Part shown: in pieces, positions 1 through 64,000 of the stretch
How the letters are laid out: each line of letters starts with the position of its first letter
Numbering within the stretch: position 1 is the stretch's first letter
Origin: Desulfococcus multivorans
GTDB taxonomy: Bacteria > Desulfobacterota > Desulfobacteria > Desulfobacterales > Desulfococcaceae
DNA: 64,000 bases
Reading direction: 5' to 3'
NCBI RefSeq assembly: GCF_001854245.1
Contig: NZ_CP015381.1
Coordinates: 2,081,001 to 2,145,000 of the forward strand
Position numbers and translations under genes: made by a program
The notes under the pieces: model-generated
What the model was told of the DNA's origin: nothing
Database searches by the model: none
The model's input: only the letters and a program-made list of their open reading frames with translations

Positions 1-46
1 GTCATAAAATATAACGAATTTAATATATTGGATCAATTATGGTGTG

Positions 47-62
47 TGGCACAATGCTTGCT
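47..62 (+). promoter_or_regulatory. sigma-54 (RpoN) promoter of kinase/transport operon
   Basis: The sequence TGGCACAATGCTTGCT matches the RpoN consensus TGGCAC-N5-TTGCT exactly, with GG and GC separated by 10 bases. It lies about 75 bases upstream of the histidine-kinase start codon on the same strand. Any activator site would lie upstream of the window edge, so it cannot be seen. Confidence 0.8.
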
Positions 63-137
63 GTAGATAGTTCGGCAACATCCATGTGCGATAGGGGACC
101 GCCACTGTTCAATAAACGGTTCAAACGGAGACCTGTC

Positions 138-1826
138 ATGAAACCGAGCTATTATAAATCGATACAGAACAAGATCCTGATCAGTATGATCCTGGTCCCG
201 GTCGTTTCGTTTGCCCTGAGCCTCCTGCTGGGATCCTATTATTTGACGAACTCTCTGCAGCGCTCCACCATCGCAAGTCTTCAACGGATTGTTTCCGATC
301 ATCGCCATATGATCGAATCCTTTCTCACTGAGCGTGCCCACGACCTGCAATTCATCCTCAATACCTATTCCTATGATGACCTGAGCCAGGCGGATCATCT
401 CGGCCGGGTGTTCAAAAACCTCCAGGAACAATCAGGGGCGTTCGTGGACCTGGGGGTGTTTGACCAGGACGGCAACCACGTGGCCTACAACGGGCCCTAC
501 GAGCTGAAATGGAAGAACTACGGTTCGGAGAAATGGTTTCAGCGGGCCATGGGGGATGGGATCTACATCAGCGATATCTTTCTGGGGTACCGTCAGGTGC
601 CGCACTTCATCATCGCCGTCAGCAAAAGTGACGGTGGTCGCAGGTGGACCGTCCGCGCCACCATCGACACCCAGTTTTTCACGCAGTTGGTGGAAAGGGT
701 CCGTATCGGCAAGACCGGTGAGGCGTATCTCCTCAATTCCGACGGGGTCCTGCAGACCCGGCAGCGCTCCGGCAGGGATCTGATGGAGAATCCCCTGGAC
801 CAGGTCGAATACCCCGGTGATCTCGACAACATTCATACGTACCTCGCGAAGGATATTACCGGAGAAGACTTTCTGTATGCCACCACCTGGCTGAAAGACA
901 AGGAGTGGCTGCTGGTCGTCCGTCAGGAAAAAGCGGAATCCCTCCGGTCACTGATGGCCGCAACCTACGGCATCATTCTGATTTCGATCATCGCGCTTTC
1001 GGCCATCGTTGTCGTGGCGTTTTATATCACCGGCCGGATCATCCAGCGGATGAAGGAGATGGACACGGAAAAAGAGAGCCTCAACCAGCAATTGATCAGG
1101 GCGCAGCGATTGGCGGAGCTTGGAGAGATGGCGGCTGGGTTTGCCCACGAGATCAACAACCCGCTGCAGATCATTCGAAGCGAACAGGCCTTGATCGAGA
1201 TGAATTTTCAGGATCTCAAGGCGAGCGGTGCGCTTGAGCCGTCGGAAGCCTTGACGGAGCTCGATGATTCCATGGAGCAGATCAAACTCCAGATCGATCG
1301 GTGCGCCGGCATCACCCAAGCCATTCTCAAATTCGGCCGCCAGGGCGAACCCCGTATGCAGAACGTGGACCTCACCGTCTTCATTCCCCAGGTCACGGAC
1401 ATGGTGGCCAAAAAAGCGAGCGTCAACGGCATTGAAATCATCCAGGAGATTGCCGAAGACACCCCTCCGGTCCACGGGGACCCGGGGCAGCTTCAGCAGG
1501 TTCTGCTCAATCTCTTCAACAATGCCATGGATGCGGTCATTCATCGGCACGGCGCATCCGGAGGACAGCTCGCGATCCGGACATCGGCTGCCGAAGGCCG
1601 GCATACCCGAATCGTTGTCGGGGATAACGGGTGCGGGATCGACGCCGATAACATCAAAAAGATATTCAGCCCGTTTTTCACGACCAAGCCGCCGGGGAAG
1701 GGCACCGGTCTGGGTCTGTCGGTTTGCTACGGCATCATCAATACCATGGGCGGAACCATGGAGGTTGAGAGCAGTCCGGGTTCCGGCTCGACCTTTACCA
1801 TCCTTCTGCCTTCGGCGTCGATTTAG
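138..1826 (+). CDS. Cache-domain sensor histidine kinase
   Basis: This is a membrane-bound sensor kinase of 562 residues. A transmembrane helix near residues 12-35 is followed by a periplasmic Cache-type sensor region (about 40-270, with a [13 protein letters not shown] segment typical of DctB-like sensors) and a second helix near 275-300. The HisKA box GFAHEINNP carries the phosphoacceptor His at residue 337. The ATPase domain shows the N box [10 protein letters not shown], the G1 box DNGCGID and the G2 box GKGTGLGLS (about residue 522). I chose the ATG at 138 because GGAG precedes it at 127-130 and the membrane helix follows; in-frame codons run further upstream without a better site. It heads an operon with two response regulators and an anion symporter, so it probably senses an organic acid or similar anion. 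The ligand is unknown. Confidence 0.92.
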
Positions 1827-1865
1827 GAAAATGATAAACCAATCAGACAGAATGGGGGAATCAGC

Positions 1866-2321
1866 ATGGAGCAAATGAAAATGATGTTGGTGGACGACGA
1901 GGAGCGTTTTCTAACGACGACCCAGAAATTGTTGAACAAGAAAGGCTATGATGTCCAGATCGCGTCGAGTGGCCAGGAAGCCTTGGAGATATTGGAAAGG
2001 AAGATCATCCACGTGGTCATTCTCGATGTCAAGATGCCGGGAATGGACGGCATCGAGACCCTCAAACAGATCAAGTCCCGCTTCCCCCTGGTGGAGGTGA
2101 TCATGCTCACCGGGCACGCTACCGTGGAGTCGGCCGTCGACGGCCTCAAGTCGGGGGCCACCGATTATCTCATGAAGCCCACCGGTCTTGAGGAACTGAT
2201 CCGGAAGGCGGAAGAGGCCTTTGAAAAATGGAAGCGCATGGAGGAGAAGATTCGGCTGGCCACCAGCAAAAAATACATGAAATCGCCTCGGGAGATCCTC
2301 AAGGAATCCGAGCCGGAATAA
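1866..2321 (+). CDS. single-domain response regulator
   Basis: This 151-residue protein has a receiver domain over about residues 4-120: the acidic pair DDE near the N terminus, the phosphoacceptor Asp54 in LDVKMPG, Thr in MLTGHAT and Lys in MKPTGL. A short charged tail follows, with no DNA-binding or enzymatic output domain. It lies 39 bases after the histidine kinase and 59 bases before a second receiver protein. It may therefore act by protein contact or as a phosphate sink in a branched relay. The assignment to the receiver family is firm; the partner is inferred from position. Confidence 0.93.
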   Translation: MEQMKMMLVDDEERFLTTTQKLLNKKGYDVQIASSGQEALEILERKIIHVVILDVKMPGMDGIETLKQIKSRFPLVEVIMLTGHATVESAVDGLKSGATDYLMKPTGLEELIRKAEEAFEKWKRMEEKIRLATSKKYMKSPREILKESEPE

Positions 2322-2380
2322 TGCCCGACGGGTTGATTGCCTGCACATCGGACCGGATCATTCAACAAAGGGAGTCACAC

Positions 2381-3292
2381 ATGTCTGAGAAAATCAAGGT
2401 GCTGATGGTCGACGACGAAGCCAAGTTTCGTGAGACCACTTCGAAAATCCTACGTAAACGAGGTCTGGACACCACGATGGCCGCAACGGGAGAAGAGGCC
2501 GTCGACATTCTGACAAAGGAGCCGATGGACGTGGTCGTGCTCGACATCAGGATGCCGGGTATGGACGGCCACGAGGCCCTGGCCAGAATCAAGGAAATCC
2601 GTTCAGACACACAGGTGATCATGCTCACCGGGCACGGCGGCGTGGAATCCGCCAAGGCTTCCCTTGAAAAAGGGGCCTTCGACTATCTGAGCAAACCGTG
2701 CGACATCGACCTTTTGGTCTCTAAAATCAATGACGCTCACAGGGCTATCCACGACACCGAAGCGTGGGCCACTGAAAAAAAAGCCGGCGAGGTCATGATC
2801 CGCGTGGAGGAGTACACCACGATTCAGGGGGATCAGAGCGTCAGGGAAGCCATCGAACACCTGATGCGATCGTTCGAGGGTCTTATCGCCAGCGGATCCG
2901 TCATGGAAACCGGACACCGGTCGATTCTGGTGTTCGACCGTGACGGGGATATCGAGGGCATCTTGAGCATCCAGGATCTGATCGGGGCTGTTCGGCCCGC
3001 CTATCTTTCCGCACCAAAGCCGTCCATGGCCGATGCCATGCAGTATTCAGCCATGTTCTGGACAGGGCTCTTTACCAGCCAGGCAAAAAAACTGGCTGAC
3101 GTCATGGTTTCCGACATCATGTCCGCCACGCCGCCGAGCGTGGACGAGAACGCCAACCTCATGGAACTTGCGGATATCATGTACAGCCGCAATGCCAGGC
3201 GGGTCGTGGTCACCAACGCCAAGGGGCGGGTGATCGGGGTTGTCCGGGAACAGGAGCTTTTCTTTGAGATGGCGAAGATCATCCTCAAGTGA
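2381..3292 (+). CDS. response regulator with C-terminal CBS pair
   Basis: This 303-residue protein joins a receiver domain (residues 1-120; Asp55 in LDIRMPG, MLTGHGG, SKPCDID) to a tandem CBS module (about 140-300). The CBS signature is visible twice, as RSILVFDRDGDIEGILSIQD and ARRVVVTNAKGRVIGVVREQ. CBS pairs commonly bind adenine nucleotides, so this protein may combine phosphorylation with energy-state sensing. The ATG at 2381 follows AAAGGGAG at 2367-2374; an in-frame upstream extension overlaps the preceding gene and has no homology. The DASS symporter lies 130 bases downstream. Direct control of the transporter by protein contact is a guess. Confidence 0.88.
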   Translation: MSEKIKVLMVDDEAKFRETTSKILRKRGLDTTMAATGEEAVDILTKEPMDVVVLDIRMPGMDGHEALARIKEIRSDTQVIMLTGHGGVESAKASLEKGAFDYLSKPCDIDLLVSKINDAHRAIHDTEAWATEKKAGEVMIRVEEYTTIQGDQSVREAIEHLMRSFEGLIASGSVMETGHRSILVFDRDGDIEGILSIQDLIGAVRPAYLSAPKPSMADAMQYSAMFWTGLFTSQAKKLADVMVSDIMSATPPSVDENANLMELADIMYSRNARRVVVTNAKGRVIGVVREQELFFEMAKIILK

Positions 3293-3335
3293 GGCCGCTT
3301 CAGGGCCTAATCCGGCCGGAAAGGAGAGAAGAAGG

Positions 3336-3410
3336 ATGTCGATGAAAAACGCCTTTGGCATGGGTAGCGGCGGCCGGACCGGGCTGCGCGAATCCGATGG
3401 ATATTCTTGA
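3336..3410 (+). CDS. possible 24-residue peptide ahead of the symporter
   Basis: A 24-codon frame beginning MSMKNAFGMGSGGR starts 5 to 14 bases after a purine-rich ribosome-binding site (AAAGGAGAGAAGAAGG, 3320-3335). It ends in TGA fused to AAGGAG, the ribosome-binding site of the symporter. This arrangement suggests translational coupling or a leader peptide. I recognise no family, and at this length the frame could be chance. Confidence 0.4.
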   Translation: MSMKNAFGMGSGGRTGLRESDGYS

Positions 3411-3422
3411 AAGGAGATTCTG

Positions 3423-5276
3423 ATGTCGGCTGCAAAAAAGAAAAAGGTCACCGGTTACGATAAATATGTGGACTGGAAGTTTTTCATCGTTCCGGTCGTA
3501 CTTTTTTTCCTGATCCTCGTTCTGCCGACGCCTTACGGCATGAAGGACGTGGGAACGGAATACAAGGTGGGGCCCGGGGCGGTGATCAACCTTATCACCC
3601 AGGACCTCTTCGGGAAATCGAGTTCGGACGCGGAGCAGTGGCAGTTGGTGGCGGCCCAGATGATGGAGCAGAATCTCCGTATGGGCGCGTTGACCAAAAA
3701 CCGGTTCATGAAACGCGACTACAAATGGGTCCGTAAAAACAATATTCAATCGAGCGAGGCCAACTTTAACCGGGCCAGTGAATGGATCGAGGGGAACGTC
3801 ACCGACGAGCGTTTTGCCGCATTGATGAAAAGCGCCATGGATCTCCGCCGGGACGGGCTCAAGTACGAGAATCTCACCGGGAGGGAAAAAGAGGCGGCGG
3901 ATAAGGGGGCCTGGCACATCAAGGTGGCCATCGCCATGGGCGCTTTCGTGGTGCTCTGTTTTCTCACCGAATGCATCCCGCTTCCCGGGGTCTCCTTCTG
4001 CATCGGCCTGATCCTCGTCTTCTGCGGTGTCGTGGGTCGGGAAGAGGTGGCCATGCTCTATTGGAGCGACGCCTGCTGGTTTATCATGGGCAGCCTGATG
4101 TTCGCGGCGGCCTTCGTCAAGACCGGCGTGGACAAGCGGGTCTGCATGATGATGTTCAAACGCCTCGCCGTGCCCAACATCCGGGCCATCACCCTGATCT
4201 TCATCGTCATTATCGCACCCCTGGCGGCTTTTATCTCCGATCATGCCCTGGCGGCCATGTTTCTACCCATCGGCATGCTCCTTTACCAGAACAGTCTCAC
4301 CAAGGAAATTCCGGAAGATCCCGAACTGGGGAAGATGATCATGATCGCCATCGCCATGGCCTGCAACGTCGGCGGGCCGGGAGCGCCTTCGGGCGGTGCG
4401 CGGAACGTGATCATGATGACCTACCTCACCGACATGTTCGGGGTGGACATCGGCTATTTCCAGTGGGTCACCTATTGCTTTCCCTTTGTCATCGTCATGA
4501 TTCCCATCACCTGGATCATCGTCAACTGGCGGTTCAAGCCCCGCATCACCTCCCTGGCTCCGGCCATGGAAAATCTGCAGCGGGAGATCGGGAAAATGGG
4601 CGCATGGAACCGTTCCCAGAAAATCGCCCTGGTGATCTTCGTTGTCATGGTCTTCGGGTGGTTCACTGAAAAGGAGTTTTACTCACTGGGGATCTATCCG
4701 GTGCGCCTGGGCATCGGGGTCATTGCCGTGGCCGGCGCCGTCGCCTATCTGCTCACCGGCATCGTCAACTGGCGTGACTACCAGGAGAAGGTGGACTGGG
4801 GCGTGGTCTGGCTCTATGCCGGCGCCATCATCTTCGGCCGAACCCTGGACGAGACCGGCGCGGCCTACTGGCTGGCCCGATCGGTCATCGAGGTTCTGGC
4901 GCCGCTGGGAATGGACTCGGGGCTGCCCCTCATGGCCACCTCCAACGCGCTTACGGCCGTCATCACGAACCTGATGGCGGACGGTCCGGCAGCTGCCGCC
5001 GTAGGCCCCATCACCCTCAATATGGCAGGTCTGGTCCATCCGGGGACGACCTATCTGCCCTTCATGGCCATGGCCACGGCCATTGCCTCGTCCTTTGCGT
5101 ACTGTCTGATCATCGGCACGCCGCCCAACGCCATTGTCTACGCCAGCGGATATCTGGAGCCCAAGGACTTCCTTCGGGCCGGCATACCGGTCTTTTTCGC
5201 CTCCAATATCCTTCTCCTGCTCATGACGGCGCTGTACTGGACCTGGCGGGGGTTTGGGGGGATGCCCGCCTACTGA
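3423..5276 (+). CDS. DASS/SLC13-type anion:sodium symporter
   Basis: This 617-residue inner-membrane protein has a short Lys-rich cytoplasmic start, one helix (about 20-38), a hydrophilic insert of about 120 residues, and then ten or more hydrophobic segments. It resembles the divalent anion:Na+ symporters: SDHALAAMFLPIGM corresponds to the family's first substrate-site loop, and IIGTPPNAIVYASGY to the second, with the conserved TPPNAIVYASG motif. Typical members have 450-550 residues, so the extra N-terminal helix and soluble insert are unusual. It is co-directional with the upstream kinase/regulator genes. Likely substrates are C4-dicarboxylates, sulfate or a related anion; the sequence alone does not decide. 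Confidence 0.87.
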   Translation: MSAAKKKKVTGYDKYVDWKFFIVPVVLFFLILVLPTPYGMKDVGTEYKVGPGAVINLITQDLFGKSSSDAEQWQLVAAQMMEQNLRMGALTKNRFMKRDYKWVRKNNIQSSEANFNRASEWIEGNVTDERFAALMKSAMDLRRDGLKYENLTGREKEAADKGAWHIKVAIAMGAFVVLCFLTECIPLPGVSFCIGLILVFCGVVGREEVAMLYWSDACWFIMGSLMFAAAFVKTGVDKRVCMMMFKRLAVPNIRAITLIFIVIIAPLAAFISDHALAAMFLPIGMLLYQNSLTKEIPEDPELGKMIMIAIAMACNVGGPGAPSGGARNVIMMTYLTDMFGVDIGYFQWVTYCFPFVIVMIPITWIIVNWRFKPRITSLAPAMENLQREIGKMGAWNRSQKIALVIFVVMVFGWFTEKEFYSLGIYPVRLGIGVIAVAGAVAYLLTGIVNWRDYQEKVDWGVVWLYAGAIIFGRTLDETGAAYWLARSVIEVLAPLGMDSGLPLMATSNALTAVITNLMADGPAAAAVGPITLNMAGLVHPGTTYLPFMAMATAIASSFAYCLIIGTPPNAIVYASGYLEPKDFLRAGIPVFFASNILLLLMTALYWTWRGFGGMPAY

Positions 5277-5408
5277 GAAAGCAGGCGGGCGCGGGCGTTG
5301 ATCATGAAGGTCAAGGGGCAACGCACCGAAAGATCGTCTACACTGAACCGCCTTCGCAAGGCCCCGGATAGAGGCTTTGCGGAGGCTTTCCGACAAGGAG
5401 TCAAAAAA

Positions 5409-5561
5409 ATGGGGAAAGCACGCGATCCAAAATCGTTGAAAGCCGTCCGGCACGAGGCGGGGGTCACCTATTTCACCCGGGAAGCCGAACGACGACTCTT
5501 TTTTTTCCTGACCATCATCATGCTTATCCTGGGAATTGTTTATAAAATCGGATGGCTGTGA
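5409..5561 (+). CDS. 50-residue single-helix membrane protein
   Basis: This small protein has a basic soluble half (MGKARDPKSLKAVRHEAG) followed by one hydrophobic helix (about residues 28-47, rich in Phe, Ile and Leu) and a short GWL end. AAGGAG precedes the ATG at 5409, making it preferable to the upstream in-frame ATG at 5298. Its TGA overlaps the ATG of the next gene (TGATG), which indicates translational coupling. I recognise no family. It may be an accessory subunit of the symporter or of the Yip1-like protein. Confidence 0.6.
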   Translation: MGKARDPKSLKAVRHEAGVTYFTREAERRLFFFLTIIMLILGIVYKIGWL

Positions 5562-6091
5562 TGGAAAACCCAACAGGGGCCCAGCGATTTTCGCTGCGTT
5601 TTTATCTGCGCACGCTGTCACAGCTTCTGGGAAGCCCCCGGCGATTTTTCGAGGAACTGCCGGAGAATATGGGGATGCGGCTTCCCTTCTGGTTTCTTCT
5701 GGTCTCCAGCATCATCTTCACGGCGGCCGGCCTCATGAACGCGGCGGTGGGCCCCTGGGTCGCAGCAACCATTTTCATGGCCAATGCCGTGGGCATGGTG
5801 TTCGTCACTTCGGGCCTGGGTTACATGACGGCCATGCTGACCCTCGGCCGAAGGCATTCCTATGTCCGGTTTTTTACGATATACGCCTTTGCGGCCGGGG
5901 TGACCCTGCCCGCCTCCTGGATGCCCTACTTCCTCTTCATCACCGAGCCCTGGAAATGGTGGCTGATCTTCACGGGATTGACCCGGTGGCTTCGGTTGAC
6001 CTGGCAACAGGCCCTGATGGTGATCGGACTTTCCATCGGTCTTATCATTCTCCTTTTCTGGACGCTGCTTCCCGTCATTTCGAAACCCTAG
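5561..6091 (+). CDS. Yip1-family-like membrane protein
   Basis: This protein of about 176 residues has a soluble N-terminal segment (LSQLLGSPRRFFEELPEN, typical of bacterial Yip1-domain proteins just before the membrane region) and four or five transmembrane segments over residues 35-175. The start is set at the ATG that overlaps the preceding stop codon; another ATG lies at 5552. Bacterial Yip1-domain proteins have no established biochemical role. It ends the first plus-strand operon and faces a bidirectional terminator. Confidence 0.68.
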   Translation: MENPTGAQRFSLRFYLRTLSQLLGSPRRFFEELPENMGMRLPFWFLLVSSIIFTAAGLMNAAVGPWVAATIFMANAVGMVFVTSGLGYMTAMLTLGRRHSYVRFFTIYAFAAGVTLPASWMPYFLFITEPWKWWLIFTGLTRWLRLTWQQALMVIGLSIGLIILLFWTLLPVISKP

Positions 6092-6183
6092 CCCTTATTC
6101 TTCCGTTACCTTCCCTTTGTGGACAGCCACGGGATGATCCTGCATACGGAGCCGTCGTTGTCCGGATAGGGCAAAACTTGTGC

Positions 6184-6229
6184 AAAAAAAGCGCCTTCCC
6201 TTTGGAAAGGCGCTTCCGATTTTTTTTAA
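6184..6229. terminator. bidirectional intrinsic terminator
   Basis: A GC-rich hairpin (left arm AAGCGCCTT, right arm AAGGCGCTT, with CCC/TGG bases extending it) is flanked by seven A residues on the left and a run of eight T residues on the right. It can therefore terminate both the plus-strand operon ending at 6091 and the minus-strand polyamine operon ending at 6289. Confidence 0.85.
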
Positions 6230-6288
6230 CCCGTCAGGGCCGTTTGGTATCTGTTTCAGGAAGGGGCGGGGGAGCCTCCCCGATGCCG

Positions 6289-7515
6289 TTACTGAACCAT
6301 GCGTCGTCCTTTTATCCCCCGCATGCCAAGGGTGCTGATGAAGTGTTCCGGCACGGGGCAGACCGTGCCGAATCTGTTTTCCCGGTTCAGGACCAATACC
6401 CTGGCCTTTTTGAGAGAGTTGAATTCGGTGGCGGTCGCCGCCGTATAGGCTCCCATCATGTGACCCACGACGATGGTGCCCAGGGGAAGGTTCGGCAGAG
6501 GAATGTCCTCGGCGATCACATCGATGCTGTCGCAGGTCGGGCCGGCGAAGACGCTGGGATAGACCGGGCCGTCCTCGGCGAAAATTTCCAGATGATAGCG
6601 GACATGGTCGAATATCTGTCCGCTGAAGGAACCGTAGACGCCGTCGTCCAGATAGTACCATTTCATTCCCTGCCGGTCGGCGCGGCCCACTACGGTGGTG
6701 ACGGTTCGGGCCGCGGGGGCACAGATGAAGCGCCCCGGTTCGGCAATGACCCTCACGTGGGCCGGCAGCTGAGACAAGGCCTCACGGATAGGGGCGCAGT
6801 AGGCGGCGATGTCGACCTCCCGGTCCTCATAGGAAACCGGAAATCCGCCGCCGATGTCCAGGATGCTGAGGGGCATGGTCGCGACATCGTGGTGCCGGCG
6901 TATCAGCACGTTACAGGTTTCGATGGCCTGAACCTGCTGCCGGGTGTCGGTGCATTGGGACCCCACGTGGAAGGAGAGACCCTTGATGTGGATGCCGGCC
7001 CGCTCCGCCAGCTGGAGTATGGACGGGACCTGATCCGCGGAACACCCGAACTTCCTGGACAGGTCCACCAGAGCCGACGGACTCCGGAAACTGACCCTGA
7101 GAAGGATTCCCACCCGATTGCGGTAAGGAATGAATTTCAGGAGTTCGTCAGGGTTGTCGACCACGAAGGTGGTGCAGCCGTACCGGAGGGCATCCCGGAT
7201 ATCCCGATCCCGTTTGACGGGATGGGTATGGATCGTCCGCCGCGGGGCGACATGGATTTGTCGCAGTACCTCGATTTCGCCGGTGCTGGCGATGTCGAAC
7301 CCCGCCCCCTCTTCATGAAGCACCGACAGGAGGTCGGGATGGGGCAGGGCCTTGACGGCGTAGTAAAGGTCCACCTCGGGAAGCGCCTGTCTCAGCGAGC
7401 GGTATTGCCGACGTGCAACGTCGCAATCCAGAAGAAACAACGGCGACCCATGGGCGGCAGTCAGCTCGCGGTAGCGAGCGTCCATATCGACGGAAGACAG
7501 CTTAAAGGTATTCAT
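6289..7515 (-). CDS. type III PLP decarboxylase, probably ornithine decarboxylase
   Basis: This 408-residue protein has the alanine-racemase-fold layout of ornithine/diaminopimelate decarboxylases: the PLP lysine in [10 protein letters not shown] (about residue 55), the glycine-rich [14 protein letters not shown] for phosphate binding, and the PTCDSID motif whose Cys and Asp come from the partner subunit. It would make putrescine, the substrate of the upstream spermidine synthase. The ATG at 7515 has GGAAAGAG just before it and overlaps the end of speE by 14 bases; an in-frame TTG lies five codons upstream. Substrate preference (ornithine, lysine or carboxynorspermidine) cannot be fixed by sight. 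The linked speD and speE favour ornithine, and CDSxD fits the ornithine/lysine branch. Confidence 0.85.
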
Positions 7516-8368
7516 TATCGCTCTTTCCAACGGCTTCCAGCACGTATTGGGGCAGTGCGAAAGCCGAAAAATGAATTTCCGGATTGTAGTAACGGGTCGT
7601 AATTCCGCTTTTCCGGTAACGCTCTCTCAGGGTGGCGATGTCAGTGCGCCGGTGACGCGGTTCGTCCGTCGCCCAGGCGAAATACATCGCGCCGCCCACA
7701 TATGAGGGAACGGCGGCGGTATAGAAATGCCAGTCGCCGAACAGGGACTCGAGGTGTTCCCCGGTCTGACGGATTTCATCCATCTGGTGAAAGGCGACGC
7801 CGTTCTGGGTAACCAGGATGCCGCCGGGATTGAGACATTTTCTGCATGCGGCATAGAAGGATTCCGTGAAGAGCGCTTCGCCCGGTCCGATGGGATCGGT
7901 GCTGTCCGAAATGATGACGTCGAATCTCTGTTGGGTCTCCCGAACGAAATGAATGCCGTCGTCGATGACGATCTCGGCCCTGGGGTCGTCGTAAGCGCCG
8001 GCGCTGTGGCCGGGAAGATACCTTCGGCACATGTCGATGACGGCCTGGTCGATTTCCACCTGGGTGACGCGACGAACCGTATCGTGCCGGCAGACTTCCC
8101 TCAGCATGCCGCCGTCTCCCCCGCCCACGATCAGGACGCTCTCGACGTTTCCATGGGCGAGAATCGGCACGTGCGACATCATTTCATGATAAATGAATTC
8201 ATCCTTTTCCGTGGTCTGGACAATGCCGTCCAGGGCCATGACCCGCCCGAAGATGACATTCTTGAAAATGACAAGATGCTGATGGTCGGTTTTGACCTCG
8301 TGCAGCAGCTCATCCACTCGAAACTCCTGGGCGTAAGCGTCATAAAGGGTTTCTGAAAAATTACGCAT
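7502..8368 (-). CDS. speE: spermidine synthase
   Basis: The enzyme transfers the aminopropyl group from decarboxylated S-adenosylmethionine to putrescine. The 288-residue product shows the family motif [15 protein letters not shown] for nucleotide binding, an acidic VEID loop, the catalytic region [13 protein letters not shown], and the downstream [12 protein letters not shown]. The ATG at 8368 is preferred over the TTG at 8374 because GAGGGG sits nine bases upstream. The gene overlaps speD by eight bases and odc by 14, so the three are tightly coupled in the order speD-speE-odc. Length is normal for the bacterial family. Confidence 0.95.
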
Positions 8369-8846
8369 GATCAAGTACCCCTCGAAGATTTTCGCTGACG
8401 ATGATTTTCTTGGGATAGAACGCTTTGCTCAGCACTGGAATGGCCTCTGCCGGCTGGGAGTTCCCACACATGAACACGTCGAAAGCGGCATAGTCGCGCT
8501 CAGGCCAGGTGTGAACGCTGATATGCGATTCCGCCAGAACGGCCACCCCCGAGATCCCCCCGTTGGGCGTAAAATGGTGAAGATGAATGTGCAGCAGCGT
8601 CGCCTGGGCTTTATCGACGCAGTCCCGCAACGCTTTCTCCATCCGTTCCAGATCGTCCAGGTGCTTCGCGCCCCAAAGATCGATGATCAGATGTATGCCG
8701 GCGAAAACGACATCATCTCTTTTGATAAAGTGATCCTGGGGTGTTTCGTCGGAGAGAAGATTGTGATGTTCAGGCCAGTGTTTCTTCGTAGCGGTTTGTT
8801 TAAAAGGATGAACGACGTCGCGACCGACAAGAGCTTCTTTAATCAT
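8361..8846 (-). CDS. speD: S-adenosylmethionine decarboxylase proenzyme
   Basis: This pyruvoyl enzyme produces the aminopropyl donor for SpeE. The self-cleavage motif [12 protein letters not shown] is clear; family precedent places cleavage between Glu106 and Ser107, with Ser107 becoming the pyruvoyl group. The downstream AFDVFMCGN is also typical of the short bacterial class. At 161 residues it is about 40 residues longer at the N terminus than the compact enzymes; the extra region is His-rich and of unknown role. GAGGGGGG precedes the ATG. It is the first gene of the polyamine operon and follows a structured leader. Confidence 0.93.
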
Positions 8847-8896
8847 CCATTCGCCCCCCTCTTTCTGGGTATTTTCTGATTGGGTTGTAACAAAAT

Positions 8897-8940
8897 AGCG
8901 CCGGGGTCAGAAAGAGCCGTATGGGCGACTGGCCGGCGCT
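8897..8940 (-). promoter_or_regulatory. hairpin in leader of polyamine operon
   Basis: In the transcript sense an 8-bp perfect stem (AGCGCCGG with CCGGCGCT) encloses a 28-base loop. It lies about 50 bases upstream of the speD start and is followed by ATTTTGTT. It could be an attenuator or part of a ligand-responsive leader, but I do not recognise a known riboswitch class. The rest of the 8847-9218 gap holds homopurine/homopyrimidine runs (near 8979 and 9010) and no gene that I can support. Confidence 0.4.
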
Positions 8941-9218
8941 GCTAATCGGGTGACATAAATCTCCTATTCTTTGCAGGCAAAAAAAAAGACGCGCGCTATT
9001 TAATGCAGGTGGAAAAAAATCGCAAGCTTTTTTTGCAGGCAACCTGCCTTTTTTTCCCTGAAAGAAATCCGGACGTCTGCAATCGCGAAACCTTGACGGC
9101 ATCACGTGACTTGTTGGATCATCAACATGATGATATAACAGAATATTTGAACCCTGTTTCCGTTCAGCGTTCGGTATTCATGGGCCGCGCCCCGCCGACA
9201 CCTTTTTCCGGCCACCAG

Positions 9219-9240
9219 GATGAAAGCCGAAAATTGAGTT
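9219..9240 (+). repeat. solo end of the CAACTTTCGACTTTCAT repeat family
   Basis: GATGAAAGCCGAAAATTGAG is a diverged copy of the right terminal sequence of the element at 9758-9993. It ends at the stop codon of the neighbouring minus-strand gene. Confidence 0.6.
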
Positions 9241-9599
9241 TACCAGTATACGGTGACCGGCGGTATGATCGCCGGCATCCAGCCCCGGGGCGTCACGTCC
9301 GCCAGACTGATGTCGATGGACAGATCGGGTCTCACGTTGAGAACGACCTTGTAGGCTTTCGGCGGCAGCCCCTCACCGGGATCCGAAAAGGCATACTGGC
9401 CCCTGGCATTGGTCCGGGTTTTGGCAACCACCGTTCCCCCGGCGTCGTCGATTTTGACGAGTAAAACAGGTATGGGTTTATGCCGGATTCCGTCTCCTTT
9501 GACAGTGCCAAGGAGCCACCATTCCGAAGCATACTGGACGGCCGGAAGGAACAACAGAAAAAACATCACCGAAATCAGCATCATGAGGATCCGTTTCAT
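9240..9599 (-). CDS. secreted small protein with carboxypeptidase-regulatory-like fold
   Basis: The product has about 119 residues. It begins with a basic, strongly hydrophobic segment (MKRILMMLISVMFFLLF) that serves as a signal peptide or anchor. The rest reads like a bacterial beta-sandwich of the carboxypeptidase-regulatory/Ig-like kind: IPVLLVKIDDAGGTVVAKTR, then TNARGQYAFSDP and YKVVLNV. Two ATG codons are adjacent; GGGAGG gives better spacing to the second (9599) than to 9602. A role at the cell surface or periplasm is inferred from the signal; the specific function is unknown. Confidence 0.6.
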   Translation of the reverse strand: MKRILMMLISVMFFLLFLPAVQYASEWWLLGTVKGDGIRHKPIPVLLVKIDDAGGTVVAKTRTNARGQYAFSDPGEGLPPKAYKVVLNVRPDLSIDISLADVTPRGWMPAIIPPVTVYW

Positions 9600-9757
9600 C
9601 ATTGCCTCCCCGGGTCCGGATATGTATTCAGATCCGTCGGTCACTGCCGCTGATATGGACGGCGCATCGTCCGTCCACCATCTATTTTAAAAGGATTGAC
9701 CTCAAATATACACACCGTTCTCAAAAGATCAAGCAAATCCCGGAATAAATCCCAATT

Positions 9758-9993
9758 CAACTTTCGACTTTCATGCGATGGCCGGATGGAGGTGCCGGGA
9801 GGATGCGGCCCGCGCCCGACGCGGTTTCGTTCAAGTGTCGCTAAAGCTTGCTCCGGGCGGCCCGGAAACTCGCTTGCGCTCAAACAGTCCGGGCCGCTGA
9901 TCCGCCGCTGCGCTTAAGCGGCACTAAAACTCACCGCTGAAGGGGCGCGGGCCGCATCCTCCCGGCACCGGTCTATGAAAGTCGAAAGTTGAG
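9758..9993. repeat. full-length MITE-like element with inverted termini
   Basis: The element starts with CAACTTTCGACTTTCATG and ends with ATGAAAGTCGAAAGTTGAG, a perfect terminal inverted repeat. Inside, GTGCCGGGAGGATGCGGCCC (from 9792) is mirrored at about 9947-9969, so the outer 40-50 bases can fold back as a long stem. The centre (9820-9940) is GC-rich, has its own inverted segments and has no coding frame of note. Parts of it recur at 15957-16080, 26199-26258 and 63784-63850. The whole gap from 9600 to 10212 holds only this element and an AT-rich stretch near 10060-10090. Confidence 0.75.
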
Positions 9994-10212
9994 TCCCAAT
10001 TGACAAGAGACCGTCCAAAAACGGGTATCGTCGCAACCGCTGAAATCGCTCTTTACTAACCGTTGAGATCACGTTATATTTTAATATTCCGTGCTCAGGA
10101 AGTGATGCCGGCGGACATGAAAGCCGAGCCTTGCGGTATATGAGGGATTTTACCGGTAAAGGACAGACACTGCACATGCCGGAACACCGATTCAAATCGA
10201 CGGAGTTCGACA

Positions 10213-10686
10213 ATGGCCTGTTCGCCTGAAAGGGTTATGGCGGTCCCCGGCGGGATCGAAACCGCCGGGTTTCACCGGATTGAAGCCTTCAGGATGGACA
10301 GGCCCCGCATCGGAACATTCAAGGGCCTTCCGATGCGGGAGACCGACGGCGCGGTGGAAGAGGGCGAGGGATGGCTGCGATGCATCCACTGCGGCGGCAG
10401 GATCGCAAAGGCTGCCGACCAGATCAGCGTCAATGGTCGTTTTGCCCACGTCTTCAACAATCCCTCCGGTTATGTATATGAAATCGGTTGCTTCGCGGCC
10501 GCTGAAGGGTGCGTTAACGCAGGCGCGCCCACCCCGGCGTTTACCTGGTTTGCCGGTTTTTCCTGGTGCCTCGCTTTGTGCGGGAACTGCCGCGGTCACA
10601 TGGGCTGGCATTTCAGATCCGATAAGAGCGGAAGTTTTTACGGCCTCATTCTGGTGAATCTGACGAGAGATTCCCGAGGCGGTTGA
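10213..10686 (+). CDS. CULT-domain protein (bacterial cereblon-like)
   Basis: This 157-residue protein matches the CULT domain, the thalidomide-binding domain of cereblon, for which stand-alone bacterial members exist. Zinc ligands are Cys57/Cys60 (CIHC) and Cys123/Cys126 (CGNC). The aromatic cage is complete: Trp112 and Trp118 in TWFAGFSW and Trp132/Phe134 in GHMGWHF. Their spacing equals that of human cereblon Trp380, Trp386, Trp400 and Phe402. SFYGLIL corresponds to the closing strand (FWGLT in cereblon). GGAG lies seven bases before the ATG. The physiological ligand of bacterial CULT proteins is unknown; uridine-like and cyclic-imide compounds bind in vitro. The next gene, 25 bases on, is a class II aldolase. 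Confidence 0.88.
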   Translation: MACSPERVMAVPGGIETAGFHRIEAFRMDRPRIGTFKGLPMRETDGAVEEGEGWLRCIHCGGRIAKAADQISVNGRFAHVFNNPSGYVYEIGCFAAAEGCVNAGAPTPAFTWFAGFSWCLALCGNCRGHMGWHFRSDKSGSFYGLILVNLTRDSRGG

Positions 10687-10710
10687 CGATGGATTCCGGA
10701 AAGGCGATGC

Positions 10711-11373
10711 ATGGCCCAAGAGCGAATGCTGATGGAAAAGGAAAGAGCCCTGGTGGTCGAGTTCGGGATGCGGATGGTCCAATCCGGCCTGACCACGGGC
10801 ACCGGCGGAAACCTGAGCGTTTTCAGGCGGGAATCGGGACTGCTTGCGGTGTCGCCCAGCGGCATTGCCTACGACCGGCTTTCACCCGGGGACGTGGTCG
10901 TACTGACCCTTGACGGAGAGGTCGTCGACGGCACGCGAACGCCCACCAGCGAACTCAGCTTTCACCAGGCCCTCTATCGTGTTCGGTCTGAAGTCGGCGC
11001 CGTTGTCCATACCCATTCCCCCTACGCCACCACCATGGCCTGCCTGGGATGGGAGATTCCGCCGGTCCATTATCTGGTGGGATTCTCCGGAAAGAAAGTT
11101 CCGTTGGCCCCTTATGCGACATTTGGGACGGAGCGTCTGGCGGCCGGCGTCGCGGGCGCCATCGGCGACTACAACGCCCTTCTGTTGGCCAATCACGGGT
11201 TGGTGACCGTCGGGGTCGATCTGCCTTCGGCGTTTGCCGCAGCGGAGGAGATCGAATTCGTGGCCCGGATCTACTACCAGGCCCGCACCGTGGGGACGCC
11301 ACAGATCCTGTCCGATGCGGAAATGGCGCGTGTTATCGAAAAATTCAGGACCTACGGACAGAAAAAGGCCTGA
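10711..11373 (+). CDS. class II aldolase family protein (fuculose-phosphate aldolase-like)
   Basis: This 220-residue protein has the class II aldolase/adducin layout. TGGNLSVF binds the phosphate of the substrate, VHTHSPYATTMA supplies two zinc-binding His residues, and LLLANHGLVTVG carries the third; a Glu in TPTSELSFH fits the catalytic position. Such enzymes act on fuculose-1-P, ribulose-5-P or methylthioribulose-1-P. The last would fit salvage of polyamine by-products, but no mtn genes are nearby. An alternative ATG lies at 10726. It is co-directional with the CULT gene. Confidence 0.85.
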   Translation: MAQERMLMEKERALVVEFGMRMVQSGLTTGTGGNLSVFRRESGLLAVSPSGIAYDRLSPGDVVVLTLDGEVVDGTRTPTSELSFHQALYRVRSEVGAVVHTHSPYATTMACLGWEIPPVHYLVGFSGKKVPLAPYATFGTERLAAGVAGAIGDYNALLLANHGLVTVGVDLPSAFAAAEEIEFVARIYYQARTVGTPQILSDAEMARVIEKFRTYGQKKA

Positions 11374-11390
11374 CACCGGCTGTTATCACA

Positions 11391-11487
11391 GTAGGCTGAA
11401 GGCTGAAGACTGAAGACTGAAGGGGTGCATCTACGATGAACGGGACTCTTGCTCCCCTTCAGCCTACAGCCTTCAGTCTTCAGTCTA
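11391..11487. repeat. palindromic element of 7-bp repeats (copy 1)
   Basis: Tandem 7-mers GCTGAAG/ACTGAAG (five units) lead into GGGGTGCA, a 30-base spacer and CTCCCC, then the reverse-complement 7-mers CTTCAGC/CTTCAGT. The whole can fold into a long imperfect hairpin between the aldolase and PNPOx-like genes. Confidence 0.85.
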
Positions 11488-11506
11488 TCTTTACAGGAAG
11501 GTGAGC

Positions 11507-11971
11507 ATGAGACGGAAGGACAAGGCGATGACGCTGCGATCCGAGATGGATGCCGTCATCGAGAAGGCTCGGGTCTGTCGGTTGGCCATGATGGACGACG
11601 ACCGACCCTATATCGTTCCCATGAGCTTTGGATACGACGGCGAAGCGCTCTATTTTCATTCCGCCCGGGAGGGTAAAAAACTGGATCTGCTTCGAAAGAA
11701 CGGACGCGTCTGCTTCGAGTTCGACGCGGACGTCTCGGTGGTCCCCGGCGAGGCGCCCTGCAAATGGGGCATGACCTATCAAAGCGTCATCGGCATCGGC
11801 GATGTGGACTTCATCCTCGAGCCGGCGTCCCAACGCCGCGCTCTCGACATTATCATGACCCACTATTCGGATGAGAAGCGCTTTTCCTATACGGATGCAG
11901 AGATGCGTCGCGTTTCGGTGTTCAGAGTATGCATCCTTGACATCAGCGGCAAGCGGTCGGGATGCGTCTGA
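11507..11971 (+). CDS. PNPOx-like flavin-binding protein
   Basis: The product has about 154 residues and the split-barrel pattern of the pyridoxamine 5'-phosphate oxidase-like superfamily: VCRLAMMDDDRPYIVPMSFG, then LYFHSAREGKKLDLLRKN and VCFEFDAD, which together bind FMN in the NimA-like/putative nitroreductase branch. The ATG at 11507 has AGGAAGG upstream; a GTG lies two codons before it. Substrate is unknown; FMN or F420/heme binding all occur in this superfamily. It follows a 7-mer repeat element. Confidence 0.82.
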   Translation: MRRKDKAMTLRSEMDAVIEKARVCRLAMMDDDRPYIVPMSFGYDGEALYFHSAREGKKLDLLRKNGRVCFEFDADVSVVPGEAPCKWGMTYQSVIGIGDVDFILEPASQRRALDIIMTHYSDEKRFSYTDAEMRRVSVFRVCILDISGKRSGCV

Positions 11972-12037
11972 AGCCGAAGGAAGGCGCCCGTCGGCCTGAA
12001 TACCCCACCCACAGGCGAAGTTACAGGAGGAGAGGCG

Positions 12038-12352
12038 ATGCCCGTTTATGAGTATGAGCACACGGGCGGCCCTTGCGGGATAGGAGCGGTTTTCGAGATC
12101 CGGCAGTCCATGGCGGACGACCCTTTGACGGTATGCCCCATGTGCGGGGGACCCGTCAAAAGACTCATATCGCGGGTTGCCGTCAGCATGCCGAAGGGGA
12201 ATGCCCAGCTGAAGGACCTGGGGTTCACCAAGCTGGTCCGTCGGGATGACGGGGTCTATGAGAACGTGACCCGCCGGGACGGCGAGAGCCGCTATATGGT
12301 CAGGGGCCGTCCGGAAACCCTGCCGGATATCAAACGGATCGTCCGGGATTGA
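12038..12352 (+). CDS. FmdB-type putative zinc-ribbon protein
   Basis: The 104-residue product begins MPVYEYEHTGG, a typical FmdB-family start (PxYEYxC), and has the second zinc knuckle CPMCGGPVKRLIS. The first knuckle is degenerate: only GPCG at residues 12-15 is present instead of a full CxxC. The C-terminal half is charged and unassigned. GGAGGAGAGGCG precedes the ATG. FmdB proteins are regulators or small zinc proteins of uncertain role. Confidence 0.75.
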   Translation: MPVYEYEHTGGPCGIGAVFEIRQSMADDPLTVCPMCGGPVKRLISRVAVSMPKGNAQLKDLGFTKLVRRDDGVYENVTRRDGESRYMVRGRPETLPDIKRIVRD

Positions 12353-12424
12353 TTGACCGGACCGGGCGCCCCGCGACTTCATCGACCACCGGTAACGCAT
12401 AGAAAACAAGGAGACCCTCCACCC

Positions 12425-13516
12425 ATGAAATATTCATCGGAAGCTGTTCCGACATCGCGCCCGGCACTCGGGGATAATACAATGAAACTGCGTTTTCACG
12501 CCTCAAACGGCCCTGCGGACGAAACCATCGAAGCCTTGATCGGGATGGTCGGCGGCATCAAGAGTCCGGAGCTGATCCGTGAGATGATCATCGCCGCCCT
12601 CAAGGCGGGTCAGGAGGACGACGACAAGGCGGACCTCAAGCTCATGAACACCACGCTCAAGGAAATGCGCTTTACATCCAAGATTTTCGGGCCCTACGGA
12701 CATGTCAAAAAGGTGACGGTCTTCGGTTCCGCGCGGACGAAGCCGGACGCGCCCGCCTATCGCATGGCCGTTCAACTCGGAGAAGAGCTGCGGGATGCCG
12801 GGTACATGGTCATCACCGGCGGCGGTCCGGGCATCATGCAGGCCGTCAACGAAGGCGCCGGCGCCGAGCATTCCTTCGGCGTCAATATCCGACTGCCGTT
12901 CGAGCAGAAATCGAATCCGGTCATCCACGGGAACCCCAGGAGCATCACCTATAAATACTTTTTCAATCGCAAGGTGGCCTTCCTGAAGGAAGCCCACGCC
13001 GTCGCACTCTTTCCGGGGGGCTTCGGCACCCTCGACGAGGCGATGGAAACCCTGACCCTGGTTCAGACCGGAAAGCGGGACCTTATCCCGCTGGTCCTCA
13101 TCGATCCCCCCGGCAGCACCTATTGGTCCCACTGGCTTGGATTCCTTAAAACGGAGTTGATGGCCCACGGCTATATCAGCCCCGAGGACCTCAGCCTGTT
13201 TGACCGGGTGGAATCGACCGAGGCGGCGGTGGCGCGGATCGATCATTTTTACCGGCAATTCCACAGCATCAGATATGTGGCGGACAAACTGGTGATCCGA
13301 ATCCATCACGCGCTCGATCAATCCGTCATAGAAAGACTGCAGGACGATTTCGAGGATATCCTGGTGCCGGGCGGCACCATCGCGCTCTCCAAATGTCTTC
13401 CCGAAGAGATCGATGAGAAGGAGATTTCCCATCTTCCAAGGCTCGTCATCGATTTCAACCGAAAAAGTTTCGGGCGGCTGCGACGGTTGATCGACATGGT
13501 GAACAGCGAACCCTGA
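12425..13516 (+). CDS. LOG-family (TIGR00730-like) nucleotide hydrolase
   Basis: This 363-residue protein contains the Rossmann-fold LOG domain, with the hallmark GGGPGIMQAVNEGA near residue 135 and PGGFGTLDEAMETLTLVQ near residue 195. LOG enzymes cleave nucleoside 5'-monophosphates to base and ribose-5-P; older annotations call them lysine decarboxylases. It has about 100 extra N-terminal residues and a C-terminal extension, unlike the compact 180-residue LOG proteins, so it resembles the long bacterial class. The ATG at 12425 follows AAGGAGAC; other in-frame starts exist at 12353 and 12482. The next gene starts two bases after its stop codon. Confidence 0.85.
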   Translation: MKYSSEAVPTSRPALGDNTMKLRFHASNGPADETIEALIGMVGGIKSPELIREMIIAALKAGQEDDDKADLKLMNTTLKEMRFTSKIFGPYGHVKKVTVFGSARTKPDAPAYRMAVQLGEELRDAGYMVITGGGPGIMQAVNEGAGAEHSFGVNIRLPFEQKSNPVIHGNPRSITYKYFFNRKVAFLKEAHAVALFPGGFGTLDEAMETLTLVQTGKRDLIPLVLIDPPGSTYWSHWLGFLKTELMAHGYISPEDLSLFDRVESTEAAVARIDHFYRQFHSIRYVADKLVIRIHHALDQSVIERLQDDFEDILVPGGTIALSKCLPEEIDEKEISHLPRLVIDFNRKSFGRLRRLIDMVNSEP

Positions 13517-13518
13517 CG

Positions 13519-14478
13519 ATGAAGCGGCGCTCCCGGGTGACGATATCCCCCCGTGAGGCGGGGGTCCGGGTGACGGACTTTCTGGTCGGACGATTTTCCT
13601 ACCTGGATCGTGGGGCCTGGATGGCAGAAATCGCTCAGGCACGGGTGCTTGTGAACGGCCGGCCGATTTCCGTCGATGCTGTGCTGCAGCCCCGGGACCT
13701 TTTGGAATACCTGCCGAAGGATGTGCCGGAGCCCCGGGTGAACGACGCCTACGAGATCCTCTTCGAGGATGAGGCCCTTCTTGTGGTCGATAAACCTGCC
13801 AACCTTCCCTGTCACCCGGGGGGGCGGTACTTTCACCATACCCTCTGGGCGATGATCCGTTCCCGATCCTTGTCGGACGGTCCTTTTTTTGTGCACCGCA
13901 TCGACCGGGAGACGTCGGGCATCGTGGTCATGGCCAGGAATTCCCGCGATGCTTCGGTGCTGGGCCGGCAAATGGCCTCGGGACAGGTCCGAAAACGCTA
14001 TGCGACCGTGGTCGAGGGGCGATTCCCCGAAGGACCCGTGACGGCCGACGGCCGGCTTGTCCCCGACCCGACGAGCGTTGTACGGAAAAAGTTGCGGTTC
14101 ATACCGCCGGGTGCCGTTTCAGAACCATTGAGCGAGGGCAGGCACTGCCGTACCCGATTCGACCTCGTTCGCCGAGGTTCCCTGATGAGTCTGGTTTCCG
14201 TGATCCCCGCAACGGGCAGACGGCACCAGATCCGCGCCACTCTTCTGGCTCTCGGCTATCCCGTGGTGGGCGACAAGATTTACGGCACGGACGAAACCGT
14301 TTTTCTCCGGTTCATCGAGGACCGGCTGACGGAATCGGATCGGATCCGTCTTCGTCTTGACCGGCAGGCGCTCCATGCCGCCGAAATCGCGTTTCGTCAC
14401 CCCCGATCCGGCCGGCATCTGCATTTCGAGGCACCGGTTCCGGCGTCCTTTCACACACTCGTCGACGCTTTCGATTGA
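13519..14478 (+). CDS. RluA-family RNA pseudouridine synthase
   Basis: This 319-residue protein has an S4-like N-terminal region (residues 1-75, with VRVTDFLVGRF and ARVLVNGRPIS) followed by the catalytic domain. The signature HRIDRETSGIVVMAR holds the catalytic Asp. Downstream motifs KRYATVVEG and TGRRHQIRATLLALGYPVVG are typical of RluA/RluC/RluD. The exact rRNA or tRNA target cannot be told from sequence by eye. It follows the LOG-family gene by two bases and faces the MocR gene tail-to-tail. Confidence 0.92.
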   Translation: MKRRSRVTISPREAGVRVTDFLVGRFSYLDRGAWMAEIAQARVLVNGRPISVDAVLQPRDLLEYLPKDVPEPRVNDAYEILFEDEALLVVDKPANLPCHPGGRYFHHTLWAMIRSRSLSDGPFFVHRIDRETSGIVVMARNSRDASVLGRQMASGQVRKRYATVVEGRFPEGPVTADGRLVPDPTSVVRKKLRFIPPGAVSEPLSEGRHCRTRFDLVRRGSLMSLVSVIPATGRRHQIRATLLALGYPVVGDKIYGTDETVFLRFIEDRLTESDRIRLRLDRQALHAAEIAFRHPRSGRHLHFEAPVPASFHTLVDAFD

Positions 14479-14521
14479 CACGCTCCCTGTCCCGCATTTC
14501 CCAGGGTGTCCATCGACGGAT

Positions 14522-16036
14522 TCACTCACGGAGGCACTGACGGGCCAACCGCCCGAGGGTTTCAATCCCGCGTTCCGTCTCGTTTGTAAACGGCGCGCCA
14601 CAGCCGATCCGGATGAAATTTCTGAACATTCCCGAAACCGAACAGACCGCCCCCGGCAGGATGGCGATCCGGTTCTCGAGGGCCTGTTGGTAGAGCGTCA
14701 TGCCGTCGATCCGTCGGTTGAGTTCGATCCACAGGAGCGAGCCCCCGGCGGGAAACGACAACCGCGTGTCCTGAGGGAAATGTTTTTTCACCGCCATGGC
14801 CGTTTTAAGGGTCTGGTTCCTGACGGCGCCCCTGAGGATTCTCAGATGCCGCTCGTAGGCCCCGCCTTCGAGAAAGCGGGCCATGATCTCCTGGTCCGGC
14901 GTCGCGGTGCAGACAGTGGATCCGGCTTTGAGGCGCAGGATTTTATCCTTGAACCGCGGACCCGGCAGGACCCAGCCGATGCGAAATCCCGGCGCCAGGG
15001 TTTTGGAGAAGGAGGAGCAGGTGAGCACCAGATTTTTGCGGTCCCAGGTCTTCAACAGGGACGGCCGCCGCTGCCCTTCAAAATAGAGCTCGCCGCAGAT
15101 ATCGTCTTCGATCACGGGAACGTCGTGACGATTCAAGAGGTTGACCAACCGCTCCTTGCCCTCGTCCGAGAGCAGGGTGCCGAGGGGATTGTGAATATTG
15201 GGCATGAAAAGACAGGCGCGGATCGGGGTGCTTTCGAGGATGCGCGCCAGGGCGTCGATGTCCACCCCGGCTCTGGGGTGGGTGGGAACCTCCACAACCA
15301 TGATTCCCATCTCCTTGAAAAGCTGCAGAAATCCGAAATGGGTCGGCGTTTCGATGGCCAGGGTGTCTCCGGGCTTCAGAATGGCCTGCAGGCACAGCGT
15401 TACCGCTTCCATGCAGCCGGTGGTGATAACGATGTCCTCCGGGGAGACGCCTTTGAGGAACCCTATCATGCGCAGCGCCAGTTGACGGCGCAAACCGGGG
15501 TGGCCTTCGGTCAGGGAGTAGGAAAGGATTTTCCGGATGTCCCTTTCGGAGAGTGTTTTGAAAATCCTGGCAAACTGCCGGTGCGGCAGAAGATCCGTCG
15601 CCGTGGTGGACGACCCCAGGGGGAGCATTCGGGGATCCGAGATCGCCTTCAACACCGAGTTGACCATTCCGGTGGTTTCGACCCTGAGGGGTTTGGCTGC
15701 CGGTGCGGGCAATACCGGCGTCTCGAGGTTTTTTAAGGAGACCGGACTCACGAAATAGCCGGATTTCGGCCGGGCCTCCACGAGCCCGATCGTCTCGAGG
15801 GCGATATAGGCCTGGTGAATCGTGCTGATGCTCAAATTCAGCCGACGATGCAGCTGCCGGATGGACGGCAGCTTTTCCCCCGGGGCATAGGTGCCGTCGT
15901 GAATTTTGGCTTCGATTTCCTCTGCGAGGGCTCGATATCGGAAAACAGACCTGGATCTCAACTTTCGACTTTCATGATGGTGACCGGGAAGCGGTGCCGG
16001 GTGGTACGGCAACGCCCCTTCAGCGGTGCGTTTCAT
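14522..16036 (-). CDS. MocR-type GntR/aminotransferase regulator
   Basis: The protein joins a GntR winged helix (RYRALAEEIEAKIHDGTYAP, then LPSIRQLHRRLNLSISTIHQ) to a fold-type I aminotransferase domain. The PLP lysine lies in CSSFSKTLAPGFRIGW and the Asn-Pro turn in MPNIHNPLGTLL. MocR proteins are PLP- or amine-responsive transcription factors. The frame given opens at an ATG inside a repeat element; the first 26 codons are repeat-derived. A TTG at 15958 would remove them and start just before the winged helix. The aminotransferase gene at 16178 is divergent, a usual MocR target arrangement. Confidence 0.88.
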   Translation of the reverse strand: MKRTAEGALPYHPAPLPGHHHESRKLRSRSVFRYRALAEEIEAKIHDGTYAPGEKLPSIRQLHRRLNLSISTIHQAYIALETIGLVEARPKSGYFVSPVSLKNLETPVLPAPAAKPLRVETTGMVNSVLKAISDPRMLPLGSSTTATDLLPHRQFARIFKTLSERDIRKILSYSLTEGHPGLRRQLALRMIGFLKGVSPEDIVITTGCMEAVTLCLQAILKPGDTLAIETPTHFGFLQLFKEMGIMVVEVPTHPRAGVDIDALARILESTPIRACLFMPNIHNPLGTLLSDEGKERLVNLLNRHDVPVIEDDICGELYFEGQRRPSLLKTWDRKNLVLTCSSFSKTLAPGFRIGWVLPGPRFKDKILRLKAGSTVCTATPDQEIMARFLEGGAYERHLRILRGAVRNQTLKTAMAVKKHFPQDTRLSFPAGGSLLWIELNRRIDGMTLYQQALENRIAILPGAVCSVSGMFRNFIRIGCGAPFTNETERGIETLGRLARQCLRE

Positions 16037-16080
16037 TGCCGCTTGAGCGCAGCGGCGGATCAGCGGCCCGGGCTCTTGAA
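15957..16080. repeat. half copy of the MITE-like element overlapping a gene start
   Basis: Beginning CTCAACTTTCGACTTTCATG, this stretch matches the reverse complement of the right half of the 9758-9993 element. It shares CCCCTTCAGCGGTG, GCCGCTTGAGCGCAGCGGCG and GGATCAGCGGCCCGGGCT, with small differences. Only one terminus is present. It supplies the 5' end of the MocR reading frame. Confidence 0.75.
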
Positions 16081-16177
16081 TCTGTTATGCTGTTTTTTTT
16101 GAGAATGTGTATCTGTTTTTATCTACCACATGCTTTAAAATGGCTTCAACCCCAAAACGGAGGAAAAAGGAGAAGCC

Positions 16178-17362
16178 ATGCGATTTGAAAATTTGTTGGC
16201 CGCCAGAACCCTGAAGATGCACGACAACGCCATCCGTGAAATCCTGAAGGTCGTCTCCCGGCCGGGGATGATTTCCCTGGCCGGGGGCATCCCGGCGCCC
16301 GAGAGTTTCCCCATGGGCATCATGGATGAACTCTCCGCCCGCGTCATCCGAAAATACGGCTCGGGCGCCTTCCAGTACGATTTGACGGAGGGGTTCATGC
16401 CCCTCAGGGAGGCGCTTTCGGGGCACCTGGCGAAAAAGGGCATTCCGGCATCCCCGGAGGAGATCATTATCGCCAGCGGTTCTCAGGGATTTCTGGATGC
16501 CGTCGGCAAGGTGCTGATTACCCCTGGCGATCGGGTGGCGGTGGAAGCCCCCACCTATCTGGGGGCGCTTTCGGCGTTCACGCCCTACGAGCCGGAATAC
16601 GTCCGCCTCGACACCGACGAGGATGGCGTGGTTCCGGCCGATCTCGAGCGGGTTCTGGCATGCGGCGGCGTCAAATTCGTCTATCTGGTGCCGACCTTTC
16701 AGAATCCCACCGGACGGACCATCCCCCTGGCGCGACGGCGGGAGATCGCCGGGATCATCCAGAGGCACGACGCCCTTCTGGTGGAGGACGATCCTTACAG
16801 CGATCTGCGGTACCGGGGCGAGCCCCTTCCCCCCATCAAAAGTTTCGCTCCGGAGCACGTGATGTATGTCGGCACCCTCTCCAAGGTCCTGGCTCCGGGC
16901 CTTCGAATCGGTTTTGCGGCGGCTCCTCGGGTGATCCGGGAATGGCTCGTTCGAGTGAAGCAGGGCACCGATCTCCATACCGGCACCTTCAGCCAGGCCC
17001 TGGCCGCGGAATACCTCTCCGGGGGATACCTGGAGCGCCATCTCCCCGAAATTCTCTCGATATACCGGCCCCGCCAGGAGGCCATGACCGCCGCGCTGGC
17101 GGACTATTTCCCCAGGGGCATGCGATGGAGCCGCCCCGAGGGCGGGATGTTCATCTGGGCGGAGGGCCCCGAAGATCTTGACATGGAAAAGGTTTACAAA
17201 GGGGCTGTGGGACGGAACACGGCCTTCGTCCCGGGCAAATATTTTTACGTCGACAAAGGAGAGGGGGAGGCGACCATGCGGCTCAATTACACCATGGCCG
17301 GTGAGGCGGAGATCCGGTCTGCCGTGAGGATTCTGGGTGAAGAAATTGCGAAGGCCATGTGA
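16178..17362 (+). CDS. PLP aminotransferase (2-aminoadipate/LysN-like)
   Basis: This 394-residue class I/II aminotransferase shows ISLAGGIPAPESFP at the N terminus, the PLP-stacking YDLTEGFMPLREAL, the Asn-Pro motif VPTFQNPTGRTIP, an Asp in VEDDPYSDLRY, and the Schiff-base lysine in GTLSKVLAPGLRIG. This pattern is closest to the LysN/alpha-aminoadipate and aromatic aminotransferase branch. GGAGGAAAAAGGAG precedes the ATG. It is transcribed away from the MocR regulator across a 141-base gap partly filled by a repeat. The amino acid substrate is not determined. Confidence 0.88.
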   Translation: MRFENLLAARTLKMHDNAIREILKVVSRPGMISLAGGIPAPESFPMGIMDELSARVIRKYGSGAFQYDLTEGFMPLREALSGHLAKKGIPASPEEIIIASGSQGFLDAVGKVLITPGDRVAVEAPTYLGALSAFTPYEPEYVRLDTDEDGVVPADLERVLACGGVKFVYLVPTFQNPTGRTIPLARRREIAGIIQRHDALLVEDDPYSDLRYRGEPLPPIKSFAPEHVMYVGTLSKVLAPGLRIGFAAAPRVIREWLVRVKQGTDLHTGTFSQALAAEYLSGGYLERHLPEILSIYRPRQEAMTAALADYFPRGMRWSRPEGGMFIWAEGPEDLDMEKVYKGAVGRNTAFVPGKYFYVDKGEGEATMRLNYTMAGEAEIRSAVRILGEEIAKAM

Positions 17363-17371
17363 GAAGCGGCG

Positions 17372-18826
17372 TCATTCCGCCTCCGGCCTGAACTGCAGAA
17401 AGAGATCGAAGACGAGCGTCCGGTTTGCCGGCGACGGGCCGTCGGCCCCTTCGATGCCGAACATGTCCAGATCGATATCGAACACGCCCCGGGCCAGCAG
17501 CAGCGGCCGGTTGTCGGGGCCGAAAACCGGCTCCATCTCCATGGTCACGGAAAGCGGGGTTTTCCGCCCTTTCAGGGTGAAGATGCCTTCAACCGACGCC
17601 GGGGACATCCGCCCGTAGGCCAGGGGATTCCCGTGGCTCCGAATGGTGTTGATGGTGAAGGCGGATTCCGGATAGCGCTGCACATCCAGAAAGGCACGGC
17701 CTCCGAGAACGTCGTCCAGGCCGCCGTCGCCCATGGTGACGGACCCCGGGTCGGCCGTTACCCATCCCGTCGCGCCTTCCAGAAGCCGATTTTCGACAAG
17801 ATCGATTCTCCCATCGCAGCGCATGACCTCTCCCCGATAATGATCCAGGGGGGTCTGAAAGTGAAACTGAATGAGCGGCGGATCTTCAGGCCCCGGTCGG
17901 CTGAGCCGCCAGGATCGCGGTATTCCGGCGGCAGTCGGCTGAACCGCCGTCGATCGGGTGGGCGGCTCGGGAAGGGGGAGCCCGATCTCGTCCCAGGTCG
18001 CAAGCCTGACGGATGTCTCGACCGGATCAAACCCGTCTCCGCTCCGGGTATCGGCGATCTGATCGTCAACAGCCTTTTCCAGAATCCGCGCCGCTTCGCG
18101 AAACAGCCGTCGCCGCTCCGACCAGGGACCGGTCAGGGGATCCTTTTTCCGCTCGAACACCGGTGCCTTGCAATGAAACTGCGAATATACGGCAAGGGAA
18201 AGGAACAGCGTCCCGTCGTTTGCGAGCCATGGGTACAGGTCCATGTAAAATCCGCGATCCGCCCGGCTCAAACGCACCTCCTGAACGGTTTTGAATCGGG
18301 TAAAGCCCTCGTCCATGGCGGTCCTGGCTTCCCTGACAAAGGCATCGTGGTCATAGGCGGGAGGCGGAGAGCCGGTCACGCGAGCGATCTTGACCGGCGC
18401 CCAGATCGTCGCTCGACCGGTTTGCCGGACAGGGATGTCCCTGAGAACGAGGCCGCCTGGTTCCTGGGGGACGTACCGGGATGTCCGGATGAAATTGCGG
18501 ATCCGATCGAGGGTCGTGTACCGCCCCTGATAGACGGACCGACCCCGAAAGTTCTGATAGACGATGAGCGGCGTGATGGCGACCGCTTCGGGTGCGCCCT
18601 TGCGGACGTCGATCCGGGAAACCCGAACCGACATGGCCTTTGCCAGTCGTTCGATTTCAGGCAGGGCATCCCGATGAAATGCCCGCGCGACCGCCGAGGC
18701 TTCCGGCCGGACGAAGATCACCAGTTGATCCGTGGTCTCCGCGGGCGCCGGTAATACGGATCCGAGAAAAACAGCGGCGACCCACAGGCAACCCGCCATC
18801 CATGCCTTGCGGTGATGAAAACGCAT
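17372..18826 (-). CDS. secreted protein with C-terminal YceI-like domain
   Basis: This 484-residue protein starts with a signal peptide (hydrophobic AGCLWVAAVFLGSVLP, cleavage near APAETT). Residues 33-105 look like a thioredoxin-like strand-helix pattern without a CxxC. The C-terminal 160 residues resemble the YceI lipocalin fold: HYRGEVMRCDGRIDLVENRL, then AFLDVQRYPESAFTI and IEGIFTLKGRKTPL-like segments. YceI proteins bind isoprenoid lipids in the periplasm. The combination with a large N-terminal part is unusual. GGGAGGAACCCG precedes the ATG. It faces the aminotransferase gene tail-to-tail with nine bases between. Confidence 0.65.
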   Translation of the reverse strand: MRFHHRKAWMAGCLWVAAVFLGSVLPAPAETTDQLVIFVRPEASAVARAFHRDALPEIERLAKAMSVRVSRIDVRKGAPEAVAITPLIVYQNFRGRSVYQGRYTTLDRIRNFIRTSRYVPQEPGGLVLRDIPVRQTGRATIWAPVKIARVTGSPPPAYDHDAFVREARTAMDEGFTRFKTVQEVRLSRADRGFYMDLYPWLANDGTLFLSLAVYSQFHCKAPVFERKKDPLTGPWSERRRLFREAARILEKAVDDQIADTRSGDGFDPVETSVRLATWDEIGLPLPEPPTRSTAVQPTAAGIPRSWRLSRPGPEDPPLIQFHFQTPLDHYRGEVMRCDGRIDLVENRLLEGATGWVTADPGSVTMGDGGLDDVLGGRAFLDVQRYPESAFTINTIRSHGNPLAYGRMSPASVEGIFTLKGRKTPLSVTMEMEPVFGPDNRPLLLARGVFDIDLDMFGIEGADGPSPANRTLVFDLFLQFRPEAE

Positions 18827-19210
18827 CGGGTTCCTCCCTTTCTGTTTGGATATCTACCCGGGACATGTCATGTTCCGCCTGCACAGGCAAACGAGAGTGC
18901 AATGGCGATCGGTTTCTTCGAATATTGAAAATAGGGACATCCCCGGAAACTGTCAAATTCGATGCGCGGAATGTCGGGACATGGCGTCGATGCCTGTTTT
19001 TCGATGTTTACAGGCTGATAAAATTACTGACAAGCCGCTCTGCCGATCGCGCCCGCATTCGGAGACCGGGATCGACGAGCGAATTCAGGTTCGCGTGCGG
19101 AAAAAAAGAGGTCCGCAACCTTCGCAGCAGGTCCGACGCCCGTCTTTATTTACGACGACGCCGGCCCCGGATCGGGCAAGTCGGTTCGTCCATCGGCAAC
19201 GATAATGACA
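18827..19210. other. 384-base intergenic stretch without recognised gene
   Basis: This divergent gap separates the secreted YceI-like gene from the second kinase operon. I see no convincing coding frame with a ribosome-binding site, no repeat of the two window families and no RNA gene. It probably holds the activator sites for the adjoining sigma-54 promoter. Confidence 0.5.
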
Positions 19211-19228
19211 TTGGCATTTAAATTGCTT
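19211..19228 (+). promoter_or_regulatory. sigma-54 promoter of the receiver-channel operon
   Basis: TTGGCATTTAAATTGCTTTG carries GG at 19213-19214 and GC at 19225-19226 with the required 10-base separation, and TTGCT matches the -12 box. It lies about 70 bases before the kinase start codon. It is the second RpoN-type site in the window in front of a kinase operon. Confidence 0.7.
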
Positions 19229-19295
19229 TGTCCCAGATTACCCATCGGCACCCCAGTTTACCGCCAATCCAATTGCGTCTTTGCCGGGAGGTATC

Positions 19296-21290
19296 ATGCT
19301 TTACTCGACCCGATCCAAACTCATCTTCAGCTTTCTCGGTGTGTCGCTGCTGGTCGGGACCGTATGCCTGATTGTCGGCTGGCAGCTTTTGTACGATTCC
19401 GTGTTGAACGAAGCCAGGAACCGCGTCCAACAGGATCTGAATGTCGCGCGGGTGATTTACGACGACCGGGTGGCGGCCATCCGGTTGTCGCTGGAAACCA
19501 CCTGTCTTGCCGCTGATTTCAGCGATGCCGTGGTCATGGGCGAACAGGCAATCCTGAAATCGCGGATGGAGCGGATCGCGAGGCGATTGGGCCTTGATTT
19601 CGCCGGTATCGTCTCAGCCGACGGCACATGGCTCTGCCGTATCGGCGACGGTGTCACGAACGCTGCCGCGGGACGGATGCCCATCGCGACTGCAGCCCTC
19701 GAAAGGCAGCATACGGTCTCGGGGACGGTGGTACTCGATCGGGGGACCCTTGCGGCCGAACATCCCGACCTGGCGAGACAATCCCGCATACGGACCCGCC
19801 TCGTCGATGCCGGGTCGGAGATGATGGACGGGTTGATGCCCATGGTGGAGGAGACTGGGGGCCTCGCCGTCGCATCCGCCGTTCCCGTCCTGCGGAAGGG
19901 AAAAATCATCGGTGCCGTATACGGTGGGATGCTTCTCAATCGCGATCAATCCATCGTGGACAAGATCGGCGGCACGGTTTTTCGCAACGAGGTTTACCGC
20001 GGGCACAACGTCGGCACGGCAACCATTTTCTTCAGAAACCTGAGAATTTCCACCAATGTTCTGGAAAAAGACGGCGAGCGTGCCATCGGAACCTTTGCTT
20101 CCCGGGAGGTGACCCGGCGTGTCCTCATCGAGGGCCGTAAATGGACGGATCGTGCCTATGTGGTGAACGATTGGTACATCACCGCCTATGAACCCATTCT
20201 GGATATCGAGAAGCGTCGGGTGGGGATGCTCTATGTCGGGGTTCTGGAAGCGAAATATCGGGACGTTCGGCAGAAAGCCCTCTGGGTCTTCGCACTGATC
20301 ACCCTTGCCGGCGTTCTGTTGGCCATCACCCTGGGATGGCTTACGGCCGATCGCATCATGCGGCCGGTAAATCAGTTGATCCGGGCCAGTATGGAAATCT
20401 CCAGGGGGAATTTTTCTCCGGATATCGGCCCCATCTCCAAAAGTGACATCGGGCTGCTTCAGCAGGAGTTCGGCAGAATGACCGACTCCCTGGTAAAACG
20501 GGATCAGGAGCATCAGGCGGAAAGCGAAAAGCGACTGATACAGTCGGAGAAGCAGGCGAGCATCGGAAAACTTGCCGCCGGCGTGGCCCATGAAATCAAC
20601 AACCCGCTGACGGCGGTGCTCACCTTTACCCATCTGATGCTTCGTCGAAAGGATCTTCCGGAGGAGCTCAGGGAGGACCTGCAAACCATCGCCCTGCAAA
20701 CGGAAAGGGTCCGCAGGATCGTGAAAGGTTTGCTGGACTTTTCACGCCAGAGCCGCCTGGATACGGAGCCTCTGAATATCGGCCGTCTGCTGGAGGACTG
20801 TGTCGAACTCATGGAAAATCAGGCGCTGATTCAGGGGGCCGTCCTCCGCTACGCCGCCGATGGTGAACTGCCGGTGCTGCAACTCGACCGAAATCAGATT
20901 CAGAGCGTCATGATCAACCTCATGATGAACGCACTGGATGCGCTGGCCCCCGGCGGAGAGATCGACATCCGGGCGGCCGTGCGTGAAAACGACGGTGAAA
21001 AAGGGGTCGAAATTTCCGTACGGGACACGGGGACGGGCATCGCCCCCGAGCACCTTGACAAGCTTTTTGATCCGTTTTTTACGACAAAGGAAGTGGGGAA
21101 GGGAACCGGACTCGGGCTTGCGGTGACCGCAGGTATCATCGAACGTCACGGCGGCCGGATCCGGGTGGAGAGCCAACTCGGGAAGGGCAGCCGATTCACC
21201 ATATGGCTCCCTTGCGTCGGAGCGGCTGCGCGCAATCGTGACCCCAATAGCGAAACGAGGATGAACGACCATGAAAATACTGGTGGTTGA
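19296..21290 (+). CDS. Cache-domain sensor histidine kinase with HAMP
   Basis: This 664-residue inner-membrane kinase has a helix at about 9-31, a large periplasmic sensor region (about 35-320) with the Cache_3-type signature GTATIFFRNLRISTNV, a second helix at about 330-352 and a HAMP segment (RPVNQLIRASMEISRGNF). The HisKA box is [16 protein letters not shown] with His432, followed by an ATPase domain with NLMMNALDAL, DTGTGIAPE and [16 protein letters not shown] precedes the ATG at 19296. The next receiver gene overlaps its 3' end by 20 bases. Cache_3 kinases often sense small carboxylic acids, which would suit the linked channel gene; the ligand is inferred. Confidence 0.92.
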   Translation: MLYSTRSKLIFSFLGVSLLVGTVCLIVGWQLLYDSVLNEARNRVQQDLNVARVIYDDRVAAIRLSLETTCLAADFSDAVVMGEQAILKSRMERIARRLGLDFAGIVSADGTWLCRIGDGVTNAAAGRMPIATAALERQHTVSGTVVLDRGTLAAEHPDLARQSRIRTRLVDAGSEMMDGLMPMVEETGGLAVASAVPVLRKGKIIGAVYGGMLLNRDQSIVDKIGGTVFRNEVYRGHNVGTATIFFRNLRISTNVLEKDGERAIGTFASREVTRRVLIEGRKWTDRAYVVNDWYITAYEPILDIEKRRVGMLYVGVLEAKYRDVRQKALWVFALITLAGVLLAITLGWLTADRIMRPVNQLIRASMEISRGNFSPDIGPISKSDIGLLQQEFGRMTDSLVKRDQEHQAESEKRLIQSEKQASIGKLAAGVAHEINNPLTAVLTFTHLMLRRKDLPEELREDLQTIALQTERVRRIVKGLLDFSRQSRLDTEPLNIGRLLEDCVELMENQALIQGAVLRYAADGELPVLQLDRNQIQSVMINLMMNALDALAPGGEIDIRAAVRENDGEKGVEISVRDTGTGIAPEHLDKLFDPFFTTKEVGKGTGLGLAVTAGIIERHGGRIRVESQLGKGSRFTIWLPCVGAAARNRDPNSETRMNDHENTGG

Positions 21291-21651
21291 CGATGATGCG
21301 ATGGTGGTGGAAAGCTGCCGGAGAATCCTGAAGGCGGAGGGTGCGACCGTCCATTGGGCGGAAGACGCCGACAAGGCTATTGCCGTTCTGAGAGGTGAAG
21401 GGGACTTTGATATGGTGTTGACCGACATCAAGATGCCCGGAAGAGACGGGTTTGAGCTGATTCGGGTGATCAAGGAAAAATTTCCGGGAACGGCGATCCT
21501 GATGATGACCGGCTATCTGATACCGGAAACCATCCGGAGGGGAACCGAATTCGGTGCGGACGGCGTTATCGCCAAACCGTTTACCCCCGATGAATTGACG
21601 GCTTCGGTCCGGAAAACGTTCTCGGTCGCACCTGTCCGAGACCGGAAATAA
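21271..21651 (+). CDS. single-domain response regulator
   Basis: This 126-residue receiver has the acidic triad DDD at the N terminus, the phosphoacceptor Asp52 in LTDIKMPG, Thr in MMTGYLI and Lys in IAKPFTPDEL. There is no output domain. It overlaps the kinase gene by 20 bases, so the two are co-translated. It probably relays between the kinase and the receiver-channel protein or competes with it. Confidence 0.93.
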   Translation: MKILVVDDDAMVVESCRRILKAEGATVHWAEDADKAIAVLRGEGDFDMVLTDIKMPGRDGFELIRVIKEKFPGTAILMMTGYLIPETIRRGTEFGADGVIAKPFTPDELTASVRKTFSVAPVRDRK

Positions 21652-21655
21652 AAAT

Positions 21656-21697
21656 GTAGGGGTGAACCAGGGTGTTCGCCCCCGGTTGCCCCCGTAC
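21656..21697. repeat. REP-like imperfect palindrome
   Basis: GTAGGGGTGAACCAGGGTG is followed by GTTCGCCCCCGG and GCCCCCGTAC, an imperfect inverted repeat with the GTAGGGG...CCCC.TAC ends of common REP sequences. It sits between the two receiver genes within one operon and may stabilise or attenuate the transcript. Confidence 0.5.
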
Positions 21698-21750
21698 CCA
21701 AGGGACACATGCACCTGAAACCCCGAAATCTTTGAAGGCAAGGAGGAAAC

Positions 21751-23013
21751 ATGAAAGAACGGATGTTGGTGATAGACGATGACCCGGCTGTGCTGCGTTC
21801 CTGTGAAGCCATCTTCGGAAGCGATGGGTTTGCGGTGGAAACCACCCAGAATCCCGCCGAAGGCCTTGAGCTCAGCAGCCAAAACCATTACGGAGTAATC
21901 CTGTGCGATTGGAAGATGCCCGGATTCGACGGGCTCGACGTGATCGCCGAGCTGGAGGAGCGGGCGCCCGATTCGGCGGTGGTCATGTTCAGCGGGTATC
22001 CATCGGTGGATCGGGCCACGGAAGCCATGAAACGAGGTGCCATGGATTTTCTGGCAAAGCCTTTTACGCCGGATGAGATCACCGATGTGGTTCAGAAGGC
22101 GGTTCAACGGAAATTCAAGCAGGAAAAAAAGGTGTTTCATCGTCTGGAAAACATGTGGCAGAAATTCCCTGTCCCCGGCGTCGACGACAAGGGGCCCAGG
22201 ATTATCGCGGAAACGGTGGCCCAGACCGTCGGTGTGGCCAAGGCCAACTCGCCGTGGATCTCTCTCTTTGTTTTAGGCACGCTGGCAGGGGCCTATATTG
22301 GTTTCGGCGGTCTTTTCTCGGCGTCCGTCACCTTCGATCTTCCCCCTGAGCTGGGTCTGGGGATCAAAAAGCTCATCGGGGGAGCGGCGTTCAGCATCGG
22401 TCTGATGCTGGTGGTCATCGCGGGTGCCGAGCTGTATACCGGCAACAGCCTCATGGTGTCCAGCGTCATGATCGGCGAGGTCACCTGGCAGCGGGTCCTC
22501 GCCAAGTGGAGCGTGGTCTACGTCGCCAATTTTGTCGGTTCGATACTGCTGGCGCTTCTCTTTTATCTTTCCGGATTGTGGAAAACCGGCGGCGGACTTC
22601 TGGGTGAAACCGCCGTCAAGGTCGCTCACGCCAAGGTCCACCTCGGCTTTACGGAGGCCTTTGTCCGGGCGGTGGGCTGTAACTGGATGGTTTGTCTGGC
22701 GGTTTGGATGGCACTGGCGTCCCGTCAGGTCATCAGCAAGATCTTCGCCGTTTTTTTCCCGATCATGGGGTTCGTGGCCATCGGCTTCGAGCATTGCGTG
22801 GCCAACATGTATTTCATTCCCACCGGCATCTTTCTGAGCCATTGGGCGGGGATCGTGCCCGCCGGCGTGGACGTGGGCACGCTGACGTGGACGGCGTTCC
22901 TGGTGGACAATCTCGTCCCGGTAACCATCGGCAATACCGTGGGCGGCGTTGTTTTTGTCGGGCTGGGGTATTGGGGGGCCTATCTGCGACCGATCCTGCA
23001 GCCGGCAAGATGA
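21751..23013 (+). CDS. receiver domain fused to formate/nitrite channel
   Basis: This 420-residue fusion begins with a complete receiver domain (residues 1-122): acidic pocket Asp9/Asp10, phosphoacceptor Asp53 in LCDWKMPG, Ser in MFSGYPS and Lys in LAKPFTPDEI. A basic linker (VQRKFKQEKKVFHRLENM) leads to a full FNT channel domain (about 145-415) with six transmembrane segments: AGAYIGFGGLF, ELYTGNSLM, the NWMVCLAVWMAL helix and the GFEHCVANMYFIPTGIF helix. His348 matches the central pore histidine of FocA. GGAGG precedes the ATG. FNT proteins are pentameric channels for formate, nitrite, hydrosulfide or lactate/acetate. The reading frame is continuous through the junction. It is the last gene of a kinase-receiver operon, which suggests channel gating by phosphorylation. 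Confidence 0.93.
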   Translation: MKERMLVIDDDPAVLRSCEAIFGSDGFAVETTQNPAEGLELSSQNHYGVILCDWKMPGFDGLDVIAELEERAPDSAVVMFSGYPSVDRATEAMKRGAMDFLAKPFTPDEITDVVQKAVQRKFKQEKKVFHRLENMWQKFPVPGVDDKGPRIIAETVAQTVGVAKANSPWISLFVLGTLAGAYIGFGGLFSASVTFDLPPELGLGIKKLIGGAAFSIGLMLVVIAGAELYTGNSLMVSSVMIGEVTWQRVLAKWSVVYVANFVGSILLALLFYLSGLWKTGGGLLGETAVKVAHAKVHLGFTEAFVRAVGCNWMVCLAVWMALASRQVISKIFAVFFPIMGFVAIGFEHCVANMYFIPTGIFLSHWAGIVPAGVDVGTLTWTAFLVDNLVPVTIGNTVGGVVFVGLGYWGAYLRPILQPAR

Positions 23014-23018
23014 CGCAT

Positions 23019-23110
23019 GTAGGCTGAAGACTGAAGGCTGAAGGCTGAAAGGGGATCAGCGGTCCGTTCGTCATCGGCGCACCCCTATAGCCTGCAGCCT
23101 TCAGCCTTTC
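23019..23110. repeat. palindromic element of 7-bp repeats (copy 2)
   Basis: GTAGGCTGAAGACTGAAGG and further GCTGAAG units are followed by a GC-rich spacer with GCGCACCCC, then CAGCCTTCAGCC units in inverted orientation. It begins five bases after the receiver-channel stop codon. Confidence 0.85.
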
Positions 23111-23145
23111 ATGGGAGTGAACGGTCATCGTCATCAAAGTTGAAA

Positions 23146-23163
23146 CTCAACTTTCGACTTTCA
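23146..23163. repeat. solo end of the CAACTTTCGACTTTCAT family
   Basis: CTCAACTTTCGACTTTCA matches the left terminus of the 9758-9993 element. No partner terminus is seen within the gap 23014-23400, which otherwise holds a 7-mer element and the minC promoter. Confidence 0.7.
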
Positions 23164-23294
23164 CAGGCCGGCCCCGCTATCCAATCGCCGTCATCGAGGT
23201 TTCGTCAAGGATAAAGTCATATTTGCGCGGATCCGGCAGGTGTCCGGGAAAAACACAGCGGGAACTTTCAGTGCGGTTGATGCAAATGCAATTA

Positions 23295-23323
23295 TTGACA
23301 GGATATCCGATCTTCTTTATAGT
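23295..23323 (+). promoter_or_regulatory. sigma-70 promoter of minCDE
   Basis: TTGACA and TATAGT are separated by exactly 17 bases, close to the housekeeping consensus, about 78 bases upstream of the minC start. Confidence 0.7.
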
Positions 23324-23400
23324 CCGGAAGAGTTATTTCAGCAGGATGCCCGCTCAACTGGCGGGAATGTGCCGGCGGCAAGCGTTTACGGTGAAGGTGG

Positions 23401-24105
23401 ATGAAAAACATGGATCAGGAGAAAACACCGATCAGGCTCAAGGGTGTCGGAAAAAACCTCTGTATCATCGTCGATCCCACGGAAAGCAATGAAGATCTTA
23501 TTCAAGAGATCACCAGACTTCTCAGTGAGTTGAAAGAGCAGGTGATTGACGGCGCCGTCACCATCGATGTCGGCGAAGGGCATGATGAGTTGTTTGACAC
23601 ACTCGGAACCTATATAAAAGACACTTACGGCGTGAGTTCGATTATACGCGCTGAGAAAAAAAACAGGATTGTCAAACGGTCGATTCTTCCGGAAGAGCGC
23701 ATGCGAATTCGGGACATGGAGCAATCCTGGCATCATCACAGCACGGATGTGCTCATGTTGGCCGGCCGGGTGAGATCGGGCCAGCGGGTCGTCGCTGAAA
23801 GGCATCTGATCATCATGGGGGATGTCAACCCCGGCGCCGAGGTGATCGCCGGGGGAGACGTGGTTATTCTGGGGAGTCTGATGGGAACCGCCATCGCGGG
23901 CCAACCCGAAAATGAAAAAAACATCGTGTTTGCGCTGGACTTCCGACCGACGCAGATACAGATCGGCAGTTTTGTCGCGGCGGGGCTTCCTTCTTCCCCT
24001 GAAAAAATCGCTGAGTTCGCCCACGTTGAAAACGGAACCATTGTGGTGGATAACTACCTGGAAGTCAATCCGTTCGGACGGTTGCCGTGGCCGCAGGTGC
24101 GATGA
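23401..24105 (+). CDS. minC: septum-site inhibitor MinC
   Basis: MinC blocks FtsZ assembly away from midcell and is brought to the membrane by MinD. The 234-residue product has an N-terminal FtsZ-interacting domain (residues 1-100, low conservation) and the C-terminal beta-helix (about 115-230) with GRVRSGQRVVAERHLIIMGD, VNPGAEVIAGGDVVILGSL and GTAIAG, the classical MinC signature. A second ATG at 23410 has better ribosome-binding-site spacing and may be the true start. minD follows after 49 bases and minE after that, the usual order. Confidence 0.94.
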   Translation: MKNMDQEKTPIRLKGVGKNLCIIVDPTESNEDLIQEITRLLSELKEQVIDGAVTIDVGEGHDELFDTLGTYIKDTYGVSSIIRAEKKNRIVKRSILPEERMRIRDMEQSWHHHSTDVLMLAGRVRSGQRVVAERHLIIMGDVNPGAEVIAGGDVVILGSLMGTAIAGQPENEKNIVFALDFRPTQIQIGSFVAAGLPSSPEKIAEFAHVENGTIVVDNYLEVNPFGRLPWPQVR

Positions 24106-24154
24106 GATGCACCGTATTACGAAGATCAATTCATACAGTATATGAGGTCAAACA

Positions 24155-24955
24155 TTGGACGGGAAAATCATTGTTGTCACTTCTGGCAAGGGGGGTGTGG
24201 GTAAAACCACGGCCACCGCTTCCATCGGCGCCGCACTGGCACTGGAAGGAAAACGGGTTGCCGTCGTCGATATGGACATCGGGCTCCGGAACCTGGACGT
24301 CGTGATGGGCTTGGAAAATCGGATCGTGTTTAACGTCGTTGATGCGGTCAAGTCCAAGTGTCAGCTGAAACAGGCGGCCATTCGAGACAGGCGGGTGGAG
24401 AATCTTTTTCTGATTCCCGCATCTCAGAGCGACAACAAGGATGCTCTGACGCCCGACGACATGATCATCTTCAGCGAACAGCTCAGAAAAGAGTTCGACT
24501 TTATTCTCATGGACTGTCCCGCGGGGATCGAGAGGGGGTTCGAGAACTCCGTGGCCGCCGCCGACGAAGCGCTGGTGATCTGCACTCCCGAGGTATCCGC
24601 GGTCCGGGATGCGGATCGCGTGATCGGTCTTCTCTACGCCCGCTCCATCACCCCCAAGCTCGTGGTCAATCGAATCGTTCCCGAAATGGTCGCGAGGGGG
24701 GATATGCTGAGTCATCTCGATATGGTGGATGTCCTCTCGATCGAGCTCATCGGGCTGGTGGAGATGGACGATCAGGTGGTGGTGGCCACCAATACCGGTA
24801 TTCCGTTGGCATTGCAGAAGGGGTCCAAGGCAGGGGAAGCGTTTCGCCGTATTGCCATGCGCCTGAACGGGCATGAAGATCTTCCGATACAGGTCCCAGA
24901 GGCCCAGGGAGGGTTTTTCAAAAGAATTCGCAACAAACTCGGTCTTGGGAGATAG
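24155..24955 (+). CDS. minD: septum-site ATPase MinD
   Basis: MinD is a deviant-Walker membrane ATPase that recruits MinC and oscillates or localises with MinE. The 266-residue product has SGKGGVGKTTATA (deviant Walker A), the switch region MDIGLRNLDVVMG, LMDCPAGIERG (Walker B), and a C-terminal amphipathic end (GFFKRIRNKLGLG) for membrane binding. The start codon is TTG, supported by GAGG seven bases upstream and by alignment of the N-terminal DGKIIVVTSGKGG. Confidence 0.97.
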   Translation: MDGKIIVVTSGKGGVGKTTATASIGAALALEGKRVAVVDMDIGLRNLDVVMGLENRIVFNVVDAVKSKCQLKQAAIRDRRVENLFLIPASQSDNKDALTPDDMIIFSEQLRKEFDFILMDCPAGIERGFENSVAAADEALVICTPEVSAVRDADRVIGLLYARSITPKLVVNRIVPEMVARGDMLSHLDMVDVLSIELIGLVEMDDQVVVATNTGIPLALQKGSKAGEAFRRIAMRLNGHEDLPIQVPEAQGGFFKRIRNKLGLGR

Positions 24956-24964
24956 GGGGGCCTT

Positions 24965-25243
24965 ATGCTAAACGGCTTTTTTCGAAAGATGATCGGCAAA
25001 AAAGACGACACCAGTAAGGATGTCGCCAAAAAACGCCTTAAATTCGCACTGATATATGATAAACTGGAGGTTTCCGATGAGATCATCAAAAACCTCCACA
25101 AGGATATGGTCGAGGTGATATCCCGCTACTTCGAGATCGATCAGGAGGCTTTCAAGCTCGACATCCGACGATCGGACGATCTCTCCGCGCTGGTGGTCAA
25201 CACCCCGATCCTGTCGGCCAAACACAAGCAACGGCAGACCTGA
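24965..25243 (+). CDS. minE: MinD topological regulator MinE
   Basis: The 92-residue product begins with a membrane-associating basic segment (LNGFFRKMIGKK). It continues with the anti-MinCD helix AKKRLKFALIYDKLEVS, which stimulates MinD ATPase, and ends with the dimerisation domain (EVISRYFEIDQEAFKLDI). Length and order match the family. It starts nine bases after minD and is followed by a bidirectional hairpin. Confidence 0.95.
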   Translation: MLNGFFRKMIGKKDDTSKDVAKKRLKFALIYDKLEVSDEIIKNLHKDMVEVISRYFEIDQEAFKLDIRRSDDLSALVVNTPILSAKHKQRQT

Positions 25244-25247
25244 TCGT

Positions 25248-25281
25248 CGGCCTTCGTCCTGTGCCTGCGAAACGAAGGCCG
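25248..25281. terminator. hairpin between converging minE and ferredoxin-like genes
   Basis: CGGCCTTCGT pairs perfectly with ACGAAGGCCG across a 14-base loop. The flanking bases on the plus side (AACGTTTCGTTTC) are only partly T-rich, so termination efficiency is uncertain. Confidence 0.55.
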
Positions 25282-25292
25282 AACGTTTCGTT

Positions 25293-26030
25293 TCAGCCGA
25301 TGATCTCGCCTTTCCGGCCGACGACCATCTCCAGGTACGGAATCTTCCTGCCGGCTTTATCCATCCCTTTTCGGACGATCGAGGGGAGGGCCGAACAGCA
25401 GGGGACCTCCATGAATACCACCGTGACGCTGTTGATCTCCGCCTGTTCAAAGATGGCTTTGAAACGTTCCGTGTAGTCTTGGGCGTCATCAAACTTCGGG
25501 CATCCCATCATCACGACCTTCCCCTTCAGGAGTTTCTGGTGAACCATGGGAAAGGCGACGGCCGAGCAATCGGCCAGTATCAGAAGGTCTGCGTTCCTGA
25601 GAAACGGCGCGTTCGGGGGAATCAAACGGATCTGGATCGGCCAGTGGGTCAGCGCGGAGGGAATTTCACCGGCCGTCGATGCCGGCGACGGTGCGGCCTT
25701 TGAGGCGGAAAAGGGGGCCAGGACCTGAACCTGGGCCGATGGGCAGCCGCAGCCCGAAGCAGGGGCTTGTTCAGCCGCTTTCGCCACATCCTCCAGATAG
25801 GCCTGTACCGCCTCCTCGTCGAATTCATCGGCCTCCCGCTCGATGATGTGAAGCGCTCCCTGGGGGCACTCACCGATACAGGCGCCAAGCCCGTCGCACA
25901 ACCGATCCTCCACGATGCGGGCCTTGCCGTCAATTATCCTGAGCGCCCCTTCGGCGCATCCCGGAACACATTGCCCGCAGCCGTCGCACTTCTCTTCGTC
26001 TATTTCAAGTATTTTTCTTACGGTTTTCAT
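25293..26030 (-). CDS. two-[4Fe-4S] ferredoxin-like protein with C-terminal Cys domain
   Basis: The 245-residue protein begins with two ferredoxin modules: CDGCGQCVPGCAEGAL, and CDGLGACIGECPQGAL. After an Ala/Pro-rich linker (about 95-130), containing SGCGCPS, comes a domain with LLILADCSAVAFP, VVMMGCPKFDD and VFMEVPCCSALPSIV. This layout occurs in uncharacterised ferredoxins of anaerobes, often with ATPase or hydrogenase-like partners. Cytoplasmic electron transfer or metal handling is likely; no partner lies next to it. AAAGGAG precedes the ATG. Confidence 0.8.
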   Translation of the reverse strand: MKTVRKILEIDEEKCDGCGQCVPGCAEGALRIIDGKARIVEDRLCDGLGACIGECPQGALHIIEREADEFDEEAVQAYLEDVAKAAEQAPASGCGCPSAQVQVLAPFSASKAAPSPASTAGEIPSALTHWPIQIRLIPPNAPFLRNADLLILADCSAVAFPMVHQKLLKGKVVMMGCPKFDDAQDYTERFKAIFEQAEINSVTVVFMEVPCCSALPSIVRKGMDKAGRKIPYLEMVVGRKGEIIG

Positions 26031-26052
26031 GGATTCTCCTTTATCAGGGGGT

Positions 26053-26123
26053 TGGGCTGAAGACTGAAGAGGGGCGCCTCCGGCCGGCGGGCCGTCCGAC
26101 TTCCTTCAGTCCCAGATCTTCAG
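26053..26123. repeat. palindromic 7-bp repeat element (copy 3, short)
   Basis: GGGCTGAAGACTGAAGAGGG is followed by a GC-rich centre and by inverted units CTTCAGT and CTTCAG. It has fewer units than the other copies. Confidence 0.65.
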
Positions 26124-26198
26124 ATGATGTGAAGCTGTATACTGCACAAAGGATAATTCCGCGTTGATTTAAGTCAAAAGCGGCTTTTTTTCTTTCTC

Positions 26199-26258
26199 CT
26201 CAACTTTCGACTGTTATGATGGTGACCGGGTACAGGCCTATGAAAGTCGAAAATTGAG
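26199..26258. repeat. compact, ends-only copy of the MITE-like element
   Basis: CTCAACTTTCGACTGTTATG and TATGAAAGTCGAAAATTGAG are joined by about 20 bases including GATGGTGACCGGGT, a segment also present next to the terminus at 15977. A further half terminus (CTCAACTTTCGG) follows at 26262. This looks like an internally deleted form of the 236-bp element. Confidence 0.7.
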
Positions 26259-26276
26259 TTCCTCAACTTTCGGCGA

Positions 26277-27152
26277 TCATGGGCCGGCGGCCATGATCTT
26301 CTGCATCAGCAGGCCGGAAACGATCAGCACCAGGCCGGCAAATGTGGTGACATAAATCGTCTCTCCCAGCAGAAAATGGATAAACACGAGGGATACGAAC
26401 GGCGTGAGGAAAATGAGATTGGCGACCCTGCCGGCGTTGTCGCTCAATTTAAGGGCCGTGAGCCAGGTCACGAAGGTAATGCCCATTTCAAAACATCCCA
26501 CCCAGGCGGCACCCGGAAGCCCCATGACATCCGGCACCCATAGCTGCGAGAAGAGGATGCAGCTCGCAGCCGTAAAGGGAAGGCTGAAAACGAAGCAGAG
26601 AAACAGCCCGACGATCGGCTCCGCCTTAATGCGGATGCTGCAGATCCAGTAGAGCGCCCATATGACGGTGCATGAAACCGCCAGAATTATACCGATCGGA
26701 TCGAGGGATCTGAACCCTGCCAGGCTCCCCTTTGTCGATACGAGCACCACGCCCGAATAGCAGACGAGGGTCGCCGTCAGATCGATGCGGGTCAGCCGCT
26801 GCCCGAGGAGGGGAACCGACAACAGGGAAAGCATGACGGGCCAGGTGTAATTGATGGGCTGGGCAACCTGGGCGGGAAGGTGCGCGTATGCTTTGAACAG
26901 CATGAGATAATAAACAAAGGGATTCAGAAATCCCAGCCCCAGAAAAATCCGGTACTCCCGGGGCTTGAGGGAAAAGATCAGCATGGTTTTTCCCTGGACG
27001 GCCAGAATCGCCCACACCACCACTGTGGAGGCCAATGTCGCGTAGAAAAGCAATTGAACGGGATCCATGTACCCGAGGGTCAGCTTGAAGGCGGTGGCGG
27101 AGGTTGACCAGAGGAGGACAGTCAACAGGCCGAGCAGATATTCTTTTTTCAT
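26277..27152 (-). CDS. EamA/DMT-family transporter
   Basis: This 291-residue protein is almost entirely made of ten hydrophobic segments, arranged as two five-helix EamA repeats. It starts MKKEYLLGLLTVLLWSTSAT, the typical family opening. QPINYTWPVMLSLLSVPLLGQ marks the end of the first repeat and LIFLTPFVSLVFIHFLLGE the end of the second. Members export amino acids, nucleotides or other metabolites. The substrate is unknown. It is a single minus-strand gene downstream of the metK-ahcY terminator. Confidence 0.85.
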   Translation of the reverse strand: MKKEYLLGLLTVLLWSTSATAFKLTLGYMDPVQLLFYATLASTVVVWAILAVQGKTMLIFSLKPREYRIFLGLGFLNPFVYYLMLFKAYAHLPAQVAQPINYTWPVMLSLLSVPLLGQRLTRIDLTATLVCYSGVVLVSTKGSLAGFRSLDPIGIILAVSCTVIWALYWICSIRIKAEPIVGLFLCFVFSLPFTAASCILFSQLWVPDVMGLPGAAWVGCFEMGITFVTWLTALKLSDNAGRVANLIFLTPFVSLVFIHFLLGETIYVTTFAGLVLIVSGLLMQKIMAAGP

Positions 27153-27238
27153 TGCACTCGATGCTGCGGTTTAATGAAGCTGCGGACCTCCAGGTTGTCC
27201 GTTGGAAGCGATGGAAAACGATATGTACAACAGCATCT

Positions 27239-27272
27239 GAAAAAGGCCCCGGACGAACATCGTCCGGGGCCT
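27239..27272 (-). terminator. intrinsic terminator of ahcY
   Basis: In the transcript sense AGGCCCCGGACG pairs perfectly with CGTCCGGGGCCT around ATGTT and runs into TTTTT. It lies about 35 bases after the ahcY stop codon. Confidence 0.9.
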
Positions 27273-27304
27273 CCGGGTGTGCAGTGTGTTCCGATACGAC
27301 GCGT

Positions 27305-28759
27305 CTAATACCGGTAGTGGTCCGGCTTGAACGGGCCGTCCACCGGAACCCCGAGATATTCGGCCTGGAAGGCGTTGAGGCGGGTCAGGCGAACCCCCAG
27401 TTTTGCCAGATGAAGGCGGGCCACCTCCTCGTCCAGTTTTTTGGGAAGGGTGTAGACGCCGATGTCATATTTCCGGGTGGCCAGTTCGATCTGGGCCAGG
27501 CACTGGTTGGTGAAGCTGTTGCTCATGACGAAGCTCGGATGGCCCGTGGCACAGCCGAGATTCACCAGCCGGCCTTCCGCCAGCACGAGAATCGTCCGAC
27601 CGGACCTGAGGGTCCATTTGTCCACCTGGGGCTTGATGTTCTCACAGGTGCACTCCGGGGTGTCCTCCAGGTAGTTCATGTCGATCTCATTGTCGAAATG
27701 GCCGATATTGCAGAGGATGGCCTCGTTTTTCATCTGCTCCATGTGCTCGCCGATCACGACATGGTAGCATCCCGTGGCCGTGACGAAGATATCTCCGACG
27801 GGGGCGGCATCCGTCATCGTCACTACTTCAAATCCTTCCATGGCGGCCTGAAGGGCGCAGATGGGATCGATTTCGGTGATGAGCACCCGGGCGCCGTATC
27901 CCCGCATGGAATGCGCGCATCCTTTCCCCACGTCGCCGTAGCCGCACACCACCACCACCTTTCCGGCGAGCATCACGTCGGTGGCCCGTTTAATGCCGTC
28001 GGCCAGAGACTCGCGGCATCCGTAAAGGTTGTCGAACTTGGACTTGGTGACGGAGTCATTGACGTTGAACGCCGGAAACAGCAGTTCTTTTTTCTCGGAG
28101 AGCTGATAAAGGCGATGAACGCCGGTGGTGGTCTCCTCGGAAACGCCGCGGATGTTTCGAACCGCCCGCGTCCAACGGCCGGGATCCCTTTCAAGGCTCA
28201 GTCGCATACGGTCCATGAGGCAGATCATGTCCTTGCTGTCGTATTGCCGATCCGGAAGAGACGGGTCTTTTTCCACGGCCACGCCCTGGTGAACGAACAT
28301 GGTGGCGTCTCCGCCGTCATCCACGATAAGGTCCGGTCCGGAACCGTCGGGCCAGGTGAGGGCCTGCTCCGTGCACCACCAATATTCTGCGAGATTCTCT
28401 CCTTTCCAGGCGAATACCGCGGCCGATCCGTTTTTGGCGATGGCCGCCGCCGCATGATCCTGGGTGGAGAAGATATTGCAGCTTGCCCACCGAATATCGG
28501 CGCCCAGGATCTTCAGGGTCTCGATGAGCATGGCCGTCTGGATGGTCATGTGGAGGCTGCCGGTGACCTTGAGGCCCGACAGGGGCTTTTCAGCGCCGTA
28601 CTTCTCGCGTACGGCCATGAGGCCGGGCATTTCATTCTCCGCAAGCTGCATCTCCTTGTTGCCGTAGTCCGCCAAGCCCATGTCGGCGACCTTGTATGGC
28701 AGGGAGAGGTCCAGGGGCATGCAGCGGGTTGATTCCGTTTTGATGTGGGTCGCTGTCAT
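27305..28759 (-). CDS. ahcY: S-adenosylhomocysteine hydrolase
   Basis: This enzyme splits S-adenosylhomocysteine to adenosine and homocysteine, relieving product inhibition of methyltransferases. The 484-residue product shows the NAD-binding motif [36 protein letters not shown] with the catalytic Lys, [13 protein letters not shown] near the N terminus, and the C-terminal KPDHYRY, the conserved end that reaches into the neighbouring subunit. Length fits the longer bacterial class. AGGAAAAGC precedes the ATG. It lies 18 bases after metK, so SAM synthesis and recycling are co-transcribed. Confidence 0.97.
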
Positions 28760-28777
28760 AAGCTTTTCCTTTCTGCG

Positions 28778-29944
28778 CTACACGCCGGCTTTGTTCCGGA
28801 GCGTTTCCGCCATGTGGGTCTCTTCCCAGGTAAATCCGGGCTCGTTCCGGCCGAAATGACCGTAAGCGGCGGTATTGTGGAAAATGGGCTTCAGGAGGTC
28901 CAGATACTCGATGATGGCGGCCGGTCGGAGATCAAAGGTGTCCAGGATGATGTCGCGGGCAACCTTCGTGGGAATCTTGCCAGTTCCCATCATGTCCACC
29001 AGAATGGAAACCGGTTCCGCCACGCCGATGGCATAGGCCATCTGAACTTCGCATTTTTTCGCGAGGCCCGCCGCCACAATGTTCTTGGCTACGTGGCGTG
29101 CCATGTAGGATGCGCTCCGGTCCACCTTGGAGGGGTCTTTTCCCGAAAAGCACCCGCCGCCGTGGCTGCCCTGGCCGCCGTAGGTGTCCACGATGATCTT
29201 GCGTCCGGTGAGGCCGCAGTCGCCCATGGGGCCGCCGATGACGAATTTGCCGGTGGAGTTGATGAAATATCGTGTGTCTCCGTCGATCATGCTTTTGGGG
29301 ATGACCTTTTTGATGACCTCTTCGATGACGGCTTCCCGGAGCTGATCGTAGGTGACGTCGGGCTTGTGCTGGGCCGCGATGACAATGGTGTCGACCCGTT
29401 TCGGGGTGCCGTTTTCGTACTCGATGGTGACCTGGGCCTTGCCGTCGGGTCTCAGAAAGTCGAGGGCGCCGTTCTTTCGGACCTTTGCCAGGCGGCGGGT
29501 CAACTTGTGGGCATAGGTGATGGGCATGGGCATGAGCTCTTCGGTTTCGTCGGATGCGAAGCCGAACATCAGCCCCTGATCCCCCGCGCCCTGGTCCTTG
29601 AAGAGGCCTTCGCCTTGATTCACCCCCTGGGCGATGTCCGGAGACTGATGGTCGATGCTGGTCAGAACGGCGCAGGTTTGCCAGTCAAACCCCATCTGGG
29701 AGGAGTGATATCCGATGTCCCGGATGGTTTCCCGCACCACCTGAGGCATATCGACGTAGCAGTCGGTGGTGATCTCTCCGGCAATGACGGCCATACCGGT
29801 GGTGACCAGGGTCTCACAAGCCACGCGGCAGCGTTTGTCCTGTGCCATGATGGCATCCAGAATGGCATCGGATATGGCGTCGGCAACCTTGTCGGGATGA
29901 CCTTCGGTTACCGATTCAGAGGTAAAATAGTAGCTATCGGGCAT
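28778..29944 (-). CDS. metK: S-adenosylmethionine synthetase
   Basis: MetK makes SAM from methionine and ATP. The 388-residue product has [20 protein letters not shown] at the start, the flexible-loop region [10 protein letters not shown], the P-loop [16 protein letters not shown] and [15 protein letters not shown], all diagnostic. AAGGAGAG precedes the ATG. SAM is used here by ahcY-linked methylation and by the speD gene elsewhere in the window. I looked for a SAM- or SAH-type riboswitch in the 100 bases upstream and did not recognise one. Confidence 0.97.
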
Positions 29945-30044
29945 GCGTAACTCTCCTTCTTCTCTCGATCTGGGTACCGCTCGTTTTCACCGGACGCTCA
30001 TGCCGCCGGTCGTTTTTCAGGGCGGGAGGCCGGAGACGGCGATA

Positions 30045-30890
30045 TTATGGTGTTAAAAGGGTATTGTCAATGAGGCGGGTTTTCCCAATCTTGACGGCCA
30101 GAGCCATGCGGGCCGGACTGTCAACGACGGTGAGGGATTCGATGGTCTCCGGATCGAAGATTTCAATATAATCGATGACGGCATCGGGATGGACCTCGAT
30201 GATTTTTCGCGCGGCGGCGATGAGCTCGGAAACGTTTCGGACACCCGCCTGCACCATCTTTCCGGCCTGATTGAGGGCCTGGGACAGACACAGGGCGCGT
30301 TTCCGCTCTTCGGGCGAAAGGTAGCTGTTCCGGGAACTCATGGCCAACCCGTCATGTTCCCGTACGATGGGCCCGCCAATGATCCGGATGTCGAAGTTGA
30401 GGTCGCGGACCATGCGGCGGATGACCATCAGCTGCTGATAGTCCTTTTCACCGAAAACGGCGACGTGGGGCTTGACGATATTGAACAGCTTGGTGACCAC
30501 CGTCGCCACCCCTCTGAAGAACACCGGCCGGGACAACCCGCAGAGATGAAACGGGAGTTTTTCGAGGGTTACATAGGTCTGGTAGTTTTCGCCGTACAGA
30601 TCCTCGCGGTTCGGATGAAAAATCAGTGTCGCACCGGCCTTTTCGGCCAATTCACAGTCGCGTTCAAACGCCCTCGGATAGGTGTCGAGATCCTCACCGG
30701 GACCGAACTGCGTTGGGTTGACGAAGATGCTGACCACCACCTCGTCTCCGTGTCGGCACCCTTCCCGAATGAGAGAGAGGTGTCCCTCGTGAAGGAATCC
30801 CATGGTGGGGATGAAGGCGATGGTTCCGCCCTGGCGCCTTGCCTGGTCGGCAAAGGCCTGCATGTCTCTGGGGAAGGATATGATCTTGAT
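30045..30890 (-). CDS. panC: pantothenate synthetase with apparent AUC start
   Basis: PanC joins pantoate and beta-alanine using ATP. Motifs are FIPTMGFLHEGHLSLI (HxGH), VFGEKDYQQL, and SSRNSYLSPEER in the KMSKS-like loop. The 281-residue product matches family length only if translation starts at the ATC codon at 30890 (IKIISFPRD aligns with the usual N-terminal strand), which has GAGG six bases upstream. The first ATG downstream (30863) would remove nine conserved-position residues. An upstream ATG at 30944 adds 18 residues unlike the family. It precedes metK by 100 bases on the same strand. Confidence 0.9.
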   Translation of the reverse strand: MKIISFPRDMQAFADQARRQGGTIAFIPTMGFLHEGHLSLIREGCRHGDEVVVSIFVNPTQFGPGEDLDTYPRAFERDCELAEKAGATLIFHPNREDLYGENYQTYVTLEKLPFHLCGLSRPVFFRGVATVVTKLFNIVKPHVAVFGEKDYQQLMVIRRMVRDLNFDIRIIGGPIVREHDGLAMSSRNSYLSPEERKRALCLSQALNQAGKMVQAGVRNVSELIAAARKIIEVHPDAVIDYIEIFDPETIESLTVVDSPARMALAVKIGKTRLIDNTLLTP

Positions 30891-31024
30891 AGCCGACCTC
30901 GATATTTGACAAACAGATTGTGGTCTATAAATATGATGATACATCAACGGATAGACCGTAGACCAAACCCATCGAAATGTCAATGCCTCTATGCGCAGCG
31001 GGGGAATTTTAGAGGCTTAAGGGC

Positions 31025-31166
31025 GGCTGAAGGCTGAAGACAGAAGGCTAAAGGTTGAAGACAGAGAGCGGAGGACGGAGGGCGGAGGGCGGAAAACCGA
31101 AGCCGGAAGGGGTGCAAAGCCTCTTTCGCCGCAGACGCACCCCTTCAGTCTTCAGTCTTCAGCCTA
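31025..31166. repeat. palindromic element of 7-bp repeats (copy 4, diverged)
   Basis: GGCTGAAGGCTGAAGACAG is followed by drifting 7-mers (GCTAAAG, GTTGAAG, then GGAGGAC/GGAGGGC units), GGGGTGCA, a spacer with TGCGTCTGCGG complement, and CACCCCTTCAGTCTTCAGTC. The change of unit sequence along the array shows gradual 7-mer drift. Confidence 0.8.
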
Positions 31167-31190
31167 TTTCCCAAAACCCTCATTTATTCA

Positions 31191-31218
31191 TTGAATCCCT
31201 GTTCTCTTGTGCTATATA
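31191..31218 (+). promoter_or_regulatory. candidate sigma-70 promoter of the YkgJ-like gene
   Basis: TTGAAT and TATATA are separated by 16 bases, about 100 bases upstream of the start codon at 31320. This is the only good housekeeping-type match in the gap 30984-31319, which otherwise holds a 7-mer element. Confidence 0.5.
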
Positions 31219-31319
31219 AACCCGTTGGTGTCGGCAGGAGAATTTCAAGGATTTGCGGATGCGGCTTGACGGCCGGCCTCAAGAGACGGGGCCTCGGGAA
31301 AGGGGACGTGTGACGCGCC

Positions 31320-31967
31320 ATGGGTGATCGAATCGTCAGGGAATGCCGACGGTGCGGGGTTTGCTGCAAAAAGGGCGGGCCGACGCTCCACAGAGCGGAT
31401 CGACGTCTCGTGGATGAAGGGATTATTCCGCTGAACCACCTTTACACGATCCGCAGGGGGGAGCCGGCCTACGACAATATCGCAGGGGCCGTCTTTCCGG
31501 TTTCCGACGATCTGATCAAGATCAAAGGCGCCGGGGACACCTGGGCGTGTCTGTATTACGACGATGTCCTGAAGGGGTGCCGGATATACGGCGACAGGCC
31601 CGTGGAATGCCGAATACTGAAGTGTTGGGATACAACGGCAATCGAGGCGATGTACCGATCGGATCGGCTGACCCGGAAAGATCTGATCGGCGGCGTGCCG
31701 GGACTCTGGGATCTGGTGCTTGACCACCAGGCCCGCTGCGGTTACGAAGAGATCGGATCCCTTGTCGCCGGGATTCGGCAGGGGGAGGCTGCATCCCTGG
31801 AAAGGCTTCGCACCATGGTGCGCTACGACGGCAGCCTGAGACAATTGGTGGTGGAAAAGGGGCTTACCGGCACCCGGATGACGGATTTTCTGTTTGGACG
31901 GCCCATGGTCGACACGCTGAAACCCATGGGCGTGAATGTCCGCGATTTACGAAGACATCAAACTTGA
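31320..31967 (+). CDS. YkgJ-family cysteine-cluster protein
   Basis: The 215-residue protein begins with the family motif CRRCGVCCKKGG (residues 9-20), a Cys-rich metal or Fe-S site. A second set follows in WACLYYDDVLKGCRIYGDRP and VECRILKCW, also typical of YkgJ (formerly UPF0153) proteins, which are proposed zinc- or iron-chelating. The rest is unassigned. The ribosome-binding site is weak. The crotonase-like gene starts 11 bases downstream. Confidence 0.85.
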   Translation: MGDRIVRECRRCGVCCKKGGPTLHRADRRLVDEGIIPLNHLYTIRRGEPAYDNIAGAVFPVSDDLIKIKGAGDTWACLYYDDVLKGCRIYGDRPVECRILKCWDTTAIEAMYRSDRLTRKDLIGGVPGLWDLVLDHQARCGYEEIGSLVAGIRQGEAASLERLRTMVRYDGSLRQLVVEKGLTGTRMTDFLFGRPMVDTLKPMGVNVRDLRRHQT

Positions 31968-31978
31968 AGGAGGCACAA

Positions 31979-32755
31979 ATGGCGTTTGAAACGGTTATCT
32001 TGAACAGAGACGGCGATATCGGCATGATTACCCTCAATCGACCGGAACAGTTCAATACATTCTCCTCTCAAATGGCACGGGAAATGAACGCGGCGCTGGC
32101 GGAACTGGACGCGGACGAGAGCATTCGGGTCGTCATCGTCAAAGGGGCCGGAAAGGTCTTTTCCACCGGCATCGACATCACGGAATATCCCGGTAAAACC
32201 GCAACGGAATACCACGAATGGATCTCCCTGATGGAGAAGATGCACGCCGTCATCGCCGGTATGAAAAAGCCGGTCATTGCCATGGCCCACAAGTACGCGG
32301 TGGCCAACGGGGCCGGCCTGGTGTTCGCCGCCGATTTCGCCGTCATTTCAGATGATACCCAGATCGGCACCACCGCCATCAACGTCGGCCTTCTCTGCAC
32401 GGGCCCCATCATTCCCATCGCAGACCGGCTGGGGAAGAAAAAGACCATGGAGATGCTCCTCTCGGGGGACATGATCAACGCGCGGGAGGCTGAAGCCCTG
32501 GGCCTGGTCAACAAGGTCGTCCCGGCCGACAAGCTCGAGGAGGAGACCCTGGCGCTGGCGCGCAAGCTGGCCGACAAAAGCCCGACGGCCGTCCGCATGG
32601 GGAAGGAATTTTATTACAAGATGCAGGAAATGCCGTTTTCACGGCGGTTTACCTATAATGCCGAGCTGTTTGCCCGGCTCTGCACCACCGAGGATGCCCG
32701 GGAGGGGATCAGCGCTTTTCTTGAAAAGCGGAAGCCCGTCTGGAAGGGCAAGTGA
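31979..32755 (+). CDS. enoyl-CoA hydratase/isomerase family protein
   Basis: This 258-residue crotonase-fold protein has TLNRPEQFNTFSSQM, the oxyanion-hole strand GKVFSTGIDITEY, and KPVIAMAHKYAVANGAGLVF for the second oxyanion-hole Gly. The usual catalytic Glu pair is not evident: the region normally reading PEVxLGLFP is TAINVGLLCTG here. It may therefore not be a hydratase; other crotonase activities (isomerase, hydrolase, decarboxylase) lack one or both Glu. AAGGAGG precedes the ATG at 31979. It lies between YkgJ-like and TerB-like genes in one transcription unit. Confidence 0.87.
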   Translation: MAFETVILNRDGDIGMITLNRPEQFNTFSSQMAREMNAALAELDADESIRVVIVKGAGKVFSTGIDITEYPGKTATEYHEWISLMEKMHAVIAGMKKPVIAMAHKYAVANGAGLVFAADFAVISDDTQIGTTAINVGLLCTGPIIPIADRLGKKKTMEMLLSGDMINAREAEALGLVNKVVPADKLEEETLALARKLADKSPTAVRMGKEFYYKMQEMPFSRRFTYNAELFARLCTTEDAREGISAFLEKRKPVWKGK

Positions 32756-32768
32756 GCGAGGTAAGACA

Positions 32769-33440
32769 ATGAGAGATATCGTGACCCGGCTTAAAGAGGG
32801 ATTGTCAACGGCAACGGAGGTCGCCAGACGCAAGGCGACCGAAACCAAGAACAAGATCGATCGGCGCTTGAACCAGGATCTTTTCGAGGCGGTGATTGCG
32901 GGCTCCGTGCTCATCATGAACACCGGCACGGTCGAAAAAGATGCAAAGGATCGTGCAAACGAGGAACACAAGCTGCTCATCAGCCTGGCGGAAAAGGGGA
33001 TCACCAATTTTTTTACCCAGGAGGAGATCACCCAGACGCTGTCCAAATACCTCTCCGTTTACGAGACCGGCGGCTTCCTGGCCGGGTACGGCTATTGCGT
33101 TGCCGCCGTCGCACAGTTGAAAAAAGAGGCGGATATCCGCCTGTTGATCCGTTTCATGTACGACGTCAGCGCCGCGGACGGTTTTTCGGATCCGGCGGAG
33201 CGTCAGGCGATTGTGGATGTGGCCGGGTTTCTGGGCTTCGCGGGATATACCGCCGTGGAGCCGGAGCTGACGGGATATCTACCCTTCAAGGCATCTGATA
33301 CGCCTCGCCGGGCCCAGGCCCCCATGCCGGAACCCCCATCCGCGCCGCCGCGTCTTCAGGGCTCGGCCGCCGAGACGGATGCCTCCCCGAAACCGCCGGA
33401 ATCCAACAAGGACGACGGCATACCGGATTGGATGCGATAG
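32769..33440 (+). CDS. TerB-like domain protein
   Basis: This 223-residue protein has a helical core (about 40-175). Segment LIRFMYDVSAADGFSDPAER resembles the TerB/DjlA-N acidic helix pair (A.DG....E), which may bind metal. The C-terminal 45 residues are Pro/Ala-rich and disordered, ending DDGIPDWMR. The ATG at 32769 is supported by GAGG and by its position 13 bases after the crotonase-like gene; in-frame codons upstream overlap that gene. Function is unknown; the TerB assignment is by pattern. Confidence 0.7.
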   Translation: MRDIVTRLKEGLSTATEVARRKATETKNKIDRRLNQDLFEAVIAGSVLIMNTGTVEKDAKDRANEEHKLLISLAEKGITNFFTQEEITQTLSKYLSVYETGGFLAGYGYCVAAVAQLKKEADIRLLIRFMYDVSAADGFSDPAERQAIVDVAGFLGFAGYTAVEPELTGYLPFKASDTPRRAQAPMPEPPSAPPRLQGSAAETDASPKPPESNKDDGIPDWMR

Positions 33441-33461
33441 GCGGACCTCACGGGGATCGAC

Positions 33462-33500
33462 CCATCATCCCGGAGACCCGAGTCTCAACCGGGATGATGG
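33462..33500. terminator. strong hairpin after the TerB-like gene
   Basis: CCATCATCCCGG pairs perfectly with CCGGGATGATGG, and the inner bases form a second stem (GAGAC with GTCTC around CCGA). No T-run follows, so it may be a Rho-assisted terminator or a 3' stabiliser rather than a classical intrinsic terminator. Confidence 0.55.
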
Positions 33501-33544
33501 CATCGCCCACCGGCCGGAACCCCGGTCGACACCGCAAGTTAAGG

Positions 33545-33573
33545 TTGACACCTCATTCTAAATGACATAGCAT
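33545..33573 (+). promoter_or_regulatory. sigma-70 promoter of lysS and the envelope block
   Basis: TTGACA and TAGCAT are separated by exactly 17 bases, 75 bases upstream of lysS. No other promoter of comparable quality was seen between here and the promoter at 49864. Confidence 0.6.
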
Positions 33574-33647
33574 TCGCCGCTTGTATTCCAGCGTATTTTT
33601 CCCCACATGGGATTCAATTATCTATAGACGACAGGTAAATCGACGAT

Positions 33648-35120
33648 ATGGAAAAAAGTGATGTGTTACTGAAGCGGAAACAGAAGATTTCGGAACTGAA
33701 GGAAATGGGGGTCAATCTCTATCCCAATGATTTCAAGGTGTCCCATGAAGTCCTGGACATACGACGGCTTTCGGAGACCCAACCCGGGATTGCGGCCCGG
33801 GAAACCACGGTTTTTTCAGTGGCCGGGCGCATCATGGCCGTCAACCGCTTCGGAAAATCCGCCTTTATCCGGTTCAAGGACCAGAGTGGACAGCTTCAGG
33901 CCTATGTCCGGCAGGACAAGGTGGGGACCGATGGCTATACGCTGTTCAAACAGATGGACGTCGGTGATTTTGTCGGGCTGGTCGGTACCCTGTTTCAGAC
34001 CAAGACCGGTGAATGGACCCTTCTGGCCTCCCAGGTGCGCCTCCTCAGCAAGGCGGTTCGCCCGCTGCCCGAAAAATTCCACGGCCTGAAAGATCCGGAA
34101 AAGCGGTATCGAAGACGATATGTCGATCTGATCATGAATCCCGAGGTTCGGGATATTTTCGTCAAACGAAGTCGGATCATCCAGGCCGTGCGCACCTTCC
34201 TTCTGGACCGGAACTATCTGGAGGTCGAGACCCCCATGATGCAGCCGATTCCCGGCGGTGCGGAAGCCGAACCGTTCGTTACCCATCACAATGCCCTCGG
34301 CATGGATCTCTATCTTCGCATTGCGCCGGAACTCTACCTCAAACGCCTGGTGGTGGGCGGTTTCGAGCGGGTATTTGAAATCAATCGCAATTTCAGGAAC
34401 GAGGGCGTATCGACCCAGCACAATCCCGAATTCACCATGGTCGAATTCTATCAGGCTTACGCGACCTTCACCGACCTGATGGCGTTGACCGAGGAGATGT
34501 TCGCTGATGTGGCGGAAACGGTGACGGGCTCGACCCGGATCACCTACCAGGGGAGCGAGATCGATTTCGCAAAAGGGTGGCGTCGAATGACGCTTGCGGA
34601 ATCCCTTGAAAAAATCGGCGGCGTGGCTCCCGACATCCTGAACGACAAGGAAAAACTTCTCGCCCTTGCCGCGGACAAAGGGATCAAAATGACCAAAACC
34701 GGCCGTCTCGGAAAGGTCATCACCAAGCTTTTCGACGCCCTCGTGGAGCCCGAGCTGATCCAGCCCACCTTCATCACCGGCTACCCGGTGGAGGTGTCGC
34801 CCCTTTCACGACGGAGTGATACCTCGCCGGAGTTGACCGAGCGATTCGAACTCTTTATCGCCGGGAGGGAAATCGCCAACGGCTTTTCGGAGCTCAATGA
34901 CCCCGAAGATCAGAAAGAGCGATTTCTGCAGCAGGTGGCGGATCGTGATGCCGGCGACAAGGAGGCCCACTTCATGGATGAAGATTATATTGAAGCCCTG
35001 GAATACGGAATGCCGCCCACCGCCGGAGAAGGCATCGGGATCGACCGACTGGCTATGCTGTTGACCGATGCGGCATCCATCCGGGAGGTGATTCTTTTCC
35101 CCCACATGAAAACGAAATAG
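33648..35120 (+). CDS. lysS: lysyl-tRNA synthetase, class II
   Basis: LysRS attaches lysine to tRNA-Lys. The 490-residue product has an OB-fold anticodon-binding domain (about 40-150, with VAGRIMAVNRFGKSAFIRF), then the class II core: motif 1 around RSRIIQAVRTFLLDRNYLEV, motif 2 FEINRNFRNEGVSTQHNPEF and motif 3 GEGIGIDRLAMLLTDA. Length is normal. The ribosome-binding site is weak. It is the first gene of the envelope block, an arrangement in which lysS precedes lolC in many Desulfobacterota. Confidence 0.97.
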   Translation: MEKSDVLLKRKQKISELKEMGVNLYPNDFKVSHEVLDIRRLSETQPGIAARETTVFSVAGRIMAVNRFGKSAFIRFKDQSGQLQAYVRQDKVGTDGYTLFKQMDVGDFVGLVGTLFQTKTGEWTLLASQVRLLSKAVRPLPEKFHGLKDPEKRYRRRYVDLIMNPEVRDIFVKRSRIIQAVRTFLLDRNYLEVETPMMQPIPGGAEAEPFVTHHNALGMDLYLRIAPELYLKRLVVGGFERVFEINRNFRNEGVSTQHNPEFTMVEFYQAYATFTDLMALTEEMFADVAETVTGSTRITYQGSEIDFAKGWRRMTLAESLEKIGGVAPDILNDKEKLLALAADKGIKMTKTGRLGKVITKLFDALVEPELIQPTFITGYPVEVSPLSRRSDTSPELTERFELFIAGREIANGFSELNDPEDQKERFLQQVADRDAGDKEAHFMDEDYIEALEYGMPPTAGEGIGIDRLAMLLTDAASIREVILFPHMKTK

Positions 35121-35177
35121 GGCGATTTGACCTTCGGCGGAATTTTCAGGACGGATCGGCCCGGACGGGGTCCGGTC

Positions 35178-36416
35178 ATGGGATTTGAGCTGTTCATCGC
35201 CGGACGCTATCTCAGGGCCCGGCGGAAATATCGTTTCATCTCCCTGATCACCTTCCTTTCCGTTGCGGGCGTAACGGTGGGGGTCATGGCCCTGATCGTG
35301 GTGATCGCGGTGATGGCCGGTTTTGAGTCCGACCTGAAAAAAAGAATTCTCGGGATCGACCCCCATATCGTGCTGGAGCGATCCGACGGGCAGCTGACGG
35401 ACTATCAGCGGCTCTGCGAACGTATGAAGGCGTTTGACGGTGTTACATCGGCAGCGCCGTTCATTACCACCCAGACCCTGTTGCGGTCGGGTGTCGGCAT
35501 TGCCGGGTCCGTTGTCCGGGGGATCGATCCCAATGCCGTGGATGTCGTGATTCAGGGGATGGAAAACCTCGGTCTGACCGCGTTGAGGGACCTCGAGCGC
35601 GATGATGCCGGTTCTGATCCGGCCTTGCCGGGCATCGTTCTGGGTCATGAGCTCGCCCGATCCCTGGGGGTGATCGAACAAGACCAGCTTTACCTGATCT
35701 CTCCTCGGGGCATGGTGTCGCCCGTGGGGCACATGCCCGCCATGAAGCGGTTTCGGGTTGTCGGCATCTTCGAAACCGGCATGTACGAATATGACGGCTC
35801 CCTGGCGTTCATTCGTCTGGAAGACGCCCAGCAGATGCTTCGCATGGGCCGGACCGTCACCGGTATCGAGATGCGTGTCGACGATATCTACGATGCGGGA
35901 AAGATCGTGAAATCGATTCTGAAGGAGCTGGGCGCGTCCTACACCGCCAGGGACTGGATGGAGATGAACCGGAATTTTTTCTCCGCCCTCAAGCTGGAAA
36001 AGACCATGATGTTCATCCTCCTGACGCTGATCGTCCTGGTGGCGGCCTTCAATATTTCAAGCTCCCTGATCATGATGGTTATGGAAAAAACACGGGATAT
36101 CGCTATCTTAAAGGCCATGGGCGCCACAAACGACGCCATTCGACGCATATTCGTATTCAAAGGCGTCGCCGTCGGGATTTTCGGGACCCTTCTCGGCGGG
36201 GGGCTGGGAACCCTCTTATGCCTTCTGCTCAAACGGTACGAATTCGTCAAACTGCCGTCGGACGTCTATTACATCACCACCCTGCCGGTTCAGCTGGAGT
36301 GGTCCATGGTCGTCCTGATCGGTTTGTCGACTTTGGCCATCTGCCTCCTGGCGACCTTGTATCCGGCGGGTCGGGCCGCCGGGCTGAACCCATCGGAGGC
36401 GCTGCGCCATGGTTGA
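35178..36416 (+). CDS. lolC: lipoprotein-releasing ABC permease LolC/LolE
   Basis: The 412-residue protein is a type VII ABC permease with four transmembrane helices: [20 protein letters not shown] at about 22-45, then a large periplasmic domain, and three helices at about 275-405, including [20 protein letters not shown]. With LolD it extracts outer-membrane lipoproteins from the inner membrane. Only one permease gene is present, so it may act as a homodimer (a LolF-like role). The ATG at 35178 is preferred to a TTG at 35127 because the family N terminus [15 protein letters not shown] starts there. lolD overlaps by eight bases. Confidence 0.93.
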
Positions 36417-37137
36417 CGAAAACGCCAAAAGACACCCGTTCATCCACGAAACACCGTTGGTACAAGGCTGCAACATCCACAAAGGCTTCAATACGGACAA
36501 CCGACGGATTGAAGTGCTGACGGGGTTGAATTTCATTCTCCAACAGGGAGAGACCGTGGCCGTCACCGGTCCTTCGGGGATAGGGAAGTCAACGCTGCTG
36601 CACATCCTGGGAACCCTGGACCGTCCCGATCACGGCACGCTGCTCTTTAACGGCGAGAACGTTTTCCGTTTCAATTCGGATCGACTGGCCGCCTTTCGAA
36701 ACGCATCCATCGGTTTCGTGTTCCAGTTTCATCACCTTCTCGCTGAATTCAGCGCTCTCGAGAATGCCATGATGCCGCTTCTCATCAACGGTCGACCCAG
36801 GGGCGAGGCGGAGGAGACGGCAAGAAAACTGCTGGTGAGGGTCGGACTGGACAATCGCCTGACCCACCGGGTCAACCAGCTGTCCGGAGGAGAGCAGCAG
36901 CGGGTGGCTCTGGCAAGGGCACTGGTGTTGTCCCCCGCGCTGCTCCTGGCGGATGAACCCACCGGGAACCTGGACAAAAAAAACAGCGAACACGTCCATG
37001 AACTGCTCTATGAACTGAATCGGGAGTTGGGCATGACGCTGGTCGTCGTCACCCACAGCACCGCGCTTGCGGCCTATATGCGGCGGCGAGTGACGCTTTC
37101 GGAAGGGCGTCTGATGGAAGAGGGCAAACAGGAATGA
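36409..37137 (+). CDS. lolD: lipoprotein-releasing ABC ATPase
   Basis: The 242-residue ATPase has Walker [15 protein letters not shown], the Q-loop [17 protein letters not shown], signature [15 protein letters not shown], Walker [13 protein letters not shown] and the switch His in [15 protein letters not shown] is a LolD-type mark. The first 30 residues are an extension relative to common LolD proteins. It overlaps lolC and precedes bamA by 31 bases, linking lipoprotein and beta-barrel export. Confidence 0.95.
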
Positions 37138-37168
37138 TTAACGTCTGGCAGGTTGAAAGGGACGTGAC

Positions 37169-39802
37169 ATGGTGAAACCGTTGAAGCTGTCGCTGTTGTT
37201 GATATTGTTGCTTTTCCCCGGCATGGCCTGGGCACTGGAAACCGTCCGCGTCGTGGTGCTGCCGTTCGAGATCAATGCCCGGGAGGGCCGGGAATATCTG
37301 CAAGAAAATCTTCCCGAGGTCATTGCGTCCTATCTCAAACAGGAAGGGGCCGAGATTGTGGCCGTCGGCGAAAAGACGGATACGGCTCGGCAGACGCTTG
37401 TCACCGACATCCCGGGGATTCGGCGTTTCGGCCGGGAAAGGAATGCCGAGCAGGTCATCTGGGGCAGCCTGACCCGTGTCGGAGAGCGCATCAGCATCGA
37501 TGCCAAAATGGTGTCGGCGGTGGAGGATACCGAGCCGATGCTGTTTTTCACTGAAGGGCGGGGGGTGGAGAACCTTTCCGTCATGGTGAAAAAACTTGTC
37601 GGTGACATCAGCCTGAGACTCTTCAAGCGGGAGACGGTGGCTCGGATCGAGGTTGTCGGAAACGAGCGTATCGAAGAGGACGCCATCAAGAGAAACATCC
37701 GCACCCGCGAAGGGGAGGCGCTCGTTCCCGGCACCCTGTCGGAGGATTTGAAACGGGTTTACAACATGGGGTATTTCGATGATATCAAGATCAAATCCGA
37801 GGATGAGCCCCAGGGCAAGGCGATTATTTTCGAGGTCAAGGAAAAACCGACCATCAGGCGGGTGAGGATTACGGGGAACCGGATTTTCGACGACACGGAC
37901 GTCTCGGAGGCGCTCAGCATCAAGCGGGGATCGATCCTTAACATGTACATGGTCAAGAGTAACATCAAGCGGATCGAATCCATGTACAAGGAGAAGAACT
38001 ACCACAATGTCAAGGTCGATTATAACGTGCTGTCTCTGGAAAAGAACCAGGCCGATCTGGAATTCGTTGTGGAGGAAGGCGGGAAGGTCCGCATCAAGGA
38101 AATCAAGTTCATCGGTAATCAGGCCTATTCCGAATCGGACCTCAAAAAGGTGATGAAGACATCGGAAAAAGGGTTTTGGTCCTGGATCACCTCGTCCGGA
38201 GAATTGAGCAGTGAAAACCTCAAACAGGACGCTTCCCTGCTGACGTCGTTTTATCACAACAGCGGATATGTGGACGCCAAGGTCGGAAGCCCGGAGATCG
38301 TCTATGAGGGCGACTGGATCTACATTACGATAAAGATCGATGAAGGCTCCCGTTACAAGGTTGGAGACGTCTCGGCACGGGGGGATCTCATTTTGCCGGA
38401 AGAAGACCTGATGGCGTCCCTCAACATCCGAAAGGAGACCTATTACAGCCGCGAAGTGGTTCGGGGGGATGTCCTGCGACTGACGGATATTTATTCCGAC
38501 GAGGGTTATGCCTATGCCGATATCGCACCCTTGATCCAGAAAGACGATCAGTCGCTTCTGGTGAACATTATCTACGAGATCAACCAGGGTGAGCAGGTGC
38601 GGTTCGAGAGGATCAACATCAGCGGCAACACCAAGACGCGGGACAAGGTCATCCGACGCCAACTGACGGTCAACGAGGACGGCCTCTACAGCGGTCGAAA
38701 GCTTAAACGGAGTATCACCAATCTGCATCGGCTGGATTACTTCGAGGACGTCAAGGTCAACACCCTCAAGGGCTCCGGCGAGGACAAGATGATCCTGGAT
38801 CTCGAGGTCACCGAAAAACCGACCGGCACCTTCAGCTTCGGCGGCGGGTACAGCAGCACGGAAAACGTTTTTATCATGGGTTCCATTGCGCAGCGAAATC
38901 TGTTCGGTCGCGGCCAGACGCTCATGCTGAGGGGGGAGCTGGGGTCCCAGACGACTCGATATACCCTGAGCTTCACGGAGCCCTGGCTGTTTGATATTCC
39001 GCTGTCCGCGGGTTTCGATCTCTACAACTGGGACCGGGACTATGATACCTATGACAGGGAATCGGTCGGCGGGGCCGTTCGCTTCGGCTATCCCGTCTTC
39101 GACTACACGCGGGCCTACCTGAGCTATCGGTTCGACGTCAGCGAGATCGAGGATATCACCGAGGATGCATCCCGGGACGTGAAGGAGCTCAAGGGTGAAA
39201 ACACCACCAGCTCGGTCCTGGCGACCCTCCGCTACGACTCCAGGGACCGGGTGTTCAATCCGACCCGCGGCGGTCTTCATGAGATCAGCCTCGAATACGC
39301 CGGACTGGGCGGCGATATCGGCTTTACCAAGGTCATCGGAGAGGTGGGGCAATACTTTCCCCTGTTCTGGGACACCGTCGGCCGCCTGCGGGGACGCGGC
39401 GGATATGTGACCAAGTCGTCGGGCATGCTTCTGCCCGACTACGAGAAATTCTATCTGGGGGGCATCGATACCATTCGCGGTTATGGATGGCGGGATATCG
39501 CTCTGTTTGACGAGGACGGCGCGGAGATCGGCGGCGAGAAATTCGTTCAGTTCAACGCCGAATACATTTTTCCGTTGATCGAAAAGGCCGGCATGGTCGG
39601 GGTGGTGTTCTACGACGCCGGCAACGTATACGCGCACTCGGACACCGTCGATTTCGGGGATCTGCGCCAGAGCGTCGGCGGCGGGATCCGCTGGTATTCA
39701 CCCATGGGACCCATTCGAATCGAATACGGCTACCGGCTCGATCCCATTGAAGGCGACAGCAAAGGCGGAAAATGGGAATTCGCCATGGGAAGCGCGTTTT
39801 AG
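37169..39802 (+). CDS. bamA: outer-membrane assembly factor BamA with extra N-terminal domain
   Basis: The product inserts beta-barrel proteins into the outer membrane. A signal peptide (LLLILLLFPGMAWA) is followed, unusually, by about 130 residues (24-150) of a TolB-N/FlgO-like alpha-beta pattern: VRVVVLPFEINAREG, then LPEVIASYLKQEGAEIVAV and EQVIWGSLTRVGERISIDAK. POTRA domains (about 155-500) and the C-terminal barrel (about 540-877, ending EFAMGSAF, with DTIRGYGWRDIAL as the VRGF-like lid motif) complete it. At 877 residues it exceeds the usual 750-810. It precedes skp, as is common. Confidence 0.95.
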   Translation: MVKPLKLSLLLILLLFPGMAWALETVRVVVLPFEINAREGREYLQENLPEVIASYLKQEGAEIVAVGEKTDTARQTLVTDIPGIRRFGRERNAEQVIWGSLTRVGERISIDAKMVSAVEDTEPMLFFTEGRGVENLSVMVKKLVGDISLRLFKRETVARIEVVGNERIEEDAIKRNIRTREGEALVPGTLSEDLKRVYNMGYFDDIKIKSEDEPQGKAIIFEVKEKPTIRRVRITGNRIFDDTDVSEALSIKRGSILNMYMVKSNIKRIESMYKEKNYHNVKVDYNVLSLEKNQADLEFVVEEGGKVRIKEIKFIGNQAYSESDLKKVMKTSEKGFWSWITSSGELSSENLKQDASLLTSFYHNSGYVDAKVGSPEIVYEGDWIYITIKIDEGSRYKVGDVSARGDLILPEEDLMASLNIRKETYYSREVVRGDVLRLTDIYSDEGYAYADIAPLIQKDDQSLLVNIIYEINQGEQVRFERINISGNTKTRDKVIRRQLTVNEDGLYSGRKLKRSITNLHRLDYFEDVKVNTLKGSGEDKMILDLEVTEKPTGTFSFGGGYSSTENVFIMGSIAQRNLFGRGQTLMLRGELGSQTTRYTLSFTEPWLFDIPLSAGFDLYNWDRDYDTYDRESVGGAVRFGYPVFDYTRAYLSYRFDVSEIEDITEDASRDVKELKGENTTSSVLATLRYDSRDRVFNPTRGGLHEISLEYAGLGGDIGFTKVIGEVGQYFPLFWDTVGRLRGRGGYVTKSSGMLLPDYEKFYLGGIDTIRGYGWRDIALFDEDGAEIGGEKFVQFNAEYIFPLIEKAGMVGVVFYDAGNVYAHSDTVDFGDLRQSVGGGIRWYSPMGPIRIEYGYRLDPIEGDSKGGKWEFAMGSAF

Positions 39803-39910
39803 CCTTGTCTGAAAATCGGAACGGATGTGCGTCACGGGATGACGTGCAACAACAATAACAACATGGAGACGTCACCCTTCGGTGGCGGCTGAAGAGCGTG
39901 GGAGGTTGTT

Positions 39911-40420
39911 TTGAAAGTCTATCGAATCGCAGGTGTGATGGTACTCATCACCGCATTGCTGGCAACCGGGGCAATCGCCGCCGATCTCAAGATCGGCGTC
40001 ATCGATTTTCAACGGGTTCTCAGGGAGTCGAACGGCGGTAAAGCCGCAAAAGCGGAGATTGAGAGAAGAGGAAAATCCCTGGAATCGTCCCTGATGAAAA
40101 AGGGCAAGGAACTGGAGGCGGAAAAGGAAAAGCTGGAAGCCGAGGCCATGGTGATGAAACCCGAAGCCCGGGAAAACAAGGCCCGGGATTTCAAGATCAA
40201 GGTCATGGATTTTCAGGCCCTCCAGAAAAAATCCGCCGATGACTTCAAACAGTATGAGGTCGATGTGATCCGCCGGGTGCAGAAAGAGGTATTCGGTTTG
40301 GTGGAAAACATCGGGAAGAAGGGGAATTACACCCTGATCCTTGAAAAAGGCGCGGCGCTTTATCACCCGAACAGCATCGACATCACCGATCAGTTGATCA
40401 AGATGTACGACAAAAAATAG
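39911..40420 (+). CDS. skp: periplasmic chaperone Skp/OmpH
   Basis: Skp holds unfolded outer-membrane proteins in the periplasm. The 169-residue product has a signal peptide (VMVLITALLATGAIAA), the start strand LKIGVIDFQRVLRESNGG, and a long coiled-coil (about 45-125, with KGKELEAEKEKLEAEAMVM) followed by GNYTLILEKGAALY. The start codon is TTG, preceded by GGGAGG. The 108-base gap after bamA shows no promoter. Confidence 0.92.
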   Translation: MKVYRIAGVMVLITALLATGAIAADLKIGVIDFQRVLRESNGGKAAKAEIERRGKSLESSLMKKGKELEAEKEKLEAEAMVMKPEARENKARDFKIKVMDFQALQKKSADDFKQYEVDVIRRVQKEVFGLVENIGKKGNYTLILEKGAALYHPNSIDITDQLIKMYDKK

Positions 40421-40434
40421 CGGGGCGAGCCCAT

Positions 40435-41460
40435 ATGAAACAGACCCTTGCGCAGATTGCCCGGCATGTCGGCGGAGAGGTTCGAGGGAACCCGGAGCTG
40501 GAAATCACCGGTGCGGCGCCGTTCGATCAGGCTGCGGAGACAGACATCACGTTGGCTGCGCGCCCGAAATTTCTGAAACGCATCGGCGAAACCCGGGCCG
40601 GCGCCGTCATCGTTCCCCTCGATTTTCAGGACAGCTCGCGCACGGTGCTGGCGGCGGCCAACCCAGCGGTGGCCTTCGCCAAAGCCATCGCGCTCCTCTT
40701 CCCCGCGCCCGGGCCCAAAGACGATATCAGCTCAGGAGCCCACGTTGGAAAAGACGTCCGGATGGGCCTTCGGGTCTCCATCGGACCATCGGCTGTGATC
40801 GGCGATCGGGTTCGCATCGGCGATCGGGTTCGGATTCATCCGGGGGTGGTCATCGAGTCGGACGTCATCGTGGGGGATGACGTCGAGGTCTATCCGAATG
40901 TCACGATCCGTTCACGGTGTCGCATCGGCAACCGGGTCGTCATTCACCCGGGGACCGTCATCGGCGGCGACGGATTCGGTTTTTCGCCCGACGGAAAACA
41001 CTACCACAAAATTCCGCACACCGGCATCGTTCAGATTGACGACGACGTCGAGATCGGGGCCTTGAACGCCATCGACCGGGCCACTTTCGGCAGAACGTGG
41101 ATTCAACGGGGCGTCAAGACCGACAACCTGGTGCACGTGGCCCACAACGTCACCGTCGGGGAGGACACGTTGCTGGTGGCCCAGGTGGGCATCGCCGGCA
41201 GCGCCGTCATCGGCAGGCATGCCGTTCTCGCCGGCCAGGCAGGCATCACCGGACATATCACCATCGGAGACAATGCCGTCGTGGGTCCCCAGGCCGGCGT
41301 CGGCAGGCCCGTACCCGACGGCGAGGTGGTGTCGGGGTCTCCGGAAATGCCCCACAAGCTGTGGCTCAGGGTCCAGCGCATCATTCCCGGACTGCCCGAA
41401 TTGAAAAAGAAGCTGTCCGAACTGGAAAAACGGCTGAAAAAGGTTGAGGAAAATGGATAG
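40435..41460 (+). CDS. lpxD: UDP-3-O-acyl-glucosamine N-acyltransferase
   Basis: LpxD adds the second acyl chain of lipid A precursors. The 341-residue product has an N-terminal uridine-binding domain (1-100), then left-handed beta-helix hexapeptides (VIGDRVRIGDRVRIHPGVVI and similar, about 105-290). NLVHVAHNVTVGEDTLLVAQ contains the catalytic His. A C-terminal helix (PELKKKLSELEKRLKKV) ends the protein. It follows skp by 14 bases and fabZ overlaps its 3' end. Confidence 0.96.
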   Translation: MKQTLAQIARHVGGEVRGNPELEITGAAPFDQAAETDITLAARPKFLKRIGETRAGAVIVPLDFQDSSRTVLAAANPAVAFAKAIALLFPAPGPKDDISSGAHVGKDVRMGLRVSIGPSAVIGDRVRIGDRVRIHPGVVIESDVIVGDDVEVYPNVTIRSRCRIGNRVVIHPGTVIGGDGFGFSPDGKHYHKIPHTGIVQIDDDVEIGALNAIDRATFGRTWIQRGVKTDNLVHVAHNVTVGEDTLLVAQVGIAGSAVIGRHAVLAGQAGITGHITIGDNAVVGPQAGVGRPVPDGEVVSGSPEMPHKLWLRVQRIIPGLPELKKKLSELEKRLKKVEENG

Positions 41461-41899
41461 CGTATACAGCGTCACGGACATCATGAAATTCCTCCCCCAC
41501 CGGTACCCCTTCATCCTGGTGGACAGGATTCTCGAACTCGAACCGGGCAAACGCGTCAAAGCCCTGAAAAACGTCACCATCAACGAGCCCTTTTTTCAGG
41601 GACATTTTCCTCGGAACCCGATCATGCCGGGGGTGCTGATCCTCGAGGCGATGGCACAGGCCGGCGGCGTCCTGGTCATTGAATCGCTTCCGCCGGAAAA
41701 GCACGGATCCCTCGTCTATTTCATGGGCATCGACAAGGCCCGCTTCAGACAGCCCGTCGTTCCCGGCGATCAGTTGATCTTCGACATCGAGATCATCAAA
41801 TCCCGCGGCAGGGCGGCAAAACTGGCGGGTGTTGCGAGCGTCGACGGAAAGCGGGTCGCGGAAGCCGAGGTCATGGCGACCATTGGAGAACAGTCATGA
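41453..41899 (+). CDS. fabZ: 3-hydroxyacyl-ACP dehydratase FabZ
   Basis: FabZ makes trans-2-enoyl-ACP for fatty acid elongation and competes with lipid A enzymes for hydroxyacyl-ACP. The 148-residue hot-dog protein has LPHRYPFILVDRI, with the catalytic His, and GHFPRNPIMPGVLILEAMAQ, with the catalytic Glu. GAGG precedes the ATG at 41453, which overlaps lpxD by eight bases. The stop overlaps the lpxA start (ATGA). Confidence 0.96.
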   Translation: MDSVYSVTDIMKFLPHRYPFILVDRILELEPGKRVKALKNVTINEPFFQGHFPRNPIMPGVLILEAMAQAGGVLVIESLPPEKHGSLVYFMGIDKARFRQPVVPGDQLIFDIEIIKSRGRAAKLAGVASVDGKRVAEAEVMATIGEQS

Positions 41900-42666
41900 T
41901 ACATCCCACAGCTATTATCGATCCCAGGGCCGAAATCGATTCAAACGTCAAGATCGGACCGTATTCCATCATTCGCGAGCATGTCGTGATCGGCTCGGGC
42001 ACGGAAATCGGCCCGCATGTGGCCGTCGACCCCTACACGACCATCGGCCCCGATTGCCGGATCTTTCAATTCGCCTCCATCGGCGCGACGCCCCAGGCGA
42101 TCAAGTTCGAAGGTGAAAAGACCTTTGTGAAGATCGGAAGAGGCACCATTATCCGGGAGTTCGTCACCATCAACCGGGGAACGGGATTCGGCGGCGGCGT
42201 TACCGAGGTGGGTGAAGAGAATTTTCTGATGGCCTATTGCCACATCGCACACGATTGCAAGACGGGAAAACAGGTCATTCTGGCCAACAGCGCGACACTG
42301 GCCGGCCACATCACCATCGAAGACTTTGTGACGGTGGGGGGCCTGGTGGCCATCCATCAGTTCGTGAGAATCGGAAAATACGCCTACGTCGGCGGCAAGT
42401 CGGCAGTGGTGAAAGACATCCCGCCCTATGTGATTGCGGCCGGCGACCGGGCCACGCTTCACGGCCTCAACAAGGTGGGCCTGAAACGGCGGGGCATGAG
42501 CGAGGAGACCCTCTCCGCATTGAAGAAAGCCTACAGGATTCTGTTTCGCTTCGGACTGACGATGAACGAAGCCATGGAGCGGGTGAAAGCCGAGATCGAC
42601 CCGACTCCGGAAGTGGCGCATCTCATAGAATTCATAGAGTCCTCCACACGCGGCATCACGCGGTGA
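41896..42666 (+). CDS. lpxA: UDP-GlcNAc (or diamino-sugar) O/N-acyltransferase LpxA
   Basis: LpxA starts lipid A synthesis by moving a hydroxyacyl chain to the 3-position of the sugar nucleotide. The 256-residue product is a beta-helix of hexapeptides (IHPTAIIDPRAEIDSNVKIG onward) with the catalytic His in AYCHIAHDCKTG and a C-terminal helical domain. The next gene is a sugar-nucleotide dehydrogenase of the GnnA type, which raises the possibility that the acceptor is the 3-amino sugar. Confidence 0.95.
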   Translation: MIHPTAIIDPRAEIDSNVKIGPYSIIREHVVIGSGTEIGPHVAVDPYTTIGPDCRIFQFASIGATPQAIKFEGEKTFVKIGRGTIIREFVTINRGTGFGGGVTEVGEENFLMAYCHIAHDCKTGKQVILANSATLAGHITIEDFVTVGGLVAIHQFVRIGKYAYVGGKSAVVKDIPPYVIAAGDRATLHGLNKVGLKRRGMSEETLSALKKAYRILFRFGLTMNEAMERVKAEIDPTPEVAHLIEFIESSTRGITR

Positions 42667-42712
42667 GGGGGAGAGCCTTCAGCCTCCTCAATAAATCCGT
42701 GATAGGGTGAAT

Positions 42713-43672
42713 ATGGAAAAGCTTCGGGTCGGTGTGATCGGGATCGGATACATCGGGAAATTTCATGCTGAAAAATATGCCAACATGGCGGATGTCGCCT
42801 TGGTGGGGATTGTCGATCCGGACCGATCGCGGGCGGACACCGTTGCGGCGGCCCTTCACACCGATGCCTATGCCGACTACCGCGATCTCGGCGGGAAGGT
42901 GGATGCGGTCAGCATCGCGGCGCCGACACCCCTGCATTTCGAGATCAGCCGGTATTTTCTGGAACAGGGGGTCGACGTTCTCATCGAAAAACCCATGACG
43001 ACGACCCTCGAGGAGGCGGACATCCTGATCGGGATTGCCGAAGCCGGGGACCTCATCATTCAGGTCGGCCAGCTGGAGCGGTTCAACTCCGCCGTGGGGG
43101 CTCTGAAAGACGTGGTCGAAAAACCCATGTTCATCGAATCCCACCGGCTCAGTATTTTCAAGAGCCGGTGCACGGATGTCAGCGTGGTGCTGGACCTCAT
43201 GATTCACGACATCGACATTATTCTCAATCTGGTCAAGTCCGAGGTCAAAAGTATTCACGCCGCCGGCATTCCCGCGGTTTCCGACCATGTGGACATCGCC
43301 AACGCCCGCCTCGAATTCGAGACCGGATGCGTTGCCAACGTCACGGCGAGCCGCATATCCATTAAAAACGAACGCAAGATCCGCCTTTTTCAGAAAAATG
43401 CCTATATCTCCGTCGATTTCGCCAGGCATGAAATCACCATTATACGCAAGGACGGGAGCCAGGAAGGCGGCATTATCCCCGGCATGGCCATCGAGCAGCG
43501 CTGCTTCACCCGGGGGGATGCCCTGGACGATGAATTGAAGGCCTTTGTCCGATCGGTCCGATCCCGGGAAGTCCCCGAGGTCACGGGACAGATGGGAAGG
43601 GATGCCCTACGGGTGGCCTTGAGCGTCATGGACCAGATCCAGGCGGCCAACCGCAGGTTCCTGGAACGGTAG
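42713..43672 (+). CDS. Gfo/Idh/MocA dehydrogenase (possible GnnA)
   Basis: This 319-residue protein has a Rossmann N-terminal domain (LRVGVIGIGYIGKFHAEKY) and the family motif LIEKPMTTTLEEAD with the Lys-Pro pair, then a C-terminal alpha-beta domain with LMIHDIDIILNL. Placed between lpxA and lpxB, it may oxidise UDP-GlcNAc at C3, the GnnA reaction that leads to amide-linked lipid A. The partner aminotransferase gnnB is not in the window, so this is inference. The ATG at 42713 has AGGG upstream; a GTG lies two codons before. Confidence 0.85.
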   Translation: MEKLRVGVIGIGYIGKFHAEKYANMADVALVGIVDPDRSRADTVAAALHTDAYADYRDLGGKVDAVSIAAPTPLHFEISRYFLEQGVDVLIEKPMTTTLEEADILIGIAEAGDLIIQVGQLERFNSAVGALKDVVEKPMFIESHRLSIFKSRCTDVSVVLDLMIHDIDIILNLVKSEVKSIHAAGIPAVSDHVDIANARLEFETGCVANVTASRISIKNERKIRLFQKNAYISVDFARHEITIIRKDGSQEGGIIPGMAIEQRCFTRGDALDDELKAFVRSVRSREVPEVTGQMGRDALRVALSVMDQIQAANRRFLER

Positions 43673-43674
43673 TC

Positions 43675-44862
43675 ATGACGAACGGACACCGTCCCAATAC
43701 CGTCGTGATCGTTGCCGGGGAAGCCTCCGGCGACGCCCACGGGGCCAAGCTGGTTCAGGCCGTGGCGGAAAAGGCCCCCTGGATATCCTTCGTGGGCATC
43801 GGCGGCGAGCGGATGGCGTCGGCCGGCGTCGACGTCCGGGTCGATGCATCGGCCCTGTCGGTGGTGGGCCTCACCGAAGTGCTCTCGAAGGCGGGAAATA
43901 TCCTGAGCGCCATGTCCGCCGCCAAGCGGCTGCTGCGACAGGATCCGGGGCTGATGATCCTGATCGATTACCCTGATTTCAATCTTCACCTGGCGCGTTA
44001 TGCCAAAAAACGGGGCATCCCCGTGCTCTATTACGTCAGTCCTCAGATATGGGCATGGCGATCGGGCCGGGTTCACAAGATCGGCCGGAGGATCGACCAC
44101 ATGGCCGTGATCCTCCCTTTTGAGGCAGCCTTCTATCGCCGTCACCGCATTCCTGCAACCTTTGTGGGACACCCGCTCCTGGACGAAACCCCGGACGGAG
44201 AAGCCGCTGTTCCCGAGGCGTCATCCAATGAAGAATATGCCCGTCTCCTGACGCTTCCTCCGGTCATCGGGCTGTTGCCCGGCTCCCGTGAGGGCGAGGT
44301 CGACCGCCTCCTGCCGGTGATGCTGGATGCCGCCGAAATCCTGACCCGGCGCCGGCCCGGGATTCGATTCCTGGTCTCCCGATCGTCATCCGTCAGCCCC
44401 CGGCGGCTGTCGGCCGTCATGTCAGCCAGGCGGCCGGCGGCGGAGCTCGAGGTGGTATCGGACGGCCTTTCGGACCTTTACCGCCGATCGACGTTCGTGG
44501 TGGCCGTGTCCGGAACCGTCACCCTCGAGACGGCCATCGCCGGCATCCCCATGGCGGTCATCTACAAGGTGTCGCCGCTCAGCTATCGCCTCGGCAGAGC
44601 CCTGATCCGGGTCAGACACATCAGCCTCGTCAACCTCATCGCAGGGCATGACCTGGTTCCCGAACTCGTTCAGGACGACGCATCGCCCGAAGGCATCGCG
44701 GATACGGTGGCCGATATGCTTTCGGATCCGGAAAGGCTTCTGGAAACACGGCGTGCGCTTCTGGACCTGAAACGGCGCCTGGGGGGCTCCGGTGCCTCGC
44801 GTCGAACCGCGGAAATCGCCCTCGATCTTCTTTCGGCCGGAAATCCGGGGGACGAGGCATGA
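43675..44862 (+). CDS. lpxB: lipid A disaccharide synthase
   Basis: LpxB joins UDP-diacylglucosamine and lipid X to the lipid A disaccharide at the inner-membrane surface. The 395-residue GT-B/GT19 protein has VIVAGEASGDAHGAKLVQ at the start, LIDYPDFNLHLARYAKKRGI, YYVSPQIWAWRSGRVHKI, and GLLPGSREGEVDRLLPVML. It begins two bases after the dehydrogenase gene and overlaps the next gene by four bases. Confidence 0.96.
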   Translation: MTNGHRPNTVVIVAGEASGDAHGAKLVQAVAEKAPWISFVGIGGERMASAGVDVRVDASALSVVGLTEVLSKAGNILSAMSAAKRLLRQDPGLMILIDYPDFNLHLARYAKKRGIPVLYYVSPQIWAWRSGRVHKIGRRIDHMAVILPFEAAFYRRHRIPATFVGHPLLDETPDGEAAVPEASSNEEYARLLTLPPVIGLLPGSREGEVDRLLPVMLDAAEILTRRRPGIRFLVSRSSSVSPRRLSAVMSARRPAAELEVVSDGLSDLYRRSTFVVAVSGTVTLETAIAGIPMAVIYKVSPLSYRLGRALIRVRHISLVNLIAGHDLVPELVQDDASPEGIADTVADMLSDPERLLETRRALLDLKRRLGGSGASRRTAEIALDLLSAGNPGDEA

Positions 44863-45533
44863 TGACAGAACGCCAATGGCAGTGGGTGGGGCTGTTGGGA
44901 TCCTGGATCATTCGCCTTATTTTTTCGACGGCTCGCATTCGCTGCGAGGGCCCTCCGCTGGAGCGGCTCAGGATGTTGAACAGGCGAGGGCAATTTATCG
45001 CCGCAATATGGCATTCCCGCATTCTGATCTTCAGTCATCTTTACAGAGGATGGAAGGCCTCGATCCTCGTGAGCCGTTCCGATGACGGCGAAATTATCGC
45101 CCGCATCCTGCAGCGACAGGGATTCGAGACGGTCAGAGGCTCCACGAACAAAGGCGGGCGACAGGCTCTGGCCCTGCTCATCCGGAAAATCAGGGAAGGG
45201 GGATCGGCGGTCATGATTCCCGACGGCCCCCAGGGACCCCGATGCCGGGTGCAGCCCGGCATCATCCTTCTGGCCCAGAAGACGGGCGTGCCGATATATC
45301 CCATGTCCTACAGCGCCAGACATGCAAAAATCTTCTCGAGTTGGGACCGGTTTATGCTGCCCCGCCCCTTCACCGAGTGCTGCGTTGTATACGGCGATCC
45401 GATCCGGGTTCCCGCCGATGCCGACGAAAACGTAAGAGCGGATTACCGACGCCGGCTCGAGGACGCGCTTTGCGCGATTACCCTGAAGGCGGACCGATAC
45501 TTCGGCCGCGTCACGGACGGATGCCATGATTAG
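44859..45533 (+). CDS. DUF374-type lysophospholipid acyltransferase family protein
   Basis: This 224-residue protein shows the DUF374 pattern: IAAIWHSRILIFSHLYRGW (HxxxxL-like acyltransferase box), VSRSDDGEIIARILQRQGF, VRGSTNKGGRQALALL and VMIPDGPQGPRCRVQPGII. An N-terminal hydrophobic segment probably anchors it to the membrane. Its overlaps with lpxB and msbA suggest a late lipid A acylation role in place of LpxL. The specific acyl acceptor is unproven. Confidence 0.88.
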   Translation: MMTERQWQWVGLLGSWIIRLIFSTARIRCEGPPLERLRMLNRRGQFIAAIWHSRILIFSHLYRGWKASILVSRSDDGEIIARILQRQGFETVRGSTNKGGRQALALLIRKIREGGSAVMIPDGPQGPRCRVQPGIILLAQKTGVPIYPMSYSARHAKIFSSWDRFMLPRPFTECCVVYGDPIRVPADADENVRADYRRRLEDALCAITLKADRYFGRVTDGCHD

Positions 45534-47298
45534 ATTCGAGTTGAGACAACGGCATAAAACACTCCTCGGCATGATCCGGGATAATTGGCTGAAGCTTGCC
45601 GCGGCCATGGGGTGCATGCTGGTCATCGCCCTGACCACATCGGCCACCGCCTTTCTGGTCAAACCGGTGCTGGACGACATTTTTTTCAGCCGCGATCAGC
45701 AGATGCTGATGCTGATCCCCATGGCGGTGGCGGCCATCTATTTTCTCAGGGGCGTCGGCACCTACGGCCAGGACTACCTGATGAACTATGCGGGTGAAAG
45801 CGTCATTCGCCGGCTCAGAAACGCCCTTTACAACCGGATCCAGGATCTGCCGCTTTCTTTTTTTCAGGAGGAGAAGACCGGCGTCCTGATGTCCCGCATC
45901 ACCAACGACGTCAATATCATCAAGGAGATGGTCTCCACGTCGGTCACGAGTCTCCTTCGAGACATCTTCACCATTATCGGACTGACGGCGGTGATCTTTT
46001 ACCGGGACTGGAAGATGGCCGTCTTTGCCTTTCTGGTCCTGCCGGTCGCCTTTTATCCCATCATCGTGCTGGGGCGGCGCATGCGGCGGGTGAGCACGGG
46101 CTGTCAGCAGGCCATGGCGGAGATGAGCGCCTTTCTGCACGAAACCTTTTCCGGGAACAAGATCGTCAAGGCTTTTGGTATGGAATCCTACGAAAAACGA
46201 CGATTTGCCGAAAAAACTCAAAAACTGTTCCGGTTGGAGATGAAGGCCGTTGTCGTCAACGCGATCTCTTCACCGGTGATGGAGTTTCTGGCCGGCATCG
46301 GCATCGCCTTTATCATCTGGTACGGCGGATCCCGGGTGGTGGCGGGCACCTCGACCCCCGGCACCTTTTTTTCCTTCATGGCGGCGGTGCTCATGCTCTA
46401 TGATCCGGTCAAGAAGTTGAGCAAGCTCAACAACAAGGTGCAACAAGGGCTGGCGGCCACCGACCGCGTCTTCGACATCATTGAACGGGAATCGGAGATC
46501 CGGGAGCCCGAACACCCGGTGATGCTCAAGCCGACCCTGCAGCAGATCGTCTTCGACGGGGTCGGCCTTTCCTACAACGGCGGGGAAACCGCGGCGCTTC
46601 AGGGGATCGACCTCAGGGTCAACGCCGGCGAGATTCTTGCCCTTGTCGGTATGAGCGGCGGCGGGAAGACCTCCCTCGTCAACCTGATTCCACGGTTCTA
46701 TGACGTCACGGAGGGCCGGATCCTCATCGACGACACGGATATTCGTCGGTTCTCCGTCGCCTCCCTCCGAAAACAGATCGCCATCGTGACCCAGGACACT
46801 ATTCTTTTTGATGACACGGTCCGGAACAATATCGCTTACGGAAAACCCGACGCGCCCATGTCGGACGTGATCGCGGCGGCCAGGGCCGCCTACGCCTTCG
46901 ATTTCATCGAAAGCTTTCCCCATAGATTCGACACCCGGATCGGGGAGTTGGGAAACCGTCTTTCCGGGGGGGAAAAACAACGTCTCTGCATTGCCAGGGC
47001 CCTCTTGAAGGATGCGCCGATCCTGATCCTGGACGAAGCGACTTCGGCCCTGGACACGGAATCGGAGATGCTTGTCCAGAGGGCGCTCGAGAATCTCATG
47101 CGGGGACGGACGACTTTCGTCATCGCGCATCGCCTGTCCACCATCAGTTATGCCGACCGCATCGTCGTACTGGTCGGCGGAAGGATAGTGGAGGAGGGGA
47201 CCCATGACGAACTCATGGGCTGCTGCGGCGAATATCACAAGCTCCATACGATGCAGTTCAAACCCGCCGAAAAAAGCGTCGACGACGGCCCGGGTTGA
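45526..47298 (+). CDS. msbA: lipid A flippase MsbA (ABC exporter)
   Basis: The 590-residue half-transporter has a six-helix transmembrane domain (about 20-320) and an ATPase domain. Its motifs are Walker A LVGMSGGGKTSLVNLIP, the Q-loop AIVTQDTILFDDTVRNNI, signature GNRLSGGEKQRLCIARAL, Walker B ILILDEATSALD and the switch IAHRLSTI. Location among lipid A genes supports the flippase role. It overlaps the acyltransferase gene by eight bases. Confidence 0.94.
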   Translation: MIRFELRQRHKTLLGMIRDNWLKLAAAMGCMLVIALTTSATAFLVKPVLDDIFFSRDQQMLMLIPMAVAAIYFLRGVGTYGQDYLMNYAGESVIRRLRNALYNRIQDLPLSFFQEEKTGVLMSRITNDVNIIKEMVSTSVTSLLRDIFTIIGLTAVIFYRDWKMAVFAFLVLPVAFYPIIVLGRRMRRVSTGCQQAMAEMSAFLHETFSGNKIVKAFGMESYEKRRFAEKTQKLFRLEMKAVVVNAISSPVMEFLAGIGIAFIIWYGGSRVVAGTSTPGTFFSFMAAVLMLYDPVKKLSKLNNKVQQGLAATDRVFDIIERESEIREPEHPVMLKPTLQQIVFDGVGLSYNGGETAALQGIDLRVNAGEILALVGMSGGGKTSLVNLIPRFYDVTEGRILIDDTDIRRFSVASLRKQIAIVTQDTILFDDTVRNNIAYGKPDAPMSDVIAAARAAYAFDFIESFPHRFDTRIGELGNRLSGGEKQRLCIARALLKDAPILILDEATSALDTESEMLVQRALENLMRGRTTFVIAHRLSTISYADRIVVLVGGRIVEEGTHDELMGCCGEYHKLHTMQFKPAEKSVDDGPG

Positions 47299-47315
47299 GT
47301 TTGCGGAAAGATTCC

Positions 47316-48413
47316 GTGCCTATTCTCTACAGATACGTCATCCATCAGATTCTGCGATATGCGGCCGTGATCCTGGTCATTGTCGTGGGCATCTATCTTG
47401 TGGTGGATTTTTTCGAGCGCATCGACAATTTCATAGAGGCCGGGCTTCCCGTGTCCCGGACCCTGGTTTATCTGGCGTACAAGATCCCGACGATCATTGC
47501 CCAGATTCTGCCGGTGGCGCTTCTTCTGGCCGTCATGGTCACCCTCGGGTTGATGGGCAAGCACAACGAGGTGGTGGCCCTTAAAAGCGGCGGCATCAGT
47601 TATCACCGTCTCGTCAGACCCCTCGTGGGTGTCGGCGTTCTTTTCAGCCTTCTCCTTTTCATCACCGCCGAGGTTTTCGTCCCGGTGACCGCAGCCAAGT
47701 CCAACGCCATCTGGTGGGAGGAGGTGAAACAGCGGTCGGCGGTGCTTTCCCGGGAAAAAAACATCTGGCTGAAGGACGATCAACGGATCGCCCACATCAA
47801 GTTTTACGATCGCGACGCAGGGACGGCGCACGGGATCACCGTATACGTCTTCGATGAGGCGTTTCGCATGGTCCGGCGCATTGACGCCGCAACGGCGGTC
47901 TATGAACCTTCCCATGCCCGGGGAATCGGTCATTGGCAGCTTTTCGAGCTGATGGAGCAGGTGCTCGATCCGGCTTCCGGGCAGTACTGGGTCTCTTCCG
48001 AAGACGGACCCCTTGGGTTCAGCCTCGGCATCACCCCTGAAAATCTCGAGACGGTGGTCAAAAAATCCGAAGAGATGAGCCTTCCGGAACTCCGCGCATA
48101 CATCCGACGAATTGAATCCGAAGGATATGACGCCACCCGCTACCGGGTCGATTTATACGCAAAGACGGCCTTTCCCTTTGTCTGCGTCATCCTGAGTCTT
48201 GTGAGCGCAGGCATCGCCGGCCGTCGGAATGTCCGGGACGGGCTTCCTGTCGGTATTACCTACGGCATCGGCATCGCCTTCCTCTACTGGATATTTTACA
48301 GTTTCTGCATCTCCATCGGGTACGGCGGCATGATTCCCCCGGCAGTGGCGGCCTGGACCGCCAATTTTTTGTTTTTATGCCTTGCCGTCTTCGTCCTCAT
48401 GAGTGTGGCGTGA
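47316..48413 (+). CDS. lptG: LPS export permease LptF/LptG family
   Basis: The 365-residue protein is a YjgP/YjgQ permease with three helices near the N terminus (ILRYAAVILVIVVGIYLVVD and others to about 105), a periplasmic beta-jellyroll region (about 125-265) and three C-terminal helices. SLPELRAYIRRIESEGYD and YRVDLYAKTAFPFVCVIL are typical of LptG. GGAAAG lies five bases before the GTG at 47316; a TTG at 47295 would overlap the msbA stop. Its partner LptF and the ATPase LptB are not in the window. Confidence 0.88.
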   Translation: MPILYRYVIHQILRYAAVILVIVVGIYLVVDFFERIDNFIEAGLPVSRTLVYLAYKIPTIIAQILPVALLLAVMVTLGLMGKHNEVVALKSGGISYHRLVRPLVGVGVLFSLLLFITAEVFVPVTAAKSNAIWWEEVKQRSAVLSREKNIWLKDDQRIAHIKFYDRDAGTAHGITVYVFDEAFRMVRRIDAATAVYEPSHARGIGHWQLFELMEQVLDPASGQYWVSSEDGPLGFSLGITPENLETVVKKSEEMSLPELRAYIRRIESEGYDATRYRVDLYAKTAFPFVCVILSLVSAGIAGRRNVRDGLPVGITYGIGIAFLYWIFYSFCISIGYGGMIPPAVAAWTANFLFLCLAVFVLMSVA

Positions 48414-48417
48414 GGCC

Positions 48418-49716
48418 ATGATCCGGGAACCTTCAGGCATCCGGGCGGCGTTTTGGGCATACGACCGCCTCTGGGGAATGCTTGCGCCGCTGATGCGGCT
48501 GCATCCCCGCCTGGCGGAGGGGTTCAGGGAGCGCATCGGCGCATCGATGCCCCAGCCCGCAAGCCTGTGGATCCAGGCGGCCTCCGTGGGGGAGGCCTAC
48601 CTCGCCCGGGAACTCATGAAGCGCCTGGACCCCGGCCCCGGTCCCGGTCCGTTGAGGGTTCTGCTCACCGCCAACACCCGTCAGGGACTGGAGATCCACC
48701 GGGGGACCCGTTGCCTGACGTCCGCCGTCTCGAACCACCGTGTCCGGATCGGGTACTTTCCGTTCGATCGACCGGCCGTCATGAGGCGGATCGTCGCCCG
48801 CATTCGACCGAAGGTCACGGTGTTCCTCGAGACGGAAATCTGGCCCGGCCTGCTGCGGGAACTCCGGCGATCCGGATCTCGAACGATGGTCGTCAACGGC
48901 AGAATGTCATCCCGCGGTTTTCGTCGGTACCGGCTCTGGCCCGCGTTGTGGCGGCATGTTGCGCCTGACGAGGTCATGGCGGTTTCCGAAGCGGATGCCG
49001 ATCGTTTCCGGCAATTGTTTCCCGGCGCCGACATCGGGGTGATGTCCAACATCAAGTTCGATCGGCTCGACACGCCGGCGCCTGATGCCGCCGTGAGGGA
49101 GCGCCCCCCGGTGTTCTCGCCGCCGGATGCGCCCTTCGTGATTCTCGGATCCGTGCGGAGGCAGGAAGAGGACGCCGTCGCCGCCGTCATCGGCAGGATT
49201 CTTTCAGGACCCCACCGACCCGTCATCGGGCTGTTTCCGCGACACCTCCACCGTGTCGGGCCGTGGCGGGCGCGGTTGAACCGAATGGGCGTTCCCTGGG
49301 TGCTCCGCTCCGATACCGGCAGACACGCTCCGGAGACGACATCGGGGGGGACGGTCGTGCTGTGGGATGTCATCGGAGAGTTGTCGGCGGCCTATGGATA
49401 CGCCCACACGGCCTTTGTCGGAGGGAGCCTCGCTCCGCTGGGGGGTCAGAATTTTATCGAAGCGATCCGTTCCGGCGTCATCCCCGTCATCGGCCCTTCA
49501 TGGGAGGATTTCAGATGGGTGGGGGAGGAGATTTTTGAGCGCGGCCTGGCCCGTATCGCAGCGGATTGGCGTGCGGCGGCCGATCTGTTGGTCCGGGATC
49601 TGGATGAGCCCCCCTGCCGGAGCCGGGTGCTCGAGGCGGCGGAGGACTATTTTTCGAGCCGAAAGGGAGGGGCCGAAGCGGCGTGCCGCCGCATTGCCGC
49701 CGGTCTGAATGCGTGA
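48418..49716 (+). CDS. waaA: Kdo transferase
   Basis: WaaA adds Kdo to lipid IVA. The 432-residue GT30 protein has LWIQAASVGEAYLARELM, LETEIWPGLLRELRRSGSR, VNGRMSSRGFRRYRL, and the C-terminal TAFVGGSLAPLGGQNFIEAI with a Gly-rich nucleotide-sugar loop. The ATG at 48418 is preferred to the GTG at 48403. It is the last gene of the envelope block. Its N-terminal membrane segment is shorter than in E. coli. Confidence 0.95.
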   Translation: MIREPSGIRAAFWAYDRLWGMLAPLMRLHPRLAEGFRERIGASMPQPASLWIQAASVGEAYLARELMKRLDPGPGPGPLRVLLTANTRQGLEIHRGTRCLTSAVSNHRVRIGYFPFDRPAVMRRIVARIRPKVTVFLETEIWPGLLRELRRSGSRTMVVNGRMSSRGFRRYRLWPALWRHVAPDEVMAVSEADADRFRQLFPGADIGVMSNIKFDRLDTPAPDAAVRERPPVFSPPDAPFVILGSVRRQEEDAVAAVIGRILSGPHRPVIGLFPRHLHRVGPWRARLNRMGVPWVLRSDTGRHAPETTSGGTVVLWDVIGELSAAYGYAHTAFVGGSLAPLGGQNFIEAIRSGVIPVIGPSWEDFRWVGEEIFERGLARIAADWRAAADLLVRDLDEPPCRSRVLEAAEDYFSSRKGGAEAACRRIAAGLNA

Positions 49717-49863
49717 GAACACGCCCGTTCGCGGTTTGGCCGGGAAAGCGGCGTCTGAAATCAACCTTCGGGAATATCGAGGAATGTGCGGGAGTTGAAG
49801 GGCGGATCAGGCATGACCGATGTGGGGAACGCCCGTATCGGATCTGTTGTGGAACCGTCATTC

Positions 49864-49892
49864 TTGACAAACGAGAGATATGCAAGTAGTTT
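49864..49892 (+). promoter_or_regulatory. sigma-70 promoter of yqgE
   Basis: TTGACA and TAGTTT are separated by 17 bases and lie about 40 bases before the yqgE start codon, suggesting separate transcription from the envelope block. Confidence 0.55.
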
Positions 49893-49928
49893 TGCGGCAA
49901 CGCTTACCCAAGGCATCAAGAGGAAACA

Positions 49929-50498
49929 ATGCATGATGAATTCAACATGTCCCTCAAGGGGCATTTCCTGATTGCCATGCCCGGTCTTCTGGATCCCAAT
50001 TTCGTCCGATCGGTCGTCTGTATTTGCGAACACAATGCCGAAGGGAGTCTCGGCCTGGTCATCAATCGGACGTATCCGTCCCTGGCGGCCAAAGACATCT
50101 TCGAGGAGCTGAACATCGAATATCTGCCGGAACAAGCCGATATTCCAATATTCTTCGGTGGGCCTGTTCACATGGACGAGCTTTTCATTCTTCACGGCCC
50201 GCCCTTTAACTGGGGACCCTTCGTTGATGTCGGGCCGTCGCTCGCCATGAGCAACAACCGAAATATTCTGGAGGCCATCGCCGACGGCAGAGGGCCGAAA
50301 TCATTTTTGATCGCCCTTGGGTGCTCCGGCTGGGGGCCGAACCAGATGGAATCGGAGATCATGGAAAACGCGTGGTTGAGCTGCCCGATGTCGCCGGATA
50401 TCATTTTCGACCGCTCCGTGGCATCCCGATGGGAGGCGGCCGTCCGGAAACTGGGCATCGATCCGGCGCGTCTGACGGATGCGGCCGGTCATGCCTGA
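49929..50498 (+). CDS. YqgE/AlgH family protein
   Basis: This 189-residue protein has the DUF179 hallmarks: LKGHFLIAMPGLLDPNFVRS, CEHNAEGSLGLVINR, and FFGGPVHMDELFILH, and the C-terminal FLIALGCSGWGPNQMESEI. AlgH was described as an alginate regulator in Pseudomonas, but the biochemical role is not settled. AAGAGGAAA precedes the ATG. It is a monocistronic gene by its own promoter. Confidence 0.93.
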   Translation: MHDEFNMSLKGHFLIAMPGLLDPNFVRSVVCICEHNAEGSLGLVINRTYPSLAAKDIFEELNIEYLPEQADIPIFFGGPVHMDELFILHGPPFNWGPFVDVGPSLAMSNNRNILEAIADGRGPKSFLIALGCSGWGPNQMESEIMENAWLSCPMSPDIIFDRSVASRWEAAVRKLGIDPARLTDAAGHA

Positions 50499-50553
50499 AT
50501 GGGCTTCCAATGCAGCTTCCGGCCCGGGTTGAACCCGGCCGGCGCAGACGGCT

Positions 50554-50706
50554 TCAATGCCCTCCGTCGCTTTCCCGCGTCAGCAGCTTCTTGCTTTTTT
50601 TGAGACATACCTTGTCTTCCTTGACGAAAGCACACACTCTGGGATTATGATATTCTCTGCAGTTCAGCGGGTTGTATAAAGGACACTCCGGATGCTTTTT
50701 GGACAT
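50554..50706 (-). CDS. 50-residue Cys-rich protein
   Basis: The frame encodes MSKKHPECPLYNPLNC, then a segment ending in CAFVKEDKVC and a basic tail. Four Cys (residues 8, 16, 25 and 34) at near-regular spacing suggest a metal or Fe-S site. GGAG lies nine bases before the ATG. A GC-rich hairpin (CCGGGTT/AACCCGG, 50523-50537) follows the stop codon and could end transcription. It runs opposite to yqgE. I recognise no named family. Confidence 0.6.
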   Translation of the reverse strand: MSKKHPECPLYNPLNCREYHNPRVCAFVKEDKVCLKKSKKLLTRESDGGH

Positions 50707-50903
50707 GAATAGGGTCTCCGCGGGTTCGGTCGTCGGTCGGGATGCCGGATGAAGCGCCGACGGCGGTGTTCGGTTGGATTGTGGTCCCGGCCGTCTTTCA
50801 CCGTTCTCACGTATTCAATACCACAAGATGCGCCGGCCCACAAGCGGAGCGACGGCCGGCCCGGCGGGCAAATCGTTTTGACAAGCCCTCGGATTTGTAC
50901 TAC

Positions 50904-51071
50904 CTGAAGGCTGAAGACTAAAGACTGAAGGCTGAAGACTGAAGACTAAAGACTGAAGGCTAAAGACTGAAGACTGAAGGTTGAAAATTGAACGGGCATA
51001 AGGGCACCTCTTCAGCCTTCGGCCTCCTGAAGCGCACCCCTTCAGCCTTCAGCCTTCAGTCTTCAGCCTCC
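50904..51071. repeat. palindromic element of 7-bp repeats (copy 5, long)
   Basis: About twelve 7-mers (CTGAAGG, CTGAAGA, CTAAAGA units in varying order) read left to right. After a central spacer with two copies of the GAAGCGCACC/GGGCACCTC type come inverted CTTCAGC/CTTCAGT units. It ends 24 bases before the dynamin-like start codon, so it lies in that gene's leader. The rest of the gap 50707-50903 holds no gene or promoter that I can support. Confidence 0.85.
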
Positions 51072-51094
51072 TAAATACCACTTAGAGGCAATCG

Positions 51095-53332
51095 ATGGAC
51101 AGGTATCATCAAGTCAAGGATCAACTCATCGGGATCACCCGGGACATTTCTTCCCTCTGCGATGCGGTCAAAGCCGTATCCGGCATCGGAGAGGCGCCCA
51201 TCGACCACTGGCAGCGAACCTGCAGGGAGATTGAACGACAGGTGTCCGCGGAAGTGCTGCGGACGGCGGTGGTGGGGCCCATCAAATCCGGGAAAAGTAC
51301 TTTTGTAAACGCCTTGTTCAAGGGGGATTATCTGAAGCGGGGCGCCGGCGTGGTAACCGCCATCGTGACGAGAATCCGCAGGGGAAGCGTTCTGAAGGCG
51401 ACCCTCTTTTTCAAGGCCTGGGGGGATATCAACCGGGACATTGAAAACGCCATGGTGCTCTTTCCCTCTTCGGAATGGCGATCCGGCGAAGGCCCTTTCG
51501 ACATCCGGAACGAAGCCGATCGCACCGACCTCGCCCGGGCGCTGTCGGCACTGAGCGAGGACCGACTCGTTACCCAGGACGCAAGGAACATGAACAGCGT
51601 CCTGATCGGCGCATATCTCGAAGGATACGACCAGGTCCGGGACATTGTTGCGGATGCGGCGGTGACCCGGGAATTCACCGGAGATCATTTCGAGCGGCAC
51701 AAGGCCTTTACCGGCGACGACACCCTGGCTGTCTATCTCACCGACATCGAACTCACCATCGACGCCGGAGACATGGACGACACCATCGAGATCGCCGACT
51801 GCCAGGGAAGCGATTCCCCCAATCCGTTGCACCTGGCCATGATTCAGGAATACCTGCGGGTGACGCATCTCATCGTCTATGTCGTGAGCGGCCGCACCGG
51901 GCTGCGCCAGGCGGACATCCGGTTTCTGTCCACCATCAAGCGAATGGGGATTATCGACAACACCCTCTTTCTCGTCAACTTCGACTTCGACGAGCACGAA
52001 TCCATGGATGACCTGAAGCGGGTGACCGACAGAATCCGGGAGGATATCGCCCTGCTCAGGCCCGACCCCGAGATTTATGTGCTGTCGGCCCTGTTCAACC
52101 TCTTCAAGGCCGGAGAAGCCGGCCTGCCGGAAAAAGACCGTCGGCGCCTCGAGCATTGGCGAACGGAGACCCGGCTGGCGGCGTTTTCCGATGATGAAAC
52201 CCGTCGGTTCGAGGCGGCGATCGGTCATAAACTGACCCGGGAACGGTATTCGCTGCTCTTGAACAATCATCTGGAACGACTCGGGCTTCAGCTGGACGGC
52301 ATGATCCATTGGATCAGCGTGGGTCGGGACATGTTCGGAAAAAATGCCGACGAGACGGCGGAGATCGTTCGCGAGATCGGCGCGCACCGGAAGAAGATCA
52401 TTCGGATCAAGTCCATGATCAAAAGCACCCTGGACGGTGCGGCTCAAAAGCTGAAGCAGTCGCTCAAGAGCGACGTCGATCGATTTTTCGACAAGCACGA
52501 CGGCATTCTGGGCGAAGCCCTCCGATTTCTCCGGAGCTATCATCTGGTCGCCGCCGACTGGGAGCACCATGTCTCCACATCCGGATTGTCCAGCACCATG
52601 TACCTGGTATTTCAGGACGTCAAACGAACCCTTGACGGTTTCGTGGCGGAGTCGGTCAACCCTGAAATCATCCGGTTCATTCGTGAGGAGGAAGAAAAGA
52701 TTCAGGCGCATTTCGCCGTTGTCGCAGGACCTTACGACACCATGGTGCGGGACGCTCTTTTCGAATACAACCAGGTCATGGCCGGGCTGGGGCTGCCCCC
52801 GTTGCCGGAATCGTCGGAACCGATCGGCCTTCCCGGGATGTCGGCCGTCGCGAGGTCCGTCGATCTGAAGGTGCCGCCCGTTACGGCGGCCATGCAATAC
52901 AGCGCCGCCATCCGCGGCGAGGCGGTCATGCGGCTCGGGATGTACCGAATCGTCCGGTTTTTCAGGAAGCTCTTCAAAAAGGCGCCGGAAGGATCTTCCG
53001 GGGATAGACTCATGGCGCTGAAGTACGGTGTTTCGCGTCTCAAGCGCGAAACGGAACAGTCCATTGCCTTCAGCTTCAAGGACTACAGGGAAAATATCAA
53101 ATTTCAATACCTGCTCAAGTTGGCGGACGCCGCCTCCAACATGATCTATGAAACGCTGGCGGAGCGGTTCGACACCCATGTTTCGGATCTTGCCGGCATC
53201 GCATCCCACGTGGCGGAGAAAACAGCCGACACCACCGATACCGAGGAAATGCTGACGAAGGCTGAAGCGACATGCCGACGCATTGCAGATGCCGTCGCAC
53301 ACCTGAAGAGCGAGATCAAGACTCTCTCCTGA
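51095..53332 (+). CDS. dynamin-like GTPase
   Basis: This 745-residue protein has an N-terminal helix pair (1-50), then a GTPase domain with P-loop VVGPIKSGKSTFVNALF (Gly61-Thr69), a threonine-rich switch I (GAGVVTAIVTRI), G3 as DCQGSDS (Asp235) instead of DTPG, and LVNFDFDEHES where NKxD is expected. The remaining 400 residues are helical with coiled-coil tendency, as in bacterial dynamin-like proteins. GAGG precedes the ATG. Membrane remodelling or stress protection is possible. The altered G3/G4 motifs leave nucleotide specificity open. It is a single gene behind a 7-mer repeat. Confidence 0.75.
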   Translation: MDRYHQVKDQLIGITRDISSLCDAVKAVSGIGEAPIDHWQRTCREIERQVSAEVLRTAVVGPIKSGKSTFVNALFKGDYLKRGAGVVTAIVTRIRRGSVLKATLFFKAWGDINRDIENAMVLFPSSEWRSGEGPFDIRNEADRTDLARALSALSEDRLVTQDARNMNSVLIGAYLEGYDQVRDIVADAAVTREFTGDHFERHKAFTGDDTLAVYLTDIELTIDAGDMDDTIEIADCQGSDSPNPLHLAMIQEYLRVTHLIVYVVSGRTGLRQADIRFLSTIKRMGIIDNTLFLVNFDFDEHESMDDLKRVTDRIREDIALLRPDPEIYVLSALFNLFKAGEAGLPEKDRRRLEHWRTETRLAAFSDDETRRFEAAIGHKLTRERYSLLLNNHLERLGLQLDGMIHWISVGRDMFGKNADETAEIVREIGAHRKKIIRIKSMIKSTLDGAAQKLKQSLKSDVDRFFDKHDGILGEALRFLRSYHLVAADWEHHVSTSGLSSTMYLVFQDVKRTLDGFVAESVNPEIIRFIREEEEKIQAHFAVVAGPYDTMVRDALFEYNQVMAGLGLPPLPESSEPIGLPGMSAVARSVDLKVPPVTAAMQYSAAIRGEAVMRLGMYRIVRFFRKLFKKAPEGSSGDRLMALKYGVSRLKRETEQSIAFSFKDYRENIKFQYLLKLADAASNMIYETLAERFDTHVSDLAGIASHVAEKTADTTDTEEMLTKAEATCRRIADAVAHLKSEIKTLS

Positions 53333-53471
53333 GCCAATGCAGGGGATGCACATCACGGTCGGCGAGGCCGGGGACTCGGACGCTCCCTGGAAAAAGCGAA
53401 AGCCGGCGACCGGAAAAGGCCGCCGGCATCGGAACAGCGAGAACTTCATCGATCCGGCCGAACGGTGAGAT

Positions 53472-55352
53472 CTATACGGAACGCGCGTCCAGCCCCAGCT
53501 GTTTCCGCTTGCTTTCGATATGTCGCCGGATGAGAATGCCCGCTTTTTCGGGGTCCGGCTCCACGGCGAAGCCGGCGCCCACCACGTCGTTCAGCCCCTC
53601 GGTCAGCAGCTTCACCACGTTCATGCTGCCGGTGATGGGCGGCATGGGGCCGAGCACGGTGTAGACCCCCGAGGCGACAAAATAGGCGCCGATGCTGACC
53701 GCCTTTTCGGAGTACCACTCGGGCGCCGATCCGGCCACGGGCAGGTCCGAGATGTCACACCCCAGGCTGTCGGCCAGGGCCGAGGCCAGGAGAAGGATCC
53801 GGACGTTGTCGACGCAGCTGCCCATGTGGAGGACCGGCGGTATCCCCAGGGCGCTGCAGACCGCCTTGAGGCCCGGCCCGGCGTATTCAGCGGCCTCTGC
53901 GACCTTGAATCCGGCCTTGGCGTTGGCGATGGCCGCGCACCCCGTGTCCAGCACGAGGATGTCGTTTTCGATCAACTGCCGGGTCAGGGTGATATGTCCG
54001 TAGTCGTGTTTGATCTTGGGGTTGTTGCATCCCACCACCCCGGCGGCGCCGCGGATGCGGCCGTCCTTGACGGCATCGAGAAGGGGATCCGGCGTTCCGC
54101 CCAGGGCCCCCAGAATCGCCTCCACGGAAAACCCGCCCAGGGACGGCACCGGCTCTACGGGGATGTAGACCCGACCGCGTCGACCAAAGTTTTCGACCGC
54201 CTCCTTCACCAGATCCCGCGCCAGATCCCGGGCGTTTTCGGGGTGGAATTCCCGGTGGGTCATGCCGGGGAAGCGGGCCTTGTCGGAGGTGCTGATCATG
54301 AGGGTGTGGTAGCAGGAGGCTGTCTTGCCGAGAGAGGGCATGATGCACTGATAGTCCACCAGCATCATGTCGACGGCGCCGGTGGCGATGACGAGTTCGG
54401 TCATGAGGTGGTTTCCGGCCATGGGGATGCCGTGACGCATCAGGAGTTCGTTGCCGGTGCAGCAGAGCCCGGCGAGGTTGATGCCGGCGGCCCCCTTCGC
54501 CTTCGCCAGATCGATGATATCCGGTGACTGACAAGCCTGGAGAAGCATCTCCGAGACGACGGGGTTGTGGCCGTGGACGATGATGTTGACCTGATCGGCC
54601 TTGAGCACGCCGACATTGACCGTGTTGGCCGAGGGTTTGGGCGTGCCGAAGAGGATGTCGGAAACCTCCGTGGCGATCATGGATCCCCCCCACCCGTCGG
54701 ACAGGGCGTTGCGCAGGGCGTGAAGGAGAAGGCTCTGCCAGCCGTTGTCCACGCCCATGTGGGTGCGGTGCATCATCTCGGAGGTTTCCCGGTCGATGCC
54801 CCGGGGCATGATCCCCGTCTTGCGCCAGAGTTCCCGCCGTTTGGCAGGCGCCCGACGCACCATGGACAGTTCTTTCCTTCGGGAGCCGAAGTCGCCCATC
54901 ATGGCGTCTGCCAAGGCCCCGGCGACGGCGTGAGGCGGCTTCCCCTCGGTTTCGATGCCGTACTCCGCCGCCACCCGCTTGAGTTTATCGGGATCCGCGA
55001 TGCCGTATCCCGGGGCCTTCCCTTCGGCCACCGCCGCGAGCACCTCCACCAGATCCCGTCCGTGATCGGAGTGGGCCGCGGCACCCGCGGCCACCATCCG
55101 GCCCAGGTTCCGGGCGACGATGATGTCCGCGTCGGCGCCGCATACCCCCTGCCGGGGGCCTTCTCCAAAGGGATCGATCCGGCAGGGTCCCATGTTGCAG
55201 ATCCGACAGCTCAACCCCATTTCACAGTAGCCGCACTGGGGTGTCTGGGCGGCATAACGATCCCATACGGTTTCGATCCGGTCCTTCTCAGCCTTTTCCA
55301 GCATGAGGCGGCCATCTTCGGTGACGGTCCTCTTTTCAGCATCCTTAAGCAT
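53472..55352 (-). CDS. cooS: anaerobic CO dehydrogenase catalytic subunit
   Basis: This Ni-Fe-S enzyme oxidises CO or reduces CO2. The 626-residue product has the N-terminal cluster region PQCGYCEMGLSCRICNMGPC, then GVCGAD, and the C-cluster ligands in the hybrid-cluster fold, visible as INLAGLCCTGNELLMRHG, VVGCNNPK, VLDTGCAAIANAKAG and LHMGSCVDNVRILLLA. GGAAACGG precedes the ATG at 55352; an open frame extends upstream into cooF but has no homology. Acetyl-CoA synthase subunits are not in the window, so this is a monofunctional CODH. Confidence 0.96.
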   Translation of the reverse strand: MLKDAEKRTVTEDGRLMLEKAEKDRIETVWDRYAAQTPQCGYCEMGLSCRICNMGPCRIDPFGEGPRQGVCGADADIIVARNLGRMVAAGAAAHSDHGRDLVEVLAAVAEGKAPGYGIADPDKLKRVAAEYGIETEGKPPHAVAGALADAMMGDFGSRRKELSMVRRAPAKRRELWRKTGIMPRGIDRETSEMMHRTHMGVDNGWQSLLLHALRNALSDGWGGSMIATEVSDILFGTPKPSANTVNVGVLKADQVNIIVHGHNPVVSEMLLQACQSPDIIDLAKAKGAAGINLAGLCCTGNELLMRHGIPMAGNHLMTELVIATGAVDMMLVDYQCIMPSLGKTASCYHTLMISTSDKARFPGMTHREFHPENARDLARDLVKEAVENFGRRGRVYIPVEPVPSLGGFSVEAILGALGGTPDPLLDAVKDGRIRGAAGVVGCNNPKIKHDYGHITLTRQLIENDILVLDTGCAAIANAKAGFKVAEAAEYAGPGLKAVCSALGIPPVLHMGSCVDNVRILLLASALADSLGCDISDLPVAGSAPEWYSEKAVSIGAYFVASGVYTVLGPMPPITGSMNVVKLLTEGLNDVVGAGFAVEPDPEKAGILIRRHIESKRKQLGLDARSV

Positions 55353-55405
55353 ATCCGTTTCCTTCCATGGCAGTGGTTTTATCGGTTTGACCGCAATGTT
55401 CGGAC

Positions 55406-56005
55406 TCAGCGTTTTTCCATCTCGATTTGGGACCGTTTTACGGCGTTCAGCAGGGCGAACCCCGGTGCGATCGGCTCTCCTCCGGCATCCCGGGACACCG
55501 ATCGGGCCACCTCGCGGGTTTTCCGCCCCAGGGCCGAGGCAGGCTCCTCGAACGTCAGGGCGCCGGACTTGCACACCTCGACGCAGGCAGGCACCATTCC
55601 CTTTTTCTGTCGCGCCGTGCAGTTGTCGCATTTGACGGCGACGGCCTTGCCCGGGGGCGCGGCCGCATCTCCATGATATCGGATAACCCCGAAGGGGCAG
55701 GCCATGGCGCATGACGCGCAGTTGATGCAGGTGTCGGGATCGATAACGACGGTGTTGGTTTCCGGTATTCTGGAGATGGCGCCGGGCAGGCAGGCGAGCA
55801 TGCACGGAGCGGGATCGCAATGACGGCATCGGTTGGGAAACCCCTCGCCGTGGATCCCCGCGCCCACATGGATCCTGGGTTTGGGCAGCGGGTCTTCCCG
55901 CACGGCGGTGAACAGGTGCAGGGTTTTCGAGTGGGCCGTTGCGCAGGCGAGCATGCACTGCATGCACCCGACGCAACGCTCGGGATGAACCACGACTTGC
56001 TTCAT
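55406..56005 (-). CDS. cooF: CooF-type four-cluster ferredoxin
   Basis: The 199-residue protein carries four [4Fe-4S] motifs: CVGCMQCMLACATAH, CRHCDPAPCMLAC, CINCASCAMACPFG and CDNCTARQ...CVEVC. This is the arrangement of CooF and of formate/hydrogenase electron-transfer subunits. It would carry electrons between CooS (53 bases downstream) and the FAD oxidoreductase upstream. GGAGG precedes the ATG at 56005. Confidence 0.93.
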   Translation of the reverse strand: MKQVVVHPERCVGCMQCMLACATAHSKTLHLFTAVREDPLPKPRIHVGAGIHGEGFPNRCRHCDPAPCMLACLPGAISRIPETNTVVIDPDTCINCASCAMACPFGVIRYHGDAAAPPGKAVAVKCDNCTARQKKGMVPACVEVCKSGALTFEEPASALGRKTREVARSVSRDAGGEPIAPGFALLNAVKRSQIEMEKR

Positions 56006-56064
56006 ACGTCCTCCTTTGCCTGGGGCCGCGGCCCCATCACGGGTTTCCGAGGGGGGCGGTCCGC

Positions 56065-57297
56065 TCAATTCAACAGTTGTCGGTAATTGAATCCGGATGA
56101 GAGAAGAGCGTTTCCGGAAATTCGAAGGGGGACCTCGTTCTGAATCAGGGAGATCAGCAGTCCGCCCTGGGCGATATCGTTCACCATCGCCATCCCCACC
56201 AATCGTCGGCCGTCCAGCACCAGTTTCCGGTAGGTCTTCCGGCGGCGGTCGTGCCGGCTCAGGATTTCGAAGCCGGCGCTCTCGGGCGGATCGACCCATC
56301 CGCCGGTCATGACGTCCATGTCGAAGATCCGGATGACGTTCCGGCTCAGGCTGCCCTTGAGGGCGACCGGGCGGCCGGCCATGTTCATTCCGGCAGCCCG
56401 CCCCTGGGCCGCCGCTTCGGGCCATATGGCGTTGACCCAGCGGGTTTTTCTGGCGATGTCGACGAATTCGGCGGCGTCCCCCGCGGCATAAATCCCGGGA
56501 ACACTGGTTTCCATGTGGGCATTGACCAGGACCCCGAGGTCCACGTCGATCCTGTCGCGGGGCACGAAGGAGAGGGCCGGCAGCACGCCTTTGCCGATCA
56601 CCACCATATCGCAGGCGATCTCCGAACCGTCGGAGAGGCGGGCTCCCTCTACGCGGCCGTTCCCGTGAAAAGCTGCGGCCGAGAGGCCCACCCGGACGTC
56701 GAGACCTTTCCGCACCAGCTCATTCAGAATCATTTCTCCGGCCGTCCGGTCCACTTGCATGGAAAGGGGATACGCCGAGCGAATCAGCTGGGTGACCCGG
56801 ATGCCGCGCCGAAGGAGCCCGTAAGCCGCCTTGAACCCCACCAGACCGCCTCCCAGAACCAGGGCCGTTTTGACGGTGGGAATCGCGTCGAGCATTTCCC
56901 GGATATGGCGTTCGGTGCGCATATAGAAGATGTGGGCCAGATGCAGTCCGTCGGCGGTGATGGGCCGGGGATCGGCCCCTGAAGCGATGAGGAGCCGGTC
57001 GAAGGGTATGCCGTCTTCCAGGCCCGGCAGGCGGACGACCCTGGCTTCGACATCGATCCCCGAAACCCGCCGGCCGAGAATGGGCGTGATCCCCAGCCGT
57101 CGATAAAAATCTGTGCTGCGGATGGGAAGTCTTTCCGGTGGGGTTGCGCCTTCGAGGACCATGCTGATCATCGGACGGCAGTAAGGCGGGAAGGTTTCAT
57201 CCCCGATGAGTGTGAGCCTGCCTTCCGCGTCCAGGTGCCGAATGGCCTCGGCGGCGTGAATCCCCGCCACCCCATTGCCGATGATGACGTATTTCAC
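56065..57297 (-). CDS. FAD-dependent NAD(P)H oxidoreductase of the CODH operon
   Basis: This 410-residue protein is of the pyridine nucleotide-disulfide/NADH:rubredoxin oxidoreductase type. KYVIIGNGVAGIHAAEAIRH binds FAD, VLGGGLVGFKAAYGLLRRG binds NAD(P), and GIYAAGDAAEF is the C-terminal FAD motif. The GTG at 57297 has GAGGAGG five bases upstream and begins exactly at the family N terminus; no ATG gives a comparable start. It probably couples CO oxidation by CooS-CooF to NAD(P)H formation. It starts 14 bases after pgm. Confidence 0.9.
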   Translation of the reverse strand: MKYVIIGNGVAGIHAAEAIRHLDAEGRLTLIGDETFPPYCRPMISMVLEGATPPERLPIRSTDFYRRLGITPILGRRVSGIDVEARVVRLPGLEDGIPFDRLLIASGADPRPITADGLHLAHIFYMRTERHIREMLDAIPTVKTALVLGGGLVGFKAAYGLLRRGIRVTQLIRSAYPLSMQVDRTAGEMILNELVRKGLDVRVGLSAAAFHGNGRVEGARLSDGSEIACDMVVIGKGVLPALSFVPRDRIDVDLGVLVNAHMETSVPGIYAAGDAAEFVDIARKTRWVNAIWPEAAAQGRAAGMNMAGRPVALKGSLSRNVIRIFDMDVMTGGWVDPPESAGFEILSRHDRRRKTYRKLVLDGRRLVGMAMVNDIAQGGLLISLIQNEVPLRISGNALLSSGFNYRQLLN

Positions 57298-57311
57298 TGG
57301 CGCCTCCTCGA

Positions 57312-58964
57312 TCAAACCCCCGAAGCCTTCAGCACTTCGGCCACCACGGCCCGGGCCTCCTCCTGGATTTTCCGGAGATGCTCCAGCCCCTTGAAACTTT
57401 CGGTGTAAATCTTGTAGATGTCCTCGGTGCCCGAAGGCCTGGCGGCAAACCACCCGTTTTCCGTCACCACCTTGAGCCCGCCGATGGCCGCGCCGTTGCC
57501 CGAGGCATGGGTCAACTTCTCGCGTATGGGATCCCCTGCCAGGTGGTCGACCCGGATCTGATCGGGGGAGAGCTTTTTGAGGACCGCCTTTTGTTCCGCA
57601 TTGGCCGGCGCCTCGAGGCGTTCGTAGACCGGATCGCCAAATTTTTCCGTAAGCGCCTGGTAGTGCTCGGCCGGATCACGGCCGGTCTTCGCCCGGATTT
57701 CGGCGGCCAGGAGGTTCATGATGATGCCGTCCTTGTCCGTGGTCCAGACGGTGCCGTCCATGCGCAGGAACGACGCACCGGCGCTCTCCTCCCCGCCGAA
57801 TCCGTAGCTCCCGTCGATGAGGCCGTCCACGAACCATTTGAACCCCACCGGCACCTCGGAGATGCGACGCTTCAGGGCTCCGGCCACCCGATCGATCACG
57901 GCGCTGCTGACGAGGGTCTTTCCGACGGCCGCGTCCGGCCGCCAGCCCGGCCGGTTCCGGAACAGGTAATCGATGGCGACGGCCAGATAGTGGTTGGGAT
58001 TCATGAGTCCGCCGCTCCGGGTGACGATGCCGTGCCGATCCGCATCCGGATCGTTTCCGAAAGCCACGTCGTAATCTGCTTTCATTCCGATCAGCTTTGC
58101 CATGGCAAAAGGCGAAGAGCAGTCCATTCGGATCCTGCCGTCGCCGTCGACGGTCATGAATGCGAAGGTGGGGTCGACCTTCGGGTTGACCACGGTAAGG
58201 TTCAGCCGGTAGCGGTCGGCAATGGGTGCCCAGAATCCCACCCCCGCGCCCCCCATGGGATCCACCCCGATGACGACGCCGGCATCGCGGACGGCATCCA
58301 TGTGAAGGATGTTCCGGAGGTCGTCCACGTAGGGGGTGATGAAATCCCGTTCAACCGTGGTGTCCGCCTTGACGGCCTTATCGTAAGGGATCCGCAGGAC
58401 ATCCCGGTTTCCGTCGGCCATGAGGGTGTTGGCGCGTTTTTCGATCCAGGCGGTGATGCCGGTGTCGGCAGGCCCGCCGTGGGGCGGATTGTACTTGAAG
58501 CCGCCGTCTTCCGGGGGATTGTGGGAGGGCGTGATGACAATACCGTCGGCGGGCCGGTCGCCGTGGTCCCGATTGTGGGTCAAAATGGCGTGGGAAACGA
58601 CGGGGGTGGGGGTGTATCCCATGCCCTGGTGGATCATGACCGGAACCCCGTTGGCCGCCAGGACCTCGATGGTGGTCATGTGGCTCGGTTCGGAAAGGGC
58701 GTGGGTGTCCATCCCCAGGAACAGCGGTCCGGAAATGCCCTCCTGCTTTCGATAGTCGCAGACGGCTTGAGCCGTGGCGAGGATGTGGGCCTCGTTGAAG
58801 CTGTTCCTGAAGGGTGTCCCTCGGTGGCCCGAGGTGCCGAAGGCCACCCTCTCCAGGGGGTTCGCGGCATCGGGTCGGCCGGTGTAATAGAGGCTGACCA
58901 GTCTCGGAACGTTGACGAGAATGTCGTCGGGTGCGGGCTTGCCGGCAAGTTCATGAACCGCCAT
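57312..58964 (-). CDS. pgm: phosphoglucomutase (alpha-D-glucose phosphate-specific)
   Basis: The enzyme interconverts glucose-1-P and glucose-6-P. The 550-residue product has [20 protein letters not shown], the phosphoserine loop [20 protein letters not shown], the Mg-binding [18 protein letters not shown] and [15 protein letters not shown] for sugar binding, with a C-terminal phosphate-binding domain ending in [21 protein letters not shown] precedes the ATG. Its presence just upstream of the CODH genes is unexpected. Confidence 0.95.
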
Positions 58965-59023
58965 CGATCATCTCCTTTCAGGAAATCCTGGGTTGATGCG
59001 GATTTGTTCCAGACTTTCGGGAA

Positions 59024-60043
59024 TCAGGCGTTTTTCAGGCGGGTGTAGTCGATGGCCCGCTGGATGGCGACGCCGCCCTGCTCGGCCACCGCCATGGCGA
59101 AATTGATGTCGGTATCGGAAAAATATCGGACTTCGGCCGTGAGCAGGCGGAGAATGCCGATGATCTCGTCCCGGACGGTGATGGGCACGGCCAATATGCT
59201 GCCGATGCCCTCGGATTCGGCGGCCTTGTGATACAGGGTGTGGATGTCTTTTCTGGCGTCGGGAATGAACACGGGCTCCCCTTGCTTGAGGTAATAGGTG
59301 GCCATTTCTTCATCCAGCGGCCCTCTTTCGAGGTATGCCTTGCTCAACCCGTAGGCCGCCTTCAGTTCCAATTGCCCCTTCCGGGGTTCGAAGAGCCTGA
59401 TGGTGGCGGCTTTCAGCTTCATGACCGACGGCAGGCGGGTGACCATGAGATCGAGGATTTTGTCGAGTTCATAGGTCAGGTTGATGGCCTTGCCGAATTC
59501 GTGAATCGCCTTGAAGTATTCCAACCGGATCTGCTGTTCCTCGAAGATTTGCGCGTTCTCGATGGCGATGCCGCATTGCTCGCCCAGCGCCGTCACCACG
59601 GCTATCTGCTCCGGCGTGTAACTGCGGGATTTCCGGGTCAGCAATCTCAGAATGCCCTTGATGCGGCCCCGGATGGGAATGGGGATGACCAGAATATTCC
59701 GGATGCCCTCCTTTCGGGTCGCCTCGGGATAATTGATCCGGGGGTCGTTCGGGGCATCCTCGATGACAATGGGTTCACCTTTCAACGCCTTGAAAATGGG
59801 TTCTTCCGTGTCGATGGTTCCCCGGTTCAGATAAGCGTCGCTGAGACCGCTCGACGCCCGCAGCACCAGGTTCTTGCCCGAGGCATCCAGCAATCGAATG
59901 GTGGCGGCGTCGGCACCGATGATTTGAGGAATCTTTTCCGTGATGAGCCGAAAGACCTCGTCGATCTCCAGACTGGCGGTAATCGCTTTGGTGACCTCGA
60001 TAAACAGATCGAGAAATGTTTTTGTGTCTGCTGTTGTCTTCAA
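59024..60043 (-). CDS. tandem GAF-domain protein
   Basis: This 339-residue cytoplasmic protein has two GAF domains (about 22-165 and 190-335), each with the ATIRL strand (DAATIRLLDASGKNLVLRAS; KAATIRLFEPRKGQLELKAA), the ILVIPI/ILAVPI strand, and a GILRLLT end. No catalytic output domain is present. The start is TTG with AAGGAACAG upstream. It is 59 bases before pgm and may be an adaptor or ligand sensor for this operon. The ligand is unknown. Confidence 0.85.
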   Translation of the reverse strand: MKTTADTKTFLDLFIEVTKAITASLEIDEVFRLITEKIPQIIGADAATIRLLDASGKNLVLRASSGLSDAYLNRGTIDTEEPIFKALKGEPIVIEDAPNDPRINYPEATRKEGIRNILVIPIPIRGRIKGILRLLTRKSRSYTPEQIAVVTALGEQCGIAIENAQIFEEQQIRLEYFKAIHEFGKAINLTYELDKILDLMVTRLPSVMKLKAATIRLFEPRKGQLELKAAYGLSKAYLERGPLDEEMATYYLKQGEPVFIPDARKDIHTLYHKAAESEGIGSILAVPITVRDEIIGILRLLTAEVRYFSDTDINFAMAVAEQGGVAIQRAIDYTRLKNA

Positions 60044-60162
60044 TTCTGTTCCTTATGGTTGCGTATTTCGGGAAAAGCGTGGTTGGGGACACAATAAAAC
60101 CACTGCGGGATAATTATCACTATCGACGCCTGAAATCAACACGGCGGTTCGAAAAAAATCGC

Positions 60163-60190
60163 GTAGGGGCACGGCGCGCCGTGCCCCTAC
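60163..60190. repeat. 28-bp perfect REP palindrome (left copy)
   Basis: GTAGGGGCACGGCG and its reverse complement CGCCGTGCCCCTAC are directly adjacent. The identical sequence recurs at 60433. Confidence 0.9.
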
Positions 60191-60203
60191 CACGCGCCGA
60201 CAA

Positions 60204-60476
60204 TCAATATTCCGTTATACCGTGAACCGGATTGGGCATAACCCCCCATTCGTCCAATTCGATTTCATTGCGGATGATGTGTTCCCGATAATTGCGTTGC
60301 CATAATTTCGCGGATGGGGTTTTGCGCATTTCGTTGATGCGTTTGGTGGCGGCGGATTTGAACGATCGAACAATCGTCGGGAGGGAACCGGGCACGGGGC
60401 GACCGAATTGTTCGATCGCAGGGGCACGGCGCGTAGGGGCACGGCGCGCCGTGCCCCTACCATCGCCAACAACCAA
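60204..60476 (-). pseudogene. decayed REP-associated tyrosine transposase (RAYT) fragment
   Basis: A 90-codon frame contains EQFGRPVPGSLPTIVRSFKS, then ATKRINEMRKTP, LWQRNYREHIIRNEIEL, the conserved C-terminal region of RAYT/TnpA_REP (Y1 transposase family). The HUH motif and other N-terminal parts are missing, and the N-terminal residues of the frame are only translated REP palindrome. It is bracketed by two identical 28-bp REP palindromes, as expected for a RAYT-mobilised unit. The region 60044-60521 holds nothing else apart from a small palindrome near 60100. Confidence 0.75.
60433..60460. repeat. 28-bp perfect REP palindrome (right copy)
   Basis: Identical to the palindrome at 60163. A further half copy (GGGGCACGGCGC) touches its left side at 60421. 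Confidence 0.9.
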
Positions 60477-60521
60477 TATTGCGTTATTCCGTAACCCGGG
60501 GTGCGAATCGGCGCGTGGACG

Positions 60522-60845
60522 TTAACGCTGGGCCGACCGCGGGGCCTTGCCGGCCAGGGGGTTGTAGATTTTCATGATGGCGAATTTCATGACGTCCGGC
60601 GTCTTCATCTCCAGAACGATATTCAGGAGCTTTTCTTCGGCATCGGCCGGCAGCACACAGGCGTTGTTGCCGTCAAAATCCAGGTCGGTAAAACCCTTGA
60701 CCAGTTTTTTCTGATCCTTCTGGGTCATGGGAACCTGAATCGCTTTTTTCCCGTCGATGTCGACGACGCTTCCCTGCAAACCGGCGGCTTCGATCTTTTT
60801 GAGGTTTTCATCATTCAGAAAAATATTCACCCAATAGTCTGCCAT
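60522..60845 (-). CDS. hypothetical 107-residue protein
   Basis: The product is soluble and charged (MADYWVNIFLNDENLKKIEA... GKKAIQVPMTQKDQKKLVKG) and ends APRSAQR. It has no signal peptide, Cys cluster or recognised motif. GGGAGGAAGG precedes the ATG, so it is probably translated. It is separated from the CODH operon by the RAYT remnant. I do not recognise the family. Confidence 0.6.
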   Translation of the reverse strand: MADYWVNIFLNDENLKKIEAAGLQGSVVDIDGKKAIQVPMTQKDQKKLVKGFTDLDFDGNNACVLPADAEEKLLNIVLEMKTPDVMKFAIMKIYNPLAGKAPRSAQR

Positions 60846-61121
60846 TTACCTTCCTCCCTTGTTTGTTCAGCCCAATGCGTCAAACTAAATCATTTTCCAG
60901 TAGACCAGTAGCAATGATGTTTATTCGAGGCGCATCGGCGTGTCAAGTCCGAATGCGAGCGGAGCGGGTCGTTCGAGTCTGAATTCAGGCGGTCCCGCAA
61001 CGGTTTTTTCGCCCCGACAGTCCAGAACATTCGCATTTGGAGGGCGAAGTGTTATATCTTCGAGAAATATCCATCTATATGTATTGATTCTTTCGGGGCG
61101 TGAATTAGTTTTAAATGGAAC

Positions 61122-61316
61122 GTAGGCTGAAGACTGAAGACTGAAGACTGAAGGCTGAAGGCTGAAGGGGCACGGACGCGTCGTTTCGTAGAGGTGTATC
61201 CCTTCAGCCTATAGCGTTGAGAGACCGAAGGTCGTAAACTGAAGGCTGAAGGCTGAAGACTGAAGGGAACATACGCGCCGTTCGGTGGAGGTGTATCCCT
61301 TCAGCCTTCAGCCTCC
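61122..61316. repeat. palindromic element of 7-bp repeats (copy 6, double)
   Basis: Two consecutive palindromic units are joined. GTAGGCTGAAGACTGAAGAC leads to GGGGCACGGACGCG and CTTCAGCC; then GGCTGAAGGCTGAAGACTG leads to a similar spacer (CGTTCGGTGGAGGTGTATCC) and CTTCAGCCTTCAGCC. The two spacers share GTAGAGGTGTATCCCTTCAGC-like ends, so one unit appears to be a duplication. It ends 28 bases before the methyltransferase start codon. In the rest of the gap 60846-61344 I see no gene. Confidence 0.85.
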
Positions 61317-61344
61317 ATCACTAATTATTCGGAAAAGGAGAAAA

Positions 61345-62442
61345 ATGTCTGACTCGGCCGCAACCGCTCCTGAGGATTTTTCAAAAAAGATGATCGACAT
61401 ATTGAACCACGGCGCACTCAATCTGGCCGTGGGCATCGGGTACCGCATGAAGCTCTTCGATGTGATGGATGCCATGGAAACGCCCGAGACCGCCGAAAGC
61501 ATCGCCCGTCAGGCCGGCTTGAACGGCCGGTACGTGAAAGAATGGCTCGGCATCATGTGCACGGGCGGCGTCGTCACCCTTGCCGACGGTGAAGACGGCG
61601 AAGCCCGCTACTTTCTGCCGCGATCCCACGGCGACGTTCTGGCCCGGCGTTCGGGCAACGGCAATCTGGGGGTATATGCCCAGGAAATACCGCTGTTGAC
61701 CCTCTGCGCCGCGGAAAAGGTCCTTGCGGGATTTCAAACGGGGGAGGGGGTGCCCTATGCCGACTATCCGAGGTTTCAGGCGTTCATGACGGAGCTGGCG
61801 AACGCCAAGCACCGGCAGGTGCTGATCGACCGCTTCATCCCCGCGGTGGACGACGGTCGGCTGATCGCACGACTCGAAAAGGGCATCCGCGTGTGTGATC
61901 TGGGGTGTGGTGAGGGGGTCGCGCTGAACCTTATGGCCGGGGCCTATCCTGAAAGCCGTTTCACGGGGATCGATATGGATCCCGAGGTCATCGCCGTCGC
62001 CCGGAGGGCGGCAAAGACGGCCGGGCTCGAAAACGTCCATTTTTGCTGCCGGGATGCCGCGACCCTCGGGAACGGAGACGAATTTGAAAGCGCCTTCGAC
62101 TACATCACCGCCTTTGACGCCATCCACGACCAGAGGGACCCGCTGGCCGCTCTTGAAAGCGTCCGACGCATGCTGGCGCCGGAGGGATGCTTCTCCATGA
62201 TCGACATCGATTCGAGAACCGCTCACCAGGACAACATGGCGCACCCCATGGGACCTTTTCTTTACACCGTAAGCCTCATGCACTGCATGCCGGTAAGCCT
62301 GTACAACAACGGGGCCGGGCTGGGCATGATGTGGGGAAGGGAACAGGCCGTGGATCTTCTGGGTCAGGCCGGATTCGGCAGCGTCGCGGTCGTCGAGATG
62401 TCCCACGACCCCTTCAACGTTCATTATTTTTGTCGTCAATAA
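61345..62442 (+). CDS. class I SAM-dependent methyltransferase with winged-helix N domain
   Basis: This 365-residue protein has an N-terminal dimerisation/winged-helix region (residues 20-90, with LFDVMDAMETPETAESIARQ) as in O-methyltransferases. The SAM-binding motif VCDLGCGEGVALNLMAG (about residue 190) and the acidic FTGIDMDPE follow, then VHFCCRDA and FDYITAFDAIHDQRDP. The ATG at 61345 has AAAGGAG upstream; an upstream in-frame stretch lies inside the 7-mer repeat and is discounted. It is 41 bases from an ATP-grasp gene. The methyl acceptor is unknown. Confidence 0.85.
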   Translation: MSDSAATAPEDFSKKMIDILNHGALNLAVGIGYRMKLFDVMDAMETPETAESIARQAGLNGRYVKEWLGIMCTGGVVTLADGEDGEARYFLPRSHGDVLARRSGNGNLGVYAQEIPLLTLCAAEKVLAGFQTGEGVPYADYPRFQAFMTELANAKHRQVLIDRFIPAVDDGRLIARLEKGIRVCDLGCGEGVALNLMAGAYPESRFTGIDMDPEVIAVARRAAKTAGLENVHFCCRDAATLGNGDEFESAFDYITAFDAIHDQRDPLAALESVRRMLAPEGCFSMIDIDSRTAHQDNMAHPMGPFLYTVSLMHCMPVSLYNNGAGLGMMWGREQAVDLLGQAGFGSVAVVEMSHDPFNVHYFCRQ

Positions 62443-62483
62443 GGCGGGAAAACCTCAGCCCGCGGCTTCGAAAGGAATCGCCG

Positions 62484-63644
62484 ATGAACGTCGTTTACCT
62501 GTCACCCCATTTTCCCCCCAATTATTATCTTTTCTGCGTCCACCTGAAACAGGCGGGCGCCAACGTTCTCGGGATCGGTGATACCGCCTACGATCAACTC
62601 CGGCCGGAATTGAAGGAGGGCCTGACCGAGTATTACCGGGTGGACGATATGTCGGATTACGATCAATTGCTCAGGGCATGCGGCTATTTCACCCATATCT
62701 ACGGCAAACTGGATCGGGTGGCGTCCAACAACGAACATTGGCTCGAAAGCGAGGCGGGGCTGCGAACCGACTTCAATATTCAAGGCCTGAAGATCCATCA
62801 GATTTCGCGGCTGATCCTCAAGTCGGAGATGAAAAAACAGTTCCGGAACGCCGGGGTTGCCGCGGCGCGGGGAAAAATCCTGAAGCGACCGGCGGATGCC
62901 CTCCGATTTATCGAGGAGGTGGGATATCCGGTGGTTTTCAAGCCCGATCGCGGGGTAGGGGCGGCCCATACCTTTCGCATCGACAATGAAAGGGATCTGG
63001 ACCGGTTTTTCGAGGTGAGGCCTGCTGCCCGGTATATCATGGAGGAGTTCATCACGGGGACGGTCTGCTCCTTCGACGGCCTCGCCGACCGAAACGGCAC
63101 CATCGTTTTCCATACCGCGCACGTCTTCAGTCAGGGGATCATGGAGACGGTTAACCAGGATATGGACATCTTCTACTATTCCTTGCGGGAGATTCCGGAG
63201 GACCTCGAAATTGCCGGGAGGAGCATCGTCGGGGCCTTCGATATCCGCGAACGTTTTTTCCATGTCGAATTCTTCCGGACGCCCGAGGGTCGACTGGTCG
63301 CCCTCGAAATGAACGCGCGGCCGCCGGGAGGCCTCACCACGGACATGTTCAACTACGCCAACAACATCGACATCTATGCCGCCTGGGCGGCCGTCATGAC
63401 GGGTCAATCCGTGAATCTCGTCTACTCGCGTCCCTATCACTGCGCCTACATCGGCCGGAAGCTGAACAAGAACTATGTCCACTCCCATCGCGAAATCATG
63501 CAGGAGTACGGATACATGATCGTTCACCACGGCCCCATCGATTCGATCTTCAGCACCGCCATCGGCAACTACGGCTACCTCGTCAATGCGGAAAGCATCG
63601 AAAGTATCGAGGCGGCGGCGGGGTTTATTCAGGAAAAGATGTGA
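62484..63644 (+). CDS. ATP-grasp family protein
   Basis: This 386-residue protein has a preATP-grasp region (1-110), the ATP-grasp hinge YPVVFKPDRGVGAAHTFRI, the adenine-binding IMEEFITGTVCSFDGL and the metal-binding VALEMNARPPGG. It resembles uncharacterised ATP-grasp ligases of the carbamoyl phosphate synthase/biotin carboxylase branch. These activate carboxylates as acyl phosphates to join amines or thiols. AAAGGAAT precedes the ATG. With the methyltransferase it may modify a small peptide or acid. Confidence 0.82.
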   Translation: MNVVYLSPHFPPNYYLFCVHLKQAGANVLGIGDTAYDQLRPELKEGLTEYYRVDDMSDYDQLLRACGYFTHIYGKLDRVASNNEHWLESEAGLRTDFNIQGLKIHQISRLILKSEMKKQFRNAGVAAARGKILKRPADALRFIEEVGYPVVFKPDRGVGAAHTFRIDNERDLDRFFEVRPAARYIMEEFITGTVCSFDGLADRNGTIVFHTAHVFSQGIMETVNQDMDIFYYSLREIPEDLEIAGRSIVGAFDIRERFFHVEFFRTPEGRLVALEMNARPPGGLTTDMFNYANNIDIYAAWAAVMTGQSVNLVYSRPYHCAYIGRKLNKNYVHSHREIMQEYGYMIVHHGPIDSIFSTAIGNYGYLVNAESIESIEAAAGFIQEKM

Positions 63645-63773
63645 TAAGGTGTTAAGGGCGTTAAGGTGTTAAGAGTGTTAAGGTTTTAAGGTTTTAGGGA
63701 TTCAGGGGGTTAGCGGTTAAAGCAAAAGTCCCTCGTCCCCTAAAACCCTAAAACCCTAAAACCCTAACACCAT
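63645..63773. repeat. palindromic element of GTTAAGG/CCCTAAAA units (copy 7)
   Basis: Tandem units GGTGTTAA, GGGCGTTAA, GAGTGTTAAGGTTTTAAGG lead to TTTTAGGG, a 40-base centre, then CCCTAAAACCCTAAAACCC and a closing CCCTAACACC. Architecture is the same as the GCTGAAG elements but the unit sequence is different. It starts at the stop codon of the ATP-grasp gene. Confidence 0.8.
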
Positions 63774-63783
63774 AAAATCATTA

Positions 63784-63850
63784 CGATCCGCGCCCCTTCA
63801 GTGGCACTTGAACGAAACCGCGTCGGGCGCGGTCCCTTTGCATGAAGTTC
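63784..63850. repeat. internal fragment of the MITE-like element
   Basis: CCGCGCCCCTTCAG and GGCACTTGAACGAAACCGCG with TCGGGCGCGG match the reverse complement of the centre of the 9758-9993 element, followed by GCATGAAGTTCCGACACTTG. The terminal CAACTTTCGACTTTCAT sequence is absent or strongly diverged. Confidence 0.7.
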
Positions 63851-63931
63851 CGACACTTGAAGAAACCGAGAAGACCGACAGCGGCTGATGATTTCGGGGT
63901 CCAATACCCAGTTGGCCCCGCAGCGTAGGGG

Positions 63932-63980
63932 TTGACAAGCTGTCTCCTTAAATGTACATTCAACTGTACATTTAAGGAGA
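63932..63980 (+). promoter_or_regulatory. strong sigma-70 promoter with long palindromic operator
   Basis: TTGACA (63932) and TACATT (63955) are separated by 17 bases. Overlapping the -10 box, a perfect 16-bp inverted repeat (TCTCCTTAAATGTACA, 63943-63958; TGTACATTTAAGGAGA, 63965-63980) with a six-base spacer covers the promoter and the AAGGAG ribosome-binding site. This fits an autorepressed operon such as a toxin-antitoxin locus. Confidence 0.7.
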
Positions 63981-63987
63981 TTTTGAT

Positions 63988-64000
63988 ATGAAAACTGTAA
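63988..64000 (+). CDS. start of a gene truncated by the window end
   Basis: ATG at 63988 follows AAGGAG at 63974-63979 with normal spacing. Only four codons (MKTV) and one base are visible. The promoter and palindromic operator would suit an antitoxin of the Phd or AbrB type, but this cannot be judged here. Confidence 0.55.

Follow-up and report, generated by a model that had tools for sequence, protein, structure and literature searches.

A receiver-FNT fusion of Desulfococcus multivorans: a putative response regulator with a formate channel as its output

Within a 64,000-nucleotide stretch of the Desulfococcus multivorans genome (contig NZ_CP015381.1, positions 2,081,001 to 2,145,000; hereafter, the window), we identified a gene that encodes, in a single reading frame, a complete response-regulator receiver and a complete channel of the formate/nitrite transporter (FNT) family. 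We propose that the product is a response regulator with a formate channel as its output, gated by the histidine kinase of the same gene cassette and opened by phosphorylation. We assign this reading a probability of about 0.55; in it, we infer the phosphotransfer, the pentameric assembly, the coupling of the two domains, the substrate and the direction of the switch.

The fusion protein and its relatives

The gene starts with ATG, contains no internal stops and specifies 420 amino acids (aa). Its features (window coordinates) are as follows:

21751-23013, + strand: gene of the receiver-FNT fusion channel, 420 aa (open reading frame, Pfam, alignment, tree, model and fold match)
21766-22092, + strand: receiver domain, residues 6-114, with phospho-acceptor D53 (Pfam PF00072, conservation and fold)
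22069-22161, + strand: predicted extension of receiver helix alpha-5 as a stalk helix, residues 107-137 (AlphaFold2; residues 132-137 lie within a low-confidence stretch)
22204-22245, + strand: predicted helix, residues 152-165, equivalent to the N-terminal gating helix of FocA (AlphaFold2, with pLDDT <50 for residues 152-159, and structural alignment)
22213-22974, + strand: FNT channel domain, residues 155-408 (Pfam, conserved pore residues and fold of FocA 9g49)

The two Pfam profiles match far above their cut-offs: Response_reg (PF00072) at residues 6-114 (E 1.2e-27; 96.6 bits vs 30.2) and Form_Nir_trans (PF01226) at residues 155-408 (E 7.3e-80; 268.2 bits vs 34.6). The switch residues D9, D10, D53, S81 and K103 are all present, so the receiver is complete, and the channel carries the pore residues T230 and H348, the gate pair F214/F341, K295 and N311. 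The protein thus combines the marks of an FNT (profile over cut-off, pore His and Thr with a Phe gate, protomer fold) with those of a response regulator (receiver profile and fold, acidic pair, phospho-acceptor Asp, Ser/Thr and Lys). Open-frame reading, Pfam and residue alignment bear out the original prediction of an unbroken 420-residue frame joining a complete receiver to a full FNT with His348. Among the NCBIfam profiles, the channel exceeds the cut-off of the general FNT subfamily TIGR00790 (250.4 vs 232.3 bits) and stays below that of the FocA equivalog TIGR04060 (223.0 vs 290.1 bits), with NirC far behind at 124.4 bits. An FNT search of the class-sample genomes found this fusion to be the sole FNT of the window genome.

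In order to collect relatives, we combined a species scan (one genome per species; best 80 of 107 relatives kept) with a class and a phylum sample, in which many genomes are incomplete drafts. The collected loci contained 152 FNT open reading frames (ORFs), 73 of them with both domains; after removal of short or broken copies (L003, L053, L056 and L135) and identical duplicates, 48 distinct intact receiver-FNT fusions were left. The remaining 47 share 57-83% identity with the window protein, and no pair falls below 57%. The search for this architecture, which the original prediction had called for, thus yielded a family, one that also shares a gene neighbourhood (described below).

Intact fusions occur in 26 of the 80 FNT-bearing genomes of the class sample (389 genomes searched; window genome included) and, with receivers confirmed by profile, in 10 of the 69 FNT-bearing genomes of the phylum sample (395 searched), three of the ten (G000, G058 and G064) being present in both samples. 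The carriers belong to Desulfobacterota, Spirochaetota and metagenome-assembled genomes (MAGs) labelled Acidobacteria and Latescibacterota; among the names in their records are Desulfobacula, Desulfoluna, Desulfobacterium, Desulfosediminicola, Desulforhopalus, Syntrophaceae, Spirochaetota, an Acidobacteria MAG and a Latescibacterota MAG. Labels of MAGs are not always right, but in the FNT tree four of the five rows from Spirochaetota fall together on a starred branch.

In that tree (115 rows, quick search, unrooted), built without duplicates, FNT domains shorter than 225 residues or matches with E >1e-30 (the ferritin-like fusions described below among them), the 48 fusions form one side of a single branch with SH-aLRT support of 100. 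Shuffled labels required a mean of 36.9 changes, and no receiver-less FNT was nested among the fusions in the 115-row sample. The tree fits, and would be compatible with, a one-time acquisition of the receiver.

The same data dispose of the view that the fusion is an artefact of sequencing error, frameshift or assembly chimera. Altered frames do exist in a few relatives, as an in-frame internal loss (L003/L056) and a split frame (L053/L135), but 48 distinct intact fusions from independent genomes, all on one side of a branch, exclude a frameshift or a joining of two genes, one outcome that the original prediction had named as its refutation, and we consider this explanation refuted. In the two entries of a MAG from the window's genus (L003/L056, coordinates 1341-2153), residue 140 is joined in frame to residue 300, and another contig of this MAG (L137) carries a further fragment of the fusion gene. 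In Desulfosarcina cetonica (L053/L135, 2889-4153) the frame is split within the channel; of L134, only a neighbouring receiver and residues 202-414 of the channel remain, with no run of N closer than the one in its kinase; L136 and L092 hold remnants of a receiver-FNT gene. Such copies attest to loss, or to poor assembly, in some lineages; the main result is unaffected.

A virus or plasmid origin of the fusion was also considered and rejected. The viral contigs searched contained no close relative, and among 4120 plasmid records with some match, one place covered 80% of the query, in Azospirillum lipoferum 4B (fusion residues 59-417, 37.7% identity). What is annotated there is an 882-base gene for a stand-alone FNT; the additional stretch of alignment falls ahead of its start.

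The original prediction had held that FNT channels are normally stand-alone, which is wrong for this lineage, given the 26 of 80 genomes mentioned above. FNTs bearing other soluble parts were seen as well: a CBS pair, a domain of the ferritin-like kind, or an unnamed tail (see the next section). The CBS pair lies at the C-terminus of an FNT in a gammaproteobacterial MAG (L061:4695-5936), where it is possibly another built-in regulator. In a single family of Desulfobacterota, four genomes (L151-L154, e.g. L152:3908-5698) have a ferritin-like/rubrerythrin domain in front of a distant FNT, identified by profile in L152 and by eye in L151, L153 and L154.

Both functional sites are strictly maintained across the 48 fusions. 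D9, D10, D53 and K103 never vary, and position 81 is occupied by Ser in 47 proteins and by Thr in one, which rules out a vestigial receiver. In the channel, 13 positions equivalent to FocA pore positions are invariant: F75, L79, D88 (Glu in the fusions), L89, T91, K156, N172, V175, F202, E208, H209, N213 and N262, with H348 corresponding to H209, T230 to T91, F214 to F75 and F341 to F202. According to the available text of PMC9380403, K156 and N172 are important for formate translocation by E. coli FocA, and N213 and N262 for its stability. At the channel end Y-L is invariant and 44 of the 48 proteins show Y-L-R/K, a tripeptide associated with FocA-type formate channels in the accessible part of PMC5572259.

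Compared pairwise, the receivers have a median identity of 65.8% and the stalks, as the least conserved of the five parts, one of 47.6%; residues 139-151 reach 61.5%, the N-terminal helix reaches 78.6% and the membrane part 70.4%. The spacing between K121 and F139 takes only two values (20 in 31 proteins, 18 in 17), the spacings F139-P149 and P149-T155 are constant throughout, and the N-terminal helix has six invariant residues (I152, A153, T155, A157, V162 and K164). Judged by these alignments, the receiver and channel halves are both constrained.

An AlphaFold2 monomer model built from the 48 sequences had a mean pLDDT of 76.0 and a pTM of 0.58; with this pTM, and with pLDDT <50 for residues 132-159 (the hinge and half of the proposed gating helix), it does not fix the orientation of the receiver to the pore. 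The channel part aligned with full-length E. coli FocA (9g49) at Z 34.9 (rmsd 2.1, 268 residues), model residues 141 to 413 corresponding to FocA 6 to 281. Because the alignment begins at FocA residue 6, nearly the whole of FocA, its N-terminal helix included, has an equivalent, and the receiver is added ahead of that helix. The bicarbonate channel LciA (9v2a) is also a close structural match to the channel part (Z 32.9). Receiver structures match the fused receiver at Z values of about 19-21; receiver plus stalk (model residues 3-141) aligned with NtrC1 (1zy2) at Z 21.2 (rmsd 1.4, 139 residues).

The kinase-receiver cassette

The fusion gene is the last of three in the order Cache kinase, single receiver, receiver-FNT. 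The upstream features in the window are:

19212-19227, + strand: sigma-54 (-24/-12) type element TGGCATTTAAATTGCT, an exact match ending 68 bases before the kinase ATG
19296-21290, + strand: membrane histidine kinase with sCache_3, HAMP, HisKA and HATPase_c domains (Pfam), 664 aa from the ATG at 19296
21271-21651, + strand: single-domain response regulator, 126 aa (PF00072, E 5e-28; D7/D8, D52, T80 and K102)

The kinase stop overlaps the start of the single receiver, and 99 bases separate the latter from the fusion gene. The ORF list gives an alternative kinase start at TTG 19281. The predicted phospho-acceptor H432 lies inside an HEINNP box, which is present in 37/37 cassette kinases and is not a rare kinase box. 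The sensor is weakly similar in sequence to chemoreceptor ligand-binding domains (8py0, E 9e-5; 8py1, E 0.005). The Cache kinase and the second complete receiver expected upstream of the fusion were thus found, by Pfam and by reading of the receiver residues.

The cassette was tabulated for 44 non-redundant loci out of 61 spanning ORFs (the other 17 are duplicates or short extracts of the same genomes); seven phylum-sample fusions stand outside this table. In 37 loci the fusion is preceded on its own strand, at a distance of no more than 6 kb, by a kinase like that of the window; 36 loci have a further receiver upstream of the fusion. As for the seven loci without the kinase, the contigs of three (L045, L054 and L129) end within 0.7 kb, three (L040, L041 and L052) have 3-6 kb of upstream sequence without one, and the last (L127) has about 1 kb.

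A sigma-54-like site before the kinase had likewise been predicted and is present. Scanning the window alone gave two matches, both exact, vs 2.8 expected with one mismatch, which is not significant. In the 37 cassettes with a kinase, to which this count is confined, TGGC-N7-TTGC occurs upstream of the kinase in 17 vs 0.8 expected (mean 0.81, maximum 4, in 500 draws of random 420-base windows from the same loci), and never on the reverse strand near the kinase. The significance of this putative promoter element comes from its recurrence upstream of the kinase, not from the window scan.

The two receivers resemble each other in helix alpha1. In the fused receiver, the residues of the pattern V-L-x-S-C are conserved as V in 43/44, L in 44/44, S in 41/44 and C in 44/44; in the further receiver (V-x-x-S-C), V, S and C are each found in 34/35 and L in 22/35. 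A small background of nine segments, chosen by pattern from other receiver loci, had V in two, C in five, and L and S in none. This similarity is consistent with one kinase serving both the fused and the neighbouring receiver.

ORF clustering of the 44 loci, many with short flanks, revealed no widespread shared neighbours beyond the cassette genes and frames overlapping them; the other neighbour groups among the 25 listed comprise at most about five loci each, and no conserved metabolic neighbours of the fusion were found. In the window, the cassette is followed on the same strand by minC (C-terminal domain), minD and minE (23401-25243), which are absent from the shared neighbour groups listed for other cassettes, and a YceI-domain protein of 484 residues is encoded divergently upstream (17372-18826, - strand). 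Two cassettes include a receiver-HisKA-HATPase hybrid kinase (L038:4006-5211 and L049:4765-5910; Pfam on the L038 copy) and, in addition, a divergent receiver, which may point to a relay in these versions.

In 17 of the 44 loci, the window not among them, the fusion is accompanied by one or two proteins consisting of a receiver and a tail of about 75 residues without a Pfam match. As open frames these are mostly 209-256 residues long, some being cut by a contig end; two examples are:

L035:5245-5901: receiver-tail protein
L042:4620-5246: receiver-tail protein

A profile of the tail also matches the C-terminus of a receiver-less FNT (L133, 1513-2844; E 3.1e-9 for the protein) and a small neighbouring ORF (L133, 2885-3214; E 2.4e-15). 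The tail occurs in 25 genomes of a 147-genome sample, the window genome not being one. Four further loci were inspected: in three (L164, L166 and L167) a receiver precedes the tail, and by eye we noted HdrA-like sequence (L164, L165) and sigma-54-activator-like sequence (L164, L166, L167) nearby. This shows that the tail is tied to FNTs in two ways, yet is not specific to them.

A proposed phospho-switch and its alternatives

Direct control of transport by the receiver would be the most economical reading, because the receiver is attached ahead of a FocA-type gating helix; the original prediction that D53 phosphorylation could control transport is in this respect partly supported. The FocA helix rests flat against the cytoplasmic face, undergoes order-disorder changes and can block the channel; it is contacted by pyruvate formate-lyase (PflB), together with which it gates the pore, and its removal severely disrupts translocation (available text of PMC12559229 and PMC11841067).

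We suggest the following sequence of events. The periplasm-facing Cache kinase, produced from the same sigma-54-type cassette, would autophosphorylate at H432, and the phosphate would pass to D53 of the five receivers borne by a channel pentamer, and also to the neighbouring single receiver. With its HExxN box, the kinase would probably remove the phosphate too. Phosphorylation would alter the alpha4-beta5-alpha5 face of the receiver, and the stalk helix that prolongs alpha-5 (107-137) would transmit the change to the N-terminal helix (152-165); this helix, placed at the cytoplasmic mouth as in FocA, would gate the pore. The built-in phospho-switch would thereby take the role that bound PflB shares in FocA. 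Receivers often act as dimers; a pentamer has an odd number of them, and even pairing would therefore be impossible, leaving two pairs and a single receiver, pairing between pentamers, or monomeric action.

As to direction, we lean somewhat towards a channel that is shut at rest and opened by phosphorylation, since formate is an internal one-carbon intermediate in this organism, which an always-open channel would leak. Such a leak would probably be costly in D. multivorans because of its Wood-Ljungdahl oxidation of acetyl-CoA, its cytoplasmic formate dehydrogenase and its formate-tetrahydrofolate ligase. According to the available text of the genome paper (PMC5109826), acetyl-CoA is oxidised via the Wood-Ljungdahl route, formate dehydrogenase is cytoplasmic only, and formate is not usable by the organism. 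The ligase is encoded in the window genome; with 30/33 fusion genomes vs 36/40 genomes with other FNTs, it does not discriminate as a marker of the fusion.

PflB was likewise rejected as a marker of fused vs other FNTs. None of the 73 genomes (0/33 with the fusion, 0/40 with other FNTs) had a TIGR01255 match over the cut-off, E. coli being positive among the controls; matches well below the cut-off were found in 48 of the 73, several of which are incomplete, and none in the window genome. The absence of PflB allows the receiver to be a PflB substitute, without singling this out.

Formate is the most likely substrate on the strength of the pore residues and the end tripeptide, not of the neighbouring genes. 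FNT substrates also include nitrite, hydrosulfide, bicarbonate and lactate, and the channel may be regulated as we propose while chiefly carrying hydrosulfide, nitrite, bicarbonate, acetate or another small monovalent anion. Besides the variability of FNT substrates, the structural closeness of the bicarbonate channel LciA (9v2a, Z 32.9) speaks for this, as does the inability of D. multivorans to use formate (PMC5109826, available text). The complete FocA pore set, the Y-L-R/K end and the ranking of the profiles, with TIGR00790 and FocA well above NirC (250.4, 223.0 and 124.4 bits), argue against it, and we regard this possibility, which overlaps our main reading, as rather doubtful.

Two further explanations concern what the receiver does. 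It may dock the kinase, place the channel in a signalling complex, or act as a phosphate sink, in each case leaving conductance unchanged. In favour of this, the kinase-facing alpha1 residues are conserved and the stalk is the least conserved of the five parts (median 47.6% pairwise); but the phospho-chemistry residues are kept in 48/48 fusions, including S/T81 and K103, which switching rather than mere docking needs, and the linker spacing is constrained, making a docking role unlikely. Alternatively, information might flow the other way: D53 dephosphorylation or the kinase complex would respond to substrate occupying the pore or to the N-terminal helix and its state. The two-component system would then be informed of formate flux by the channel, with the neighbouring receivers providing the output. 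Cassettes with extra receivers (36/44 loci) and receiver-tail proteins (17/44) could provide such an output, and transporter-kinase fusions that sense their substrate are known in the SLC5/STAC kinases (PMC9100948, accessible part). Against this stand the nature of the fused part, a receiver and not a kinase, the retention of the full channel residues and the gating helix, and the Cache sensor owned by the kinases that were checked by profile; a reporting channel seems improbable to us.

Relation to known systems and significance

The fusion has the fold and the pore residues of FocA from E. coli (3kcu/9g49) and Vibrio (3kly), together with a counterpart of the FocA N-terminal helix and a Y-L-R/K end. 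It differs in about 140 extra N-terminal residues, which form the complete receiver and stalk, and in its score below the FocA equivalog cut-off. It is encoded beside a kinase, whereas in E. coli focA shares its operon with pflB (PMC11841067, available text). With the receivers of NtrC/FixJ-type regulators (NtrC1, 1zy2) it has in common a complete phospho-acceptor site and the fold, including the helix after alpha-5; unlike theirs, its output is a membrane channel and not an AAA+ or DNA-binding domain. The FNTs with a CBS pair (L061) or a ferritin-like domain (L151-L154) resemble it as channels with an added soluble domain, in their case without a receiver.

Control of a channel by a cytoplasmic signalling protein, without transcription, is familiar from AmtB, which is gated by GlnK. 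In that case the regulator is a separate, metabolite-sensing trimer subject to uridylylation, whereas the regulator of the fusion is covalently attached and phosphorylatable. The SLC5/STAC sensor kinases (PMC9100948, accessible part) also combine a transport domain with a two-component module, but there the kinase is fused and the protein senses. In the protein described here it is the receiver that is fused, so information most likely runs from signalling to transport.

Each of the components (receiver, kinase and FNT) is of a known kind, and we found no description of a channel as a response-regulator output, or of the receiver-FNT architecture, in the literature searched (most subscription papers and all preprints lie outside its coverage). 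Nor did we find in it a paper combining 'formate transporter' with 'receiver domain'; the main text of an FNT phylogeny paper (PMC5525234) lacks the terms 'response regulator', 'receiver' and 'fused', and that of the D. multivorans genome paper (PMC5109826) mentions neither FocA nor a nitrite transporter. The outputs of response regulators are, to our knowledge, overwhelmingly DNA-, RNA-, enzyme- or protein-binding domains.

If the proposed mechanism is true, the fusion would let two-component signalling control membrane transport rapidly and post-translationally. It may also offer a handle on an open question of the FNT family, namely how the N-terminal helix gates formate flux: with a phospho-switch wired to this helix by a stalk of two lengths, gating could be chemically toggled, for example by a phosphate mimic or D53 variants. 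Tentatively, and at slightly less than even odds, we see in these proteins a class of channel-output response regulators in sulfate reducers and other anaerobes for which formate is internal and not to be leaked; phosphotransfer from a kinase sensing outside the cytoplasm would here directly gate anion flux through the covalently attached FNT pentamer. In part of the family, as a component of this reading, the tail-bearing receivers would be additional subunits of that gate. For sulfate reducers and syntrophs, the finding would bear on the control of formate exchange between cells.
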